Of a stretch of 64,000 nucleotides of DNA, positions 1-64,000 are shown piece by piece. The notes beneath the pieces are model-generated. The model searched no databases. It worked only from the letters and a program-made list of their open reading frames with translations, and was not told where the DNA came from. Every line of letters begins with the position of its first letter. Position 1 is the stretch's first letter. The stretch lies in assembly GCA_013214945.1 (NCBI GenBank), contig JABSRT010000001.1, positions 62,001-126,000 on the forward strand, given 5' to 3'. Both the position numbers and the translations under genes were made by a program. This DNA comes from Gammaproteobacteria bacterium. GTDB taxonomy: Bacteria > Pseudomonadota > Gammaproteobacteria > Enterobacterales > Psychrobiaceae.

Positions 1-2
1 TG

Positions 3-698
3 TGCAATGAATATACTGGCGCGAGTGAGATTTGCACCTTGTTTTTACGCCAAGATTATCGCCATGGGTTTGCCGGTAAGCTATTGTCACGAATTCGGTT
101 TTTGTTTATGGCCGAGCATCCTGAGCGATTTTCTGACAGGGTTATTGCTGAAATGCGTGGGGTGTCAGATGACGAAGGCCATTCTCCTTTTTGGGAATGG
201 TTGCAAGAACACTTTTTCAGTATTGATTTTCCAACAGCCGATCATCTTATTGGCATAGGTGACAAAGTATTTATTTCTGAATTAATGCCTAAACATCCTA
301 TTTACACCAACCTGCTGAGTACTCAAGCGCAGGCAGTGATTGGCAAGGTTCATAAAAAAACCCAGCCCGCGTTAAATATGTTAGAAAAAGAAGGCTTTGA
401 ATTTAGAGGCTACGTCGATTTGTTTGATGCCGGGCCAACGGTTGAGTCACGACTCGATAAAATCAACAGTGTCCGAGACAGCCATCGTTGCCCGGTTACC
501 ATTGTTGATAATGAACACCTTAATAGCGATGGCACTGTGTATGCTGTCTGTAACCAAGCGATTGCAGGGTTTAAAGCGACAGCCACCGCTGCACTATTTC
601 ATGATAAAGACAACAGCCGTGTTTTACTGAGCGCTGAAGTTGCATCGGCCCTTAACGTTGTTAGTGGCGATCAAGTGAGATTTATCAACTTATCTTAA
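3..698 (+). CDS. astA: Arginine N-succinyltransferase, 3' part (cut by window start)
   Basis: AstA transfers succinyl from succinyl-CoA to arginine, the first step of the cytoplasmic AST pathway of arginine catabolism. The frame is open from base 3, so the gene begins outside the window; about 231 of the usual ~340 residues are visible. The segment starting NEYTGASEICTLFL and the stretches FLMAEHPERFSDRVIAEMRG and PIYTNLLS match this GNAT-fold family. An ATG at 39 is internal and should not be taken as the start. The next gene on the same strand is a DUF1338 protein, an association I recall near ast genes in related marine bacteria. The recognition is firm; only the missing N-terminus limits it. 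Confidence 0.93.
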   Translation, partial: CNEYTGASEICTLFLRQDYRHGFAGKLLSRIRFLFMAEHPERFSDRVIAEMRGVSDDEGHSPFWEWLQEHFFSIDFPTADHLIGIGDKVFISELMPKHPIYTNLLSTQAQAVIGKVHKKTQPALNMLEKEGFEFRGYVDLFDAGPTVESRLDKINSVRDSHRCPVTIVDNEHLNSDGTVYAVCNQAIAGFKATATAALFHDKDNSRVLLSAEVASALNVVSGDQVRFINLS

Positions 699-815
699 CG
701 CCAATTACAGGTCCAGCTTTACTAGTTGAGCGGATTGGCGATTAATTATATCTCTTTAATTTACCTATTTCGGCTGGTACATTAGCGCCGAATATTTTAA
801 TAACTGGAAAAAACC

Positions 816-1634
816 ATGCATAACAATGTCGATGTCCTTTTTAACAATTTATGGAAAAATTACCTAGCAGTAACGCCATCTGCTCAGAAAGTACATGAGC
901 TATTAGGTTCAACTCAGGCTGACGACTTAATTAATGATCATATTGCATTGCGAACCTTTAATATTGAAAAGGTCGGCTTAGAAAAACTGGCAGCACACTT
1001 TTTAGCGGTGGGTTATCGTGAATGTGGCGATTATGAGTTTGTTGAGAAAAAGCTGCGAGCTAAGCATTATGAGCATAGCGATCCAACCAAGCCAAAGGTC
1101 TTTATCTCGGAATTACTGGTTGAACTCTTTTCGCCCGAGCTGCAACAAGTGATTTATGACTTAGTTGATCAAGTAGAAGAATCGGCGGTATTAAGCGATG
1201 ACTTTTTATATTCGGGTAAACATTGGTCTATCGATTATCCAACGTATCAAAAGTTGTTGGCTGAGAGTGAATATGCCGCGTGGACCGCAGCTTGGGGATA
1301 TTGTGCTAATCACTTTACCGTCAGCATTAATTATCTAACTAATTTTAATTCGATAGCCGTGGTAAATAACACGTTAAAAGAGGCTGGATTCGCGCTTAAT
1401 GGTACCGGTGGTGAGATTAAAGGATCAAGCGCGGTATTGTTAGAGCAATCGTCAACGCTGGCTGACAATGTTGAGGTTGAGTTTAGCGATGGCGTTATGT
1501 CAATTCCTAGCTGCTTTTATGAATTTGCATTACGTTACAACAAAGCAAACGGTGAAATATTTACCGGTTTTGTTGCTGCGTCTGCCGATAAGATTTTTGA
1601 AAGCACTAACTCAAGAACGCAGGCTGTTGCTTAG
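816..1634 (+). CDS. DUF1338 family protein (2-oxoadipate dioxygenase/decarboxylase-like)
   Basis: This 272-residue protein belongs to the DUF1338 family, whose characterised member HglS is a non-haem iron enzyme that converts 2-oxoadipate to 2-hydroxyglutarate. Candidate metal ligands are His42 (in DHIALRTF), His166 (in CANHFTVS) and Glu236 (in CFYEFALRY), which fit the two-His/one-Glu pattern of the family. The protein is shorter than HglS (about 460 residues), as is common for the compact branch. It lies 117 bp after astA on the same strand, so co-transcription is possible, and a role near amino-acid catabolism is likely. The actual substrate of this short form is not established; the family call is firm. 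Confidence 0.8.
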   Translation: MHNNVDVLFNNLWKNYLAVTPSAQKVHELLGSTQADDLINDHIALRTFNIEKVGLEKLAAHFLAVGYRECGDYEFVEKKLRAKHYEHSDPTKPKVFISELLVELFSPELQQVIYDLVDQVEESAVLSDDFLYSGKHWSIDYPTYQKLLAESEYAAWTAAWGYCANHFTVSINYLTNFNSIAVVNNTLKEAGFALNGTGGEIKGSSAVLLEQSSTLADNVEVEFSDGVMSIPSCFYEFALRYNKANGEIFTGFVAASADKIFESTNSRTQAVA

Positions 1635-1647
1635 CAACTAGTTTAGT

Positions 1648-1675
1648 CAACTGCTAACGCGAACGTTAGCAGTTG
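1648..1675. terminator. 12-bp perfect hairpin after the DUF1338 gene
   Basis: Arms 1648-1659 and 1664-1675 are perfectly complementary with a CGAA loop. It starts 13 bases after the DUF1338 stop codon. There is no T tract afterwards, so it may be a 3' stabiliser or a weak terminator rather than a classical intrinsic one. Confidence 0.5.
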
Positions 1676-1854
1676 GATCTCACTGCAAGCGCATTAATCT
1701 AGACATTGGCACGTATTACGTAAACACGCCGTGAAAACATCCATGTTGGCTCAATTTTTCGTCCATGAAAATTATCCACACGCCCCAATATCTTTTCAGT
1801 TATATCTATTTATTTAAAACGTGCTTGCCGTGAGTTGTATCTTTAAGCCGAGCA

Positions 1855-2280
1855 TTATTTTTCGGGATTAGTTTTAGATTCAGATTCAGAGTCTGACTCA
1901 GTGTCAGTTTTCTTTTTACGAATGCTCAAACCAAGCTCTTGGCCACGATATTTAGCAAAATACATACAGCCAATTGACATCATCGATGCCAAAATCAATT
2001 CAATAACCACCCACAGACGTTCGTCTGGGCGATCCCAAATGAGTGTCAGCCCATGCAGTAAATAAAACAGCACAATGAAATTTGCCCAAGCAAAGGTATA
2101 TGGGTTGCGTTTGATCATGCCGTGTAACGGTAACAGCAGAGGGCCAACGGTTAACAATAACACGGTCCATTTACCCATCACCGATGGCACAATAACGATA
2201 TGCCACAGTGGTAAAAACATCAGCAGGCCAAAATAGCCAAAGAGCGCCAGGTTCATGAACAATTTAGTTTTAGCTTGCAT
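1855..2280 (-). CDS. DUF2069 inner-membrane protein
   Basis: A 141-residue protein with four hydrophobic segments (about residues 8-28, 36-54, 62-82 and 90-110) and a basic then strongly acidic Ser/Glu/Asp-rich tail. The pattern, including HGMIKRNPYTFAWANFIVLF and a WDRPDER loop, matches the DUF2069 family, which has no assigned function. Its ATG directly abuts the stop of the ArsC-like gene upstream, so the two are almost certainly co-transcribed with bepA-side genes. The low-complexity tail resembles the hydrophilic tails seen on several other proteins in this window. Confidence 0.8.
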   Translation of the reverse strand: MQAKTKLFMNLALFGYFGLLMFLPLWHIVIVPSVMGKWTVLLLTVGPLLLPLHGMIKRNPYTFAWANFIVLFYLLHGLTLIWDRPDERLWVVIELILASMMSIGCMYFAKYRGQELGLSIRKKKTDTESDSESESKTNPEK

Positions 2281-2631
2281 CTACAATATTTCCAATACTT
2301 GCTCTGGCGGACGGCCAATGGCGGCTTTGCCGTTTGCTAACACGATTGGACGCTCGATTAATTTTGGCGTTGTGCTCATCGCCAAAATAAGCTCACTGGT
2401 GCTTAAGTTTTCATTGTCTAAGCCGAGCGCTTTATATTCAGCTTCTTTAGTGCGCATCAGCTGACGTGGTGTCAGGTTCAACAAAGATAAAATCTGCTCA
2501 AGTTGTTGCACGCTTGGCGGTTGCTTTAAATATTCGACAATGGTTATTTGTGCGTTATTTTCTTGCAATAGCTGCAATGTTTGCCGACTTTTTGAGCACC
2601 TTGGGTTGTGAAAGATGGTTATTTGGGTCAT
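2281..2631 (-). CDS. yfgD: ArsC/Spx-family reductase (YfgD-like)
   Basis: A 116-residue thioredoxin-fold protein of the glutaredoxin-dependent arsenate reductase family. The catalytic cysteine is Cys12 in HNPRCSKS, and the Arg of LIERPIV fits the family's oxyanion-binding site. The family reduces arsenate using glutathione and glutaredoxin, but no arsenic-resistance genes are nearby. Instead it lies just downstream of the BepA gene, the same neighbourhood as E. coli yfgD, so this is the YfgD-type housekeeping member and true arsenate reduction is unproven. It precedes the DUF2069 gene with no gap. Confidence 0.85.
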   Translation of the reverse strand: MTQITIFHNPRCSKSRQTLQLLQENNAQITIVEYLKQPPSVQQLEQILSLLNLTPRQLMRTKEAEYKALGLDNENLSTSELILAMSTTPKLIERPIVLANGKAAIGRPPEQVLEIL

Positions 2632-2668
2632 TAGCTGTCTCTACGATTAGTTTAGGGCGAATTCTTGC

Positions 2669-4132
2669 CTAAATCTTTAATTTTTTCAAGTCATCTCTTG
2701 CTTGGCGTAGCTGAACTATCCGCGCTTGCAGGCGTGCTTTGGTAATTGAATCTTGTGGTTTGACTAAATTGTAGCCTGAATATAGATGTTTTAATGCCTG
2801 CTCAAAGTTACCGTATAGCGCAGCTATTTCGGCCATTGCGGTATAACGGCCGATGGCATTGTGAGCCGCGATATGTGCATCTTTCAACAGACCCCAAGCG
2901 GTAACATTAGCTGGCTGACTAGCCAATAGGTGTTCGAGCTCAGCGACGGCTTGCTGGGGCTGCGATGCTTTAATTAACGCATTGGCTAAATTTAATGCGA
3001 CCACGGCGTTGTTGGGCATTATTTGGTTATACTGCTTAAGCATTGCAACGGCTTTGTCTGCTTGGCGTTGTGCAATATAGATATCGGTTAAGGCATCGAC
3101 GTAAAATAGATTATTACGATCGCTTTGTCGTAACGCCTTAATTAATGCTTGAGCTTGTTGTGGCTGTTTTGTATCGAGCATTAATAACGCCTGGCCATAA
3201 CTTAAGGCAATGGCTTGCACGGGATCGTGCTGATTAAATTTTTTCTCTAATATCGCCTTAATTGCCACTGGGTCTAAATTACTAAAGCGAACGATGACTC
3301 GGGCTTTGGCTAGTTGGAAATTTAATTGGCTTGGTATGGTAACTGGTGCATATTCAGCTGCTCTGATCCTGGTGTCGGCTATTCTCGCTTCAGTCACGGG
3401 ATGAGACATCAGCATTTGCGGTAATTTTTTACCATAACGCGACTGTTGCGCCATCTTTTCAAAAAATGATGGCGCACCTTGGGGATCAAATTGACTGCGT
3501 GCAATTAAATCTATGCCAATGCGATCGGCTTCTTGCTCATGGCTGCGGGTATAGTTAATCGCCATCTGCTGACTTAATGCCAATGAGGTATGAAAGCCTG
3601 CCATACCCGCCTCTGGAGCCCCCGCCATAACCAGTACGATTGAGCCTAACACTGCCGCGACCGTCGCAGGATTGGTTTGAGCATTCGCTTCGATTGAACG
3701 GGCGAGGTGGCGTTGGGTTACGTGGGTAATTTCATGACCAATGACCGAGGCTAATTCACTTTCTGTGTCTGCAAGCTGCAATAGCGAAGTGTGAATACCA
3801 ACATAGCCGCCAAAAAATGCAAAAGCATTAATTACATTGTTGTCGACCAAGAAAAAGTTAAATTTAGTTTTGACATCATCGGCATTGGCCACCAGTCGAT
3901 GGCCGAGATCTTGAATATACTCTTCAAGTAAAGGATCGCCAACCACGGGCAGTTGACCGCGTAACCTCATCATATAGGCGTTGCCAATACGTTGTTCTTT
4001 TTCTATCGATAAGGTCGCCGCTGCCGCGGAGCCTAAGTCGGGTAATTGATTTGCAGCGCTGCCATAACTCGACTGGCTTATTATCGTTAAGGCCAGTGCT
4101 AGTGCGGTGAATTTCTTTTTCAAAGGTAACAA
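2669..4132 (-). CDS. bepA: Periplasmic M48 metalloprotease/chaperone BepA
   Basis: BepA (YfgC) assists and proofreads beta-barrel and LPS-translocon assembly in the periplasm. The 487-residue product starts with a cleavable signal peptide (about residues 1-27). The zinc motif HEITH is at 133-137, the third ligand is likely Glu201 in HEQEADR, and His244 in LMSHPVTEAR corresponds to the position of the regulatory histidine switch described for E. coli BepA. The C-terminal half is a helical TPR-like repeat region (about 265-480). Length and layout match the family. It is the first gene of a minus-strand set with the YfgD-like and DUF2069 genes. Confidence 0.92.
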   Translation of the reverse strand: MLPLKKKFTALALALTIISQSSYGSAANQLPDLGSAAAATLSIEKEQRIGNAYMMRLRGQLPVVGDPLLEEYIQDLGHRLVANADDVKTKFNFFLVDNNVINAFAFFGGYVGIHTSLLQLADTESELASVIGHEITHVTQRHLARSIEANAQTNPATVAAVLGSIVLVMAGAPEAGMAGFHTSLALSQQMAINYTRSHEQEADRIGIDLIARSQFDPQGAPSFFEKMAQQSRYGKKLPQMLMSHPVTEARIADTRIRAAEYAPVTIPSQLNFQLAKARVIVRFSNLDPVAIKAILEKKFNQHDPVQAIALSYGQALLMLDTKQPQQAQALIKALRQSDRNNLFYVDALTDIYIAQRQADKAVAMLKQYNQIMPNNAVVALNLANALIKASQPQQAVAELEHLLASQPANVTAWGLLKDAHIAAHNAIGRYTAMAEIAALYGNFEQALKHLYSGYNLVKPQDSITKARLQARIVQLRQARDDLKKLKI

Positions 4133-4235
4133 AATAATCTGATCCTAAAGGTTACTGAAAACATCGACAAATTTGAGCTTTAGCCCATAACAATACATAA
4201 TAAGCGGTTCCAAGCAAAGAAGCAGGTTTAGTTAG

Positions 4236-4457
4236 TTGATTGTATTAGATTTTAGACATAAATGTTGTCCAGTTCCTTTAGTCATGACTAAACTGCATAT
4301 AAAACAAGCTCAAATCAATGATATTTTTGAGCTTATATTGTCAGACCCCGGTTCCATTCAGGATGTTCCCTTGTTGATAAAAAAATTAGGCCATAGCATT
4401 AGCTTGCTTGAACAAACCAGCGACAATGTTTGTAAATATCAAGTAAAGATAAATTAA
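4236..4457 (+). CDS. TusA/SirA-like sulfur-carrier protein
   Basis: A 73-residue protein with the family CPxP signature (CCPVP at residues 10-14). Cys11 aligns as the sulfur-accepting cysteine; an adjacent Cys10 is less usual. TusA-type proteins relay sulfur for tRNA thiolation and cofactor synthesis; YedF-like relatives are of unclear role. The start must be TTG at 4236, because an in-frame stop (TAG, 4233-4235) lies directly upstream and no ATG precedes the CPxP motif. The permease gene follows 16 bp downstream, so the two are probably one transcript. Whether it is TusA itself cannot be decided here. Confidence 0.8.
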   Translation: MIVLDFRHKCCPVPLVMTKLHIKQAQINDIFELILSDPGSIQDVPLLIKKLGHSISLLEQTSDNVCKYQVKIN

Positions 4458-4473
4458 TTTAAGGAAATGTTAA

Positions 4474-5553
4474 ATGATTGAAATGCTAAGCCTGTGGTAC
4501 CGCCAACGCTTTTCTGATCCCCATGCTGTTACCCTCGTTGTGATATTGCTTGCGCTAAGTTTGTTACTTTATTTCTTTTCTGGCATTTTAATGCCGCTAT
4601 TGGTTGCCATTGTTACGGCCTATTTATTGGAATGGCCGGTGGCGGCGTTAGAACGGTTGAAAGTGCCACGAACTCTGGCCTTAATTGGCGTTTTAATGTT
4701 GTCGGCTGGGGTAATGATGCTATTGGTTTTCGGTATTTTACCCAACCTTTGGCAGCAAACACTAACCTTTACAGCGGAATTGCCACAAATGCTGAGTCAT
4801 TCTCAAGCATATTTAATGGCGCTGCCAGATCAATACCCGCAGTACATTAGCGTGACCCAAATAGATCTGTTTACCACCGAGGTTAAAGACTATTTAATTG
4901 CCGCTGGCCAAGACATTGTCTCATTGTCGTTTAACTCATTGATTAATCTTGTCGCTTTGATGATATATGTGGTGTTAGTGCCGCTGCTAGTCTTCTTTTT
5001 CCTCAAAGATAAAACACTTTTAGTTAATGCGGCGAAACGTTTTATTCCAAACAATCGTCGCTTGGCAACCCAAGTTTGGCAAGAAATGAATGTTCAAATT
5101 CTTAACTATATCCGTGGTAAGTTAATCGAAATAGTCATTGTGGGTGGGGTCAGTTACATTGCCTTTAGCTTCTTGGATCTGCGTTATTCAATTTTGCTGT
5201 CAGTATTGGTTGGTTTGTCGGTGTTAATTCCTTTTATTGGCGCGGCTATTGTGACGATTCCAGTATTAATTGTCGGCCTATTTCAATGGGGCTTAGAGCC
5301 TGAGTTTGGCTATCTAGTGATTTGTTACGGCATTATTCAAGCACTCGATGGTAATTTGTTAGTGCCGTTGTTGTTTAGTGAAGCGGTTAACTTGCACCCA
5401 ACCTCTATTATCGTCGCTGTGTTGTTATTTGGTGGTTTGTGGGGCTTCTGGGGCGTGTTTTTTGCGATTCCGCTGGCAACTTTAGTTAAAGCTGTACTTA
5501 ATGCGATGTCTAAATCAGCAGTAGCAACAGAAACAACCGATACGGCTTCTTAA
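4474..5553 (+). CDS. AI-2E/PerM-family membrane permease
   Basis: A 359-residue inner-membrane protein with about eight hydrophobic segments: three at the N-terminus, a long amphipathic stretch with TAELPQMLSHSQAYL, and a C-terminal cluster that includes LSVLIPFIGAAIVTIPVLIV and the family-typical ALDGNLLVPLLFSEAVNLHP. These are hallmarks of the AI-2 exporter/UPF0118 family, known as PerM in E. coli, where perM neighbours bepA. The same neighbourhood is partly conserved here. Transport substrate is unknown; some members exchange Na+/H+ and others were linked to AI-2 export. RBS aaggaaa precedes the ATG. Confidence 0.88.
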   Translation: MIEMLSLWYRQRFSDPHAVTLVVILLALSLLLYFFSGILMPLLVAIVTAYLLEWPVAALERLKVPRTLALIGVLMLSAGVMMLLVFGILPNLWQQTLTFTAELPQMLSHSQAYLMALPDQYPQYISVTQIDLFTTEVKDYLIAAGQDIVSLSFNSLINLVALMIYVVLVPLLVFFFLKDKTLLVNAAKRFIPNNRRLATQVWQEMNVQILNYIRGKLIEIVIVGGVSYIAFSFLDLRYSILLSVLVGLSVLIPFIGAAIVTIPVLIVGLFQWGLEPEFGYLVICYGIIQALDGNLLVPLLFSEAVNLHPTSIIVAVLLFGGLWGFWGVFFAIPLATLVKAVLNAMSKSAVATETTDTAS

Positions 5554-5579
5554 GCCCAGTAAAGTTAGTACTGGGCTTA
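5551..5579. terminator. 11-bp inverted repeat at the end of the permease gene
   Basis: Arms 5551-5561 and 5569-5579 are perfectly complementary with a 7-base loop. The left arm includes the permease stop codon. No T tract follows, so terminator function is tentative. It lies between two converging genes. Confidence 0.45.
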
Positions 5580-5606
5580 GCGTTAGTATTAGAACTAAAA
5601 TTAGAA

Positions 5607-7388
5607 CTAGTACTGTTGCCAACGAACAGTTAAGTCGGGCTTAGTCACCACCAGTTTACTTAACTCTCGTGGTGATTCGACCAAGGTTAGTTCGGTTGTT
5701 TGTAGCTGACCTTGGCGGATATAATCGACCGCGAAAGGCTGACCGAGAGTTAAATTGGCGACCACGGTTGCTAAGTTAGTGCTCGATAAAACCAATTTAT
5801 CAAAAGCGATGAGTTGGTCTTGCGCGTTGATCCCAGCTTGCTCTGCCGGAGAGTCTTGCGCGACAGTCGTCACAATAACGCCAGTGTCAGTTGCTTTAAT
5901 GCTAATCCCCAGATAAGGGTTGTGATCGCAAGTTGATGGGATTAATGGTGACTGCACTTTTGATGCTTGTGATTCTAGTACAATCCCGACATTTTCTAAT
6001 AAAGTTTGCAGCGGGATAGCCGTTTTACCCTGGAGTAATTCGAGTAATTCTTGGGTTAAATCTTGCTTAATCAGCGCGCTAGCAATATCAAAAATATCGG
6101 TAAGTTTGGTACCGATATTGGGGCGGCCAAAGTCTTGCCATAGCTTTCTCATCACGTCATCTAAACTGTACTGGTACTGACTTCGCTCTCTAATGGTTAA
6201 GTCTAACCACAGGGCAATCAATGACCCCTTAGTATAATAACTAACAATGTTATTTTGGGCGTCAGCGCCTTGTTGGTAAAACTTAGTCCACGTATAAAAA
6301 CTCGACTCAATAACACTTTGTTTGTTTTGACCTTGGCCACGATTAACTCGGCTGATAGTTTTTGACAGTAAGCTCAAATACTTTTCAAACGAAATAATAC
6401 CACTGCGATAAAGAGAAAGGTCATCATAGTATGAAGTGATGCCTTCATAAGCCCACAACTGCTGGGTATAACATTCTTGATCGAGCGGGTAGGGGATAAA
6501 CTCCTGCGGTTTAATCCGGCATATATTCCAGGCGTGGAAATATTCATGCGAGGCCAAACTCAAAAAACTTTGGTATGAGTCATTAACTTCGGTCGGGGTG
6601 TTTTTGCTGGCAAAATCAAACGTAGAGCATAACAATGCCGTTGAATTTTTGTGTTCCAGACCACCAAAACCATTGGGCAATATATTGGTTAAAAACCAAT
6701 ATTCACTAAAGGGCGGCGTTTGCTCAATATCACGTTCAAACAAGTCAATATGATGTTGGCAAAGTTTGGTTAAGTCGCTCGCAATACGGGGCAGGTCGCC
6801 ATAGTGGCGGCCACTAAGGATTAAGTGATGACAAATGCCGGCCACTTCAAATTCAATGTGGTCAAAAGGGGCTACTTCAAATGGGCAGTCGATTAACTGG
6901 GCATAATCTGCGGCAACGTAGTGACCAAAGTGATATTTAGCAGTGTCATTACCACGAGGTAAACCAGTCGCAACTCGCCATTGATTACTAAACTGTGGTG
7001 CTTTAACCTCCAGTAAATGTTCAATATCACTCATTTCTACCACGGCCAAAAAGACACTGCTGCCATTAAAAAAAGCGCGTTGACGATCTAGAAAAGCGGT
7101 GCGCACTGAATGATCTAATGCGTATACCTGATAACGAATAATGCAAGCTTTGCCGCCAGTATCAACTTGCCAAGATTGTTTATCAATTGCCGTTATCTCG
7201 ACTTGTTCTGTGCCCGTCAAGTTGATGATGTTTTTAGCAAAGTCTCTGATCATATAAGAACCGGGCAGCCAACTAGGCAGGCTGAGGGTGAGTTGCTGAT
7301 GCTGATGACTAGGAATGTGTAACTCAAGGTTGAACAGGTGCTGATCGGCATTAGAAAAGTCGATTGTGTAGCGTAACTGGAGGCTCAT
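5607..7388 (-). CDS. M61-family metallopeptidase with PDZ domain
   Basis: A glycyl-aminopeptidase-like protease of family M61, 593 residues from the ATG at 7388. The zinc motif HEYFH is at about 281-285, preceded by GGLEH at 242-246, which takes the place of the exopeptidase GxMEN-type motif. A PDZ domain occupies about residues 500-570 (NPYLGISIKA, SPAEQAGINAQDQLIA). No signal peptide is visible, suggesting a cytoplasmic enzyme. A TTG at 7418 could extend the protein by ten residues, but homologous proteins begin near the SLQLRYTID segment, so I prefer the ATG. It converges on the permease gene and diverges from hinT. Confidence 0.88.
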   Translation of the reverse strand: MSLQLRYTIDFSNADQHLFNLELHIPSHQHQQLTLSLPSWLPGSYMIRDFAKNIINLTGTEQVEITAIDKQSWQVDTGGKACIIRYQVYALDHSVRTAFLDRQRAFFNGSSVFLAVVEMSDIEHLLEVKAPQFSNQWRVATGLPRGNDTAKYHFGHYVAADYAQLIDCPFEVAPFDHIEFEVAGICHHLILSGRHYGDLPRIASDLTKLCQHHIDLFERDIEQTPPFSEYWFLTNILPNGFGGLEHKNSTALLCSTFDFASKNTPTEVNDSYQSFLSLASHEYFHAWNICRIKPQEFIPYPLDQECYTQQLWAYEGITSYYDDLSLYRSGIISFEKYLSLLSKTISRVNRGQGQNKQSVIESSFYTWTKFYQQGADAQNNIVSYYTKGSLIALWLDLTIRERSQYQYSLDDVMRKLWQDFGRPNIGTKLTDIFDIASALIKQDLTQELLELLQGKTAIPLQTLLENVGIVLESQASKVQSPLIPSTCDHNPYLGISIKATDTGVIVTTVAQDSPAEQAGINAQDQLIAFDKLVLSSTNLATVVANLTLGQPFAVDYIRQGQLQTTELTLVESPRELSKLVVTKPDLTVRWQQY

Positions 7389-7512
7389 GGCTAATCCGTT
7401 TAAGGGAGTAATTGACAATAAATAGTATTTTACTGATTTATTTGCCCAGTACTAGCAAACTGCTATGATAGGGCAATATTTAGTAAGAATTTAATAAGTT
7501 AGGAATACAGTG

Positions 7513-7863
7513 ATGAGCGAACAAACACTATTTAGTAAAATCGTTGGCAAGGAAATTCCGGCCGATATTTTATATCAAGATGACCTGGTCACGGCTTTTC
7601 GTGATATTACCCCTAAAGCGCCTAGCCATATTTTGATCGTCACCAACAAAATCATTCCAACGGTTGATGACGTGGTCGCGGAAGATGAAGCAGCCTTGGG
7701 TCGAATGATCACTGTGGCAGCAAAACTAGCGAAAGCCGAGGGCATTAGTGACGACGGTTATCGTTTAATCATTAATTGTAAAGAGTATGGCGGTCAGGAA
7801 GTTTACCATATTCATATGCACCTGATTGGCGGTCGTCCTTTGGGCCAAATGGTAGGGAATTAA
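7513..7863 (+). CDS. hinT: HIT-family purine nucleoside phosphoramidase HinT
   Basis: HinT hydrolyses AMP-lysine and other purine nucleoside phosphoramidates in the cytosol. The 116-residue product has the histidine-triad motif HIHMHLIGG with the triad at about 99-103 near the C-terminus, and the N-terminal [15 protein letters not shown]-like entry typical of the family. GTG at 7510 is immediately upstream, but ATG at 7513 with AGGA at 7501-7504 is the better start. A nitroreductase gene follows after 3 bp, so the two form an operon. Confidence 0.93.
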
Positions 7864-7866
7864 TTG

Positions 7867-8418
7867 ATGGATGTTGTAGAATTTTTATTAAATCGCCACT
7901 CAAGCAGTAAATTAGCAGCGCCAGGGCCTTCAGAACAGCAGATAGACAAACTATTGCAAATTGCTTTGGGCGCACCAGATCATGGTGGTTTGCAACCTTG
8001 GCACTTTATTGTGATGACAGGCAACGGCCGTAACAAATTCGGAGATTTACTGGCCGATGCCGCAACAGCGAACGATGTAGCGCCTGCTTTGATTGAAAAT
8101 GCTCGTAAGGCACCGCTGCGCGCGCCAGTAGTGATTGCAGTCGTTGCTAAATATACTGAACATGACAAAGTACCATGGGTAGAGCAAGTTGGCTCGGCGG
8201 CCTGTGCGTTATTCTCAATGCAGCAAGCGGCGCTGGCGATGGGTTTTGGCGGTATTTGGCGCACGGGTTATTTCGCGACGCACGATGTGGTGCGACAAGG
8301 ATTAGATTTAGCTGATCAAGATGAAATAGTGGGCTTTTTGTATTTAGGCACCGACCAGTGCGAAACGCATCCACATAAAACCGTTGAAGTAGCAGACAAA
8401 GTCAGTTATTGGCGTTAG
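7867..8418 (+). CDS. Nitroreductase-family flavoprotein (YdjA-like)
   Basis: A 183-residue protein of the compact YdjA branch of FMN-dependent nitroreductases. Flavin-binding features include the N-terminal NRHSSSKL segment, the APDHGGLQPWHFIV stretch and the GGIWRTG glycine-rich motif near the dimer interface. Such enzymes reduce nitro compounds or quinones with NAD(P)H, but the physiological substrate is not known. ATG at 7867 follows a possible TTG at 7864. The gene is 3 bp after hinT and ends at a strong bidirectional terminator shared with asnS. Confidence 0.87.
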   Translation: MDVVEFLLNRHSSSKLAAPGPSEQQIDKLLQIALGAPDHGGLQPWHFIVMTGNGRNKFGDLLADAATANDVAPALIENARKAPLRAPVVIAVVAKYTEHDKVPWVEQVGSAACALFSMQQAALAMGFGGIWRTGYFATHDVVRQGLDLADQDEIVGFLYLGTDQCETHPHKTVEVADKVSYWR

Positions 8419-8491
8419 AGTGTGGCGAAGCATTGTACTAATTTGATTAATAGCTTACCTAAATGGCAAAGCTATATAAGCTTCAAGCAAT

Positions 8492-8517
8492 AAAAAGGCG
8501 CCCTAAGGCGCCTTTTT
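8492..8517. terminator. Bidirectional intrinsic terminator between nitroreductase gene and asnS
   Basis: An 11-bp perfect stem (8492-8502 with 8507-8517) with a CTAA loop, GC-rich in the centre and flanked by A5 and T5, so it reads as an intrinsic terminator on both strands. It sits between two convergent genes. Confidence 0.9.
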
Positions 8518-8534
8518 AGTGACTAACATACTAT

Positions 8535-9935
8535 TTAGAAGTTAGCACTGCGTGGTGCACGAGGGAATGGGATCACGTCACGGATGTTTTGCACGCCCGT
8601 TACATAAGAAACCAAACGCTCAAAACCAAGTCCGAAACCGGCATGAGGTACTGTGCCGTAACGACGAAGGTCGCGGTACCACCACATTTCTTCTGGCTCA
8701 ATACCCATTTCTTTCATACGAGCATCAAGTACGTCTAAACGTTCTTCACGCTGCGCGCCACCGATGATTTCACCGATACCTGGTGCTAACACGTCCATTG
8801 CTGCTACTGTCTTGCCGTCATCATTTAAGCGCATGTAAAATGCTTTGATGTCTTTCGGATAGTTTTGCAAAATAACCGGACCGCCAACATGAACTTCAGC
8901 AAGGTAACGCTCGTGCTCAGACTGCAAATCAACGCCCCATTCAACAGGGAACTCAAATTTCTTGCCACAGTTTTTCAATATTTCAATGGCGTCGGTATAA
9001 TCCATTCGCACGAAATCACGTTCAACCATGTTTTCTAGGCGAGTGATACACTCTTTGTCAACGCGCTGAGAGAAGAACGCCATGTCATCTGGACATTCAG
9101 CTAATACAGCCTTGAACACGTACTTAAGCATTTGTTCTGCTAGGTTAGCAGCATCGCTTAAGTCAGCAAAGGCTAACTCAGGCTCAACCATCCAAAATTC
9201 AGCTAGATGACGAGTAGTGTGCGAATTCTCTGCGCGGAATGTCGGACCAAAGGTGTAAACCTTGCTTAATGCACAAGCATAAGCTTCAGCATTAAGTTGG
9301 CCTGAAACCGTTAAAAAAGTCTCTTTACCGAAGAAATCTTCGTTAAAGTCTACTTTTCCATCTTCGGTGCGTGGAATGTTCTCTAGGTCTAGGGTGCTGA
9401 CACGGAACATTTCACCTGCGCCTTCGGCATCACTGGCGGTTAAAATCGGAGTGCTTACCCAAAAGTAACCTTGCTCATGATAAAAACGATGAATTGCTTG
9501 TGAAAGAGTGTTTCTTACACGTGCAACCGCGCCAATGATGTTGGTGCGTGGGCGCAAATGCGCTACTTCACGTAAATACTCAATGCTGTGACGTTTAGCA
9601 GACATTGGATAGGTATCAGGGTCTTCAACAAAACCATAAACTTCAACTTTAGTAGCTTGTAGTTCAAAGGATTGACCTTTACCCATAGATTCAACGACCT
9701 TACCAGTGACTTTTACCGAGCAACCGGCAGTCAATGATAAAACATCATTATCATAATTCTCTAGAGTATTCTCGATAACAGCTTGAACAGGATCAAAACA
9801 AGATCCGTCATAAATAGCCAGAAAAGAAATACCAGCTTTTGAATCACGGCGGGTTCGAACCCAACCGTTTACAGATGCTATTTCGCCAACGGGAACAGAT
9901 CCCTTAATTATATCGGCAACAGTCGCCAAACTCAT
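8535..9935 (-). CDS. asnS: Asparaginyl-tRNA synthetase
   Basis: AsnRS charges tRNA-Asn with asparagine in the cytoplasm. The 466-residue product has an N-terminal OB-fold anticodon-binding domain (about 15-105, with [14 protein letters not shown]) and a class II catalytic core: motif 2 region [17 protein letters not shown] and motif 3 [15 protein letters not shown] near the C-terminus. Length is normal for the family. A TTG at 9950 would add five residues, but GGAG at 9945-9948 is spaced nine bases from the ATG at 9935, which matches the usual MSxATVADI start. Confidence 0.96.
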
Positions 9936-10153
9936 CGATAAATACTCCAAATTTATATTAACTCTGCAATCTTACTTACCTAACACGAATAAACAAGGCT
10001 CTGATGCTAAAAAAACGCTAAAGACTGCAATATATATTGATGGAGCACAAAAAAACATCATTCAGTAGCAGCTGACTCACATTATCTGAACTATTGTTAA
10101 AGAGTCATATAAGTTTTATCTATTGCTGGCGTCATGAAGACAGCAATAGATTT

Positions 10154-10165
10154 AAGGAGAGCATT
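10154..10165 (+). promoter_or_regulatory. Strong Shine-Dalgarno before a possible ATT start
   Basis: AAGGAG at 10154-10159 is the best ribosome-binding site near the next gene. It sits 3 bases before an in-frame ATT (10163) and 6 before ATC (10166), while no ATG or GTG lies within reach in that frame. Confidence 0.45.
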
Positions 10166-10513
10166 ATCAAAACTGCTGACTTTTTTCATTTAATAGTAAG
10201 TGGATTAACCATTGTTGGATGGGGAGTACTGTTTTGGGCGCTGTTAGCTTTTGCTGATGCTAAGCCAGAAATGAGTACTATTTTAACTCGGCTCTATCAA
10301 ATTGAAGTACGTCAATATTGGTTGGTGTTAGTTTACGAGCGATTGATGATTTTATTGTGGTTTTGTGCAGGCACGAGTTTTTTGTGTTTAGGGGTTAACT
10401 GGTATTTAAGCTATAAAGAGCAGCATAATTCATGGTTTGCTCAAATGTTATTATTTTTGGTGTCTGGCGTGGCCATTTTAGTGCTAACAATTTGGAAACC
10501 ATTAATGCAATAA
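10163..10513 (+). CDS. Small three-helix membrane protein, unknown function
   Basis: A protein of about 116 residues that I do not recognise. It has three hydrophobic segments (roughly residues 8-30, 58-78 and 91-111) and a short loop with EVRQYWLVLVYERLM. The start is uncertain. The only conventional initiator upstream is TTG at 10094, which lacks a ribosome-binding site; the AAGGAG at 10154-10159 instead points to an ATT at 10163, giving a protein that begins IIKTADFFHLIV. A shorter ATG start at 10271 would cut into the protein. The 3' end overlaps the convergent nudL gene by 12 bp. The long hydrophobic pattern supports a real gene. Confidence 0.55.
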   Translation: MIKTADFFHLIVSGLTIVGWGVLFWALLAFADAKPEMSTILTRLYQIEVRQYWLVLVYERLMILLWFCAGTSFLCLGVNWYLSYKEQHNSWFAQMLLFLVSGVAILVLTIWKPLMQ

Positions 10514-11071
10514 GCGTTTTAATTGTTCTAAAATTGCGGCGGTTATTCCCCAAATTGGTCGGCCATGAGTTGGTTTGAAATATACTGGGTATTGGAGGGA
10601 ATTTCGGGTGATTTTTAGCGCAAAATGCGTATTGTTGACTAACACTTCCCGTAAAGGTAATTCAAACAATTCGGCCACTTCTGAGGCATTAATATTTGCT
10701 TGATAATTATTATCGACAAATGCGATAAAAGGAGTGACATGAAATCCTGTTATGGTGTGATGTGAGGGCAACTGACCAAATACTTTTATTTGTTTGGCGC
10801 CAATGCCTATTTCTTCACAGGTTTCCCGTAGTGCGGTGGCTTGTAAATCGCGATCAAAGAGTTCTGACTTACCGCCAGGGAAACTAATCTGACTTGGGTG
10901 GTGCCTTAGAAAAGAGGAACGTTTTGTGAGCATGACATAAACATTGCCATGCCGCTCAACTAAAGGGATTAAGACGGCACTAGGGATCAAGTTATTGCCC
11001 AAATTTATTTGATTGTGCGTCGGCTCAATTTGTTTCAAATTGAATGACGATAATAATTGGTCTTTGGTCAT
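10502..11071 (-). CDS. nudL: CoA pyrophosphatase, Nudix family
   Basis: NudL-type enzymes hydrolyse coenzyme A to 3',5'-ADP and 4'-phosphopantetheine. The 189-residue product carries the Nudix box, FPGGKSELFD followed by LRETCEEIG with Arg82, Glu83, Glu86 and Glu87, and the CoA-diphosphatase signature LTKRSSFLRHHPSQISFPGG just before it. TTG at 11092 is in frame, but AGAGGG about 4 bases before the ATG at 11071 makes that the likely start. It follows pabB on the same strand with a gap of about 27 bp, the arrangement common in gammaproteobacteria (pabB-nudL). Confidence 0.9.
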   Translation of the reverse strand: MTKDQLLSSFNLKQIEPTHNQINLGNNLIPSAVLIPLVERHGNVYVMLTKRSSFLRHHPSQISFPGGKSELFDRDLQATALRETCEEIGIGAKQIKVFGQLPSHHTITGFHVTPFIAFVDNNYQANINASEVAELFELPLREVLVNNTHFALKITRNSLQYPVYFKPTHGRPIWGITAAILEQLKRLLH

Positions 11072-11098
11072 ATTCCCTCTATCGCTTGGCAAACTCGC

Positions 11099-12481
11099 TT
11101 ATTCGGTATTGAGGTTAGCTAATACTGGTAATATTTTTGCCACCTTGTCGAAGCATTCTTGATATTCATCGTTGACATCCGAGTCTGCGACAATACCGCC
11201 ACCGGCCCAGCAGTATATAATATTATTTAAACACAATAAGGTTCGGATAGTAATATTGGTATCCATTTTATTATCGGCGCTGATATAACCAATGGAACCG
11301 CAGTATATTGCGCGCCGATGCGGTTCTAGTTCTTCAATGATATTCATTGCGCGGATTTTTGGGGCGCCGGTAATTGAGCCCCCGGGAAATGCGCCACGTA
11401 ATAAATCGATCACTGTGCGATCGTCCGCCAATTGTGCCTGCACCGTACTGACTAGATGATGAACACCCGGAAAACTTTCGATATTAAATAACTCAGGCAC
11501 AGTGACACTGCCAGCTTTGGCACATTTACCAATGTCGTTACGTAATAAATCGACAATCATCAAATTTTCAGCTTGGTCTTTTTCACTGCAACGCAATTGT
11601 TCGATCAATTGTTGATCGGCTTGTTCATTGGCGCCGCGGGGACGAGTTCCTTTAATTGGTTTTGCTTCTATTTTGCCATCGGCACAGCGAATGAATCGCT
11701 CGGGTGAAATGCTTAAAATTGCGCCTTGTTCTAATTTTAAGTAAGCACTAAAGGGCATTTCATTATGCTGGCATAAAGCGAGATAGGCCCCATATTCATC
11801 ACCTTGATAGTCTGAGTCGAAACGCTGGGTGTAGTTTATTTGATAACAATCACCACTTTTTAAATATTGTTGAATCTTATCAAAGTTGGTTTGGTATTGG
11901 CTTTTGTTTATTTGGTGGCGCCATGGCGTGGTTAACGAAAAGATTCTCTGTTGTTTTACATTAACGGGTTGCTGTATTTGCGTCAGTTTTTCTTGATGAC
12001 ACTGGGCATTAGTGCGGCTTACCAGTGAAATACTGTTGTTTAGGCGGTCAAAAATCAAAGCATGGCAATAAATGCCGATAGCCATTTCAGGCAAATCGAT
12101 ATCGCGGGTCGCCAGCGGTGTTAGTTGTTCAAACTGGCGCCCTAAATCATAACTAAAATACCCTAAAGCCCCACCGCTAAAAGGTAATTCGCATGGCAAA
12201 TTATGGCCAATAACTTCAGCTAACAAGGCTTCCAGTAACGACAGCGGATCGTCATTACTGTGCTTTACAGCTCCGGTGGCCATATAGGTAATCGTTGAAA
12301 GTGAATCGGTGGTCGTGAGGGTCGCGGCAGGCTCACTAACAATGATGTCATATCTGCTGTCTACATGATTACTGTTACCTGAGTCTAATAACATGGCCCA
12401 CGGAGTTTGAGCAAGAGCGGAGAAATATTGGCGCGCGGTTTGGCTTAGTTTTACTGAGCTAACATATAATTTTGTAGACAT
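11099..12481 (-). CDS. pabB: Aminodeoxychorismate synthase component I
   Basis: PabB converts chorismate and ammonia (from PabA) to 4-amino-4-deoxychorismate for folate synthesis. The 460-residue protein has the chorismate-binding signatures KPIKGTRPRG, where the KGT lysine is characteristic of PabB, LIVDLLRNDIG-like LMIVDLLRNDIGK, GAFPGGSITGAPKIRA and the C-terminal AGGGIVADSD. The N-terminal domain (to about 170) is the anthranilate-synthase-I N-terminal type. No glutamine amidotransferase domain is fused, so a separate PabA is required. It is divergent from the fumarase gene and upstream of nudL. Confidence 0.93.
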   Translation of the reverse strand: MSTKLYVSSVKLSQTARQYFSALAQTPWAMLLDSGNSNHVDSRYDIIVSEPAATLTTTDSLSTITYMATGAVKHSNDDPLSLLEALLAEVIGHNLPCELPFSGGALGYFSYDLGRQFEQLTPLATRDIDLPEMAIGIYCHALIFDRLNNSISLVSRTNAQCHQEKLTQIQQPVNVKQQRIFSLTTPWRHQINKSQYQTNFDKIQQYLKSGDCYQINYTQRFDSDYQGDEYGAYLALCQHNEMPFSAYLKLEQGAILSISPERFIRCADGKIEAKPIKGTRPRGANEQADQQLIEQLRCSEKDQAENLMIVDLLRNDIGKCAKAGSVTVPELFNIESFPGVHHLVSTVQAQLADDRTVIDLLRGAFPGGSITGAPKIRAMNIIEELEPHRRAIYCGSIGYISADNKMDTNITIRTLLCLNNIIYCWAGGGIVADSDVNDEYQECFDKVAKILPVLANLNTE

Positions 12482-12605
12482 TTTGACCTTTTAATGACGT
12501 TGTGCCTTTTGCTAGTGGCTTGGAACAAATAACAGGGGTATTATAGCCTTAAGAGAATAAGACTGAAACAACCAAAATAGTTTCGCACCATACAGGGGAT
12601 TTTCA

Positions 12606-14117
12606 ATGACCGTTATCAAAAAGGCCGACTTCGTTGATAGTATCGAAGACGCGCTACAATATATTTCATATTACCATCCAAAAGACTTTATCGATGCGAT
12701 GGAAAAAGCTTACAACAGCGAGCAAAGTAAAGCGGCAAAAGATGCCATCGCGCAAATTTTAATTAATTCTAGAATGTCAGCCGAAGGCCACCGCCCACTG
12801 TGCCAAGATACCGGCATTGTGACCTGTTTTGTGAAAATAGGCATGAATGTGCGCTGGGATTCTGATTTAACCGTTCAAGAAATGGTTGATGAAGGCGTTC
12901 GTCGTGCTTATTGCAACCCTGATAATCCGTTGCGGGCTTCTATTGTTGCTGATCCTGCTGGTTCACGTCGCAATACTAAAGACAATACACCTGCTGTCGT
13001 TCATATCGACTTAGTTGCAGGTGATCAAGTCGAAGTGATGATTGCGGCCAAGGGCGGCGGTAGCGAAAACAAATCTAAAATGGTGATGCTAAACCCGAGT
13101 GATTCAATTGTAGATTGGGTGCTTAAGACTGTGCCGACTATGGGTGCTGGCTGGTGTCCGCCAGGCATGTTAGGCATAGGCATTGGTGGCACTGCTGAAA
13201 AAGCAGCGGTAATGGCTAAAGAGTCATTAATGGGCAGTGTTGATATTCAAGATATCATCGACAATGGACCGCAGTCAGGTGAAGAAGAGATGCGACTTGA
13301 GCTGTTCGAAAAAGTCAACAAACTTGGCATTGGCGCGCAAGGGCTTGGTGGTATGAACACCGTGCTCGACATTAAAATTATGTCGGCACCAACTCATGCC
13401 GCGTCTAAACCTGTTGTGATGATCCCTAATTGTGCGGCAACTCGGCATATCCATTTCCATCTTAATGGGACCGGGCCTGCTGAATTAGTACCGCCAAAGC
13501 TTGAAGACTGGCCTGAAATTACCTGGGAAGTCGGCAAAAATGTTCGTCGTGTTAATTTGGATGAAATTGGTAAAGAAGACATCGCACAGTGGAAAACCGG
13601 TGAAACTGTATTGCTAAGTGGTAAAATATTAACCGGTCGTGATGCCGCGCATAAGAAGATTCAAGACTTGTTGGCTAGCGGTGAAGGTTTGCCGGCTAAT
13701 GTCGACTTTAACGGTAAATTTATCTATTACGTTGGTCCGGTTGATGCTGTTCGCGATGAAGTTGTTGGTCCTGCTGGCCCGACGACCGCTACTCGAATGG
13801 ATAAATTCACCAAAATGATGCTTGAAGAAACGGGTCTGCTTGGCACCATAGGTAAAGCAGAACGTGGCCCTGAAACTGTTCAAGTAATAAAAGACAATAA
13901 GTCGGTTTACTTAATGGCAGTTGGTGGTGCGGCTTATTTGGTGTCTAAAGCGATTAAAAAATCTCGTGTTGTCGCCTTCCCTGAATTGGGGATGGAAGCA
14001 ATTTATGAATTTGAAGTCGAAGATATGCCAGTAACTGTCGCCGTTGATTCAACGGGTGAAAGTGCGCATGTAACAGGCCCAGATACTTGGCGGGTAAAAC
14101 TGCAAGATCCTGAGTAA
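12606..14117 (+). CDS. fumA: Class I (iron-sulfur) fumarate hydratase
   Basis: This enzyme interconverts fumarate and malate in the citric acid cycle with an oxygen-sensitive [4Fe-4S] cluster. The single 503-residue chain joins the alpha-type region (to about 280) and beta-type region (about 320-490, with GKILTGRDAAHKKI and YYVGPVDA). Cys66 in RPLCQDTG is one cluster ligand; other candidates are in AGWCPPG and PNCAATRH. RBS AGGGG lies before the ATG. The TRAP transporter genes follow on the same strand after a 368-bp gap, compatible with an organic-acid substrate for that transporter, but this is inference. Confidence 0.93.
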   Translation: MTVIKKADFVDSIEDALQYISYYHPKDFIDAMEKAYNSEQSKAAKDAIAQILINSRMSAEGHRPLCQDTGIVTCFVKIGMNVRWDSDLTVQEMVDEGVRRAYCNPDNPLRASIVADPAGSRRNTKDNTPAVVHIDLVAGDQVEVMIAAKGGGSENKSKMVMLNPSDSIVDWVLKTVPTMGAGWCPPGMLGIGIGGTAEKAAVMAKESLMGSVDIQDIIDNGPQSGEEEMRLELFEKVNKLGIGAQGLGGMNTVLDIKIMSAPTHAASKPVVMIPNCAATRHIHFHLNGTGPAELVPPKLEDWPEITWEVGKNVRRVNLDEIGKEDIAQWKTGETVLLSGKILTGRDAAHKKIQDLLASGEGLPANVDFNGKFIYYVGPVDAVRDEVVGPAGPTTATRMDKFTKMMLEETGLLGTIGKAERGPETVQVIKDNKSVYLMAVGGAAYLVSKAIKKSRVVAFPELGMEAIYEFEVEDMPVTVAVDSTGESAHVTGPDTWRVKLQDPE

Positions 14118-14485
14118 ATTATTCGTTAAATAGCCATTCAATTATTTGCTACCTATTGAGTAGGTAGCAAATGTCCCCTCATATTTATCCGCGAATTACT
14201 GACAAGCTCTAGATTTTTAATTCTATTTGTGCAATATATATTGTCAAGGGATTAAAACCTTACCTCCTAATTTCACTGAACTTTAGTCGTATGTACATTA
14301 AAAACTAAAGCTACTATTGTGATGTGTTTTTTATTAAAAAAATGTAGCCTACTTTTTTTGCCAGATTTGGTAATTCAGTGACCAGTTTATTAGTTATCGA
14401 AATTGGTATAAGTATGGCATCGATTGTGACTTTACTTGGGCGACCTATGCTCAAATTGAGTTTGCACAACTTTATGGAGATTCAA
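14118..14485. other. Intergenic region before the TRAP operon
   Basis: No gene is supported here. It holds a 12-bp perfect hairpin just after the fumarase gene and an AT-rich stretch (about 14300-14370) that probably contains the TRAP promoter. The reading frame of the binding protein is open upstream to a GTG at 14378, but that extension precedes a clear signal peptide and is unlikely to be translated. I see no sigma-54 promoter. Confidence 0.5.
14144..14172. repeat. 12-bp perfect inverted repeat after fumarase
   Basis: Arms 14144-14155 and 14161-14172 are perfectly complementary with a 5-base loop. The sequence after it is C-rich rather than T-rich, so it is not a standard intrinsic terminator but could protect the fumarase mRNA end. 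Confidence 0.5.
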
Positions 14486-15571
14486 ATGCAGCTGAGAACA
14501 ATAATTAAAAATATCGCACTAGGAGCCACGTTGGTAAGCACTCTTGCTTTGCCGATGTTGGTTAATGCCGCACCAGCAGAATTTAAATGGAAAATGGTCA
14601 CTACTTGGCCAAAAAACTTCCCTGGTTTAGGGACCGGAGCCAACGAACTCGCTCAGCTTATTAATGAGATGAGTAATGGCCGTATTGCAGTAAAAGTTTA
14701 TGGCGCCAAAGAACTTGTTGGCGCGTTGGAAACATTTGATGCGGTATCTCGTGGTACGGCAGAAATGGGTCACGGCGCGGGCTATTACTGGAAAGGTAAA
14801 GTTGCTGCAGGTCAGTTCTTTGCGGCTGTACCATTTGGTTTAACAGCACAAGAAATGAATGGCTGGATCTACAGCGGTGGCGGACTTAAGTTATGGCAAG
14901 AAGCGTATGAACCTTTCGGCATTATCCCAATGCCAGCGGGTAATACCGGCGTGCAAATGGGTGGTTGGTTTAATAAACAAATTAATAGTGTTGACGATCT
15001 TAAAGGGTTGAAAATGCGGATGCCAGGTTTAGGTGGCGAAGTGCTAAAGCGTTTAGGCGGCACGCCAGTCTTATTACCAGGCAGTGAAATTTTCCCAGCG
15101 TTACAATCTGGTACTATTGATGCGACAGAATGGGTAGGTCCTTATAATGATATGGCATTTGGTCTGCATAAAGCGGCGAAATACTATTACTACCCTGGGT
15201 GGCATGAGACTGGTACTACTTTAGAGGCACTAATAAATAAAAAAGCCTTTGAGAAATTACCAAAAGACTTGCAGTCGATTGTCTTAAACGCGACTAAGGT
15301 TGCCAACGCTAACATGCTGGCTGAATTCACCAGCCGTAATAATGCAGCACTAGAACGTTTGGTTAACGATCACGGGGTTAAATTGTTGCCATATCCGAAA
15401 GAAGTGTTGGCTAAAATTAAAACCGTATCAGCGGATGTTGTAGCACAAGAAGCCGCAAAAGATCCAATGAGCCAAAAAGTATATGAGTCATACAAAGCAT
15501 ACAGAGAGCAAGCGATTAAATGGCATGCTGTGTCAGAGCAAGCTTACTTAAATGCGAGAAATCCGCAGTAA
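14486..15571 (+). CDS. TRAP transporter periplasmic substrate-binding protein (TakP-like)
   Basis: The soluble binding protein of a tripartite ATP-independent periplasmic transporter. From ATG 14486 (GGAG at 14476-14479) it has 361 residues with a signal peptide ending near VNAAPA. The mature start WKMVTTWPKNFPGLGTGANE and the motif PALQSGTIDATEWVGPYND are typical of the DctP/TakP branch that binds 2-oxo acids or related carboxylates. The Arg-containing segment LKMRMPGLGGEV is the position of the usual carboxylate-binding arginine. It is followed by two hairpins and then the two membrane subunits, so it is the first gene of dctPQM-type operon. Exact ligand is unknown. Confidence 0.9.
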   Translation: MQLRTIIKNIALGATLVSTLALPMLVNAAPAEFKWKMVTTWPKNFPGLGTGANELAQLINEMSNGRIAVKVYGAKELVGALETFDAVSRGTAEMGHGAGYYWKGKVAAGQFFAAVPFGLTAQEMNGWIYSGGGLKLWQEAYEPFGIIPMPAGNTGVQMGGWFNKQINSVDDLKGLKMRMPGLGGEVLKRLGGTPVLLPGSEIFPALQSGTIDATEWVGPYNDMAFGLHKAAKYYYYPGWHETGTTLEALINKKAFEKLPKDLQSIVLNATKVANANMLAEFTSRNNAALERLVNDHGVKLLPYPKEVLAKIKTVSADVVAQEAAKDPMSQKVYESYKAYREQAIKWHAVSEQAYLNARNPQ

Positions 15572-15605
15572 CATGACACTTTAAATAGATTATTTTTCAT
15601 TAAGT

Positions 15606-15632
15606 CCCATTATGACCTTGTTCAATAATGGG
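15606..15632. repeat. Hairpin between TRAP binding protein and membrane genes (1)
   Basis: Arms 15606-15613 and 15625-15632 form a perfect 8-bp stem with an 11-base loop, 34 bases after the binding-protein stop. With the next hairpin it could stabilise the upstream mRNA so that the binding protein outnumbers the membrane subunits. Confidence 0.45.
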
Positions 15633-15644
15633 CGTTTAAAAATG

Positions 15645-15668
15645 TAGAGCCATCGATCGATGGTTCTA
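15645..15668. repeat. Hairpin between TRAP binding protein and membrane genes (2)
   Basis: Arms 15645-15656 and 15657-15668 are complementary over 12 bp with one G-T wobble; the real loop must open at the centre. No T tract follows. It lies just before the small TRAP subunit gene. Confidence 0.5.
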
Positions 15669-15696
15669 CCACTAAGAAAAAGATAGAGATTTACCT

Positions 15697-16263
15697 ATGG
15701 ATGTTCCTTCTCCCCAATTATTGGCTTTGATTAAAGCCATCAATCGTTTTAGTGACCTCGTTGGTCGCTTCATATCTTGGTTTGTTCTCGCTATCGTTTT
15801 AATTACCTTCGTGGTAGTGGTGATGCGTTATGCTTTAAATACTGGTTCAGTATTTATGCAAGAATCAATCACTTATTTTCATAATTACGTCATTATGCTC
15901 GGGGCCGGTTATGCCTTGCTCAAAGGGGCGCATGTCCGAGTTGACATCTTTTATCGTCCGGCCAGCGTTCGCAAAAAAGCCATTATCGATTTGTGTGGTT
16001 ATTGGCTATTGTTATTACCAACTTGTGTCTTTATTTTTTATATCTCATGGCCTTATGTTGCTATGTCGTGGAATATTCTTGAAGGTTCACAAGAGGCTGG
16101 CGGGGTAGATGCCCGTTATATTTTTAAAACAACCATATTATTAATGCCAGCGTTGATGATTATGCAGGGTTTTGCCCAAATGTTGAGTGCGATATTAATA
16201 CTCGCTGGTTTTGAGAAAGAGGTTGCAGCATTAACTGAGCCTGCAGAGGAGCTTGGATTATGA
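15697..16263 (+). CDS. dctQ: TRAP transporter small membrane subunit
   Basis: A 188-residue inner-membrane protein with four hydrophobic segments (about 22-45, 56-76, 101-121 and 145-170), the DctQ layout. The motif MQESITYFHNYVIMLGAGYA followed by GAHVRVDIFY is characteristic of small TRAP subunits, which hold the binding protein to the large channel subunit. It overlaps the start of the large subunit gene by 4 bp (ATGA), showing translational coupling. The spacing from the binding-protein gene is 125 bp and is filled with hairpins. Confidence 0.92.
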   Translation: MDVPSPQLLALIKAINRFSDLVGRFISWFVLAIVLITFVVVVMRYALNTGSVFMQESITYFHNYVIMLGAGYALLKGAHVRVDIFYRPASVRKKAIIDLCGYWLLLLPTCVFIFYISWPYVAMSWNILEGSQEAGGVDARYIFKTTILLMPALMIMQGFAQMLSAILILAGFEKEVAALTEPAEELGL

Positions 16264-17639
16264 TTGAACTGTTACCACTATTTTTATTTGGTTTTGTATT
16301 TATTATCTTGCTTATTGGTTATCCAGTTGCTTTTGCACTGGCAGGTTCAGCGTTATTTTTCGCTTTAATTGGCTATGTTACTGGTACTTTTGATTCGGTG
16401 TTTTTAGAGGCTATTCCTAATAGGATTCAAGGAATTTTAGCCAATGAATTATTGATTGCGATCCCGTTGTTTGTTTTTATGGGCGTGATGTTAGAAAAGT
16501 CTAAAATTGCCGAAGAACTGCTTGATACCATGGGACAAATCTTTGGTTCTAAACCTGGCGGTTTGGGCTTTTCTGTGTTGATAGTTGGCATGTTATTAGC
16601 GGCCAGTACCGGCATTGTTGGCGCGACGGTTGTGACCATGGGATTGTTGGCTTTGCCAACCATGTTACGCCGAGGTTATTCGCCTGAAGTTGCTACTGGG
16701 GTTATTTGTGCCTCGGGAACCTTAGGTCAAATTATTCCGCCATCAATTGTTTTGGTCTTGCTGGGTGATGTTATTTCATCGGCTTACCAACAAGCGCAGT
16801 TAGATCAGGGTATTTTTGCGCCAGAGAGCGTGACTGTTGGTGATTTATTCTTAGGAGCCTTAATTCCGGGAATGTTATTGGTTAGTCTATATGCGCTTTA
16901 TATTGGTATTGTAGCTGTGATTTCGCCACATAAAGTACCGCCAATTCCTGAAGATGAGCGGATGGTTAGCAAAGAACTACTGACGCAAGTGATGAAGGTG
17001 TTAGTTCCACCTATTTCATTGATTATATTAGTTTTGGGCTCAATTCTTGGTGGCATTGCAACGCCGACCGAAGCCGCTTCTGTTGGTTCGATTGGCGCGA
17101 TCATTTTGGCGAAATTTAAGAAAACGCTTAACCTTAAAGTGTTGCGCTCGGTGATGCAAAGCACCACAGAAGTAACAGCGATGGTCTTTATGATCTTAAT
17201 TGGCGCATCAATATTCTCGCTGGTATTTCGTGGTTTTGGTGGTGATGATCTCATCAGAGATTTCTTGGTTAACTTGCCCGGTGGCGTTTTTGGCGCAGTC
17301 TTGTTAGTCATGGTCGTGATGTTCTTACTGGGCTTCTTCCTGGATTTTATCGAGATTACTTTTGTGGTTATTCCAATCGTAGCACCGATATTATTAACCA
17401 TGGGCTTAGACCCTGTGTGGCTTGGCATAATGATTGCGCTTAACCTCCAGACGTCATTTTTAACGCCGCCGTTTGGTTTCTCCTTATTTTACTTGCGGGG
17501 AGTGGCGCCAGACTCCGTCTCAACCATGCAAATATATAAAGGAGTTGTCCCCTTTATTGGTATTCAGTTGTTGGTGATTAGCATGTTGGCTTACTGGCCA
17601 GCAATGGCGACATGGTTACCGCAATTGGTTTATGGTTAA
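16260..17639 (+). CDS. dctM: TRAP transporter large membrane subunit
   Basis: A 459-residue protein with about 12 membrane segments, the sodium-coupled transport subunit of the TRAP system. Family features are the IPLFVFMGVMLEKS stretch, ASTGIVGATVVTMGLLALP, the GTLGQIIPPSIVLVLLGD segment and the GFFLDFIEITFVVIPIVAP stretch near the C-terminus. These match the DctM branch often annotated as mannitol/chloroaromatic or 2-oxo acid type. It completes the operon and is followed by a strong intrinsic terminator. Confidence 0.93.
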   Translation: MIELLPLFLFGFVFIILLIGYPVAFALAGSALFFALIGYVTGTFDSVFLEAIPNRIQGILANELLIAIPLFVFMGVMLEKSKIAEELLDTMGQIFGSKPGGLGFSVLIVGMLLAASTGIVGATVVTMGLLALPTMLRRGYSPEVATGVICASGTLGQIIPPSIVLVLLGDVISSAYQQAQLDQGIFAPESVTVGDLFLGALIPGMLLVSLYALYIGIVAVISPHKVPPIPEDERMVSKELLTQVMKVLVPPISLIILVLGSILGGIATPTEAASVGSIGAIILAKFKKTLNLKVLRSVMQSTTEVTAMVFMILIGASIFSLVFRGFGGDDLIRDFLVNLPGGVFGAVLLVMVVMFLLGFFLDFIEITFVVIPIVAPILLTMGLDPVWLGIMIALNLQTSFLTPPFGFSLFYLRGVAPDSVSTMQIYKGVVPFIGIQLLVISMLAYWPAMATWLPQLVYG

Positions 17640-17667
17640 ACATTAACTCTCACAAATAAAAAACATT

Positions 17668-17697
17668 AGGCCCGTTTCGCTCGAAACGGGCCTTTTT
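17668..17697 (+). terminator. Intrinsic terminator of the TRAP operon
   Basis: A GC-rich palindrome (17668-17679 with 17682-17693) followed by T5 lies 28 bases after the large subunit stop. This is a textbook intrinsic terminator on the plus strand. Confidence 0.93.
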
Positions 17698-17786
17698 GTT
17701 GTTCAGCAATCCAGACATTAACTTGTGGTTCATCTTAAGTGGCTAAACTCTAACATCTTAATTAAATTCGGTTGACGGAGCTAACG

Positions 17787-18140
17787 ATGAAAAAAATAGC
17801 ATTGATATTATTTGGGATAAGTGTTTTGGCCGCTTGTGGCAATGAGCCAGCACAAAAGGTGGCAAAACCAACAGCATCAGAAGCAGAGCAACAAGCAAAG
17901 CAAGCAACTGATAAGAAAATTACGGCTAATCTAGAGCAAGCCAAAGCAAGTGCGAGCGAGTCGATGGCTGCGGCTAAAGAGGCTGCCGTTAAGTCAGCAG
18001 AGGCGGCTAAATTAAAATCAGAGCAGGTATATGAGGATGCAAAAAATAAAGCAGCTGACTTATTAGAGCAGACCAAAGCACAGGCGGCAGCCAAGAAAGA
18101 CAGTTTAATCGACCAAGCAACTCAAAAGCTCGCTCAATAA
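17787..18140 (+). CDS. Small alanine-rich helical lipoprotein
   Basis: A 117-residue lipoprotein. The signal peptide ends in a lipobox, LAAC, with Cys about residue 17, and the mature part is nearly all Ala, Lys, Glu and Gln in a continuous predicted amphipathic helix (about residues 30-117), suggesting a coiled coil reaching into the periplasm. The residue after Cys is Gly, so outer-membrane sorting is plausible. GGAG at 17777-17780 fixes the start at 17787 rather than at the in-frame ATG-like start 15 bases earlier. I do not recognise a named family; Lpp-like anchoring is a guess. Confidence 0.75.
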   Translation: MKKIALILFGISVLAACGNEPAQKVAKPTASEAEQQAKQATDKKITANLEQAKASASESMAAAKEAAVKSAEAAKLKSEQVYEDAKNKAADLLEQTKAQAAAKKDSLIDQATQKLAQ

Positions 18141-18173
18141 TACCCATTTGATTATAAATTGCTTTAGAGACCG

Positions 18174-18230
18174 CTGAAAACTAAAAGAGATCTAGGGCTA
18201 TAACGCCACTAGATCTCTTTTAGTTTTCAG
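18174..18230. terminator. Perfect 22-bp hairpin between lipoprotein and chemoreceptor genes
   Basis: Arms 18174-18195 and 18209-18230 are perfectly complementary over 22 bp, and the 13-base loop can add a further GGC/GCC pairing. It lies between two convergent genes and probably terminates both. It is unusually long for a bacterial terminator. Confidence 0.7.
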
Positions 18231-18252
18231 GTACTCAGGTTAGCTAGATAAT

Positions 18253-20277
18253 CTATCGATTAATCATCAATTGCAAATCTTTGGCTCTACTTGAAGAGTT
18301 ATTACTGACACCTTGCGCCATTGCAACCACTTCATTAATACTTTCACCAATTTTCATTGATACCGACGAAGCTTGGTCAGTATTGCCAGCAATTTCGTCT
18401 GTGACCACCGATTGTTGTTTCGATGTGGTCGCGATAGTTTCGACCTTAATTGCAACATCTTTTGCGCGTTCAATTATCTGGTTTAAAATATCTGAAACTT
18501 TATTCGAAATATCAATTCCTTCGGCGACTTTTTCACGGCCAACCCCCATACTGTTAACTGCAACTGCAGTATCGTTTCGCATCGATTCAATGGCTTTTTC
18601 TACATCTGTTGTGGCATCTGTTGTTCTGCTGGCTAACTGTCGTACTTCATCGGCAACAACCGCAAAACCACGACCTTGCTCGCCAGCACGTGCTGCCTCA
18701 ATTGCAGCATTTAACGCTAATAAATTTGTTTGTTCGGCAATGCCACGAATAACTCCTAAAATATCTTCAATTTGTTTGCTTTGTTGGCTTAGAGATTCAA
18801 TGGAATTGGCACTCGTATTAAAGGCTTCGCTAATTTCTGACATTTGACCTAATGAACTGTGAACTAACTGGCCACCTTGTTCGGCAATATCGACTGAATC
18901 CTTAGCGCTGCCACTGGCAGCAACACTGTAGTTTGACACCTCTGAAGCCGAGGCCGAAAGCTCTTCTATCGCTGAGGCTATCAAACTCATTTGCTCGGTT
19001 TGCATGGTAATATTGGTCGACATATCAGAGTTTGCGGTATAAATATTATTGGCTTCTATCGAAACATCTTTCATCGAGTCAGCCGTCGATCTTAGCGTTT
19101 CTCGTAATGATTGACTCATACTGTTGACTGCCACAGTCAGCTCGGCCAGTTCGTCTTGGCCTTTTACTTCCAATTGCGGGCTTGATAAATTATTGGCCGC
19201 AATATCTTGTGATTTCTTCAAAATAGGTTGCAGGCGTTGTAATAAGTCATTGCTAAAGCCAAATGCCATCAAGAATGAAATAACCAATGAAGCTAATGCG
19301 CTAATCACTAGGATTGAAATTTGATTTTGGGTCGCGTTATTTAACGTATTAACGTCACTTTTTAGTAACTTAGCTTGTGACGCCGCCATTTGTGATAAAT
19401 AGGATAAAGCCGCTTTAGCACGTGGTGCCGCCGTTGTACCTAACAAGTAATTAGCCTTATTCCAGTCATCGGCCGCACGTAAATCAAACATCTTTTTTGG
19501 TAAATTTGAAAATTCGGTACGAACCGATTGATAGTCATCCCAATGCTGACGTTGTGACTGCGAGAATAAATGCTGATAGCTGTTGTTAATCGTGGTTAAT
19601 CTTTGTTGGTTTAGTTGCCATTTATCATTGAATTTTTTCTTAAATTGAGCATCACCAGAAAGTAGGTAGGCACGGATGTTGGCTAACGCAATGGCAAATG
19701 AACCACGAGAATCTGCTAATAACTTTAACAAAGTTTTTCGTTCTACTGTTGCCGCTAAGCTTGATTCGGTATTTATTATATTGGTTAACGCGGCCAAAAT
19801 TTTACCAGCGCGCGGCGCTGCATCAGATAATAACAGTTGATATGACGGGATATTCTCAGGCGTTTGCGCAATGTTTTCTACTTGCTCTTGCGCCAGTTTA
19901 AATGCTGAGAGTTCCTGTTTTAAGCTGGTTAATATTTCAATGTTTTTTGGTACTGTCCAATTGGAAGACACCTGATCAAAAGTCTCAATGCTCTTGTCTA
20001 TTGTTACCCAAGCATCGTTACGCTGTTTTTTTAGGATTGCCGATTTGACTGGATCGGCGCCTAAGATCATATACCCGCGTAATGCCGCTAATGAGTAGTT
20101 AATACCATTGTTGATATCTTTACCGGCATTGACGGTTTTGACCCGCAAGTTAAGCACACGGTTTTGTACTTGTTCTGCCTGAGATAGGTAATAGTAATTT
20201 GTGGCACTGCCAATGATTAACACTAAGAATATAGTGCCAAATGCAATTGCCAGCTTTCCTCGAATGGACTTAGTCAT
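18253..20277 (-). CDS. Methyl-accepting chemotaxis protein
   Basis: A 674-residue chemoreceptor. A membrane segment at about residues 8-30 is followed by a ~290-residue periplasmic helical sensor region, a second membrane segment near 322-344, a HAMP domain (RLQPILKKSQDIAANNLSS) and a cytoplasmic signalling domain whose tip carries IRGIAEQTNLLALNAAIEAA and GRGFAVVADEVRQLA. The long four-helix-type sensor resembles the helical bimodular class, so small organic acids are possible ligands, which is only inference. There is no C-terminal NWETF-type tether. The ATG at 20277 is chosen because AGGGA lies 7 bases upstream; in-frame codons further upstream lack such a site. Confidence 0.92.
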   Translation of the reverse strand: MTKSIRGKLAIAFGTIFLVLIIGSATNYYYLSQAEQVQNRVLNLRVKTVNAGKDINNGINYSLAALRGYMILGADPVKSAILKKQRNDAWVTIDKSIETFDQVSSNWTVPKNIEILTSLKQELSAFKLAQEQVENIAQTPENIPSYQLLLSDAAPRAGKILAALTNIINTESSLAATVERKTLLKLLADSRGSFAIALANIRAYLLSGDAQFKKKFNDKWQLNQQRLTTINNSYQHLFSQSQRQHWDDYQSVRTEFSNLPKKMFDLRAADDWNKANYLLGTTAAPRAKAALSYLSQMAASQAKLLKSDVNTLNNATQNQISILVISALASLVISFLMAFGFSNDLLQRLQPILKKSQDIAANNLSSPQLEVKGQDELAELTVAVNSMSQSLRETLRSTADSMKDVSIEANNIYTANSDMSTNITMQTEQMSLIASAIEELSASASEVSNYSVAASGSAKDSVDIAEQGGQLVHSSLGQMSEISEAFNTSANSIESLSQQSKQIEDILGVIRGIAEQTNLLALNAAIEAARAGEQGRGFAVVADEVRQLASRTTDATTDVEKAIESMRNDTAVAVNSMGVGREKVAEGIDISNKVSDILNQIIERAKDVAIKVETIATTSKQQSVVTDEIAGNTDQASSVSMKIGESINEVVAMAQGVSNNSSSRAKDLQLMINR

Positions 20278-20511
20278 AAACATTCCCTGTTCATTAGCTT
20301 TAGATTGTAGATTCGTTGCAATAGATCTTATAAATAATAACAACAAAAAAGTGCGGATAACGAAAATATGGTTTTATATCGATAATTAGTAATAAAATAT
20401 TACTACGCTTTGCTGTAAAAACAAGCGTTTTATTGAAATTACAAGATTGTGATAAGAAGCCTACTGCTGGAAAACTTTAATTGTGCCCAGCAGTAAAGAC
20501 TTACGGATTTG

Positions 20512-21837
20512 CTACAAGACTAAAGCAGCAATGGTGCCAAAAATAATTAGCGGTATATTGTAATGAACAAAAGTCGGAACAACTGAATCCCAAATATGAT
20601 CATGTTGGCCATCGGCATTGAGTCCTGAAGTTGGACCTAACGTCGAATCTGACGCAGGAGAACCGGCATCACCAAGCGCAGCAGCCGTACCTACTAATGC
20701 CGCCGTTGCCAGCGGAGAAAAACCAAAACTCAGCGCCATTGGCACGAAGATTGAGGCGATAATTGGTATGGTCGAGAAAGACGAACCAATGCCCATGGTG
20801 ATTAATAGACCGGTAGTTAACATTAATAATGCAGCGACAAGTTTATTATCGCCAATGCCACTAGATACGCTATTGACTAAAGACTCAATCGCATTCGTAG
20901 CTTTCATCACTTCGGCAAAACCAGCGGCAGAAATCATAATAAAGCCAATAGTGCCCATCATTAATACACCGCGAGTAAATATGTCCTGTGATTCAGATAC
21001 TTTAAATACCCCACCCAGCGCAAAGATACTAATACCAATAATTGAACCGATTATAATAGAACCAGAGTATAACTGGGCTGCTAATGCAGCCACAATAGCG
21101 ACCAAGGCAACGAATAAATAGCGTGTTTCTAAGCCATCAACCAATAACTTGTGAGATGAATTCTCTTTGGTCTCTTGATAGATTCGTGGTTTTCTATATC
21201 TGACGAATATAGCGAAAAGCAAAACCTAAAACATGCCACCTACAGGTATAGACATCACCATTGGTAAGTCAGATGGGTCAATGGTCAAACCGTTACTGGT
21301 GAGGTTTTTAAGTAGCAAGTCGTTAAGAAAGACATGACCAAAACCGACTGGCAATAACATATAAGTTGCGGTCAGACCAAAGGTCAAAACGCAAGCGATT
21401 AAACGGCGGTCAAGTTTTAACTGATTGGTTGCTTTTAGCAAGGGTGGGATCAAAATTGGAATAAAGGCGATATGCACCGGCACTAAATTCTGCGAACTGA
21501 TGGCCGCAAATAATACCGCACTAAGTAGAATCGACTTTAGAAAAATCACATTATGTTGGCCATTTTTATTATCAACTTTGGCAATGATTTTACTGGCTAG
21601 TAAATCAGTGATGCCCGAGCGTGATATCGCAACAGCAAAAGCGCCAAGCAGCGCATAATTAAGGGCGATTGAGGCACCACCACCAAGACCATTGTTGAAA
21701 ACATTAATGGTCTCCAACACAGTCATACCACCAACAACACCACCAACCAGGGCACTAATGATCAGTGAAAAAACCACGTTAACTCGGCATAATGACAAAA
21801 CTAACATCAATATAACCGCAACGACTACAGCGTTCAT
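20512..21837 (-). pseudogene. Na+/H+ antiporter-family (YuiF-like) transporter interrupted by an in-frame TAG
   Basis: The two halves, 203 residues (21837-21229) and about 238 residues (21225-20512), are in the same frame and join at a single TAG (21226-21228) in the context GGMF-stop-VLLFAIF. Family proteins read straight through here (for example GGMFVGLLFA), so the codon count is unchanged and only one residue was replaced by stop. Together they give about 441 residues, the normal length of the YuiF/Na+:H+ antiporter family with roughly ten membrane helices. The downstream half has no good ribosome-binding site, so the gene is probably inactive. AAAGG precedes the upstream ATG. A base-calling error cannot be excluded. 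Confidence 0.82.
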
Positions 21838-22091
21838 TTAAAAACCTTTTATTAAAGCTATGAGATAAGGCCGCGCATAATATATTTATTTGCCGGTGTT
21901 AGCGAGTACAAGGCCCAGTATTTGTTAACTGGGGGAGTTTTAAGTGACCGAATGTTTTATTAATATACACTTGGTTAGGAGCCACTTATAATTAGTGGAT
22001 CGTGCAATACTGTTTTGTAGTAAATTTTAGGATTGTTATAAATAGAGTATGGTTCTAAATAGAGTGTTCAGCCGTAATGTAGTGGGTAGCA

Positions 22092-22724
22092 ATGATAAAA
22101 CAGTCCAGGATTGATTTTGATTTAAGCGATCGTGATAATAAAATTGTCATGCCACCGTTACCACCGATCAAAATTGTCAGAAATTACCTTAATCAAGCGC
22201 AACAAAAAGCGTTACTGCACGAGGCATTGTTGTACCCATTTGAGCGACCGAGCATCGTTGTATTTGGCAAGTCGGTGACTATTCCTCGCAGCCAAGTATG
22301 GTTTGGTGATGCCGGTTGTGATTATTGCTTTTCATCCTTATTAATTACAGCGCAGTCATGGCCACATTATGCCAATAAATTACGGTTTAAATTAGCCCGC
22401 GATTTTGGCGAGGTGGCCAATGGAGTATTAGTTAATCACTATGAAAATGGTCAGCAAAGTGTTGGTTGGCATAGCGATAATGAACCTGAAATTGTCGCCA
22501 ACTCATTGATTCTTTCGATCAGCTTGGGCGCAAGCCGAGACTTTGTATTACGCCATAATGAAAGTCAACATAAGGTCAAACTCGAGCTAAACAGCGGCGA
22601 CTTGTTGGTAATGAGCCCACCGATGCAGCAACAATGGCAGCATTGTTTGCCAAAACGTACGCAAGTATCAGAGCCGCGAATTAATTTTACATTTAGGCAT
22701 TTAATCAAAGACTTTCATAAATAA
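22092..22724 (+). CDS. AlkB-like 2-oxoglutarate/Fe(II) dioxygenase
   Basis: A 210-residue oxidative demethylase-like protein. The iron ligands are His127 and Asp129 in GWHSDNEP and His184 in QWQHCLP; Arg196 and Arg202 in EPRINFTFRH bind 2-oxoglutarate in the family. The NHYENGQQSVGWHSDNEP stretch is very close to the short bacterial AlkB/ALKBH2-3 type, which repairs alkylated bases such as 1-methyladenine and 3-methylcytosine. It is monocistronic as far as can be seen. No ada-like regulator is nearby. Substrate is inferred from the family. Confidence 0.9.
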   Translation: MIKQSRIDFDLSDRDNKIVMPPLPPIKIVRNYLNQAQQKALLHEALLYPFERPSIVVFGKSVTIPRSQVWFGDAGCDYCFSSLLITAQSWPHYANKLRFKLARDFGEVANGVLVNHYENGQQSVGWHSDNEPEIVANSLILSISLGASRDFVLRHNESQHKVKLELNSGDLLVMSPPMQQQWQHCLPKRTQVSEPRINFTFRHLIKDFHK

Positions 22725-22816
22725 CCGACTTTTCTGTATTTGTTGTATTAAGAATTACTCTTGGTAGGTTAGGATAGCTTACTTTATTTTAGTCTTTTCT
22801 CTTTTGGTGCCCGAAC

Positions 22817-24085
22817 ATGCCTGTAACCCTAGTTGTGACGTTGTCAGTCTTATGTATTACCGCCTTATTTGGCCGCTACTTGGTCAAATTGCCAAAGAAT
22901 GTTTGGTTATTATTTGTAGCGCAACCATTGGCGATGTCAGCATCTTCAATGATGGTATTAGCCGGTGGTTTATTAGCAACCAAAATCGCACCAAGCCCTG
23001 ATTTTGCCACTTTACCTTTAACAATATTAATTGCGGGCATTGCATTAGCGGTTTTTCCTGCTGCAGCCTTAATGAAACGTTTAGGTCGCCGGGTCGGCAC
23101 CATGATTGGCCTGAGTTTAGGAGTGCTTGGCGCTCTGCTGGCAATGCAGGCGGCGATTGATAGCATTTTTCTACTGCTGAACGTCGGCGCAGGTTTGCTC
23201 GGAGCTAGTATTGCCTTTGTTGCGCAAATGCGCTTTGCTGCGATCGAAAGTCTAGCGAGTCCTGATGACTCGCCCAAGGCTATTTCAGTGTTGATGGTTG
23301 CCGGTATTTTTGCGGCAATTCTTGGGCCTGAAGTCGCAGTTTATGGTAAGTCATTAATTGAGTCACCGCATGGATACGCAGGTTCATTTTTAGGTTTAGC
23401 TTGCTTATTTATAATATCAATTGTGGTGATTTCACAGCTCGATCCAATTGAAGTCGTTAGTCAAACTAAATTAGTCCCGGCCCGTTCAACGGTTGAAATT
23501 ATCCGTCAGCCTATTTTTATAATTGCGGTATCGGCAGCAGCGCTTGGTTTTTCGGTGATGAGTTATGTCATGACCGCGACCCCGCTTAGCATGAATGTTA
23601 TTGATCAATTGTCATTAGAGTCGACTAAATGGGTGATCCAAAGCCATATTGCTGCGATGTATCTACCCTCGTTTTTATCGGTGTTTTTGATTAGAATTTT
23701 GGGCCTTGGCAAGTTGATGTTATGCGGCGGTTTACTGTTTTTAGCGGTGTTGGTCGTTGCGTTATCAGGTCAGCAGATCATCCATTACTGGTGGGCAATG
23801 GTATTATTGGGTATTGGCTGGAATTTTCTTTATACCAGCGGCACCTTGTTATTACCGCAAACTTATGGCGCTGGCGAACGTTTTAAGGTTCAAGCAATCA
23901 ACGATTTCACGGTTTTTTTCTGTCAGGCCGCTGGTTCATTATTAGCTGGCGTTATCTTATTTAATTTTGGTTGGCATCCGTTAATCTGGCTTACCGTGCC
24001 GATGATGGTCGCTATCTTTGTTATTAGTAGCTATTACCTCAAACTTGCCCCGGTAACTGATACTGGACAGAACCCTGCCAGCTAG
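22817..24085 (+). CDS. MFS transporter
   Basis: A 422-residue major facilitator with 12 hydrophobic segments. A KRLGRRVGTMIGLSLGVLG motif in the second-third helix loop matches MFS motif A, and the overall spacing of helices with a longer central loop (about residues 205-225) is typical. I cannot name a substrate. The start at 22817 has only a weak ribosome-binding site. It converges with nuoN, whose stop lies 28 bp downstream; no clear terminator separates them. Confidence 0.85.
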   Translation: MPVTLVVTLSVLCITALFGRYLVKLPKNVWLLFVAQPLAMSASSMMVLAGGLLATKIAPSPDFATLPLTILIAGIALAVFPAAALMKRLGRRVGTMIGLSLGVLGALLAMQAAIDSIFLLLNVGAGLLGASIAFVAQMRFAAIESLASPDDSPKAISVLMVAGIFAAILGPEVAVYGKSLIESPHGYAGSFLGLACLFIISIVVISQLDPIEVVSQTKLVPARSTVEIIRQPIFIIAVSAAALGFSVMSYVMTATPLSMNVIDQLSLESTKWVIQSHIAAMYLPSFLSVFLIRILGLGKLMLCGGLLFLAVLVVALSGQQIIHYWWAMVLLGIGWNFLYTSGTLLLPQTYGAGERFKVQAINDFTVFFCQAAGSLLAGVILFNFGWHPLIWLTVPMMVAIFVISSYYLKLAPVTDTGQNPAS

Positions 24086-24113
24086 CCAATTATCTAGATC
24101 GTTAGTTAGCTAA

Positions 24114-25592
24114 TTAGCCTGTAAAGAGCCCTGACAAGAGTGCGGTGACCGGCCCAGGATAAAAACCAAATCCAAGCACTAGGGTGATAATTACACCATA
24201 TAATAGCACCGAACCAAGGTCGACATTGCTATTGGCCTTGTGCTTTAAGCTTGTCTTGACGCTTGTTTTATTGCCTGTCTTGTTGCTTGGTTTGCTCAGG
24301 CTGATAATTAAATTAAAGTAATAAAACAAACTAATGATACTGCCTAAGCAAAGAGTGGTTAGCAAATACCATTGCTGATTATTAATGCTGGTTAATACCA
24401 AATACAATTTTGCGACAAAACCAAAGGTTAATGGGATGCCTGCCAGCGATAAGATAAGTACAATTAAGGTGATCGCTCTACAGGGCTGTTGCCACAGCAG
24501 CCCCTGTAATTTCAGCACGGTATCTTGCTCTGGACTTTGCATTAAAACAGTGAAAATAGCCGTTAGCGCCAACAGATAAGCGCTGAGATAGATAATCATC
24601 ACTTGTTGTGATGTTAGTAGCATATTTACACTGTTGTTTGAGTTTAAATTGATTAAAATCAATAAGTAACCGAAATGTGCAATTGATGAATAAGCGAGCA
24701 GCCTAAAAATGTTTTGCTGTCTTAAGGCCAATATATTGCCAATTAACATTGAAACCATCGCAACTAGCAACATGATATCGCTGATCGCCGCAATTTCTAA
24801 CCATTGGTTAGCCACAAATAGTCGCAGCAATACCACAAACATTGCCAATTTAGGCAAGGTACTGATTAAGGCTGCAACTGGTGGCGGGGCTCCTTGCACC
24901 AAATCAGCAAACCACAAATGACAAGGCACCACAGATAATTTAAACAAAGCGCCGACTAAAATAAAAATTATCGCCAGATTCACTAACCACGGATTCAGCA
25001 AGCCCGTTTTGTTGGCTGTTAAGCTGGTCAAACTCAAGCTGGCCAAATTTAAACTGCCGAGGTCGATATACAGTAGCGCAAAGCCAAGCAGAATGGTCGC
25101 CGAGGCTATCGCTGATAAAATAAGATACTTTATTGCCGCTTCCGTCACTAAATGCTGCCGCTCGCTAACCGGTGGTTGAAAGGCGATTAAACCAATTAAG
25201 GACAGACTCAGTAGTTCAAGACCCAGCAATAATAATGCAAAATGATTTGCCGCAATCATTACTAAGCAACCAATAGTTAACCACAGCAGCAGCAGATAAA
25301 ATACGGCGGGCGAGCGGCTGTGTAAATGGAGCCAAGGTTTGAGAGCAAGCCAGATCATTAATACGATCAGCAGGGCCAATTGTGATAGCGCAATGGTTAG
25401 GGCATCAAAGGTTAATAAGCCGACTTCTAGACTTGGAGTTAGCCATGCTTGCGTCTGCACAGCCAATGCGGCGATTAAGGCGCTGCCCGTCAACCAATGA
25501 CTCCAATAGTGAGCGAAGCGAGTGGTCGCGAGAAAAACCAGCAGCACTGAAGCAATGATAAGAATCGTTATTGCAGCGAGTTCAATCGTCAT
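24114..25592 (-). CDS. nuoN: NADH-quinone oxidoreductase subunit N
   Basis: NuoN is one of three antiporter-like proton-pumping subunits in the membrane arm of complex I. The 492-residue product has about 14 helices; the transmembrane Glu in LELLSLSLIGLIAF and the Lys in LFKLSVVPCHLWF are the conserved charged residues of the family. A polar Lys/Asn/Thr-repeat loop (about residues 430-452, NKTGNKTSVKTSLK) sits before the last helix and is not typical. It is the last gene of the nuo operon, 18 bp after nuoM. Confidence 0.96.
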   Translation of the reverse strand: MTIELAAITILIIASVLLVFLATTRFAHYWSHWLTGSALIAALAVQTQAWLTPSLEVGLLTFDALTIALSQLALLIVLMIWLALKPWLHLHSRSPAVFYLLLLWLTIGCLVMIAANHFALLLLGLELLSLSLIGLIAFQPPVSERQHLVTEAAIKYLILSAIASATILLGFALLYIDLGSLNLASLSLTSLTANKTGLLNPWLVNLAIIFILVGALFKLSVVPCHLWFADLVQGAPPPVAALISTLPKLAMFVVLLRLFVANQWLEIAAISDIMLLVAMVSMLIGNILALRQQNIFRLLAYSSIAHFGYLLILINLNSNNSVNMLLTSQQVMIIYLSAYLLALTAIFTVLMQSPEQDTVLKLQGLLWQQPCRAITLIVLILSLAGIPLTFGFVAKLYLVLTSINNQQWYLLTTLCLGSIISLFYYFNLIISLSKPSNKTGNKTSVKTSLKHKANSNVDLGSVLLYGVIITLVLGFGFYPGPVTALLSGLFTG

Positions 25593-25610
25593 AGCTTACA
25601 CCTGCCATCA

Positions 25611-27170
25611 TCATAACCCCACTCGCGCTAACATTGTGTGAGCTAAAGCCGTTTGGACAAAAGCCTCTTGAATCAAAGTCACTTGCTCTAACGTTACCGT
25701 ACTCACTTGTTGAATAAGGTCTAAAACCGGTTGTGGATGCAGCCCCAGCAATAACAGCAAACCGATAAGGCACAGCAAGGTCAATTGCTCAAGCCGATTA
25801 ACATCCGTAACCTTACGCGTAGGGCTGTTTGCTTGATTACTGGCTTGAGTATTTAAATAAACAGGGCCCCAAAACGTTCGATGAATAATCACCAGGGCGT
25901 AACATGCCGAAAAAACAAGCCCTGTGGCCGCCAAAATACTCGCGAATTTAAAGTATTCAAAACTGCCTAATAACACTAAAAATTCACCAATAAAGTTGCC
26001 TAAACCGGGCATGCCTAAGGTTGCGATAACCAAGACCATCGCCATGCCGCTTAGCTTTGGAATCTGCTGAGATAATCCACCCAATTGGGCCAAATCTCGG
26101 GTGCGATAACGGCGCTGGATCATGCCTGCTATCGCAAACAAGCCAGCGGAGGTTAAGCCATGTGCGATCATTTGCACAATTGCACCTTGCAGTGCAATTT
26201 GGCTTAAGCTAAAACAGCCAAGCAACACAAATCCCATATGACTAATGCTTGAATAAGCCACCAAACGTTTAAGATCTGTTTGGGCAAACGCCAACAATGC
26301 GCCGTAGATAATACCAACCACCGCAATGGTATTAATTAATGGCGCAAATTGCAGTGAAAAATCGGGAAATAACACTAATACAAAACGAATTAATCCATAA
26401 CCCGATGTTTTTAAAAGTATCGCGGCCAAAATAATACTGGCAGCCGTTGGTGCTTCGGTATGCGCGTCGGGCAACCAGCTGTGAATGGGCACCGCTGGCA
26501 GCTTGACTAAAAAAGCCAGCATAAAACCCAGTCCTAACCAAAATTGATTGGTTGGGCTCAGGTGAAGTTGCTGTAATTGGACGTAATTAAAACTCAATTG
26601 GCCCGTCGCTTGCTGATGTAATAAGGCCAGAGCGCAAATGCTAATCAACATTAACAGGCCACCAAACTGGGTGAAAATTAGGAATTTTAGTGCCGCATAA
26701 TGGCGATTTTGATGACCCCAAATATTAATAAGAAAGAACATTGGCACCAACATGACTTCCCAAAAAACAAAAAATATCAATAAATCTAGCGCAATAAAGA
26801 CCCCGATAATGCCAGCGATGGTTAATAGCAAGTTGCAATAGAACAAACCTAGTCGCACGGTTATCTCTTGCCATGCTGAGGCCAGCGCCACCAACGAGAT
26901 TAAAATAGTCAGAGTTACCATCACTAAACTTAAGCCGTCCAGTGCTAAAAATAGCCTGATATTAAGTGCGGGTAACCAAGCGCTGTCAAATTGGGCGAGC
27001 CACTGTGAGTCGGTATTGCCGCGCTGTACCAGTAAACTCACCACAGGTACTGCCGTGGCTAGTAAGGTTAGCAAGGTGACATAACGCGGGCAGTTGCGAT
27101 GGTATCGTTGCGATAATAACGCGATTATAGCGCCTGCCACTGGCAATAGTATCAGCATCAGTAACATCAT
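25611..27170 (-). CDS. nuoM: NADH-quinone oxidoreductase subunit M
   Basis: Second antiporter-like subunit of complex I, 519 residues and about 14 helices. The functional Glu is in FWEVMLVPMFFLINIWG and the functional Lys residues in VKLPAVPIHSWLPDAHTEAP and ILLKTSGYGL. Length is normal. It overlaps nuoL by 4 bp (ATGA) and precedes nuoN, so expression is coupled. Confidence 0.97.
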   Translation of the reverse strand: MMLLMLILLPVAGAIIALLSQRYHRNCPRYVTLLTLLATAVPVVSLLVQRGNTDSQWLAQFDSAWLPALNIRLFLALDGLSLVMVTLTILISLVALASAWQEITVRLGLFYCNLLLTIAGIIGVFIALDLLIFFVFWEVMLVPMFFLINIWGHQNRHYAALKFLIFTQFGGLLMLISICALALLHQQATGQLSFNYVQLQQLHLSPTNQFWLGLGFMLAFLVKLPAVPIHSWLPDAHTEAPTAASIILAAILLKTSGYGLIRFVLVLFPDFSLQFAPLINTIAVVGIIYGALLAFAQTDLKRLVAYSSISHMGFVLLGCFSLSQIALQGAIVQMIAHGLTSAGLFAIAGMIQRRYRTRDLAQLGGLSQQIPKLSGMAMVLVIATLGMPGLGNFIGEFLVLLGSFEYFKFASILAATGLVFSACYALVIIHRTFWGPVYLNTQASNQANSPTRKVTDVNRLEQLTLLCLIGLLLLLGLHPQPVLDLIQQVSTVTLEQVTLIQEAFVQTALAHTMLARVGL

Positions 27171-29050
27171 AAGCTGGGCCCATGAGTGATTAACATCCAG
27201 CCAATCGCCGCCACAGCAAACAGAATTAACACGCCATTATAAAGCCGTAACGAGCCAGTTTGACTGCGGCTTAATTGGCGATGGCAGGTCAGCATGGCAG
27301 CTTCAATGGTGCGATAGATTTGATCGAACAAGTCTTTTTTATTGAGTTTGGTCAGGGCGAAAAAAGGATCAATGATTAACCGCTGATATATCAGATCAAA
27401 ATACCAGCCATTGGTGAGAAAACTGTGTAGCCGTTGTTGCCAGTGTAACCGTAATTGTGTGCCAAACACACCGCGTATAAAGCAGAAATAGGCCAGGATA
27501 ATCGCAGTAAATGGGGTGGAAATCGCAATTGCTTCGGCCAATGAATGCGCCCATACCGGAATGGCCGGCGGCAATGATGAGGTTGTAGTTAGCAGCAACA
27601 GTTCAAGGCTAGCTGGCATTAAGCCACCGACAATAGTTAGCCCGCTCAGGATCAATAAAACTGCGGCCATTAAGCGGGGTAACTGGCTGCTCGGGGCTTG
27701 CTTTAAGCGGCCAAAAAACACCACTAAGATTAACCTAGCACTGTAAAATGCGGTCATAAAAGCGCCGACAATGGCGCCAAGCCATAACCACGGATGACCA
27801 CTGAGCAATACCTCATTTAAGATCCGTTCCTTACTGAAAAACCCTGACAATAAAGGCAATGACGATAACGCCGCAGCGCCAACCACAAAGCTGAGAAAAA
27901 CCATCGGCATTAAACGGCGCAGCCCGCCCATTTTAAAAATATTATGCTGGTGATTTAAGCCATGAATTAAAGCGCCGGCACTGAGAAATAGCAGCGCCTT
28001 GAAAAAGGCGTGGGTCATTAAATGAAAACTCGCTGCAGCGGTGGCACCAACTCCTAGCGCCAAAAACATGTAACCAAGCTGACTGATGGTTGAATAGGCT
28101 AAAATGCGTTTGAGATCGTTTTGCACCATCGCGGCACTGGCGCCAAGCAACAGGGTGAGGGTGCCGACAACCGCAATGAGTTGCAAGGTTGCACTGGCCT
28201 GTTGAAACAGCGCGAAAAGACGCACCACTAAATAAATACCGGCGGTCACCATAGTTGCAGCGTGGATCAAAGCGCTGACTGGAGTAGGGCCAGCCATGGC
28301 ATCGGGCAGCCAATTTTGCAGCGGTAGTTGTGCCGACTTACCAGCGGCGCCAATAAAGAGTAACAAGGTGCAAATATTAGCGACGTTACTATTATTGGCG
28401 CTATCGAGTGGCCACACCGCGGCCGCGTTGTGGTTAATTTGTGCGATATTAAGGCTGCCAAACTGCCAAAATATCATTAAAAGACCAATTAATAGCGCGG
28501 TATCACCGATTCTGGTGGTGATAAAAGCCTTGTTGGCCGCTCGGTTATTGGCGCGCTCTTTGGACCAAAAGCCAATTAATAAATAACTGCACAAACCAAC
28601 CCCTTCCCAGCCGAGATAAAGCAATAACAGGTTATCGGCTAATACCAGCAGCAGCATCGCGCCAACAAATAAATTTAAATAGGCGAAATAGCGTTGCACA
28701 CCCGGATCTTTGGCCATAAAAGCCACCGAATAAAGATGAATTAAGCTGCCGACGCCAGTAATGATGCTAATCATCATCAGGGATAAGGCATCGAGATATA
28801 GACCGAAATTCAAACTCAAACTAGGTTGACCAAGATTAAGCCACGTCGCAGGTATGGCAATAACAACGGCAAAATCCGGGGTGGTAACGAGTTGAATTGT
28901 TGCGACAGCGAGCGCCGAACCCGTGACACTTAACGTTGCTAGCACCGCTGCTACTCGTGGGTTTAAGGGGACTAACAGCAGTAGTATGGCGCTTAATATT
29001 GGGAGCGCTACTATTAAGGGCAGTAAAAATTGGATCATTGACAGGACCAT
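27167..29050 (-). CDS. nuoL: NADH-quinone oxidoreductase subunit L
   Basis: The most distal antiporter-like subunit of complex I, 627 residues, including the long C-terminal lateral helix expected at about 520-600. Landmarks are LGWEGVGLCSYLLIGFW (conserved Glu), the GKSAQLPLQNWLPDAMAGPT motif (Lys) and MVTAGIYLVVR. GAGGGG seven bases before the ATG at 29050 decides the start over a GTG at 29053 and an ATG at 29038. It follows nuoK directly and overlaps nuoM. Confidence 0.97.
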   Translation of the reverse strand: MVLSMIQFLLPLIVALPILSAILLLLVPLNPRVAAVLATLSVTGSALAVATIQLVTTPDFAVVIAIPATWLNLGQPSLSLNFGLYLDALSLMMISIITGVGSLIHLYSVAFMAKDPGVQRYFAYLNLFVGAMLLLVLADNLLLLYLGWEGVGLCSYLLIGFWSKERANNRAANKAFITTRIGDTALLIGLLMIFWQFGSLNIAQINHNAAAVWPLDSANNSNVANICTLLLFIGAAGKSAQLPLQNWLPDAMAGPTPVSALIHAATMVTAGIYLVVRLFALFQQASATLQLIAVVGTLTLLLGASAAMVQNDLKRILAYSTISQLGYMFLALGVGATAAASFHLMTHAFFKALLFLSAGALIHGLNHQHNIFKMGGLRRLMPMVFLSFVVGAAALSSLPLLSGFFSKERILNEVLLSGHPWLWLGAIVGAFMTAFYSARLILVVFFGRLKQAPSSQLPRLMAAVLLILSGLTIVGGLMPASLELLLLTTTSSLPPAIPVWAHSLAEAIAISTPFTAIILAYFCFIRGVFGTQLRLHWQQRLHSFLTNGWYFDLIYQRLIIDPFFALTKLNKKDLFDQIYRTIEAAMLTCHRQLSRSQTGSLRLYNGVLILFAVAAIGWMLITHGPSL

Positions 29051-29053
29051 CAC

Positions 29054-29356
29054 TTAACCCCTCATCTTAGCCAGCAGATCGACATCTAGGCTGCCAAAAC
29101 GTCGATACATCGTGATGACTAAGGCTAAGCCAATCGCTACTTCAGCCGCTGCCAGCGCCAAGATCAGTAAATAAATAATATAACCATCGACGCCAGGATG
29201 GAGCGTAGCACCAGTGATAAACAATAAAGCGACCGCATTTAACATGATCTCAAGCGACATTAATATAAACAGTAAATTACGCCGTGCTATCACGCCAAAA
29301 ATACCAATGGAAAAAAGCACCAGACTAACAATGATTAACCAGTTAAGTGGGATCAT
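29054..29356 (-). CDS. nuoK: NADH-quinone oxidoreductase subunit K
   Basis: NuoK, 100 residues with three helices, forms part of the connecting channel between the antiporter-like subunits of complex I. The conserved membrane Glu residues are in LEIMLNAVAL and AAAEVAIGLAL, which act in proton transfer in the family. It overlaps nuoJ by 4 bp (ATGA) and its stop lies next to the start of nuoL. Confidence 0.97.
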   Translation of the reverse strand: MIPLNWLIIVSLVLFSIGIFGVIARRNLLFILMSLEIMLNAVALLFITGATLHPGVDGYIIYLLILALAAAEVAIGLALVITMYRRFGSLDVDLLAKMRG

Positions 29357-29967
29357 GACTTGTTAGCTCCTGACTTGGCCGACTGTGAGATATGAATGGC
29401 ACTAATTAACGCCGACAATAACATCAGCGCAGTCAAAATAATCAGTTGATAGTAGCGACCAAATAAAACGACCCCGATCTCTTTAGTGGTGGCAATACTA
29501 CTGGAGCTGGAAGTGGAGCTTGAAATAGCGCTGGAGGCTGTACTCGATACCGTGTTTACTGCATGAGTTGCTGCATTAACTAAAATCGTCGTTTGGTTTA
29601 ACTCAGGTGGTGGCACCAGTACCGCAGATGAAAGAATTACCGCGACCTCGACCAACAAAACAGTCACGAGCAGCAAGGGCAGCCAAGCGGTTGGCCAGTT
29701 AAACAGTTGCTGCTCTTGCTCGATGCTTTGCAGCCCTTGATGAAGCATCATGGTGACAAATACAAACAACACCATAATAGCCCCGGCGTAAATAATCACT
29801 TGCAGCGCCGCGGCAAATGAAGCACCGAGCAAAAAGAATAGTAGGGCGATGGCCAACATCAATATCACCATAAATAACAAGGCATGCACCACATGGTGAC
29901 TTGTTACCGTAATAAGGGCGCAGATAATAGCGACCACGGCTGTTATCACAAATATTATTTCAATCAT
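29353..29967 (-). CDS. nuoJ: NADH-quinone oxidoreductase subunit J with serine tract
   Basis: NuoJ of complex I, 204 residues, five predicted helices. The third helix QVIIYAGAIMVLFVFVTMML is the family signature. AAGGAAAG before ATG 29967 sets the start; in-frame codons further upstream lie inside nuoI. Between helices four and five there is a tract of 20 residues (139-158, bases 29494-29553) made almost only of Ser, Thr and Ala, which the E. coli protein lacks. It probably faces the solvent and may be neutral. Confidence 0.95.
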   Translation of the reverse strand: MIEIIFVITAVVAIICALITVTSHHVVHALLFMVILMLAIALLFFLLGASFAAALQVIIYAGAIMVLFVFVTMMLHQGLQSIEQEQQLFNWPTAWLPLLLVTVLLVEVAVILSSAVLVPPPELNQTTILVNAATHAVNTVSSTASSAISSSTSSSSSIATTKEIGVVLFGRYYQLIILTALMLLSALISAIHISQSAKSGANKS

Positions 29968-29986
29968 CGGCTTTCCTTCGGCTGTA

Positions 29987-30502
29987 TCATGGCAGCAGAC
30001 TTTTGATGTCGATTGGTTTGGCCTCATGACGAGCCGCGCCTTTGTCTTTGCCATCTACCGCTTTGCCGCAAACATGATAAAAATTGTAATCATGGTATTT
30101 GCCTGGGCCGTCGATCAACAGGTGCTCTTTTTCATAGACCAAATTTTGGCGGTCATATTCGGCCATTTCGAAATCAGGCGTTAGTTGAATAGCATGGGTT
30201 GGGCAAGCTTCCTCGCAAAAACCACACATGATGCAGCGGGAGAAATTAATTCGAAATGTTTCGGCAATCCAGCGGCCGTCTGCCGTTTCAGTTTTTTGCA
30301 GCGCGATGCAATCAACCGGGCAGGCAACCGCACATAAGTTGCAGGCGACACAGCGCTCGAGGCCATCGGGATCACGAGTTAATACGATGCGTCCACGATA
30401 ACGCGGAGCCAGATAGGGTTTGACCTCGGGGTATTGTCGAGTATCACTTTTTATCAGGCTGTGTTTTAACACCTCAAATAAGGTTTTCAACTGACTGATC
30501 AT
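29987..30502 (-). CDS. nuoI: NADH-quinone oxidoreductase subunit I
   Basis: NuoI carries two [4Fe-4S] clusters (N6a and N6b) in the arm linking NADH oxidation to quinone reduction. Two ferredoxin motifs are intact, [12 protein letters not shown] and [12 protein letters not shown], at about residues 51-62 and 90-101. The 171-residue length is within the family range. It lies between nuoH (41 bp gap) and nuoJ. Confidence 0.97.
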
Positions 30503-30543
30503 GATCGTTCCTTATCTCGCTTGGAGCTTTGTATGGCTAATGG

Positions 30544-31500
30544 TTATTGAGTGAGCAATTTAAAACCGCCGGTGAGTAACAGATTAACTAAGGCGAGCGG
30601 CAGTAAAATTTGCCAGCCTAAACTCATCAATTGATCATACCTGGGGCGCGGAATGGCGGCGCGTAATAAAATAAACAGACAAACAAACAGCGCGGTTTTA
30701 AGTACAAACCACAGCAACGGCGGCAACCAAGGACCTTGCCAGCCACCAAAATATACGGTGGTAATCATCGCAGATATTAAAATAACCCCAAGGTATTCAC
30801 CGATGAAAAACATCCCAAACTTCATTGAGGAATATTCGGTATGAAAACCGGCGACAATTTCTGTTTCGGCTTCAGGTAAATCAAAGGGCGCGCGATGGCT
30901 TTCGGCTACCCCTGCAATAAAAAACAACAAAAAACCTAAGGGTTGCGACAAAATAAACCAACTTTGTGACTGGGCTAACACGATTTGGCGCAAACTAAAT
31001 GAATCGGCCATAATAACCACTCCCATCAAGGCTAAACCCATAAATACCTCATAACTGAGCATTTGCGCCGCCGTGCGCATTGCCCCTAATAAAGCGTATT
31101 TACTGTTCGATGAAAACCCGGCTAACATAATGCTGTAAACGGCCAATGAGCTAATGGCAAGAAAAAATAGCAGGCCATGGTCGAAGGTCGCAATTTGAAT
31201 GTCTGGAGCAAAGGGAATGATCGCAAAACCCAATAACATCATCACCATTACCACCATCGGCGCAATCACAAAAATCGGTTTATCAGCAAACGGTGGGATC
31301 CAGTCTTGTTTGGTAAAAATTTTAATCATGTCAGCAACGACTTGGCCTAAACCAAAGGGGCCGACACGATTGGGACCGAGTCGGTCTTGCCACAAGGCCA
31401 GTAATCGACGTTCGAGCCAAGTTGACCAAGCCCCAGCAAGCAATAGCAATACGACAATGACTAAAGGCACCAGCACAGCGCTAGCCAAACTACTGTTCAT
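30544..31500 (-). CDS. nuoH: NADH-quinone oxidoreductase subunit H
   Basis: NuoH forms part of the quinone-binding chamber of complex I. The 318-residue protein has about eight helices and the signature LERRLLALWQDRLGPNRVGP near the N-terminus, with AESHRAPFDLPEAETEIVAG in the central loop, which carries the conserved acidic residues of the quinone site. It overlaps the end of nuoG by 11 bp. Confidence 0.97.
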   Translation of the reverse strand: MNSSLASAVLVPLVIVVLLLLAGAWSTWLERRLLALWQDRLGPNRVGPFGLGQVVADMIKIFTKQDWIPPFADKPIFVIAPMVVMVMMLLGFAIIPFAPDIQIATFDHGLLFFLAISSLAVYSIMLAGFSSNSKYALLGAMRTAAQMLSYEVFMGLALMGVVIMADSFSLRQIVLAQSQSWFILSQPLGFLLFFIAGVAESHRAPFDLPEAETEIVAGFHTEYSSMKFGMFFIGEYLGVILISAMITTVYFGGWQGPWLPPLLWFVLKTALFVCLFILLRAAIPRPRYDQLMSLGWQILLPLALVNLLLTGGFKLLTQ

Positions 31501-34393
31501 GAGTGGCTCCTTGTAATTGAGCGATGCTAACCAGACAGTTATCGGGGCTTAGTCCCAATAACCGATATGCTGTTGCCGACAATAATAAGCTGTGGGGTGG
31601 GCAGTGCTCACTAATTTGACATTGAGCGCTAACCTGCTGAGTATTTAATAATACTTGATAGAGTTTACCGACTTGCCAGTCCAATAACTTTGCGGTTTGT
31701 GTGGTAATAATGATCACGGTGTCACTCATTAATGACACTAACGACGGGCAATAAAAGCTGAGTTCGTTACTATTGTAAAAGGCGGCTAATGGCAAGATAG
31801 TTAAGTTATTGCGCTGAGTGCTGTCAGTATTTTCAGTCGGATTGACGGTGTTAGTCGGATCTTTGTCATGATCCTTGGCGGTTATTGACGGGCTTGAGTC
31901 TGTTTTCACAAGTGGTGTTAACGGTGCTAGGCTCGCGCTGGTAAATATTGAGCAGCTGCGATTTGAGCCATTACTGTCTGAGCTGTTATTACCGGAGCTG
32001 CAGCGGGCGGTATCTTTATTGCTTGCTTGATTTGAATTCCATTTTGGCTGCCACAAGTAGGTCGTGCAAATGCCGTGATCATCGCAGTGTTGCTGTCTAA
32101 AAGATGCAACGCCTTCCATCGAAAATTGATAGTTTGACCATAAATCGACGGGAGGCGGGTATTCTTTAACATCAATGCCGGCATTAATGGCGGTACGCCC
32201 CGAGGCGCGAAATGACTGGCGCGCCACTTTAAATTGACAATCTTGCTGGTGCTGACAATCTACGATTGATGACAACAAAGGTGATTTATCACGACACCAC
32301 TGTAATAACTCAAGGTAATCACCCGAATGATTGTTACTGCACCATAACCAACTGGGTCGGCGTTGCTTATTTGGGGCCAAACTAGCGGTTGATAATTGCA
32401 GTTTTCCTTGTGAGTTAAGCCAGCAGCCCTGTTGCTCTGAAGTTGCAGCCCCGGGCAGAATTAAATCTGCCAATTCAGCGGTAGCGGTTATTAGGTGATC
32501 GATCACCACAATGTGTGAAATCGACTCAAAGTATTGCTCAACAATATTATTGAATTGTTGCTGACTATAGAGCCACTGTAAATCGGCTTCGAGTATTATC
32601 AGTAACTGTGGCGGTCGTGAGCGCAGGCGCTGGAGCAGGGCATCGAGTCCCTGGGCCTCGTTGGCTAAAATAGCCAGCGCCATTGAATTGGCTTGCGGCA
32701 ATACATAATGAAATAAGCTGTGGTGATTGTGGGTCGCGACAATTAAATAGATCTCGTTAAGCAGCTGGTGAATCGGCCACGAGCTAACGTTGTTGCCACC
32801 AATAATGACCGGACATTGCGCCGCTAACAACGCTGTAGCTATGACCTGCGCTTGACTGGTTTTATCAGCCTCGTTATTGCTGCTCAGCTTGTTATTAATG
32901 CTGTTAGTAATGTTGGCTCTGGCTGAATCGGGTTCCGCGGCGCCATTGTCACTAGTTAGCAGCAATAATTGCTGTTTGATTTGTTGTAACAGAGTCAGTT
33001 GCTGAGCCAGCGGTAAATAGTGATGGACCTGAGCTATATCATCAAGGGCCGAACCGCCATGACTAATGATAAAAAGCGGTGATTTAAGTTGCTGGGTGAT
33101 ATTGCGCAGTGCTTGATCCTGCCAAGGCGCTATTGCCATAGCTTGTGCTTTAAGCTTGCCGGCATTGCGGGTCATTTGGCGTAAACTTAAGGCTAACCGT
33201 GGCGCACTGGTACTAAGATCTTCACCAATGACCAAAGCACAATCAGCCGCTTCAAGCTCGAATAAACTGCAGGGTGAAAAATCATGTTGCTGATAATAAG
33301 TTAACTGTTGTTGGCTCAGTTTAAGTGGCAGATCCGGACTGTCGGCAAAAAAGTCACCATCAGTGGCGCCGTTGCGCTGCAGCAACCGGATTAACGCACT
33401 GTTATTTTCAATGCTGGTGCGCGAAGACCCCAAGGCCACGATATTACCCTGAGCTAAGTTAAGGTAACGCTTAAAGGTCTCAGTCGCTTGTTGATCACTT
33501 AAAACATCGGTTTGTTGTAACAGTTGATTACGCATCAGCGGCACGGTTAGGCGTTGCTCACTGTTGGCATATTGATAGGAAAATCGGCCTTTGTCACACA
33601 AGAAATCACCATTAGTTTCGCGGTTAAATCTGTTACTAATTTTACGCACTTTATGATGGTACGAGCCAGTGTAAGTATGGCAACCCACCGCGCAATGTTC
33701 GCAAATGCTGGGGCTAGATTGCAGATCCCATTTGCGGCAATAGTGCTCGCTAAATGTTTTATCGGTAAAGACCCCTGTGGGACAAACTTCAGCCAAATTA
33801 CCACTAAAGTGACTGGTTAATACCCCGGGCTGGGCGCGGCCAAAGTAGATCTGATTTTTTGAACCAAAGACATTAAGATCATCACCGTCGCAGTAATCAC
33901 GATAAAATCTAACGCAACGGTAACAGCCGATACATCGGTTCATTTCATGGTTGATTAATGGCCCGAGAAATTGATTGTGATGGGTACGTTTTTCCCCAGG
34001 ATAGCGCCGCGTAACATGGCCAGACATTAAGGTCATATCTTGCAAGTGACAGTCGCCGCCTTCCTCACAGACAGGACAATCGTGGGGATGGTTAGTCATT
34101 AATGCTTCAATATTGGTTGCTCTAAATTCGCTGGCTTGCTCGGCATCTAGTGACACAATCATCCTATCAGTGACTGGCGTGGTACAGGCCATATTGAGGC
34201 GGCCGCGGGTATCCGAGGCATCTTGATATAACATTACTGCACATTGGCGGCAGGAGCCGACGGAACCCAGTGCTGGATGCCAGCAAAAATAGCTTAAATC
34301 TAAGCCCAGGCCAAGGCAGGTTTCGAGTAAGTTTTTATCATCGCTGACCTGATAGTCACAACCGTCGATGGTGATTGTTACCAGTTTACTCAT
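31490..34393 (-). CDS. nuoG: NADH-quinone oxidoreductase subunit G with polar insert
   Basis: NuoG of the peripheral arm, 967 residues, against about 908 in E. coli. N-terminal [2Fe-2S] cysteines are in CWHPALGSVGSCRQC, the His-Cys3 N5 site in HDCPVCEEGGDC, the N4 site in NRCIGCYRC with a later CPTG, and the extra N7 cluster in CEHCAVGC plus a distant CDKGRF. The molybdopterin-oxidoreductase-like domain follows. ATG 34393 starts at the MSKLVTITIDG segment and overlaps nuoF by 8 bp. Residues 784-863 form a Ser/Asn/Asp/Thr-rich insert, and a shorter polar loop lies near residues 490-520. Confidence 0.95.
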   Translation of the reverse strand: MSKLVTITIDGCDYQVSDDKNLLETCLGLGLDLSYFCWHPALGSVGSCRQCAVMLYQDASDTRGRLNMACTTPVTDRMIVSLDAEQASEFRATNIEALMTNHPHDCPVCEEGGDCHLQDMTLMSGHVTRRYPGEKRTHHNQFLGPLINHEMNRCIGCYRCVRFYRDYCDGDDLNVFGSKNQIYFGRAQPGVLTSHFSGNLAEVCPTGVFTDKTFSEHYCRKWDLQSSPSICEHCAVGCHTYTGSYHHKVRKISNRFNRETNGDFLCDKGRFSYQYANSEQRLTVPLMRNQLLQQTDVLSDQQATETFKRYLNLAQGNIVALGSSRTSIENNSALIRLLQRNGATDGDFFADSPDLPLKLSQQQLTYYQQHDFSPCSLFELEAADCALVIGEDLSTSAPRLALSLRQMTRNAGKLKAQAMAIAPWQDQALRNITQQLKSPLFIISHGGSALDDIAQVHHYLPLAQQLTLLQQIKQQLLLLTSDNGAAEPDSARANITNSINNKLSSNNEADKTSQAQVIATALLAAQCPVIIGGNNVSSWPIHQLLNEIYLIVATHNHHSLFHYVLPQANSMALAILANEAQGLDALLQRLRSRPPQLLIILEADLQWLYSQQQFNNIVEQYFESISHIVVIDHLITATAELADLILPGAATSEQQGCWLNSQGKLQLSTASLAPNKQRRPSWLWCSNNHSGDYLELLQWCRDKSPLLSSIVDCQHQQDCQFKVARQSFRASGRTAINAGIDVKEYPPPVDLWSNYQFSMEGVASFRQQHCDDHGICTTYLWQPKWNSNQASNKDTARCSSGNNSSDSNGSNRSCSIFTSASLAPLTPLVKTDSSPSITAKDHDKDPTNTVNPTENTDSTQRNNLTILPLAAFYNSNELSFYCPSLVSLMSDTVIIITTQTAKLLDWQVGKLYQVLLNTQQVSAQCQISEHCPPHSLLLSATAYRLLGLSPDNCLVSIAQLQGATHEQ

Positions 34394-35744
34394 GGCGGGC
34401 CGCTCCATTGAAAAACTGGTGATCATAAGGGCAGCAGTGCTCGGTGATGTGCTGGTTAAAATCATCTAAAAAGAAGTGTAAGGCGCTTTGCAATGGCTCG
34501 ACCGCGCCTGGGGCGAGCGCGCAAAAGGTATTGCCCGGTGCGGCAAAACGGCAAATGGCAATTAACTGTTCAAGATCGCTAGGCTCGCCATTACCGCGCT
34601 CAATTTTTTCCAGCAGCGCTTGCGCCCATGGCAAACCATCACGACATGGCGTGCACCAACCACAAGATTCTTGGGCGAAAAAAGCGATTAAATTGAGCAC
34701 TAATTTAATCGGACAAAATTTATCATCGAGCACTGTTATGGTGCCAGTGCCCATTCGGCTGTGTATTTTTCCTATTGCATCGTAATCCATTGGTGTGTCG
34801 AGGTGGTGGGGCAATAAAAAGTCGGTCGAGCCACCGCCGGGCAAGACGGCTTTTAGTTGGTAACCCGGCGCCATACCGTTAGCATGTTGCTCGATGATTT
34901 CTCTTATCGGGGTGCCCATCGGTAGTTCCCATAATCCGGGGTTGTTAACCCGACCACTGACCCCAAATAGCTTGGTTCCTGTATCTTGATGGCGGCCAAG
35001 TTGCTGATACCATTGGCTGCCAAAAAGTAAAATATGCGGCAAATTACAGATAGTTTCGACATTGTTGACGATCGTGGGCTTGCCCCACAATCCTGCCACC
35101 TGTGGAAAGGGCGGTTTGGCCCGTGGAATAGCGCGTTTACCTTCAAGTGAATTAATCAGCGCTGTTTCTTCACCACAAATATACCGTCCGGCGCTGGTAT
35201 GCAGCTCAAGTTCAAAACTAAAATCACTGCCGTTAATATTCGGACCAAGCAAGTGGTTGGCTTGGCATTGCACGATTGCATGTTGCAACCGTGAAATTGC
35301 TAAATAGTAATCACCACGGATGAAGATATAACCCTTGGTTGCATTAACGGCTTTGGCTGCAATCAGCAGCCCCTCGATGATCTGATGCGGGGTGTTTTCC
35401 AGTAAATAGCGGTCTTTAAAGGCGCCGGGTTCCATTTCATCGGCATTAACAATCAGGTATTTTTGGGTCGGTGTTTGCGGCCCCTGTGGCATAAAGCTCC
35501 ACTTTAAGCCAGTGGGGAAACCGGCACCACCTCGGCCACGCAACCCTGAGTTTTTTACCTGCTCTAACACCTCACTCGCGGTTAATGATAAAGCAACAAA
35601 AAGCCCTTGATAGCCGCCGTGCACTTGGTAATTGGTTAAAGACCAGCAATTTAACGTGCCATCGATAAAGCGGGTCATCGGTTTGGTTGGTGGCTCAACT
35701 TGCAGGGTATTTTTAGCAATATTGGCTGAGGGTTTATTGGTCAT
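34386..35744 (-). CDS. nuoF: NADH-quinone oxidoreductase subunit F
   Basis: NuoF binds NADH and FMN and holds the [4Fe-4S] cluster N3. The 452-residue product has the nucleotide-binding glycine motif GRGGAGFPTGLKWS, the ADEMEPGAFKDR and EETALINSLEGKR stretches and the cluster motif ESCGWCTPCRDG plus a later Cys in NTFCALAPGAVEP. It overlaps nuoE by 11 bp and nuoG by 8 bp. Length is normal for the family. Confidence 0.97.
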   Translation of the reverse strand: MTNKPSANIAKNTLQVEPPTKPMTRFIDGTLNCWSLTNYQVHGGYQGLFVALSLTASEVLEQVKNSGLRGRGGAGFPTGLKWSFMPQGPQTPTQKYLIVNADEMEPGAFKDRYLLENTPHQIIEGLLIAAKAVNATKGYIFIRGDYYLAISRLQHAIVQCQANHLLGPNINGSDFSFELELHTSAGRYICGEETALINSLEGKRAIPRAKPPFPQVAGLWGKPTIVNNVETICNLPHILLFGSQWYQQLGRHQDTGTKLFGVSGRVNNPGLWELPMGTPIREIIEQHANGMAPGYQLKAVLPGGGSTDFLLPHHLDTPMDYDAIGKIHSRMGTGTITVLDDKFCPIKLVLNLIAFFAQESCGWCTPCRDGLPWAQALLEKIERGNGEPSDLEQLIAICRFAAPGNTFCALAPGAVEPLQSALHFFLDDFNQHITEHCCPYDHQFFNGAARHE

Positions 35745-36360
35745 CGGTTTCCCCCGTGCTGCTTTCAGTCTTAGTGACGGTACTAGTCTTGGCCTTATTG
35801 TCGGTGTTCGTGTCGGTGTTAATGTTAGTATCGTCGCTTAGTTGGATTAAAATAGTACTCACGCGCTCGGGTCTGATAAGTTCGAACAATTGCTGCGCAG
35901 CAATCATCACTGGCGCTTTATCACAGGCGCCCAAACAAGGCAGTGGGATCAGGGTAAATAAATTATCCTTGTCACTTTGACCAGGATTAATGCCCAAGCA
36001 TTGGCTTATTTTTGCGGTAACAGCGGCGCTGCCCATCAGCTGGCAGACCATGCCATTGCAGGGGTGAAGCACTATTTTTGCCACGGGCAAGCGGAAAATG
36101 AGATTATAAAAAGTCGCGATACTGTCGAGTTCGGCGGTGCTGACCGTAATGAATTGGGCGATGGCGGTCAGCGTTTGGTCACTAATCCAGCCTCTATAAC
36201 GCTGAATAACCATTAAAGCATCAATTGCGATAGCTTGAGGTTGCACACAATGGTCCAGTAGCGCGGTTAAGTCGCATTGTTCCTCACGGGTAAGCGTGGC
36301 GGTTTGACTAACCGTTATGGTTAATGCTGGATCATCAAAGCTGCTATTAGGGTCATTCAT
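35734..36360 (-). CDS. nuoE: NADH-quinone oxidoreductase subunit E with low-complexity tail
   Basis: NuoE carries the [2Fe-2S] cluster N1a next to NuoF. Cysteines are in HPCNGMVCQ (CX4C) and LPCLGACDK (CX3C). The 208-residue protein is longer than the ~166 residues of E. coli because of a Thr/Asp/Ser-rich C-terminal tail (residues 176-208, bases 35737-35835) that follows the folded domain. It overlaps nuoF by 11 bp and lies 136 bp after nuoCD, the largest gap inside the operon. Confidence 0.94.
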   Translation of the reverse strand: MNDPNSSFDDPALTITVSQTATLTREEQCDLTALLDHCVQPQAIAIDALMVIQRYRGWISDQTLTAIAQFITVSTAELDSIATFYNLIFRLPVAKIVLHPCNGMVCQLMGSAAVTAKISQCLGINPGQSDKDNLFTLIPLPCLGACDKAPVMIAAQQLFELIRPERVSTILIQLSDDTNINTDTNTDNKAKTSTVTKTESSTGETDDQ

Positions 36361-36496
36361 ATCCCACCTGTTAAGTTTGCTACTATTAATGTGTTTTTAC
36401 TTACTGGCTTAATTTTCTCTGACTTAATTCTCTAGCTTCATTTTCTGGGTTAACTTGCACTGGATTAAATGCAGTTTTACCGCTGCTTAAATCTGG

Positions 36497-38251
36497 TCAG
36501 CGGTCAACATCGGCCATTACAAAATCAATGCTGGCGATAATCGCAATTAAATCGGCGATCATCACGCCTTTGGCCAACAATGGGATCATCTGCAAATGGG
36601 CAAAAGAGGGTGTTCTTATTCGGGTCCGATAGCTGCTGCTGGCACCATCACTGATTAAGGTATAACTGTTGATGCCTTTAGTGGCTTCAACCGCAAAGGT
36701 CGTTTCTCCGACGGGCATAATCGCGCCCCAGCTAACATTTAAAAAATGTTGAATTAGCGTTTCAATATCGTGATGACTGCTAATTGTTTCTGGTGGCGTG
36801 GTGATGGGGTGATCTGTTTTATAACTGCCTTGAGGCATAAAGTTAATGCATTGTTGAATTATTTTGATGCTTTGGCGCATTTCCTCTACCCGCATTAAGC
36901 AACGTTCATAACAGTCTCCATTTTGGCCGCGGATCACATCAAAATCATAATTTTCATAACCACTGTAGGGTTTTGATTTTCGCAAGTCCCAATCGCTGCC
37001 AGTGGCACGTAATCCGGGGCCGGTTACTCCCCATTCAATTGCCTGTGCGGTGTTATAACAGCCAATGCCAACTGAGCGAGCTTTAATAATGCTGTTGTCT
37101 AATACCATCGATTGATAATGGTCGAGTCGTGCTGGAAAGTAGTCGACAAATTCTTGCAACATTTTGTCCCAGCCCGTCGGTAAGTCTTGGGCTAAACCGC
37201 CAATGCGAAACCAGCTGGGGTGCATGCGTGCGCCGGTAATGGCTTCGATAATCGCGAACAATTTTTCGCGGTCGATAAACAGGTAAAAAATCGGTGAAAG
37301 TTGGCCAAGATCTTGGGCGTAGGTGCCAAAAAACAACATGTGACTGAGAATACGAAAGCATTCAGCTAGCATCACGCGAATACACTTAACCCGTTCCGAT
37401 ACATCAATCTTGGCCAATTGCTCCAAGGCCATCACATAAGGCAGGTTGTTCATGACCCCGCCGAGGTAATCAATGCGATCGGTATATGGAATAAAACCAT
37501 GCCATGATTGGCGTTCGGCAATTTTTTCGGCGCCCCGATGATGAAATCCAATGTCGGGCACCGCCTCAACGATATGCTCGCCGTCAAGTTGCAGTGCTAT
37601 TCTAAAAACGCCATGAACGCTGGGGTGATTAGGTCCAAGGTTAAGAAACATATAATCAGTATCATCGCTGTGCTGGGTCATGCCCCAACTTTGCGGGCTA
37701 AACTGTAACGCCTGTTGCGCCCGTTGCAGTTTTTGTTGATCGAGACTGTAGGGTTCACGCTCGGTCGCTCGACACGGAAATTCTTTGCGCAGTGGGTGGC
37801 CCTGATAGTCTGGTGGCAGCAGCAGCCGGGTCAAGTGGGGATGGTCGCTAAAATTAATCCCGAACAAATCCCATATCTCGCGTTCGTACCAGTTGGCATT
37901 TGGCCATCGTTGACAAATGCTCGGCAAGGATAATTGCTGGATCGGCAGAGCAACTTTAAATCGAATATCTAATTTTTTCGCCAATGAACTTAAATGATAA
38001 ATCACGGTGAAATCGGCCAAAGGCAATTTTTCGCTATTATTTCTCAGGCGCTCATCGACCGCAAATAAATCAAATAACAAATCGAAACTAAGAGTTTTGG
38101 CATATTCAAGCATGGGCACTAGAGATTGTTGCGCGACCCACAGGGTTAAGATGCGATCGGGCGTTGGTTGCACCGTTAAAGAGTCTGCGCCAAATTGTTG
38201 TTGAAATTGACTAAATAGATCCGCTGCGTCGCACTGGCCTGAACTGGTCAT
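36497..38251 (-). CDS. nuoC: NADH-quinone oxidoreductase fused subunit C/D
   Basis: A 584-residue fusion of NuoC (about residues 10-180, with the [18 protein letters not shown] motif) and NuoD (about 195-584, from [20 protein letters not shown]). NuoD forms the quinone-binding pocket with NuoB. The fusion is typical of many gammaproteobacteria. It ends in [11 protein letters not shown], the conserved C-terminus of the 49-kDa subunit family. It follows nuoB after 2 bp. Confidence 0.97.
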
Positions 38252-38253
38252 GG

Positions 38254-38910
38254 TTATACCGTGTCCGGTGGTTTAAGTTTGGTTGTCGCGCAGCGCTGCG
38301 GTTGTTTTTGATCGCGAAGATTGGGTGGGGTGAACGCAGCTATTTCTTGTGGGCTTACCACTCTGTTTAATGGTCGTGCCTGTGGCGGGTAACCTGCTTT
38401 AATTGCTTGCTGGAGTAAATTAAGGCCATAAATAAGTGCTTCGGGGCGGGGCGGGCAGCCCGGCACATAAACATCAACCGGTAAAAAGCGATCGGCCCCT
38501 TGCACGACGGAGTAAACATCGTACATGCCACCGGAGTTAGCACAAGATCCCATGCTGATCACCCATTTGGGTTCGAGCATCTGATCATATAAATGTTGGA
38601 TCACTGGCGCCATTTTTAAAAATACCGTGCCCGAAATAACCATTAAGTCTGCTTGACGTGGGGTTGCGCGAATAACTTCAGAGCCAAAACGGGCAATATC
38701 ATGGCGGCTGGTAAAAGCGGTAGCCATCTCGACATAACAGCATGACAGGCCAAAGTTGTATGGCCATATTGAGTTGCTACGCCCCCAGTTGACCAAGTCG
38801 CTCAGTTTAGCCATCAGGATATTATCACTGATATCAGCTTGGTCAGCTGGTGGTTGAGCCGGTTCAACCTTAATCGGTATTTGATCAGCTTTTGTGAGTT
38901 TCCAACGCAT
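38254..38910 (-). CDS. nuoB: NADH-quinone oxidoreductase subunit B
   Basis: NuoB holds cluster N2, the terminal [4Fe-4S] electron donor to quinone. Adjacent Cys57 and Cys58 in GLSCCYVEM, a Cys in [12 protein letters not shown] and one in [11 protein letters not shown] are the four ligands. The 218-residue product is normal. Its start region overlaps the end of nuoA by 26 bp. The short Pro/Asp-rich stretch near residues 15-28 is not conserved. Confidence 0.96.
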
Positions 38911-39271
38911 CTTTTCCCCTTAAGCCCCAGCCAAACGCCTGTTGCCTTATTTCATAGATTAGACCAATTAATAGCGTCAAGATAAAAAAACTGGTACTAA
39001 AAAATCCGAGCCAGCCCGCTTCGAGCACGACAATAGCCCACAGATAGATAAAAACAGCTTCGATATCGAAGATCACAAAGGAGATGGCAATAATGAAATA
39101 ATCAACGTGCCAACGCAGGTGGGTGTCGCCACTTGGGATAATGCCAGACTCAAAAGGTAACAGGTTGCCAGAGTGCTTGCTTTTAGGGTTGAGCAGTGCC
39201 GAAATGACTAACATGGTGCTAGTCAGTAAAATAACGGCTAATAAGTATACTAAAAAACTAATCGATAGCAT
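38885..39271 (-). CDS. nuoA: NADH-quinone oxidoreductase subunit A
   Basis: NuoA, 128 residues with three helices, is the first gene of the operon. The family signatures are [21 protein letters not shown] (cut here to the matching core [12 protein letters not shown]) and [12 protein letters not shown]. The upstream region carries a perfect inverted repeat that may be its control site. The last 26 bases overlap nuoB. Confidence 0.95.
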
Positions 39272-39606
39272 AAATCACCTGCTTATTTTGTTGCGTACGA
39301 CATTAAGCTTAGTCTATTAATGGTTCTCAGTTTAGTATATAAAATGAACAATTATGTTTTGGTATGAATATATTGTTCATTTTACAACTATTTTATTTGG
39401 ATCGAATTGGCTTAATAACTCTGGGGAATTAATTGTTAAGTTCATATAAATTGAAGCTAAATAGTCAGTGATAAAACTTGACCATATTGATTATGATTCA
39501 GTAGATTTAATTAAACACTAAGGACGGCATGTTAAACCATTTCAAGCTACTTCTAGCAATATTCAGTTCTCAGTCCTGTAATACTTATCTACTGTCGGAG
39601 TTATGT
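39272..39606. other. nuo promoter region
   Basis: No gene is supported. It holds the promoter of the nuo operon and, at the far end, the ribosome-binding site of the broken cheY-like gene (GGAG at 39597-39600). AT-rich boxes such as TATATA occur at about 39336-39341. A 12-bp perfect inverted repeat stands out and is listed separately. Confidence 0.55.
39341..39383. promoter_or_regulatory. Perfect 12-bp inverted repeat upstream of nuoA, possible operator
   Basis: Arms AAAATGAACAAT (39341-39352) and ATTGTTCATTTT (39372-39383) are exact reverse complements with start-to-start spacing of 31 bp, about three helical turns. They lie 70-112 bases upstream of the nuoA ATG. A dimeric regulator binding two half-sites on one DNA face would fit; the regulator is unknown, and a weak T-poor hairpin is the alternative. 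Confidence 0.5.
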
Positions 39607-39939
39607 ATGTTTGAAAGGAAAACTAAAATATTGGTTGTTGATAATTTTTAAAAACTTAGGTTATGATCATGTCAAACAGGCTGGCAATAGTCGAAGCACT
39701 TGAAAAATGGGGATTACGGTTTAATTATTTCAGAATGGAATATGCCCGATATCGACGGCTTAAGATTGATAAAAGCGATTCGTTCTAATAACTTCTATCG
39801 AGACATTTCCGTGTTAATGATCACCGCAGAAATGAAACGTGAACAGGTAATTTCGGTTACTCAAGCAAGAGTTGATGGTTATATTGGTAAACCTTTTTCA
39901 GCACAAGATCTCAAAGAAAAAACTACAATTGGTTTATAA
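39607..39939 (+). pseudogene. Broken CheY-like response regulator receiver
   Basis: An ATG at 39607 with GGAG upstream starts MFERKTKILVVDNF and stops at 39649. Downstream, a second frame gives NLGYDHVKQAG and then the first frame resumes at 39700 with LKNGDYGLIISEWNMPDIDG, the phosphoacceptor region, and MITAEMKREQV and GYIGKPF. Together these follow chemotaxis CheY closely (the aspartate aligns with the Asn-Met-Pro neighbour region, and the Lys of KPF is intact). A stretch near STMRRIV is missing, at least two frame changes are needed, and a one-base excess in an A6 run (about 39918) spoils the C-terminus. It is a decayed relic. No chemotaxis operon is adjacent. Confidence 0.78.
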
Positions 39940-40049
39940 TAAATGATAAAAACCAACCAACTTGAGCTATTTCTTTTGGAATATAACTCATGAGCCTAGG
40001 TTAAGCGTGCCAATTGTCTTAAACTATTGGCACCATAATAATGGCTAGG

Positions 40050-40481
40050 TTATACCATTCGAGCGTGACCTTTGGCATAACCAGCGTTTAAATGGATATC
40101 TATCGCTTTTAAAACATCACGACGGGTAATAATGCCCAACAGAATATTATTTGCATCAACCACCGGATATATTTTAGGTTTTTGGCCCGTCATGGTTTTG
40201 GCTATTTCTAGAATCGAATCTTCGGGGCTCACGGTTAACACCTCATCGCGCATTTTGTCGGCGACTATGGTGTGAGACTCACCAAAATAGGTTGCTTCTA
40301 ACATAGTAGATAAGCAGTCTTGCTCAGACAAAAAACCAATCACGTGCTTATTGTCGTCTAATACGGGGCCACCAATTTGGGCCTTGGTAAGAAATAACTC
40401 AACGGCTTCAGCAATCGGCATATCTTTTTTAAAAGTAGCAGGTTGGTAGGTCATATATTCGGAAACTTTTAGTGACTTCAT
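40050..40481 (-). CDS. Tandem CBS-domain protein
   Basis: A 143-residue protein made of two CBS motifs (about residues 8-60 and 72-130), with the typical ends GFLSEQDCL and GIITRRDVLKAI. A CBS pair binds adenosine nucleotides such as AMP, ATP or related ligands and usually regulates a partner. No partner is obvious: the MTHFR-like gene lies upstream on the same strand 171 bp away. The cellular role is unknown; the domain call is firm. RBS GGAG precedes the start. Confidence 0.88.
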   Translation of the reverse strand: MKSLKVSEYMTYQPATFKKDMPIAEAVELFLTKAQIGGPVLDDNKHVIGFLSEQDCLSTMLEATYFGESHTIVADKMRDEVLTVSPEDSILEIAKTMTGQKPKIYPVVDANNILLGIITRRDVLKAIDIHLNAGYAKGHARMV

Positions 40482-40652
40482 CAGGTAATCTCCTTGGACT
40501 ATTAATTTAGCTTAGACTGTTTTTAACCAAAAAGCTCCAAATAAAATCAGCAAGTTTATGGTGCCATCATTTGACTCGTACACGGGGTTATTTAGCGCTA
40601 AGTTAGTTGGACTAACATAGCGTTAAATACAAGCATATCAATACTATTGTTG

Positions 40653-41615
40653 CTAGTTTTGGTTTATTTCACGTTCGGCTAAGGCTAAGTCTAATGTCGC
40701 TTTTAATAATTTGTATAATCTGATTGACGCATCAATTTCGGTTTTACGATTGGTCAAACTTTCAATGTTAAGGCCAAGCGGAATATTAAGCGGCATGCAG
40801 GCTTCAATAATTTGTTCCAGGTTCGAGCGACAAACTTTGATTGATTCAGCCAACGGGTTGTTCGATTCTAAAATGCGCCAGCGCGTGGCATCTGGCACAG
40901 AAATACCAAGCCAGGTCATAAAATCAAGCGTGGTTTCGCTGCCACATGGGGTAAAGGTTAATATAATACGCCGCGGTGCAATACCCAGTGCACGGCACTC
41001 TCGAGCATAATTAGCCAGCATGTCTATGGTGGCGGGGGCATTATAAACTGCTTGAGAAATAAAATATTGGCAGCCCATGTGATCTTTCTCGATCAAGCGC
41101 AGGTGTTCATTACCTTTTGCTGCGTGACGCTCTGCAATGGTGACACCACCGAGGTAATAATCATTACGGTGCTGCTGTTGCACTTCGTAAGCTTGCTTAA
41201 GTGTTAATGATTGTTGGCCTTTTGAAGATGGACTGCCGACCAAAACAATGTCCCTCACGCCATAAAGTTGCCAACTGTTGTCGAGCCAGGTCGAAAACTC
41301 TGCCTCATCACGTTGCGAGACACTTTTGTAGGTAATAACAGGTTTTGATGATTTATTATTGAGAATTTGCGAATAATGGCAAGGCTCAAATGTTTTGGCA
41401 AACGGAAATGGTCGTTTAACATCGGTGCGACTAGCTTCGTCTTGAATGTCGTACACAATCAGACCATCAAATTCAACTTTATCGAGGCGGGCCAATAATT
41501 TTTCAGCAACTTGCTCAACCTGTTCTAGCGGGGTAGTCGCTCGAGGTGGCGTGGTACCAATGAAATAAACACCAAAATTGGCATCTGAAGATTTTGCGTG
41601 TAATACAGAGTCCAT
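40653..41615 (-). CDS. Methylenetetrahydrofolate reductase-like protein
   Basis: A 320-residue single-domain protein of the MTHFR TIM-barrel superfamily, of the branch with the entry YFIGTTPPRA and the motif LIVYDIQDEASRTD followed by RPFPF. It retains VTIAERHAAKGNEHLRL and the PRRIILTFTPCG stretch. Canonical MetF reduces methylene-THF to methyl-THF with FAD and NADH. This form is distinct from E. coli MetF and the folate activity has not been verified by anything visible here. A standalone gene with no met genes around it, 165 bp from the divergent GreA/B-like gene. Confidence 0.75.
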   Translation of the reverse strand: MDSVLHAKSSDANFGVYFIGTTPPRATTPLEQVEQVAEKLLARLDKVEFDGLIVYDIQDEASRTDVKRPFPFAKTFEPCHYSQILNNKSSKPVITYKSVSQRDEAEFSTWLDNSWQLYGVRDIVLVGSPSSKGQQSLTLKQAYEVQQQHRNDYYLGGVTIAERHAAKGNEHLRLIEKDHMGCQYFISQAVYNAPATIDMLANYARECRALGIAPRRIILTFTPCGSETTLDFMTWLGISVPDATRWRILESNNPLAESIKVCRSNLEQIIEACMPLNIPLGLNIESLTNRKTEIDASIRLYKLLKATLDLALAEREINQN

Positions 41616-41779
41616 CTAAATCTTATCGTCTTGAATTAATTAATCATAAATATACCATTTTACATGGCTTGTTATTAGTCTTGGCAGCGAATTGTCACTA
41701 AAACTTTAGTCGATAGAGTGCGCTATTTGTTATCATATTCTGTCCTATCGATAGAACGTTTGGTAACTTTGGAAAACTA

Positions 41780-42277
41780 ATGAACAAGACTGCACTGTTT
41801 AATCTAGTAATAAACGAGTTGGAACAAGCATATGATGGTGCAGTCGCTGCTGCAGCCCGCGCGCACGCAAGTGCAACTAATGGTGAGAGTGTTGCGGAAA
41901 ATAAGTACGATACATTTGGCTTAGAAGCCTCTTATTTGGCGCAAGGACAGTCGATTCGGGTTGAGCAATGTCGCACAGAGCTTGAACAGTTTAAGACCAT
42001 GACTAATTCACTTAATGCTAAGCCTGACAGTGAGTTGGTGGAAAAAGTTGAATTAGGCAGTTTGGTCACGGTGATCAATGAAGATGACAAGCTGCGGATC
42101 TTTTTACTGGGTCCATCGGCCGCTGGGCTGACCTTGAAATACGAGCAACTCGAGATTACTTGCATTACGTCACAATCCCCCATTGGTCAGGTCTTGCTAG
42201 GCAAAGAAATTGATCAAGAATTCGAATTGAAAATTGGGCCTAATACTCAGACTTTTGAAGTGATTGCTTTAACTTAA
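41780..42277 (+). CDS. GreA/GreB-like protein
   Basis: A 165-residue protein with an N-terminal helical part (about 1-75, including an Ala-rich stretch) and a C-terminal GreA/GreB-type FKBP-like domain (about 90-160, ending in SPIGQVLLGKEIDQEFELKI, as in the LGKxxGD stretch of GreA). Gre factors stimulate RNA cleavage by stalled RNA polymerase, but this protein lacks the classical coiled-coil tip acidic pair that I can recognise, so it may be an Rnk-like or otherwise divergent member. It ends at a strong terminator. Confidence 0.7.
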   Translation: MNKTALFNLVINELEQAYDGAVAAAARAHASATNGESVAENKYDTFGLEASYLAQGQSIRVEQCRTELEQFKTMTNSLNAKPDSELVEKVELGSLVTVINEDDKLRIFLLGPSAAGLTLKYEQLEITCITSQSPIGQVLLGKEIDQEFELKIGPNTQTFEVIALT

Positions 42278-42336
42278 CCAGTGAAGATTAAATCATGAGT
42301 ATCAATAGAACAGCATTGATGAATAGGTCTGAATTA

Positions 42337-42378
42337 AAAATGCCGCCGTTAGGTCAATCGACTTAACGGCGGCATTTT
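42337..42378. terminator. Intrinsic terminator between GreA/B-like and FadL-like genes
   Basis: A 19-bp stem (42337-42355 with 42360-42378, one wobble) with an AATC loop, GC-rich in the middle, flanked by A4 and T4. It works on either strand and separates two convergent genes. Confidence 0.9.
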
Positions 42379-42407
42379 CTTTTAAACCTCAGCTATTGGA
42401 GGTTAGT

Positions 42408-43658
42408 TTAGAACTGGTAGTTGTATTGCAGACCATAAAGCAGGGCGTTTGCTCGGGTAGTCGCATTAACTTGTGCGAGCAGAGCGCCAGAGCTGCTAAG
42501 TTGTTGCTCTTCGACTTGGGTATCTTTACCCATTAGGTAGGTTAAACCAAAATCAATAGTGCTGTTTGAGGCCATCGTGTAGCTAAAACCGGCCGAAAAC
42601 CATTGACGGTCAGAATCTGGAATGGCAATAGATTTTATTTGATCCACTGCGCCCATGTCATACATATAACCAGTACGAATGGTCCACTGCTTATTTAATT
42701 TATGAGTCGCACCTACTGATAAATGCCAAGTATTTCGCCAGTTATATTCTTTAATTACCCCACCTGGGCCAACAAATTGATCGGTCGCTAAGACATCAAA
42801 GTTGCTCCACTGAATAAACTGAGCTGAATAATGTACCGCCGTTTGCGCCGTTAATTGATGAAAACCAGAAAACTCAGCCATTGACGGCAACGGGATATCT
42901 AAGGTGTCATTATCAAATTGCATGTTTGCAATGGTAAAGTCACCATCGGTCGCAATTGTTGGACTATAACGATAACTTAAGCCGAAACGGTTATTGGCAT
43001 CAAGCTCATAAACCACCCCTACATGCCAACCAAGACCAATACCATCCGCTTCGATATCAAGTGCGGTGTAAGTCCCAGCCCCAGTCTCTGTCTCACGGTG
43101 TAATTCGCCCGACGCTAAAATAACATCTAGGCCCACGCCGATGCTCACTTGCTCATTAATACGGTAGGCAACACTGCTTTGCAAGTTTACGCTGCTGACT
43201 ACGGTGGTGCCGCCGAAAATGCTGGCTGCAAAGTCGCTATCATACTTAGTCGTGGTGGCAAAATTGGAATAGGCACCAAAACCGACCGTCCATTGCTCAT
43301 CAATCGGGTGAACAATAAAAATATTGGGCGCGACATTAGTGCCACTTATATCGTTAACATCCGCTAAATCTACTGTCGTGTAGTCAGTGCCATTAAAGAA
43401 AGTAAACTCAGAGTTTTTTAGTGTGACATCAGTGTCTAATATTATTGCACCAAGGCTTAGTTCGGTCGTTTTAAATAACGCCATCGATGCTGGGTTACGT
43501 GCCATTGCTGATGCATTATCAGCAATCACAGCATCACCTGCATATGCGCGGCCTAAACCAGTTGCTGACTGGCTGTTAAGTTGAAAACCTGCGGCAAGCG
43601 TTTGAGTGCTAATTAATGCAAGAGAAAGGGTAATTAGTGACTTATTAAACAATTTCAT
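42408..43658 (-). CDS. FadL/OmpP1-family outer-membrane transporter
   Basis: A 416-residue outer-membrane beta-barrel protein of the FadL family, which brings long-chain fatty acids or other hydrophobic molecules across the outer membrane. The signal peptide (about 1-22, ending TLAAG) and the mature start GFQLNSQSATGLGRAYAGDA are highly characteristic, and the C-terminus ends LLYGLQYNYQF with terminal Phe. ATG 43658 is preferred; an upstream in-frame start at 43688 would add ten residues before the signal peptide. The substrate is unknown. Confidence 0.92.
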   Translation of the reverse strand: MKLFNKSLITLSLALISTQTLAAGFQLNSQSATGLGRAYAGDAVIADNASAMARNPASMALFKTTELSLGAIILDTDVTLKNSEFTFFNGTDYTTVDLADVNDISGTNVAPNIFIVHPIDEQWTVGFGAYSNFATTTKYDSDFAASIFGGTTVVSSVNLQSSVAYRINEQVSIGVGLDVILASGELHRETETGAGTYTALDIEADGIGLGWHVGVVYELDANNRFGLSYRYSPTIATDGDFTIANMQFDNDTLDIPLPSMAEFSGFHQLTAQTAVHYSAQFIQWSNFDVLATDQFVGPGGVIKEYNWRNTWHLSVGATHKLNKQWTIRTGYMYDMGAVDQIKSIAIPDSDRQWFSAGFSYTMASNSTIDFGLTYLMGKDTQVEEQQLSSSGALLAQVNATTRANALLYGLQYNYQF

Positions 43659-44038
43659 TTTTATCTTCTTAGGAGATTTTGACAGCATACTAGGGACTCT
43701 CTATTACACAAACAACTCCGACCAGATCGTTTGGCTAACACTTGTACGTTAAAAGTATGTTAAATAACCAAGGCTTGCTTGCTAGGCTAGTTAAGCCGTA
43801 ATGCTTATCTATTGTACTTACTTACTTTGATCAGCGAACGAAGGTGAATTGTTGTTGTAATTTTGTTAATGAGAGTATTTACTCTTAAAATTTAAGTGAG
43901 TAAATAATAGCCTCTTTTTCGCGTTTGTTGATATCAAGTGGGCGGATCGTAATTGCTAGAGGCTGCATAATCTATTTGTCATGCTTATTTTTAGTCTAAT
44001 CTTAATTTTTCTTATCTTATCTGTGCAGAGGAAAGAAG
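43659..44038. other. Intergenic region between FadL-like and lipoprotein genes
   Basis: Divergent promoter region of 380 bp. I see no gene, and only a short AT-rich palindrome near 43872-43915 containing GAGTA repeats. No recognisable riboswitch or repeat family. Confidence 0.45.
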
Positions 44039-44380
44039 GTGAAAACTATTTTATATGTAATATCTTTGTCGGCAGCACTAACTGGATGTTACACCACTGA
44101 AATTATTAAGCCGAGAGACAACCAGGTTGTCGGCGCGGTTGAGTGTAAGGTCTGTTCAAAAGAAATCGGTGAAACTTATCAAGCAATAGATTTATCAACA
44201 TTAAAATCAACCATCACCAATGCCAATTCTAATGATCTAATTTATCGAGATAATGGCGTTACAAATGTGCCTGATACTCAGCGGTTGGAAACAGGAGAAA
44301 AAAACATTCTGCTAGAAATAAATGTTCTGGACAGGTACTCAATTGAAATCGATAGTACAAAAAGCGTACTAACAGAGTAA
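44039..44380 (+). CDS. Small lipoprotein, unknown function
   Basis: A 113-residue protein beginning at GTG (AGAGGAAAG just upstream) with a signal peptide and a lipobox, LTGC, at about residue 17. The mature part is hydrophilic and contains a CKVCSKEIGETYQ segment with two cysteines, which could form a disulfide or bind a metal. I do not recognise the family. It stands alone between two non-coding gaps. Confidence 0.65.
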   Translation: MKTILYVISLSAALTGCYTTEIIKPRDNQVVGAVECKVCSKEIGETYQAIDLSTLKSTITNANSNDLIYRDNGVTNVPDTQRLETGEKNILLEINVLDRYSIEIDSTKSVLTE

Positions 44381-44909
44381 TAATGAAAGGCCTGCACAAT
44401 CTTGATTACTAGGTCTAGCACCACAGCTATTTTCAATTGAAACACTCGATAAAAGTCAAAAAATAAGCGAGCAATGTAATTGGCGCGGTTAGCTCTGCCA
44501 TTTTTGACTAGTCAGGTAAGTTCACCATTTCATTCGAAAAAAGCCGTGAAAATAAAATGGATTAGGGTAAGTGCTGGCTAGTTTTTTGTTTTGGTTAGGT
44601 TATGCATTTGTGAAGTTATGATAAATCTGACAATGGCCACAATTAATTGTCGTTAATTTTATATCTAGCTATACGCCTGTTAGTAATGGTTAGCGCCGTA
44701 CGGCTGTAAAGGTATTGTTACTGACTTGTATCTAAAACTTTAGTATTATGTTTTTTAATTAATGAGCGGCTTTTTGAGCATTTAACTCTAAAATAGGGAA
44801 TATATATAGACATTGGTCTAGCCTCTATTTAAGATAACGCCGTTATTTTGCCTTTACGCAACAATAATAAAAATTGAAATTATTAGAATAATAATCAAAG
44901 GAAATTAAT
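44381..44909. other. Long intergenic region before the alanine symporter gene
   Basis: A 529-bp gap with no gene that I can support. The last part is AT-rich and ends in AAAGGAAA at 44898-44905, the ribosome-binding site of the symporter gene. I looked for a glycine riboswitch, which controls some related symporters, and did not find one. Confidence 0.5.
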
Positions 44910-46490
44910 ATGAAAAGAATACGGGAATTTATGTCTGTATTTCTATTGGCCTTTAGCACTAGTGCTTTTGCAGAAGAAACAAGTGCGTTTGGGCAAACTG
45001 TTGCTGATCTCAGCAAAGCTGTCGATGGATTTTTTAATGACTATACTGGCTGGTTCGTTGGTTTAATCTTTAAAAGTGTACCTGTTGGCGATGCTAACTT
45101 CCCAATTATCGTTGGCTGGTTATTATTAGCTGCTTTAATCTTTACCGTTTATTTTGGTTTCGTGCAGTTTAGACGTGCTGGAATGGCGATTGATATCGTT
45201 AAGGGTAAATATACCGATCCTAACTCTAAAGACGAAGGTGAGGTTTCTCACTTCCAAGCATTAACTACTGCGCTTTCAGGTACTGTCGGTCTTGGTAACA
45301 TTGCCGGTGTTGGTGCTGCGTTAGCTATCGGTGGTCCTGGTGCAACTTTCTGGATGATTATGTGTGGCCTATTAGGCATGGCATCAAAATTCTGTGAATG
45401 TACTTTAGGTGTTAAATACCGCACAATTTTACCATCAGGTGTTGTATCCGGTGGCCCAATGTATTACTTAAGCCAAGGACTAAGCGAAAAAGGTCTTGGC
45501 GGTTTAGGTAAAGCACTGGCAATTGGTTTTGCATTAATGTGTATTTTGGGTGCTTTGGGCGGCGGTAACATGTTCCAGGCTAACCAAGCACACGCAATGT
45601 TGACTTACGCTTTTGATGTACCAAGTGAATACGGTGTTATCACTGGTGTTGTACTAGCTGCATTAGTATTTTCGGTTATCGTTGGTGGCATGCCTTCAAT
45701 TGCTTCTGTTACAGAACGTGTGGTTCCGTGGATGGCAGTATTGTATGTTGGTATGGCGCTTATTGTAATTATTGTCAATATTGACCAAGTCGGTCCTGCA
45801 TTTAGCGCAATCTTTGACGGTGCGTTTACTGGTGCTGGTGTTGCTGGTGGTGCAATTGGTGCATTAATTCAAGGCTTAAAACGTGCAACGTTCTCTAACG
45901 AAGCCGGTGTTGGTTCTGCTGCAATCGCTCACTCAGCGGTTAAAACTAAAGAACCTGTTACAGAAGGCTTAGTATCATTACTAGAACCATTTATTGATAC
46001 TGTTGTTATTTGTACCATGACTGCATTGGTTATTACGATTGCTGGCCTAAACGCTGCTCCATATAATGGTGAAGGTTTAACTGGTGTTACACTAACAGCT
46101 GCATCATTTACCGCTACAGCGGGTGTATTTAAATATTTATTAGCATTAGCTGTTGTTATGTTTGCTTTCTCAACGATGATCTCATGGTCATACTACGGAT
46201 TAAAAGCATGGACTTACCTATTTGGTGAAGGCAAAACTACAGAATTGGTTTTTAAAATTATTTTCTGTGTGTTTGTTGTTATCGGTGCGACGATTCAGTT
46301 TGGTGCAGTAATTGACTTCTCTGATGCTGCTATCTTTGCAATGTCTATCTTTAACATCATCGGCCTATACTTCTTAATGCCTGTAGTGAAGAAAGAGTTA
46401 AAATCTTTCATTGCTCGCGTAGAATCTGGTGAGATCAAAACTTACGATACTAAAGAGGTTCAACAGGGTTCAAAAAAATCGACTAGCTAA
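44910..46490 (+). CDS. Alanine/glycine:cation symporter (AGCS family)
   Basis: A 526-residue sodium-coupled amino acid symporter with about 11 helices. The signatures are FQALTTALSGTVGLGNIAGVG, the GLKRATFSNEAGVGSAAIAH stretch and PMYYLSQGL. The N-terminus (about 1-22) resembles a signal peptide, as in several marine homologues. Alanine or glycine is the likely substrate; AgcS-type proteins also take D-alanine. It ends with a good terminator. The symporter gene uses TCN, GGT and GCA codons more freely than its neighbours, consistent with high expression. Confidence 0.93.
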   Translation: MKRIREFMSVFLLAFSTSAFAEETSAFGQTVADLSKAVDGFFNDYTGWFVGLIFKSVPVGDANFPIIVGWLLLAALIFTVYFGFVQFRRAGMAIDIVKGKYTDPNSKDEGEVSHFQALTTALSGTVGLGNIAGVGAALAIGGPGATFWMIMCGLLGMASKFCECTLGVKYRTILPSGVVSGGPMYYLSQGLSEKGLGGLGKALAIGFALMCILGALGGGNMFQANQAHAMLTYAFDVPSEYGVITGVVLAALVFSVIVGGMPSIASVTERVVPWMAVLYVGMALIVIIVNIDQVGPAFSAIFDGAFTGAGVAGGAIGALIQGLKRATFSNEAGVGSAAIAHSAVKTKEPVTEGLVSLLEPFIDTVVICTMTALVITIAGLNAAPYNGEGLTGVTLTAASFTATAGVFKYLLALAVVMFAFSTMISWSYYGLKAWTYLFGEGKTTELVFKIIFCVFVVIGATIQFGAVIDFSDAAIFAMSIFNIIGLYFLMPVVKKELKSFIARVESGEIKTYDTKEVQQGSKKSTS

Positions 46491-46502
46491 TCGTACATTA
46501 TA

Positions 46503-46528
46503 AAAAAACCCGCTACGGCGGGTTTTTT
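46503..46528 (+). terminator. Intrinsic terminator of the alanine symporter gene
   Basis: An 11-bp stem (46503-46513 with 46518-46528) with a TACG loop, core CCCGC/GCGGG and T6 at the end, 12 bases after the stop codon. Confidence 0.93.
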
Positions 46529-46574
46529 ATTTTCAGCTACACGATTAATGTATATTACTAAATAAAGGGTCAAG

Positions 46575-47141
46575 ATGAGCGAAAGTGATTATTATCAAGT
46601 TGATTTGAACCGGACGTTGGTTCAAGACGGTCCTAAGTTTTTATCGCATACATTAATTGTAAAAGGTGATGTGGCACATTTGAGGCCAACGATTAGTTCA
46701 ATGATGTTTTGTATGATATATATTGTTGTTGGTTCGTTTTTAATTTGTTTAGCAGCCTATCTTTTATTTTCATCTAGCAAGTATGATCTCGCGATCTTTG
46801 TTGGCGGCTTCGGCATAGCAATTTCGACTTTTGGTATATCATTAATCCAACCATTTTTAAGCCACGCTAGTTTTAATCGAAAATTGGGGATTTTTAGTAA
46901 CCGTAAAGACCGAAATGTTAAGTTGCGGCATATCATTTCTTTGCAAATCAACAATAAAATTATTCAGCGAAAACATGCGTTAAGTTATCCTTGTTTTGAA
47001 TTGAATTTACTGACTCAACATGGTCGTCGCATTAATATTTTAAATCATAATGATCAGCATCAGCTTTTAAATGATGCACAACTGTTAGCCGATTTTTTGC
47101 AGGTTGAAGTCAATGATTGCCGTCGAGAAATTATTTTATAA
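46575..47141 (+). CDS. Two-helix membrane protein, unknown function
   Basis: A 188-residue protein with two hydrophobic segments (about residues 43-66 and 71-95) and a C-terminal ~90-residue soluble part with the PH-like feel of alternating beta segments (KLRHIISLQI, FELNLLTQHGRRINIL). I do not recognise a named family; a DUF with a PH-like fold is only a guess. RBS AAAGGGTC precedes the ATG. It is downstream of the symporter terminator and upstream of a decayed patch. Confidence 0.6.
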   Translation: MSESDYYQVDLNRTLVQDGPKFLSHTLIVKGDVAHLRPTISSMMFCMIYIVVGSFLICLAAYLLFSSSKYDLAIFVGGFGIAISTFGISLIQPFLSHASFNRKLGIFSNRKDRNVKLRHIISLQINNKIIQRKHALSYPCFELNLLTQHGRRINILNHNDQHQLLNDAQLLADFLQVEVNDCRREIIL

Positions 47142-47570
47142 AGCGGAGATGTTGGTGATCTAGTATATATAAATACTGATAGCATCATAAATAACGCTCC
47201 ATGGATATTCATTTCCTTTGACTAAGTTTCAAAAATGGCACTGAGCACAATGGATGCTCCTTCATTTTATTAACTAGCTATGACTTGTAACGAACACTGA
47301 CAGAACGTATCGTTGCAAATACAATTATCGACAATCTTCCTGATGTCGTATACCTTCTACCAATGACAAAACCGCTTAAGCTCAATAGCCATATATTGGT
47401 ATTCGAGCACCTTATTTAAACTAATTTTTGCTGCGCACAACAAGATCATATTTAATGCAATGGCTATAAACTCCGTTGGCGTTATTGTTGTGATCGCGAG
47501 TTGTGATTGTTGCCTAAAATATTAATTTCGCTCGCCACTAATATTAGTGGTCACCAATAGAACATACAAT
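47142..47570. other. AT-rich region with a decayed ORF fragment
   Basis: No intact gene. On the minus strand a frame of about 80 codons (near 47510-47270) is open except for one TAG and reads LNMILLCAAKISLNKVLEYQ; I could not match it to a family and treat it as a relic or chance frame. Nothing else stands out. Confidence 0.4.
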
Positions 47571-48188
47571 ATGACAATAAAACATGAGTTAGAACTATTT
47601 TATAACCGAGTTGGCTTTGGACAAACACTTGGCAAGCGGCCACTAACGGTTGCCGTGTATACGGGCTGCTTGCTGGTGCCATTACCGAATATTGAAGCCA
47701 GACATAAATATCTGAAATATCATGATATTCATCATTTAGTTAACGATTATAGTGTCGGCCGGATTGGCGAAGGCGAGGTTAGCGCATGGGAATTGGGCAC
47801 CGGCTCATTTTTAAACAGTCCTTTATTAGGCATTATGAACCTCATTGCCCTCTCGACGGGTTTAGTGCTGCAGCCAAAGCGGATGTGGTTGGCGTATGTG
47901 CGAGGTTGTCAGAGTAAAAATCTATATAGCGCTAAAGTCCGACAAGCCGTGGATAGTGAGCAATGGTTAAGTATTGCTGAAATAAAAAATGATATTGTCG
48001 AAATCAAAGGCACTAAATTACCAACGATGTTACGAACGCTAGAATTCGCAACTTATTGCGTAGCTGCTATGCTAATTCATGCAGCAATCGCAATTCCTGC
48101 GCTGATATTGCGTATTGGCACTGATATGGTGTTAAAAAAAGACATTATCAAAGCATTTAAGCCGGTGATCCGAACCGATCTCTATTAA
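47571..48188 (+). CDS. Coq4-family-like protein
   Basis: A 205-residue protein whose KYHDIHHLVNDY segment followed by GEGEVSAWELGTG matches the HDxxH-type zinc motif of the Coq4 family (ubiquinone biosynthesis, C1-decarboxylation/hydroxylation step in recent models). Hydrophobic segments occur near residues 83-100 and 160-190. A GTG at 47547 is an alternative start, but the ATG at 47571 fits the homologous MTIKHELELF entry. Its neighbours are decayed genes, so its own function in ubiquinone synthesis is uncertain; the ubi genes are elsewhere. Confidence 0.72.
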   Translation: MTIKHELELFYNRVGFGQTLGKRPLTVAVYTGCLLVPLPNIEARHKYLKYHDIHHLVNDYSVGRIGEGEVSAWELGTGSFLNSPLLGIMNLIALSTGLVLQPKRMWLAYVRGCQSKNLYSAKVRQAVDSEQWLSIAEIKNDIVEIKGTKLPTMLRTLEFATYCVAAMLIHAAIAIPALILRIGTDMVLKKDIIKAFKPVIRTDLY

Positions 48189-48214
48189 GCATCGTATGAA
48201 CTTGAGAAGAAGCT

Positions 48215-48750
48215 ATGGGAAAATACAATTATCTACCCTTGTTTCGAGTGGCTAACACGCCAATTCGAATGCATTGGTCCTTGTGCTGTGTATTAGCATT
48301 TTCCTGTATGCTTCGGTCAATGATATCGCTATTTTATTAGGCGCCGTATCATTTTGGTCAATCATGTTAATTCACGAATTAGGCCACATGGTTGTAGCGA
48401 GCAAACTTGGGCTTAAAACCTATCGAATTGATTTGGCTTAAATCCATGGCTTATGTGTTTATAAGCACGCGCCAACGGATTATGATAATTACCTCGTTGC
48501 GTGGGGAGGCGTGCTAGCTCAAGCCGTATTCTTTGTGCCGAGTATTATTATTTACCTATTATTTTGCCAGTATTTACCGTGGTTTATTACCATTCACATC
48601 TTATTTTTAGGTTTTTATAGCGCTTTAATTGCCATTTTTAATCTACTTCCCGTGAAGTTCCTCGATGGCGGAACATGTTGGAAAGCGATTCCTTTGTATT
48701 TAATCGCCCAATTAACTCTGGCTATCAGAGTCATTTTTAAAGTCCACTAA
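48215..48750 (+). pseudogene. M50-family (site-2 protease-like) membrane peptidase pseudogene
   Basis: ATG 48215 begins MGKYNYLPLFRVANTPIRMHW, then the frame is lost at a T4 run (48299-48302). Adding one T restores LAFFLYASVNDIAILLG and the zinc motif HELGH in IMLIHELGHMVVASKLG. An in-frame TAA follows at 48439-48441, after which IHGLCVYKHAP and the second half with NLLPVKFLDGG (the NPDG-like motif of S2P-type proteases) resume. One frameshift plus one stop make it inactive. The order and both zinc motifs leave the identity clear. Confidence 0.82.
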
Positions 48751-48783
48751 TATAGTGCTGATAAAGTCATACTAAGAGACGTT

Positions 48784-49135
48784 ATGAATGAAGATAGTTT
48801 AACGATTGAAACACGGATAGCCCTATGGTCAGCCCTAGCAGATTTATGGCTTGATACAAAATTACAACTATGCATATATTGCTCGGGTAATTATTGATGC
48901 AGAAATTTCATTAAAAGAGGCAAGGCTTATCCATCAATACGAAGTGGTACCCGCGGTAGGATTTAACCTCGCGGGTATCGCTGGTCAATGGGCCGGTTTT
49001 AATCAAGCTTGGCTGATCAGTCGTTGTAGTAAATATATGGCTCGATGGCAGCACCGGTTACATCAATTTTTATGCTACCTTTCAACTCCTTATATCAATT
49101 ATTTCACTGAATCCTGTTGGTTAGAAATTACCTGA
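48784..49135 (+). pseudogene. DUF7079-like protein, frameshifted
   Basis: ATG 48784 begins IETRIALWSALADLWLDT and the frame is lost at an A4 run around 48856-48859. Deleting one A joins it to NYNYAYIARVIIDAEISLKE and the conserved VVPAVGFNLAGIAGQWAGF segment, ending with TESCWLEIT. The combined protein, about 116 residues, has the layout of the DUF7079 type (ALADLxLDT, then HEVxPxxxxNLxxxAGxWAGF). The family has no known function. The broken reading frame makes the gene inactive unless the base is a read error. Confidence 0.72.
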
Positions 49136-49299
49136 CACTACAATAAGTATCAACAAGATAAATAATAACCTTAGCACCATCAACATTAGGCGGATTAAAT
49201 GGCTAAAATTGGTTGCTCAATAAAAATATTTCGTTTGATATTTTGACATCCGGATAAAACTTGGTATATTCAGCGTACACTTGTTAGCTGAAATTAATC

Positions 49300-49956
49300 A
49301 TGAGCATTAAAACTTTAAAATTATCACCGACACCTTATTCAACCAAAGAGGAATTCCTCAATACTTGGACTCATGGCTTTGGCGCCTTAGCGGCGATTCT
49401 CGGTCTCGTCATCTTTGTTGTGAGCACCGTTTATCAGCAGCAATGGCTTAAATTGTTAACTTTATCTGTGTATGGCATTAGCCTTGTTAGCTTGATGGCC
49501 GCTTCGGCGTTGTATCATCATGCAACGGATCCCGCTAAGAAAAAACAGTATAAATTATACGATCATTGCGCAATATATTTACTGATTGCAGGTACCTATA
49601 CACCGCTAATTAGCCACACTGTGCCGAGTTTCGCTGGCTTTGCTGTACTAGGCACAGTCTGGCTCTGTGCTATTGTTGGCATTGCGATTAAAATAAAGTA
49701 CGGCAGTCAATACAAGAAATTTTCGGTCGCGACCTATTTGGTGATGGGTTGGTTATCGGTATTTATTATTTATGAGTTGGTGCAAGCACTAGAGGTGATG
49801 GCTTTAACGTTATTGGCTTTAGGAGGCTTAATATATTCGAGTGGAGTGTATTTCTATTTAAATCACAAAATTGCTTACAACCATGCCATTTGGCATGTCT
49901 TTGTGCTTTTAGCGGCACTTTGCCATTATTTATTGATTTATTTATATATTCTTTAA
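49300..49956 (+). CDS. trhA: TrhA/hemolysin III-family (PAQR) membrane protein
   Basis: A 218-residue protein with seven membrane segments. Family motifs are WTHGFGALAA near the N-terminus, ASALYHH, LYDHCAIYLLIAGTYTP and NHAIWHVFVLLAALCHYL, whose histidines and aspartate form the conserved PAQR metal site. TrhA is linked to membrane energetics and homeostasis rather than to haemolysis. It follows the decayed patch with a 160-bp gap and ends at a long hairpin. Confidence 0.93.
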   Translation: MSIKTLKLSPTPYSTKEEFLNTWTHGFGALAAILGLVIFVVSTVYQQQWLKLLTLSVYGISLVSLMAASALYHHATDPAKKKQYKLYDHCAIYLLIAGTYTPLISHTVPSFAGFAVLGTVWLCAIVGIAIKIKYGSQYKKFSVATYLVMGWLSVFIIYELVQALEVMALTLLALGGLIYSSGVYFYLNHKIAYNHAIWHVFVLLAALCHYLLIYLYIL

Positions 49957-49993
49957 AATAAGGGTTGCTAACAATGTGTTGGCAACCCTTATT
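49957..49993. terminator. Hairpin terminator between trhA and dbpA
   Basis: A 17-bp stem (49957-49973 with 49977-49993, one wobble) and a 3-base loop immediately after the trhA stop. It can terminate both convergent genes. Confidence 0.85.
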
Positions 49994-50013
49994 ACTCGCA
50001 GTAAGAGCAGGAC

Positions 50014-51402
50014 TTAGCCCTTTAACTTACGCACTCTAAATGTGCGGCCTTTAAGTTTACCTTCCGCAATTTTATTTAACGCAATATTCGCGACATTGGC
50101 TTCAACAGCAACATAAGCCCAAATGTCGAATAATTGAATTTTACCAACTTGCTTACCCGTAATACCACCTTTACTGGTTAATGCACCCAGAATGTCACCG
50201 GCACGAACTTTTTGTTTTTTACCGCCGTCAATCTGCAAAGTAACCATTGGTGCCTTTGGAATATCTAGGTCGAGTAATTCCGTTGATGGCAGTGGTTGCG
50301 TCTCAACACTGATTTTTAGTAGTTCTTCAATGCGCGCTATTTTATTCATTTCTCGTTCGCCGACTAAAGAACAAGCGACACCCTTACCGCCAGCACGGCC
50401 GGTGCGGCCAATGCGGTGAACGTGTATTTCAGGATCACGAGATACATGGTAGTTAATCACCAAATCGAGGTTATCAATATCTAAACCACGGGCTGCAACA
50501 TCGGTCGCGACTAAAACTTTGACACTTTGGTTAGAGAATTGCAGTAACGTTTGGTCACGGTCACGCTGTTCTAAATCGCCATGTAACGCCATCACACTAT
50601 AGCCATAACTCAGTAGGTCATCGGCTAAATCTTGAGTTTCACGTTTGGTGGTACAAAAGATTACCGTTGATTGCGCCTGATGTTTAGCTAATAACAATCG
50701 AACCGCGCTGGTGCGATGATAGTTATCATCTAGACGGTAAAATATTTGATCAATGCTGTGCTCATCATGTGTTTCAGTCACCTCAATCGTTACTGGATCT
50801 CGCATGATCTTAGCGGCAATTGGCTTGATTTGAGTTGGGAAGGTCGCACTAAACAATAATGTTTGACGCTCTGGTGGGCACAACGAAAAGATTAAATCTA
50901 GGGCACTTTGAAAACCCATCTCTAACATTCTGTCTGCTTCATCAAGCACCAGCGTATTTAAATGATCTAAATTGAGGCGATTACGGCTTAAGTGATCTTC
51001 AATGCGACCTGGCGTACCAACAATGATGTGGGCGCCGTGTTCTAATGAACCAATCTGCGGGCCCATTGGCACACCACCACACAAGGTCAATACCTTAATG
51101 TTGTGAATGCCACGCGCTAGCTTACGAATTTCTTTGGCAACTTGATCCGCCAGCTCGCGGGTAGGGCATAAGATCAGAGACTGTACTCTAAATTTTTTAA
51201 CATCCAAGTTATGGAGTAAACCAAGGGCAAACGCTGCGGTTTTGCCTGAGCCGGTTTTAGCCTGTGCAATCACGTCTTTGCCATCGATAATTTGCGGTAA
51301 ACTCTCGGCTTGAATTGGGGTCATGGTGTCATAACCAAGCGTTGCGAGGTTGCTTACTAGAGCAGGGTTAAGCTTAAGTGATGAAAATGCGGTTGATTGC
51401 AA
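50014..51402 (-). CDS. dbpA: ATP-dependent RNA helicase DbpA
   Basis: DbpA is a DEAD-box helicase that remodels 23S rRNA during 50S assembly. The 462-residue product has AKTGSGKTAAF, DEAD (VLDEADRML), LLFSATFP, and HRIGRTGRAG in the helicase core and the DbpA-specific C-terminal RNA-binding domain (about 390-462, RAGDILGALTSKGGITG). It ends in KGRTFRVRKLKG. It converges on trhA and diverges from the NYN gene. Confidence 0.95.
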   Translation of the reverse strand: MQSTAFSSLKLNPALVSNLATLGYDTMTPIQAESLPQIIDGKDVIAQAKTGSGKTAAFALGLLHNLDVKKFRVQSLILCPTRELADQVAKEIRKLARGIHNIKVLTLCGGVPMGPQIGSLEHGAHIIVGTPGRIEDHLSRNRLNLDHLNTLVLDEADRMLEMGFQSALDLIFSLCPPERQTLLFSATFPTQIKPIAAKIMRDPVTIEVTETHDEHSIDQIFYRLDDNYHRTSAVRLLLAKHQAQSTVIFCTTKRETQDLADDLLSYGYSVMALHGDLEQRDRDQTLLQFSNQSVKVLVATDVAARGLDIDNLDLVINYHVSRDPEIHVHRIGRTGRAGGKGVACSLVGEREMNKIARIEELLKISVETQPLPSTELLDLDIPKAPMVTLQIDGGKKQKVRAGDILGALTSKGGITGKQVGKIQLFDIWAYVAVEANVANIALNKIAEGKLKGRTFRVRKLKG

Positions 51403-51551
51403 GGTATTATCCTATGGTGGGTGCTAAATATTGGCGCGTATTGTACCAGAAGCTTGGCGATGTGGTTAACGATTAGGGCGTTATGTTAGATATAGATCTT
51501 GTTTCACTAGTGTTATAGTGGCTGGGTTTATGGCAACCCTATGAGTTTATT

Positions 51552-52025
51552 TTGAATAAAATTGCGATTTTTGTTGATGTACAAAACATTTATTACACCA
51601 CTCGTCAGGCCTATGGCCGTCAATTTAATTATCGTCAGCTAATGGCAAAGATTAAGCAGCAAGGGGAAATCGTGATGGCTTATGCCTATGCGATTGATCG
51701 TGGTGACTCACAACAGCTCAAGTTTCAGGACGCATTGCGCCACATTGGTTTTGAGATCAAACTGAAACCTTATATTCAGCGCAGCGATGGCTCGGCTAAA
51801 GGTGACTGGGATGTTGGCATTACTATTGACGTGCTTGAAGCCGCACCGCAAGTTGATACCGTTATTTTATTATCGGGTGATGGCGACTTTGATATGTTAC
51901 TTGAAAAGGTCAATAGCCGTTATGGGGTCAGAACCGAAGTATATGGGGTGCCTCAGCTAACGGCTAATTCATTAATTTATGCCGCTAGCGAGTTTCACCC
52001 GGTTTTGCCAGAAATGTTACTGTAA
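51552..52025 (+). CDS. NYN/LabA-like PIN-fold protein
   Basis: A 157-residue NYN-domain protein, a PIN-like nuclease fold. The acidic residues are Asp in IFVDVQNIYY, KGDWDVGITID and LLSGDGDFDML, which are the usual Mg-site positions, so RNase activity is plausible. The start is TTG at 51552: no ATG or GTG precedes the IAIFVDVQN segment in frame. It converges with rnt after 10 bp. Biological substrate is unknown. Confidence 0.85.
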   Translation: MNKIAIFVDVQNIYYTTRQAYGRQFNYRQLMAKIKQQGEIVMAYAYAIDRGDSQQLKFQDALRHIGFEIKLKPYIQRSDGSAKGDWDVGITIDVLEAAPQVDTVILLSGDGDFDMLLEKVNSRYGVRTEVYGVPQLTANSLIYAASEFHPVLPEMLL

Positions 52026-52035
52026 CTAATACGTG

Positions 52036-52710
52036 TTACGTACTGGTGTCATCTAACGGTTCTGGAGCCGGATCGGGTGCAGCGAGTGGCCAACCTCCTA
52101 ATGTTTGCCACTTATTAACAATGTGACAAAATAGTTCGGCGGTCCGTTCGGTATCATATAACGCACTATGGGCTTCGTCACCATTAAAAGCGATGCCCGC
52201 TGTTTTACACGCTTTAGCCAAAACGGTTTGGCCTAAAGACAATCCGGCTAACGTGGTGGTGTCAAAGGTCACAAACGGATGGAAAGGATCGCGCTTTAAA
52301 CCACTGCGGACGGTAGCCGCTTTAAAAAATGCGTTATCAAAGGCAGCATTGTGCGCCACTAAAACCGCTCGATGACAACCGGCAGCTTTCAATGCTTTTC
52401 GCACATGCTTAAACAAGTCATGTAAGGCATCTTTTTCACTGACTGCGCCGCGTAACGGGTTATAAGGATCAATTCCGGTAAAATCAAGCGATGCTTGCTC
52501 TAGGTTTGCTCCTTCAAAGGGCTCGATATGGTAATGGTGAGTATGTGCAATCGAAAGTACTCCTTGCTCATCCATTGATAAAATACTGGCAGCAAGTTCT
52601 AGGACAGCATCAGTTTGGGCATTAAAGCCAGCTGTTTCAATATCGATAACGATCGGAAAATATCCGCGAAATCTTTTGCTAAATAATGTTTCTTTAGGGG
52701 TTTCGGACAT
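52036..52710 (-). CDS. rnt: Ribonuclease T
   Basis: RNase T trims the 3' ends of tRNA and other stable RNAs as a 3'-5' exoribonuclease of the DEDD family. The 224-residue protein has Asp23 and Glu25 in VIDIETAGF, the later HNAAFDNAF and [14 protein letters not shown] motifs, and FRGYFPI in front. The rnt-motY divergent pair is typical of vibrios and relatives. Confidence 0.95.
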
Positions 52711-52865
52711 GCTAAATTTAATTACGGCAACAATAAAGCTGCTTATTATCTTAGATAATGACCCGTTAAGCCAGTTAGGCTAAAATGTTTTTTCATTTAT
52801 TTATTAATGAAAAGCAATTATCGGTCGATATCTTATGTATCTAAGTTCATTTTTCGGGTTAGGTT

Positions 52866-53744
52866 ATGACTAAACTGCCACAAGTAGCGCTATTATCATT
52901 GATTGCAACACTAGCATTGCCCGCTAATACTATGGTGCGCAGTTATGCGGCATCTATTGAAGACTCCAGTTGGTCTTTAGTCAAAAATAGTCCGACCGCT
53001 TGTACGCTTCAGCATAAGATCCCACGCTATGGTCAGGCTAATTTCGTGAGTGTGGCCAGTAAGAAAAGTAATTTAGACTTTGAGCTAGCGATGCGAAATT
53101 TACCGGCTAAGCGTACTAAAGTTGAATTACGTTCTGAACCGCCACAGTGGCGACCTGCCGTAGCATCAAGTGCAATTACTCGTTTAGCATATTACAAACA
53201 GTTTAATGGCGAAGTGATTGGTGATAAAGCGTGGATGATGCTCAGCGAGCTAGAAAAAGGCATGATGCCAACCTTCTATTATAAAGATTGGTACAATGGT
53301 CAAGATAACGTTAAAGTTGCGGTTTCAGCGGTAAATTTTGCGCCACAACACCAGCAGTTTATGGAATGTATTAGCAGTCTGTTGCCTTACAGTTTTGACG
53401 ATATAGCTTTTACGACCTTAAACTATCGTAAAAACAGCCAGCAGTTAGACAATCGGTCTCAGAAAAAGCTCGATATGATCCAGCAATACTTAAAATATGA
53501 ACCTGAAATGGAATTGGTATTGATCGATTCTTATACCGATAGCTACGGCGGTCGTTATAAAAACGAATTATTATCAAAGCAGCGCGCTAATTCAATGAAA
53601 GAGTTACTCAATAAAGCAGGCATTGCTAACAACAAAATTACGGTTAATGGTTATGGTGAAAAACGCCATATTGCGTCAAATGAAAAAATATATGGCCGCG
53701 ACGCTAACCGCAGGGTGGTGATCACCATGAGTCGTGGTTACTAA
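52866..53744 (+). CDS. motY: Sodium-driven flagellar stator-associated protein MotY
   Basis: MotY forms the T ring that anchors PomA/PomB stators around the basal body of Na+-driven polar flagella. The 292-residue product has a signal peptide (about 1-29), the N-terminal MotY domain with WRPA and WMMLSELEKGMMPTFYYKDW, and a C-terminal OmpA-like peptidoglycan-binding domain (about 185-290, ending GYGEKRHIASN and RDANRRVVI). A weak sigma-28-like box lies at about 52805-52831, which is not firm. The operon ends at a strong terminator. Confidence 0.93.
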   Translation: MTKLPQVALLSLIATLALPANTMVRSYAASIEDSSWSLVKNSPTACTLQHKIPRYGQANFVSVASKKSNLDFELAMRNLPAKRTKVELRSEPPQWRPAVASSAITRLAYYKQFNGEVIGDKAWMMLSELEKGMMPTFYYKDWYNGQDNVKVAVSAVNFAPQHQQFMECISSLLPYSFDDIAFTTLNYRKNSQQLDNRSQKKLDMIQQYLKYEPEMELVLIDSYTDSYGGRYKNELLSKQRANSMKELLNKAGIANNKITVNGYGEKRHIASNEKIYGRDANRRVVITMSRGY

Positions 53745-53771
53745 TCCTAGTCTCCATTCAAGACGCTGTAT

Positions 53772-53806
53772 AAAAAGGGCGAGTTTATTAAAAACTCGCC
53801 CTTTTT
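53772..53806. terminator. Intrinsic terminator after motY
   Basis: A 15-bp perfect stem (53772-53786 with 53792-53806), AT at the ends and GC in the core, with A5 on one side and T5 on the other and an ATTAA loop. Confidence 0.93.
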
Positions 53807-53901
53807 ATGATCTATATTCAGTTAGTTAAAAAGACAAACGACGCTGATAGCGGCTAAAATAGCATTATTGGGCGCGATCGCTTATCTGGTACTCTGGTTA
53901 T

Positions 53902-54306
53902 TTAACCTAGGCCTTGGCCACTGTCCTTATTTTCGATTAGTTCGATTTTGTAACCGTCAGGATCTTCAACAAAAGCAATCACTGTGGTACCACCTTTGAC
54001 GGGTCCTGGTTCGCGACAAATGGTTGCGCCAGCGAGCTTTAATTGCTCACAGCAATGATAAATATCATCACAGCCGATCGCTAAGTGACCAAAGGCACTA
54101 CCGTGATCATAATCGCTGGTATCCCAATTGTGGGTTAGTTCCAATACAGTACCAGTTGCTTCGTCTTGATAACCAAGAAAGGCAAGGGTGTAACGGTATT
54201 GTTCGTTGGTTGAGGTGCGCAGCAGCTCCATGCCCATTAATGAGGTGTAAAACTCGATTGAGCGCTCCAAATTGCCAACGCGTAACATGGTGTGAAGTAA
54301 TCTCAT
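53902..54306 (-). CDS. gloA: Lactoylglutathione lyase (glyoxalase I)
   Basis: GloA converts the methylglyoxal-glutathione hemithioacetal to S-lactoylglutathione. The 134-residue product has the metal ligands His5 (RLLHTML), a Glu in VLELTHNW, His74 in FGHLAIG and a Glu in KIELIE, and the [11 protein letters not shown] motif. Length matches the short Ni-dependent bacterial class. Monocistronic. Confidence 0.95.
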
Positions 54307-54437
54307 AACCTAAATCCTAAGGGGTTGCTAAGGGCTGTCGCCCTGAAAAATTGATATTATTTGCCGATGCAATAGAAAGTGCGGATCATAATCTAGATTA
54401 AGCTGTCAGTACAGTAGCGAAACCAGCAGCGCACTAA

Positions 54438-54507
54438 TCAGCACTGGGAATTCAGCGCTTGGAAATCATCACTAGGAGTTCAGCACTGGCAATTCAGCAT
54501 GCAAATG
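54438..54507. repeat. Five imperfect tandem copies of a 14-bp unit
   Basis: Units begin at 54438, 54452, 54466, 54480 and 54494. Units one and four differ at one base, and the consensus is close to TCAGCACTGGGAAT; the last copy has drifted furthest. The tract lies between gloA and the end of the antiporter operon, 40 bases downstream of the last antiporter gene. Confidence 0.7.
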
Positions 54508-54547
54508 ATTGCACCAGTGTGCAATATTTATCATAGAGTCACACCTA

Positions 54548-56260
54548 TTAGCTGCCTAGTAAGCTCAAGGCTAAAAAGCATGCCAGCACAATAATAATCC
54601 ATAAGGTCATTTGGCCGACGGTCTGATTCGCGAGGATCAAAATAGGGTACTGCTGGTATTGTTCAACCTTGAGTAACAGCTGACGATACAGGTTGCCACC
54701 ATGCTGGCGAATTAGCTGGTCAACCGTGCTTACCTGGCTGATTAATCCCACCCAAATGTTGGGTAATAAACGCCGATATAACCAATCACTGTCTAGATTG
54801 GTTGAATGTAATTCTGCCGGATAAATGCCTTTGAGCTTTAACCACACAAACGCCAGTGCCGAGAAACACAACAGCTGAGTTTGAGCCAATATATGGCTAG
54901 TATCATAGGGATTATAATCCGAGCTATAAGGTAATATTTGGTACAATAAGTTAGGGTAGACACCAATGATTATGCACAATGCCGCGGCAATGCTCATCCC
55001 AATTAGCATATTGGCTGGTGGATCGCTGGCGCGCAGGCCGCTATCGTGACCAAAAAAGGCAAAATAAGGGATCTTAATACCAGCATGATGGAAAACCCCC
55101 GCTGAGGCAAAAAGCAGCATCAGCCAAACAACGTCATAACCTTGAGCTAACGCCGCGCTCATGACCATCGATTTACTAATAAATCCGTTAAACAGCGGAA
55201 AGGCCGAGATTGACGCCGCACCAATTAAGCATAATAGGGTAGTTTTGGGCATTGTTTTGTACAGTGCGCCGAGATCAGAACCGTTAATCTTGCCTGTCAT
55301 TTGCAATACTGCGCCCATCGACATAAACAGTAAGCCTTTAAATAGCACATCGTTAAAGGCGTGTGAAATTGCCCCATTGATTGCTAGCTCAGTGCCTATG
55401 CCAATACCTACTACCATAAAACCGAGTTGGTTGATCAGGCTGTACGCTAACACTCGGCGTAAATCATTTTCAATCACCGCATAAAATATCGGGAAGCAGG
55501 TCATGACCGCGCCGATATAGACTAAACTTTCGGTGCCAGCAAAGCTTCTGGCCATCGCATAAACAGCAACTTTAGTGGTCAGGGCGCTTAAAAAGATGGT
55601 GCCCGTTGGCGTTGCTTCTGGGTAAGCATCAGTTAGCCAGGTATGCAGCAGTGGGAAGCCGCATTTAATGCCAAAGGCAATAAAGATTAAGGTGGCACCG
55701 ACACCTTGCAACTCTATTTCGGTGAAGGCGACACTACCATGTTGATGCCAATAAAACGCCGTGCCGATTAGTAGTAATAAACCGGACAGGCATTGGTAAA
55801 TCAGGTAACGAAAGCCACTGGTTAATGACCTTTCGCTACGCCGTGCCCAGATCAGAAATACTGACGACAGTGCCATTAGCTCCCAAAAGATAAACAGCGA
55901 TAACAAGTCACCGACAAAGACAGCGCCTAAGGCCGCGGCGGTATATATTAAGCTTGAGAGCTGCTGAACTTTATCACGGACGTGCAAGGCATAAATGATC
56001 GCAAAAAGTGCAGCAATATGAAAGAGATAACCAAATAACAAGCTGAGTTTATCGACGCGGTAGGGCACTAAATCTAGTGCTAATAGATTAACTTGCCAGC
56101 CAATTTGTTCAAAAGGTTGTAAGCTCACCTGCCATATATTCAAGGCTCCCCATAACGGCGCAGCTAGCATCAACACGGTGGTTAGACGGCCACGAGAGAA
56201 CAGCACTAATACTGCAATGATTAAAAACGGTACAAAAGGGGGCAGGTTAAAGACTGACAT
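54548..56260 (-). CDS. Mrp-like antiporter subunit D, third and longest copy
   Basis: A 570-residue antiporter-like membrane protein of the NuoL/M/N-MrpD superfamily with about 14-15 helices. The functional Glu is in FWELMALSSVFLIW and Lys residues are in GIKCGFPLLHTWLTDAYPE and TTKVAVYAMARS. The C-terminus carries an extra hydrophilic loop and a final helix beyond the MrpD core. It closes the operon and overlaps the small membrane protein gene by 14 bp. In related clusters it is usually annotated as a subunit D-type protein, but which MrpA function it might take over is inference. Confidence 0.88.
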   Translation of the reverse strand: MSVFNLPPFVPFLIIAVLVLFSRGRLTTVLMLAAPLWGALNIWQVSLQPFEQIGWQVNLLALDLVPYRVDKLSLLFGYLFHIAALFAIIYALHVRDKVQQLSSLIYTAAALGAVFVGDLLSLFIFWELMALSSVFLIWARRSERSLTSGFRYLIYQCLSGLLLLIGTAFYWHQHGSVAFTEIELQGVGATLIFIAFGIKCGFPLLHTWLTDAYPEATPTGTIFLSALTTKVAVYAMARSFAGTESLVYIGAVMTCFPIFYAVIENDLRRVLAYSLINQLGFMVVGIGIGTELAINGAISHAFNDVLFKGLLFMSMGAVLQMTGKINGSDLGALYKTMPKTTLLCLIGAASISAFPLFNGFISKSMVMSAALAQGYDVVWLMLLFASAGVFHHAGIKIPYFAFFGHDSGLRASDPPANMLIGMSIAAALCIIIGVYPNLLYQILPYSSDYNPYDTSHILAQTQLLCFSALAFVWLKLKGIYPAELHSTNLDSDWLYRRLLPNIWVGLISQVSTVDQLIRQHGGNLYRQLLLKVEQYQQYPILILANQTVGQMTLWIIIVLACFLALSLLGS

Positions 56261-56648
56261 TATTGCTCCTATCCGTCGTTGCTAATTTATCGCTTTGAGC
56301 GCTGGCATCAGAGCTGACACTAATATCATCAGTGCTAGCTGCTGTGTTAAGTGCATTCTCCTGTCCATTCTTCTGCGAATTACTGTCTAGATTGTTGTCT
56401 AGATCGTTATCGTAGTAATCTTCACTGCGCATTAAGATATGACGCATGCCTTTGGCTACGACGACCAAAACAACACAACCAATAAAGCCGTAAATCGCGT
56501 AAAAGCCCGGCACGCTTTCAAGCGGATGACTGGTGTGGCGGTCTAATACAAAATCTAAAGCGAATAAGGTGGCACACATCACCGCTAGGCTGCGGATCAG
56601 CCGCGACACATTTTTAGGATCGTCAAACAAATGCTTTTTCTGTGTCAT
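56247..56648 (-). CDS. Small two-helix protein of the antiporter cluster
   Basis: A 133-residue protein with two hydrophobic segments (about 18-35 and 48-66), a conserved-looking N-terminus (KKHLFDDPKNVSRLIRSL) and MRSEDYYD after the second helix, then a Ser/Asn/Asp-rich tail from about residue 80. I recognise similar proteins only as unnamed members of such antiporter clusters. It overlaps the last antiporter gene and follows a D-type gene by 53 bp, so it is likely a small accessory subunit. The tail is probably variable. Confidence 0.7.
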   Translation of the reverse strand: MTQKKHLFDDPKNVSRLIRSLAVMCATLFALDFVLDRHTSHPLESVPGFYAIYGFIGCVVLVVVAKGMRHILMRSEDYYDNDLDNNLDSNSQKNGQENALNTAASTDDISVSSDASAQSDKLATTDRSNNVSL

Positions 56649-56701
56649 CTTGTGCCCTCCGTGAGTACATTAAACATCGATTTAGCTAATGAGTTTGCTG
56701 G

Positions 56702-58210
56702 CTATTTATCCGCGACGGGAATACTTGCCGCTAATTGATACAGTGATTGTGGAAATAAAAATAAAATGACGCAGGCGGATGCGCTGATAACAATGGCAAT
56801 TAATATTGGCAACGGCGCTTCAAGCGACGGCTTGTTTAGTGGCTGCTTACTTAACTGAGCAGCGCCAACGGGGTCGAAAAAAGCACGAACCGAGATTGGC
56901 AATAAATAAAATATGTTCAATATTGAGCTCAACCCTAATACCGACATCAACAACCATTGCTGCGCTTCAATTGTACCGTGCAGGAGATACCATTTACTCC
57001 ACATGCCAGCGGTTGGCGGCAAACCGATAATCGATAAACTTGCCACAAAAAATGCAGCCATGGTAATGGGCATTTGTCGGCCGATGCCACGCAACTCGCT
57101 GATATTGGTTTTGTTGGTCATCACCAAGATTGCACCGGCACAAAAAAACAAGGTAATTTTGCCAAATGCATGAGTAACCATATGCATGGCGGCGCCAATG
57201 ATGCCTGAGCTGTTGGCCAGTAATGCGCCAATGGTGATATAACCGAGTTGGCTGACAGTCGAATAAGCGAGACGCTTTTTGAGATTGTCTTGGCGCATGG
57301 CAACCAAGGCGGAAAATAACACCGAAAAACCACCTACATACAATAAGACTTGGTGCGAACTAAGTTGTTGTAGGGTATCGGTGCCAAAGATATACACACA
57401 GACTTTTAAAATGGTGAAAACACCGCCTTTGACTACCGCAACGGCGTGTAATAATGCGCTGGCGGGTGTTGGGGCGACCATGGCTGCTGGCAACCACTGA
57501 TGAAAAGGGAAAATAGCGGCTTTAGCGATGCCAAAAATAAATAAGGCCAGTAATATTGAGATAGTGGTGGCAAGGGCAGGGTTCGCCGCGAGCTGGGTGG
57601 TAAATATTCCGCCGGTGGTAAAGTCTAATGTGCCACTAATGAGCCAAGTATTTATCATCGCGAGCAAGAAAAACACAATTGATGTTGCGAGTAAAATGGT
57701 TAAATAAATTCGGCCACCACGTTTGGCTTTTTCGGTGCCAGCATGAACCACCAACGGAAAAGTCGATAAGGTCAACAACTCGTAAAATATATACAAGGTA
57801 AACAGATTAGCGGCGAAGGCAATGCCCATAACTGCGGCCATCGCGATGGCAAAAAATTGATAAAAACGGCTTTGGTTCGCTTCATGATGCTGGCGCATAT
57901 AACCGATTGAATAAATACTGGTGACAAACCATAAAAAGCTGGCCATTAAGCCAAAGATAAGTCCCAGCGGCTCAATGGTAAAACTTAAACTTAAGCCGGG
58001 CAGTAGGGTAATCCATACTAGGACTGCCGCAGGATCAGTCGTGACGTTATGATCCAAGTTATAAATTAACAGTAACAGACTAAAACTAGCGATTAGCGAA
58101 ACCCCTTCGCGGATATTCGGGTGCTTTGCAACTAGTCTAATCATCACTGCAGCGATTAATGGCAAGATCAAAATCAGCTGCAAGCTTAAATTATCACTTG
58201 CGCTGATCAT
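56702..58210 (-). CDS. mnhD: Mrp-like antiporter subunit D, second copy
   Basis: A 502-residue antiporter-like subunit with about 14 helices. The Glu is in YELLTLSTFPLVVHAGTEKA and the Lys residues in FGIAKAAIFPFHQWLPAAMVA and AVVKGGVFTILK. These fit proton or sodium translocation in the Mrp complex. It overlaps the first D-type gene by 4 bp (ATGA). Confidence 0.9.
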   Translation of the reverse strand: MISASDNLSLQLILILPLIAAVMIRLVAKHPNIREGVSLIASFSLLLLIYNLDHNVTTDPAAVLVWITLLPGLSLSFTIEPLGLIFGLMASFLWFVTSIYSIGYMRQHHEANQSRFYQFFAIAMAAVMGIAFAANLFTLYIFYELLTLSTFPLVVHAGTEKAKRGGRIYLTILLATSIVFFLLAMINTWLISGTLDFTTGGIFTTQLAANPALATTISILLALFIFGIAKAAIFPFHQWLPAAMVAPTPASALLHAVAVVKGGVFTILKVCVYIFGTDTLQQLSSHQVLLYVGGFSVLFSALVAMRQDNLKKRLAYSTVSQLGYITIGALLANSSGIIGAAMHMVTHAFGKITLFFCAGAILVMTNKTNISELRGIGRQMPITMAAFFVASLSIIGLPPTAGMWSKWYLLHGTIEAQQWLLMSVLGLSSILNIFYLLPISVRAFFDPVGAAQLSKQPLNKPSLEAPLPILIAIVISASACVILFLFPQSLYQLAASIPVADK

Positions 58211-59685
58211 GGCGACATCTCCATTAAATACTCGGCCGCTAAGGTCGAGATATTAAGCGGTAAGCTCGGATCAATCCCAAAATAGAGGTTGGCCAGCACC
58301 AGAATCCACGTTGGCACTAACAGGCTGATAGGAGCTTCTTTAAGTTGGCTAATATCTGTTGCTGGTGGCGTAAAGTAGGCCATAACAATAATGCGCCAAA
58401 CATAAACGCCCGCTAATAGTGAGCCGAACAAGATGAGGACCGCGACTGGCCACCATCCATTTTCAAGCGTGGCACTGAGTAAATACCATTTACTAATAAA
58501 ACCGACCGTCAGTGGCAGGCCAATTAAACTTAAACCCCCGATCACGATAGCGGCCATCGTCCACGGCATGCGCTGTCCTAGTCCGGCAAACTGCGACAAT
58601 TGCACACTGCCAACCCGATACATCACACTGGCTAACGCGAGAAACAGCGCGCCTTTAATTAAGGCATGGTTAAACAGGTGTAATAAAGTTGCTGTCAAAC
58701 CACTGGTACTATTAATGCTCAGTGCTAACATCATATAAGCGACTTGAGCAATACTGGAGTAAGCAAAAATATGCTTAACATTTTGTTGATAAATCGCAGC
58801 AATCGAGCCGGCGAAAATACCGGTTAAGCCAAGCGTTAATAAGATATCTTGCAGCGGTAATACGGTGAAGGAAAAGCTGACGCCAAAAATGGTAAAAACA
58901 AAGCGCAATAAAATGTAGATCGCAACCTTAGTGGCGGTTGAGGCCAAAAAAGCACTGACTATCGAGGGAGCAAACGCATAGGCATTGGGCAACCACCAAT
59001 GCAGCGGAAACAGCGCTAGTTTTAAACAAACACCGACGGTGAAAAATGAAAATGCAGTGATTAAGGTTGTTGAATCGGATACGTCGGCCAGTCGCAGCGC
59101 CAGATCATGCATGTTTAAGGTACCCGTTAACATGTACATTAAACCGATGCCGATCAAAATAAAGGTCGCGCCAATAGTACCCACTAATAAATAGGTTAAT
59201 GACGCGGTTAATGCGCGTCGGTTTTTGCCCAGGGCTATTAAGGTGTAGGTTGAAAGCGCCGCTATTTCTAAAAAGACAAACACATTAAAAGCGTCGCCAG
59301 TGGCAATGATGCCGAGCATTCCGGTTAAGCACACCAAATAAAGGACATAAAACAATCGATGTTTATGGGTGGCCAATTCGGCCTTAAGACTGGTATTGGC
59401 GGCTAACAAAATGATACTGCTCATGCCTGACACGATTAATAATAGGTAGGCGTTGAGATAATCAATTCGATACTCAATGCCGATAGGCGCGCTCCAACCA
59501 CCAAGTGCATAATTAATTGGGCCGCTGTCCATGACTTGGTTGACTAACATCATCGATATCACAAAGGACGTAAAACTAGCCAACAGCGCAAACAGCCATG
59601 CCAGCGTTGGTCGACTTATCAGCAGACATAACGGCGCGCCAATCAGCGGCACAATAACTTGTAAAATCGGCAGCTGAGCGATCAT
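58207..59685 (-). CDS. mnhD: Mrp-like antiporter subunit D, first copy
   Basis: A 492-residue antiporter-like subunit with about 14 helices, with Glu in FLEIAALSTYTLIALG and Lys in the segments CLKLALFPLHWWLPNAY and ATKVAIYILLRF. It overlaps the C subunit gene by 4 bp and the second D gene by 4 bp, showing tight coupling. Confidence 0.92.
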   Translation of the reverse strand: MIAQLPILQVIVPLIGAPLCLLISRPTLAWLFALLASFTSFVISMMLVNQVMDSGPINYALGGWSAPIGIEYRIDYLNAYLLLIVSGMSSIILLAANTSLKAELATHKHRLFYVLYLVCLTGMLGIIATGDAFNVFVFLEIAALSTYTLIALGKNRRALTASLTYLLVGTIGATFILIGIGLMYMLTGTLNMHDLALRLADVSDSTTLITAFSFFTVGVCLKLALFPLHWWLPNAYAFAPSIVSAFLASTATKVAIYILLRFVFTIFGVSFSFTVLPLQDILLTLGLTGIFAGSIAAIYQQNVKHIFAYSSIAQVAYMMLALSINSTSGLTATLLHLFNHALIKGALFLALASVMYRVGSVQLSQFAGLGQRMPWTMAAIVIGGLSLIGLPLTVGFISKWYLLSATLENGWWPVAVLILFGSLLAGVYVWRIIVMAYFTPPATDISQLKEAPISLLVPTWILVLANLYFGIDPSLPLNISTLAAEYLMEMSP

Positions 59686-60050
59686 TGTTGACGATCCTTA
59701 GCCTGGATTTCATCTTCTTCGATGGTGTCATAACGTTGCTTAATTCGGATAATTAAAGCAAGAGCCAGCGCAGTGGTCGAAATACTCACTACGATGGCGG
59801 TTAGCATTAACACATGAGGTAATGGGTTCGAGTACAAGGTTGCTGCGGCGCTGCTGCTTTTATCCAAAATAGGTGCGGTTGCGCCGTTTATTTTGGCCAT
59901 GCTAATGAAGAAAATGAAAATGGCACTTTGAAAAATAGTCAGGCCAATGATTTTCTTGACCAAGTTAGCTTGTGCGATCACGATATATAAACCGTTCATC
60001 ATCACTAGCATCACCACCCAGTAATTAAATGAATCACTTATATTCATCAT
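59682..60050 (-). CDS. mnhC: Mrp-like antiporter subunit C
   Basis: A 122-residue NuoK-like subunit with three helices and the NGLYIVIAQANLVKKIIG start and PLPHVLMLTAIVVSISTTAL stretch typical of MnhC/MrpC. It overlaps the fused B gene by 17 bp and the first D gene by 4 bp. Confidence 0.93.
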   Translation of the reverse strand: MMNISDSFNYWVVMLVMMNGLYIVIAQANLVKKIIGLTIFQSAIFIFFISMAKINGATAPILDKSSSAAATLYSNPLPHVLMLTAIVVSISTTALALALIIRIKQRYDTIEEDEIQAKDRQQ

Positions 60051-61041
60051 AGCCCCCTAATTTAGGGATTTGACTGGTAAATAACATAAAAATTAACAAG
60101 ATAATCGAGGCAACGGTTAGGCCTATGCCCAGCTCGACCGCGAAAATTCCCAGATGTTGGCCAGCGATTGGGTTTTGTGCTAACACCTTATAATCAAGAA
60201 AATTTTGTCCGGCTAATAGTGAAAGCAGCCCAATGCTGCCATAGAATAAAACACCGAGCGCGGCCAAAAATTCAAGCCAGGCAATGCTGATTAGTTTGAC
60301 GGCAGCGGGCAGGCCAAAGATCATGGTATAGAGAATAATTGCGGTCGCAAATATAACCCCGGCCTGAAAGCCGCCACCTGGACCAAAATCACCGTGAAAC
60401 TGGACATATAATGCAAACAATAAAATAAAGGGGATAATCACTTTTGCAACAATCCGTAAGATATGATGCTCACTCATGGTGCCAGCAATTGATTCGTTAG
60501 CGGGTGATTTATCTTTGATCATGCGGCTGCCTAACAAAGCAAGCACGCCAATGCCGGCGCTAAAAATCACCAGTAATTCACCCAAGGTATCGTAACCTCG
60601 GTAGCTTGCCAAGACACTGGTGACGATGTTGACGATACCTGTATCGCCATACGATTGATTAATATAATACGAAGCGACATGCTGATGAATCGGCGCACTT
60701 GCTGCGCCAAATGGCGGCATTTGCACGGTGCCGTAAATTAATAATCCAGTGGTAAAGGCCGCGACAGCTAATGCAAGTTTCGGTTGTTGGCGCTGTTTTT
60801 TTTCAAAACGGCCAGTGACCGATAAGGTCGACAGCAATAATAATGTTGAAATGGCCACGCCCACCGCCGCTTCGGTAAAAGCGACATCAACCGCGTCCAT
60901 CAGGACGAAAAAACTGGCGCACAACAAACTATAAATACTCAATAACATCACGCTGGCGAGCAAATCATAGCTTAGGGTGATCCCGCAAACAGTGAGCAGT
61001 AACAAACACAATAAACTGATATCAATTAATGATTCGATAAT
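60034..61041 (-). CDS. mnhB: Fused DUF4040-MbhE-MnhB subunit, ATT start proposed
   Basis: A membrane subunit of about 335 residues. The first domain (about 5-75) is DUF4040/MbhD-like, with VDVAFTEAAVGVAIST; the second (about 85-175) is MbhE-like, with YRGYDTLGELLVIFSAG; the third (about 190-330) is MnhB, with FGPGGGFQAGVIFATAI. In MrpA these first two domains are its C-terminal end. The first in-frame conventional codon is TTG at 61011, but homologues begin with the IESLIDISLL segment and AAGGAG lies just before an ATT at 61041, so I propose AUU initiation. The gene overlaps mnhG. Confidence 0.85.
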   Translation of the reverse strand: MIESLIDISLLCLLLLTVCGITLSYDLLASVMLLSIYSLLCASFFVLMDAVDVAFTEAAVGVAISTLLLLSTLSVTGRFEKKQRQQPKLALAVAAFTTGLLIYGTVQMPPFGAASAPIHQHVASYYINQSYGDTGIVNIVTSVLASYRGYDTLGELLVIFSAGIGVLALLGSRMIKDKSPANESIAGTMSEHHILRIVAKVIIPFILLFALYVQFHGDFGPGGGFQAGVIFATAIILYTMIFGLPAAVKLISIAWLEFLAALGVLFYGSIGLLSLLAGQNFLDYKVLAQNPIAGQHLGIFAVELGIGLTVASIILLIFMLFTSQIPKLGGYDEYK

Positions 61042-61445
61042 TGATCTCCTTTGGTTTTATCTGTTGCGATGTCATCGGCAGAAGTTTGATGTTGAGAGTT
61101 TTTTTGGTTTGAGTCTACAAGGTTTGAGTCTTGATGGTCAGCGTTTGGAATTTTGGAGCTTAACTTATCCTTAGTTGCGGCGTGGGCTAATGCATAACTA
61201 ACTGTTGGGCCGCTAATGAGAATAAAAACGAGCAGTACAAATAACTTGCTCAAGCTTGTATCCCAGCCACTTTGCAACATTAAACCCACTAATATCAGGC
61301 CAACGCCTAAGGTATCTGCAACGCCAGCCGCGTGCAGCCTGGTATAAAAATCAGGTAAACGAAAATTGCCAATAGCAGCAATAACAATGCAAATGACACC
61401 TAACAATATCGCCACAAAACTCAGGCTATTGATAATAAATGTCAT
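61026..61445 (-). CDS. mnhG: Mrp-like antiporter subunit G
   Basis: MnhG/MrpG, 139 residues from ATG 61445, with three helices and the signatures FRLPDFYTRLHAAGVADTLG and SGPTVSYALAHAA. After about residue 95 comes a hydrophilic Ser/Asp/Asn-rich tail not seen in most MrpG. It overlaps the F gene by one base (TGATG) and its end lies inside the start region of the fused B gene. Confidence 0.92.
   Translation of the reverse strand: MTFIINSLSFVAILLGVICIVIAAIGNFRLPDFYTRLHAAGVADTLGVGLILVGLMLQSGWDTSLSKLFVLLVFILISGPTVSYALAHAATKDKLSSKIPNADHQDSNLVDSNQKNSQHQTSADDIATDKTKGDQLSNH
61046..61051 (-). promoter_or_regulatory. Shine-Dalgarno AAGGAG before the ATT start of the fused B gene
   Basis: Read on the minus strand, AAGGAG at 61051-61046 is followed 4 bases later by ATT (61041-61039) and 7 bases later by ATC. 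It lies inside the mnhG coding sequence. No ATG or GTG in this frame is near it. Confidence 0.6.
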
Positions 61446-61726
61446 CAGCCTTCCTTGTCTGGTGAGCACGGTGGATTATCCACACTGTGCTGAACATAAC
61501 GTAAGATGCCAACGGTGCTAATAAAGTTTAGCAATGCGTATACCAGCGCGATATCGAGAAAATCAGGGCGGCCAAAGAAAAAACCTAATACCGCGATAAA
61601 TAAAACAGTTTGGGTCCCAAACATATTCACCGCCAAAATTCGGTCATAAAGGCTCGGGCCGATAAAGGCGCGGCATAAAGCGAGCAACATCACGACTAGA
61701 ATGGCTATTAGCGCGGCAGCTAACAT
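61445..61726 (-). CDS. mnhF: Mrp-like antiporter subunit F
   Basis: MnhF/MrpF, 93 residues and three helices, with RAFIGPSLYDRILAVNMFGT and FLDIALVYALLNFISTVG as in the family. It overlaps mnhE by 7 bp and mnhG by one base. MrpF is implicated in cholate and Na+ efflux in Gram-positives, but its role here is simply as complex subunit. Confidence 0.94.
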   Translation of the reverse strand: MLAAALIAILVVMLLALCRAFIGPSLYDRILAVNMFGTQTVLFIAVLGFFFGRPDFLDIALVYALLNFISTVGILRYVQHSVDNPPCSPDKEG

Positions 61727-62196
61727 GACTTTTCTAATCTTTTGACTCGACTCGCCAGTTCGCCACTGCGCAAATCGTCGGCGAGTTTACGAGTTAACGC
61801 ATGAACGACAATCGTGTCATTTTTGATTTCAAGGGTTAGGGTACCGGGCACCAAGGTGATTGAGTTGGCAAAAATCACCTTACTGATTTCATCATTAAAA
61901 TCTAATTTCAGCGAGAAAACCTCAGGGCTGATTAATTTTGGCCCTTGCACTATCAGTTTGAGCACTTCGATGCAGCCCAACACAATTTCTTTAATTAACC
62001 AGCCATAAAAAGGAAAAATATTTGGAAGCAGTTGTAACGGCCAGGACTCATGATCAATGATGTTCATACGGTGACAAATTAGCAAGACCAAGGTAATAGA
62101 GCCCAAGCCTAATGCGAGTAATAAACCCGTGTAGTAGCCAGAATTCACCAACCAAAATCCTATCAACAAAAACAATAAGCTCAATATGTAACGCAT
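61720..62196 (-). CDS. mnhE: Mrp-like antiporter subunit E
   Basis: MnhE/MrpE, 158 residues with two or three N-terminal helices and a soluble C-terminal domain containing VIFANSITLVPGTLTLEI and DTIVVHALT, the family signature. It is the first gene of the antiporter operon, with AAGGAGAAT ahead of its ATG. A universal stress protein gene lies 125 bp upstream on the same strand and may share the transcript. Confidence 0.94.
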   Translation of the reverse strand: MRYILSLLFLLIGFWLVNSGYYTGLLLALGLGSITLVLLICHRMNIIDHESWPLQLLPNIFPFYGWLIKEIVLGCIEVLKLIVQGPKLISPEVFSLKLDFNDEISKVIFANSITLVPGTLTLEIKNDTIVVHALTRKLADDLRSGELASRVKRLEKSC

Positions 62197-62321
62197 AATT
62201 CTCCTTGATCAACCAATGGAACAACCGGTTGCCGCAAAGGCGGTTCAATCGTTAGTCCATGGTCAAAAACAAATTACTGCTAGCTGTACTTTCTAGTTTG
62301 CGTCGTGCTGGTTTGAGTCTT

Positions 62322-63182
62322 TTAATCTTGAGGTCGTTTGATGATTAAGCAATCGGTTCGTAAGTGGTGAAGCACTTTTTCGGCAATATTGCCCAGCAAC
62401 CAACTGCTAATACCGGCGCGGCCGACGCTGCCAATAATGACAAGGTTACTGCGTAATTGATTGGCCATGTGGGGAATGGTACGGTCTGGTGGTCCTGCTG
62501 AGATATGACTTTTAATTGATTCCATATCAAAGTCAGCCAATAATTTGTGCATTTTTTCTTTGGCCGCGGGGGCTTTTTTTTGTTCAACAGAGTAGGCGTC
62601 TACCACGTCAAACTCAAGTAATGGTTTAGCAATGGGAATACTATAGGTTGCGTGTAATTGGCTTTGAGTAACTTGGGACCAAGTTTGTCCCCAGTCTAAA
62701 ATTAAGCCATTTAGTTGATGGTGGTTTGCGCCATTGCTCGATAAATTCAAGGCTAATAATATATTTGCCTTGGTTTTCCATTTTACATTACTGGCGATTA
62801 AAATTGGGCAAGCTAAATGTCGGATAAGTTGCCAATCACAGGGGGTATGGAATAGTGACTCACTACGATGACCTGCTTTTATGACAAGATCAATACTGTG
62901 TTGCTCGCAATATTTGACCACCCAATCAGCAAGATTGTTGGTAATAATAACTTGGCTGGTAATGTCGGCAGTAGATTCGAAAACCTTAGCTAATGTCACT
63001 GAAAGTGATTGCTGCTCTTGGTCTGCTCGTTGTGCTAGCTGGCTCTGAGGTACGTTATCGTGATTAATAAATTTAATTATTTCCATGGTTGCGGCCATGG
63101 GTAAAGCGATATCACGGGCCTTTTCTAGCGCCAGCATGTCGTCGTTTTCTATGTCTGTAATAACTAATACACGTTTACTCAT
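62322..63182 (-). CDS. Tandem universal stress protein
   Basis: A 286-residue protein with two Usp domains (about 1-140 and 145-286). The second ends with GSVGRAGISSWLLGNIAEKV, the ATP-binding G-2x-G-9x-G-(S/T)-type stretch, though the last position reads N rather than S/T. The first half is more degenerate. UspE-type tandem proteins help stress survival. ATG 63182 with GGTGAGA upstream is chosen over an in-frame start 18 bases earlier. It may be the leading gene of the antiporter operon. Confidence 0.88.
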   Translation of the reverse strand: MSKRVLVITDIENDDMLALEKARDIALPMAATMEIIKFINHDNVPQSQLAQRADQEQQSLSVTLAKVFESTADITSQVIITNNLADWVVKYCEQHSIDLVIKAGHRSESLFHTPCDWQLIRHLACPILIASNVKWKTKANILLALNLSSNGANHHQLNGLILDWGQTWSQVTQSQLHATYSIPIAKPLLEFDVVDAYSVEQKKAPAAKEKMHKLLADFDMESIKSHISAGPPDRTIPHMANQLRSNLVIIGSVGRAGISSWLLGNIAEKVLHHLRTDCLIIKRPQD

Positions 63183-63350
63183 AGATCTCACCCCTTGCAA
63201 AGTAAGTATTATCTAAGAACATATCAGGGACTTTGTCAATCGCCAGTTGCTTATTTTATCGGCTAAGAAGTTGATTTCATTATTGTGAAATCAACAAAAA
63301 AATCTAGAGGCTACGGTGTAAGGACTATTTTTGATGGATTGGCCCAGCTA

Positions 63351-64000
63351 TTAATTAATTGTCATTTTATGTTTAATAAAGTCAATTAGTTCATTTTTGG
63401 GTAGCGGTTTAGCATAAAAATAGCCTTGAAAGACGTCACAATCTAAGTTTTCTAATGCGTGAGCAATCTCTTGGGTTTCAACGCCCTCAGCGACAATTGC
63501 TAAATCTCGTTGTTTTGCAATAGCGATAATAGCTTCGACCATTGCATATGAATCAGGATCTGACAACATATCCATCACAAAACTTTTATCAATTTTTAGT
63601 TCATCAAGCGGCAAGTTTTTTAATAATGATAATGATGAATAACCCGTGCCGAAGTCGTCGAGAGAAATTTGGATCCCTTGGTGTTTAATTTTAAGTAACA
63701 AATTACGAATATTTTCAATATCATCTATTAGGACATTTTCTGTAACTTCAAGTTTTAACTGTAATCGATTAAAGTCAGTAATATCGATAAAATGCTCAAG
63801 GTCTTCAAAGAAATATTCTTGTTGGAACTGGCATACTGAAATATTAATTGATAAAGCGAGTTCAATGTTGGTTGAGTCAATAACCTGTTTAATTTCTTGC
63901 ATACTCGTTTGTAAAATAAACTCACCTAAAGAACAAATTTCACGGGTCGATTCAGCGATAGCGATAAACGTCTCAGGAGACACTAAACCCAGTTTTGAGT
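63351..64000 (-). CDS. EAL-domain protein, 3' part (cut by window end)
   Basis: The C-terminal part of a cyclic-di-GMP phosphodiesterase-type EAL domain, about 216 residues visible. Intact catalytic features include the Asn in LSINISVCQF, Glu in LEVTEN, DDFGTGYSSL, ELKIDKSFV, VAEGVET and the QGYFYAKPL end. The frame is open to the window edge, with the usual SKLGLVSPETFI segment at the end, so the EAL motif itself and any sensor or GGDEF domain lie outside. GTG at 63983 is internal. Activity is likely. Confidence 0.93.
   Translation of the reverse strand, partial: SKLGLVSPETFIAIAESTREICSLGEFILQTSMQEIKQVIDSTNIELALSINISVCQFQQEYFFEDLEHFIDITDFNRLQLKLEVTENVLIDDIENIRNLLLKIKHQGIQISLDDFGTGYSSLSLLKNLPLDELKIDKSFVMDMLSDPDSYAMVEAIIAIAKQRDLAIVAEGVETQEIAHALENLDCDVFQGYFYAKPLPKNELIDFIKHKMTIN

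Follow-up and report, generated by a model that had tools for sequence, protein, structure and literature searches.

What does an Mrp-type operon encode when it carries three antiporter-like D subunits and no MrpA? The question is raised by nine genes on the minus strand of the window (the whole stretch of 64,000 nucleotides that was analysed), which run from 62196 to 54548 in the order E-F-G-(A'B)-C-D1-D2-S-D3.

Gene content and layout of the cluster

Pfam and NCBIfam matches, together with the open reading frames, confirm the gene positions, the strand, and the order E-F-G-(DUF4040-MbhE-MnhB)-C-D-D-small protein-D given in the initial annotation. The first three genes are mrpE (61720..62196; 158 aa; MNHE, PF01899, 8e-22), mrpF (61445..61726; 93 aa; MrpF_PhaF, PF04066, 7e-20), and mrpG (61026..61445; PhaG_MnhG, PF03334, 5e-24). 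They are followed by a gene (60034..61038) for a single protein, A'B, which contains DUF4040/MbhD (PF13244, 1e-13), MbhE (PF20501, 4e-11), and MnhB (PF04039, 2e-25) and scores 401 bits against NCBIfam NF009161 (cut-off, 272); it is the C-terminal part of MrpA fused to MrpB. After mrpC (59682..60050; 122 aa; Oxidored_q2, PF00420, 2e-19) come three predicted proton channels: D1 (58207..59685; 492 aa), which is MrpD/NuoN-like; D2 (56702..58210; 502 aa), which is nearest to MrpA/NuoL and has no lateral helix; and D3 (54548..56260; 570 aa), for which a NuoL/MrpA-type lateral helix and TM16 are predicted. All three match Proton_antipo_M (PF00361), with e-values of 2e-61, 4e-57, and 4e-43, respectively. 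D2 has a second match to PF00662 (3e-6), and D3 scores 705 bits against NCBIfam NF009310 (cut-off, 564). Between D2 and D3 lies a gene for a small two-helix membrane protein, S (56247..56648; 133 aa).

Adjacent genes overlap or abut, the sole gap being 53 bases on the 5' side of S, which has its own upstream GGAG. The start of mrpG is more plausibly the ATG at 61445 than the listed GTG at 61469, because the former overlaps the stop codon of mrpF (TGATGA). Comparison of start codons suggests that A'B probably begins at a nonstandard ATC at 61038, which is preceded by GGAG (61049-61046), rather than at the TTG at 61011. A promoter scan returned 23 sites, about as many as in shuffled sequences (19.5), and matches in a terminator scan were scattered through the genes; neither result was taken as evidence. 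Upstream of the operon is a UspE-like gene (62322-63200), which adjoins the cluster in near relatives only; the conserved block spans E to D3.

Absence of MrpA from the genome

The genome to which the window belongs (4.70 Mb; completeness, 100) encodes only six proteins with the Proton_antipo_M domain, namely, D1, D2, and D3 and the NuoL, NuoM, and NuoN of a nuo operon at about 24333-28639 of the window. It has one MbhD domain, that of A'B, and a TIGR00940 scan of the complete genome found no full-length MrpA, with NuoL (a 628-aa frame) as the only protein to score. Together, these scans rule out a hidden MrpA elsewhere and extend the earlier observation that a standard MrpA is lacking to the whole genome. 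The single MrpA chain of Group 1 and Group 2 Mrp systems, which combines a NuoL-like half, a lateral helix, and a C-terminal domain, does not occur here. The genome also contains two genes of the NqrB/RnfD family, which is consistent with a Na+ economy.

Phylogeny and channel residues of the D proteins

In a maximum-likelihood tree of 82 proteins, D1, D2, and D3 form three separate clades, each with support of at least 100/99 (100/99 for D1), that fall outside canonical MrpD and outside the group of MrpA and NuoL. They are thus not ordinary MrpA or MrpD proteins. D2 is the sister of MrpA plus NuoL (support, 92/85) and carries a TM7 histidine (His255) that is common to MrpA (9/9) and NuoL and is absent from D1 and D3. 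A C-terminal extension is found only in D3. The AlphaFold2 model of D3 (57 sequences; pLDDT, 91) places TM15 at residues 454-476, a 44-residue lateral helix at 492-535, and TM16 at 546-569, and a Foldseek search with this model gave TMq values of up to 0.82 to ND5/NuoL and about 0.70 to MrpD/NuoM. The traits of MrpA and NuoL are therefore split, with ancestry and the TM7 histidine on D2 and the modelled lateral helix on D3. The initial annotation had supposed that the NuoL-like part of MrpA was represented by one of the D-type proteins; this was rejected, since no single D protein stands for MrpA.

The TM5 glutamate and the TM7, TM8, and TM12 lysines of proton-pumping homologues, which are characteristic of the antiporter-like subunits of CPA3 systems, are kept in D1 (Glu140, Lys222, Lys253, and Lys399), in D2 (Glu144, Lys230, Lys261, and Lys406, alongside His255), and in D3 (Glu127, Lys199, Lys230, and Lys363). 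Given this retention, all three D proteins should conduct protons.

Conservation and distribution of the cluster

A protein scan of genome contigs yielded 80 loci. Their hosts include Alteromonas, Thalassomonas, Ferrimonas, Pseudoalteromonas, and many marine MAGs, some of the MAGs being labelled Gemmatimonadota, Alphaproteobacteria, or Nitrospirae. Among relatives long enough for gene order to be judged, the order E-F-G-A'-B-C-D1-D2-S-D3 is identical in all 57 loci that hold the whole set. Thus, the same order recurs across genomes; the arrangement is frequent in marine Gammaproteobacteria and is no local oddity. The joining of DUF4040 and MbhE to MnhB, noted in the initial annotation, is real in this genome but is a minority state, since A' and B are fused in 12 of the 57 loci and are separate genes in the other 45.

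Within a sample of 185 gammaproteobacterial genomes, 37 encode a D3 above the NCBIfam cut-off and 31 encode a canonical MrpA, which makes the three-D form at least as frequent as canonical MrpA in this sample. The two tend to avoid sharing a genome (cluster alone, 35; MrpA alone, 29; both, 2), although this exclusion is weak (Fisher P = 0.047, with kinship uncorrected).

Subunit S and the D2-S-D3 module

The conserved small membrane protein that had been noticed between the last two D genes lies directly upstream of D3 in 79 of 79 relatives and is present in all 37 of the D3-bearing gammaproteobacterial genomes. S has predicted membrane helices at residues 11-34 and 49-72 and a conserved tail (..MRxEDYYD). 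The 133-aa protein has no Pfam or NCBIfam match, and assignment to a known family was rejected after only scattered weak Pfam matches were found, none of them in more than 4 of 70 members. Neither does S match any solved structure in the PDB, where those stand-alone Mrp entries that the search returned belong to the MrpA type. Because its AlphaFold2 model is of moderate quality (pLDDT, 69), we describe S only as having two membrane helices.

A search of plasmid proteins located S in complex I operons of Sinorhizobium and Phyllobacterium, which have the order nuoJ-nuoK-D2-S-D3-nuoM-nuoN-..., lack NuoL, and have S annotated as "hypothetical protein." These correspond to green complex I, in which, according to passages of PMC9040806, two MrpD-like subunits take the place of NuoL and which is reportedly upregulated in symbiosis (PMC7415380). 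The passages on green complex I in PMC9040806 make no mention of S. The finding suggests that rhizobial green complex I has a subunit, S, that has not been named. Green complex I is also found in two genomes of the order or genus of the window (L165 and L167); in one congener, G002, it occurs together with the Mrp-type cluster.

In the maximum-likelihood tree, the D2 and D3 clades are shared with green complex I (support, 100); green D3 is nested inside Mrp-type D3, whereas green D2 is not nested inside D2. D2-S-D3 is one module, and its occurrence as an intact block in complex I operons without NuoL indicates that a single complex can have D2 and D3 working next to each other.

Proposed complex and alternatives

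Group 3 Mrp systems are defined by mrpB-G without mrpA, have subunits of the mrpD type only, sometimes several, and are either stand-alone or part of a respiratory complex (PMC8415708). By its gene content, the cluster falls within this published definition, having mrpB-G without mrpA and no redox subunit among the flanking ORFs. That every Mrp component (E, F, G, A', B, C, and D) is encoded in one tight operon, with an order kept in 57 of 57 loci, argues for a single assembly, and the length of the lateral-helix segment of D3 (given below) for three channels. We therefore consider it likely, with a probability of about 0.75, that the products of the operon assemble into a single membrane complex of the Group 3 Mrp (CPA3) type, which exchanges monovalent cations for protons and has a row of three proton channels. 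The earlier suggestion that these genes specify a distinct complex, here a stand-alone one, containing three antiporter modules gains support from the absence of MrpA, the separate clades of the D proteins, and the conservation of S.

Assembly into one complex, as well as the order of the subunits, their stoichiometry, the cation, and the direction of transport, is what we infer, whereas the gene content and order, their conservation, the channel residues, the lateral helix (in a predicted model), and the absence of MrpA are observed. In the proposed arrangement, E, F, G, A'B, and C would form the cation half and hinge, with D1 beside C, D2 in the middle, and D3 at the far end of the channel row. 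The lateral helix of D3 would run back across D2 and D1 and tie the three channels together, as that of NuoL does over NuoM and NuoN, and S would be a structural subunit of D2 and D3, probably at their contact. Cation exchange in E/F/G/A'B/C would be coupled to the D1-D2-D3 proton channels. The most likely function is that of an electrogenic Na+/H+ antiporter with three coupled proton channels. Compared with two channels, three would make the exchange more electrogenic (more H+ per cation), and this could allow Na+ to be expelled against a steeper gradient; in reverse mode, H+ export would be paid for by Na+ entry. By analogy with the Group 3 Mrp of Pyrococcus furiosus, which affects pH homeostasis and uses Na+ (PMC8415708), the complex may serve in pH and Na+ homeostasis, with its direction set by the prevailing gradients.

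The same complex might instead exchange an ion other than Na+, such as K+ or another cation, through an altered sodium site, which we regard as unlikely but as more probable than the other alternatives. Asp38 of Bacillus MrpF and a glutamate in TMH19 of MrpA have been proposed to lie on the Na+ path (PMC9568556). In the PDB alignment, Asn34 of the MrpF encoded here aligns with Asp38; asparagine occupies this position in 58 of 58 members of the class, whereas canonical MrpF has aspartate or glutamate (10/10). The MrpA TMH19 motif LTQLsVE corresponds to FTEAAVG in A'B, so that the equivalent of Glu687 is glycine and the nearby glutamate sits one helical turn earlier. These substitutions suggest that the cation or its path may differ, and Mrp-type systems are known for K+ (Pha1) and Ca2+ (Thermomicrobium roseum) (PMC5703873). 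However, a second pair of sodium-site acids, Asp141 and Glu145 of the DTLGE motif (Asp776 and Glu780 of MrpA), is retained in nearly all members, and the Na+-pumping MBH (PMC8415708) also has an MbhD-type A' domain. The cation may still be Na+, with a path predicted to be different.

Less probable still is a two-channel complex in which the D proteins do not act jointly and D2-S-D3 serves as an alternative or spare terminal unit. Canonical Mrp does function with two channels, and D2-S-D3 moves intact from one type of complex to another, both of which would fit such an arrangement. However, in the loci compared, none of D1, D2, S, and D3 is ever missing and their order is constant, and the lateral helix appears to be too long for a two-pump complex. 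Measured from the aromatic residue that follows DxxW to the glycine that precedes TM16, this segment has 19 to 21 residues in MrpA (n = 9; two channels), 44 in NuoL (n = 2; three channels), and 73 in the D3 of green complex I (4/4; four channels). At 54 residues, the segment in the D3 of the window and of 58 of 77 relatives suits a three-channel array, although as a ruler it is approximate, since it exceeds that of NuoL. The lengths agree with the insertion of 26 residues per added pump given in passages of PMC9040806. Judged by its length, the helix would suffice for three channels. Mrp with two channels, complex I with three, and green complex I with four form a natural series.

We consider it very improbable that the operon supplies membrane parts for a redox enzyme (complex I or MBH-like) rather than a stand-alone antiporter. 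This would accord with its homology to MBH and MBS and with the presence of D2-S-D3 in green complex I. However, E, F, G, and B do not belong to complex I, and the nuo operon of the window has its own NuoL, NuoM, and NuoN. Furthermore, in agreement with the initial annotation, no hydrogenase or other redox subunit genes were seen among the flanking ORFs as far as these were annotated. Finally, a recent accident that split the MrpA of an ordinary Mrp in this genome alone would place its NuoL-like and C-terminal parts on different genes as seen here, but it is refuted by the recurrence of the order in Gammaproteobacteria, Gemmatimonadota MAGs, and other hosts and by a tree in which D1, D2, and D3 are old clades outside MrpA and MrpD.

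Beyond the three-channel antiporter itself, we tentatively put at a little under even odds a broader reading: that these clusters form a distinct Mrp class with three coupled channels and a higher H+/cation ratio than the two-channel form, that S, a subunit so far overlooked, fastens D2 to D3 and moves with both between Mrp and complex I, and that through this module an Mrp end piece could have become a fourth pump of complex I. If there is a three-channel Mrp without redox chemistry, the relationship of ion stoichiometry to channel number would be directly measurable.

Comparison with known systems

Group 1 and Group 2 Mrp systems (Bacillus, Dietzia, Vibrio, and Pseudomonas) have homologous E, F, G, B, C, and D subunits and share two of the acids at the sodium site, but they have an MrpA with a NuoL-like N-terminal half that is absent here. 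The MBH and MBS complexes of Thermococcales have a similar MbhD/MbhE/MbhF-like arrangement of A' and B; however, their operons include NiFe-hydrogenase-like redox subunits (hydrogenase or sulfane reductase), of which none were found in the neighbouring ORFs. Rhizobial green complex I (PMC9040806) has the same D2-S-D3 block in place of NuoL but is a full NADH dehydrogenase, whereas here the block accompanies E, F, G, A'B, C, and D1 and no Nuo subunits. The D3 of green complex I also differs in a lateral helix about 19 residues longer and in the loss of the TM7 lysine.

Also among the closest known systems is Group 3 Mrp, including mrpEFGBB'CD of P. furiosus and clusters of cyanobacteria and Microbacterium (PMC8415708, PMC5703873), with which the cluster shares the lack of mrpA, the EFG-B..-C-D order, DUF4040 and MbhE as separate pieces, and a stand-alone state without redox genes. 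P. furiosus has one D, whereas there are three here, with the lateral helix predicted on the third, plus S. In "Ca. Nitrospira alkalitolerans," the mrpD gene of a Group 3 cluster is followed by two more genes resembling MrpA/D (NuoM/NuoL), but the passages of PMC7784846 on this cluster do not mention a small subunit such as S, nor do they analyse the roles of the subunits, a lateral helix, or how widespread the arrangement is.

The three-D Mrp form has barely been described. The cluster is not new as a kind, since Group 3 Mrp, the Nitrospira cluster, and the green complex I pair are already known, as are NCBIfam families for the fused B and for D3. Related clusters have thus been described, but none of the descriptions found has this gene order together with the small protein, although an earlier mention is possible beyond the literature searched. 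As far as that literature goes, what the cluster adds to the known systems is the fixed nine-gene order, the split of the MrpA traits between two proteins, the application of the lateral-helix ruler to Mrp, the altered MrpF site, and the constant presence of S, a subunit that green complex I has as well.

Variation in D3 and related gene clusters

The third proton-channel subunit, D3, retains the TM7 Lys in the window, but this residue is replaced by Asn in the D3 of four green complex I operons, in which D2-S-D3 occupies the place of NuoL (L129, L130, L165, and L167). Asn is also found at this position in 6 of 20 Mrp-type D3 proteins. Where D3 carries the substitution, one of the channels may be inactive or modified.

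The locus L156 (G174 contig 244, 1-14000) encodes two S-D3 pairs adjoined by an NRPS-like gene, with neither D2 nor further Mrp genes, and the lateral-helix region of its D3 proteins is long, resembling that of green complex I. L163 (G177 contig 6, 448000-467000) keeps C-D1-D2-S-D3 but lacks E, F, G, and A'B; the region upstream of C instead carries a SpoIIE-type response regulator together with regulatory genes of the chemotaxis type. In the window's own genome (G000), an NqrB/RnfD-family gene lies near the Mrp operon (C1:132571-133599, ~6.6 kb past the window end), and a second copy is located on C4.

Start codon of A'B

The start region of the fused gene A'B (61026-61049, minus strand) has an ATC behind GGAG, at 61038, that appears to be the initiation codon. 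The codon at this position is non-standard in 15 of 40 relatives (ATC in 12 and ATA in 3), all of which have a purine-rich site just 5' of it and lack ATG, GTG, or TTG within 4 codons. Most remaining genes of the operon, unlike A'B, have standard start codons in nearly all loci. This sequence pattern suggests that ATC/ATA could possibly serve as a conserved non-standard initiation codon, comparable to the case of infC.
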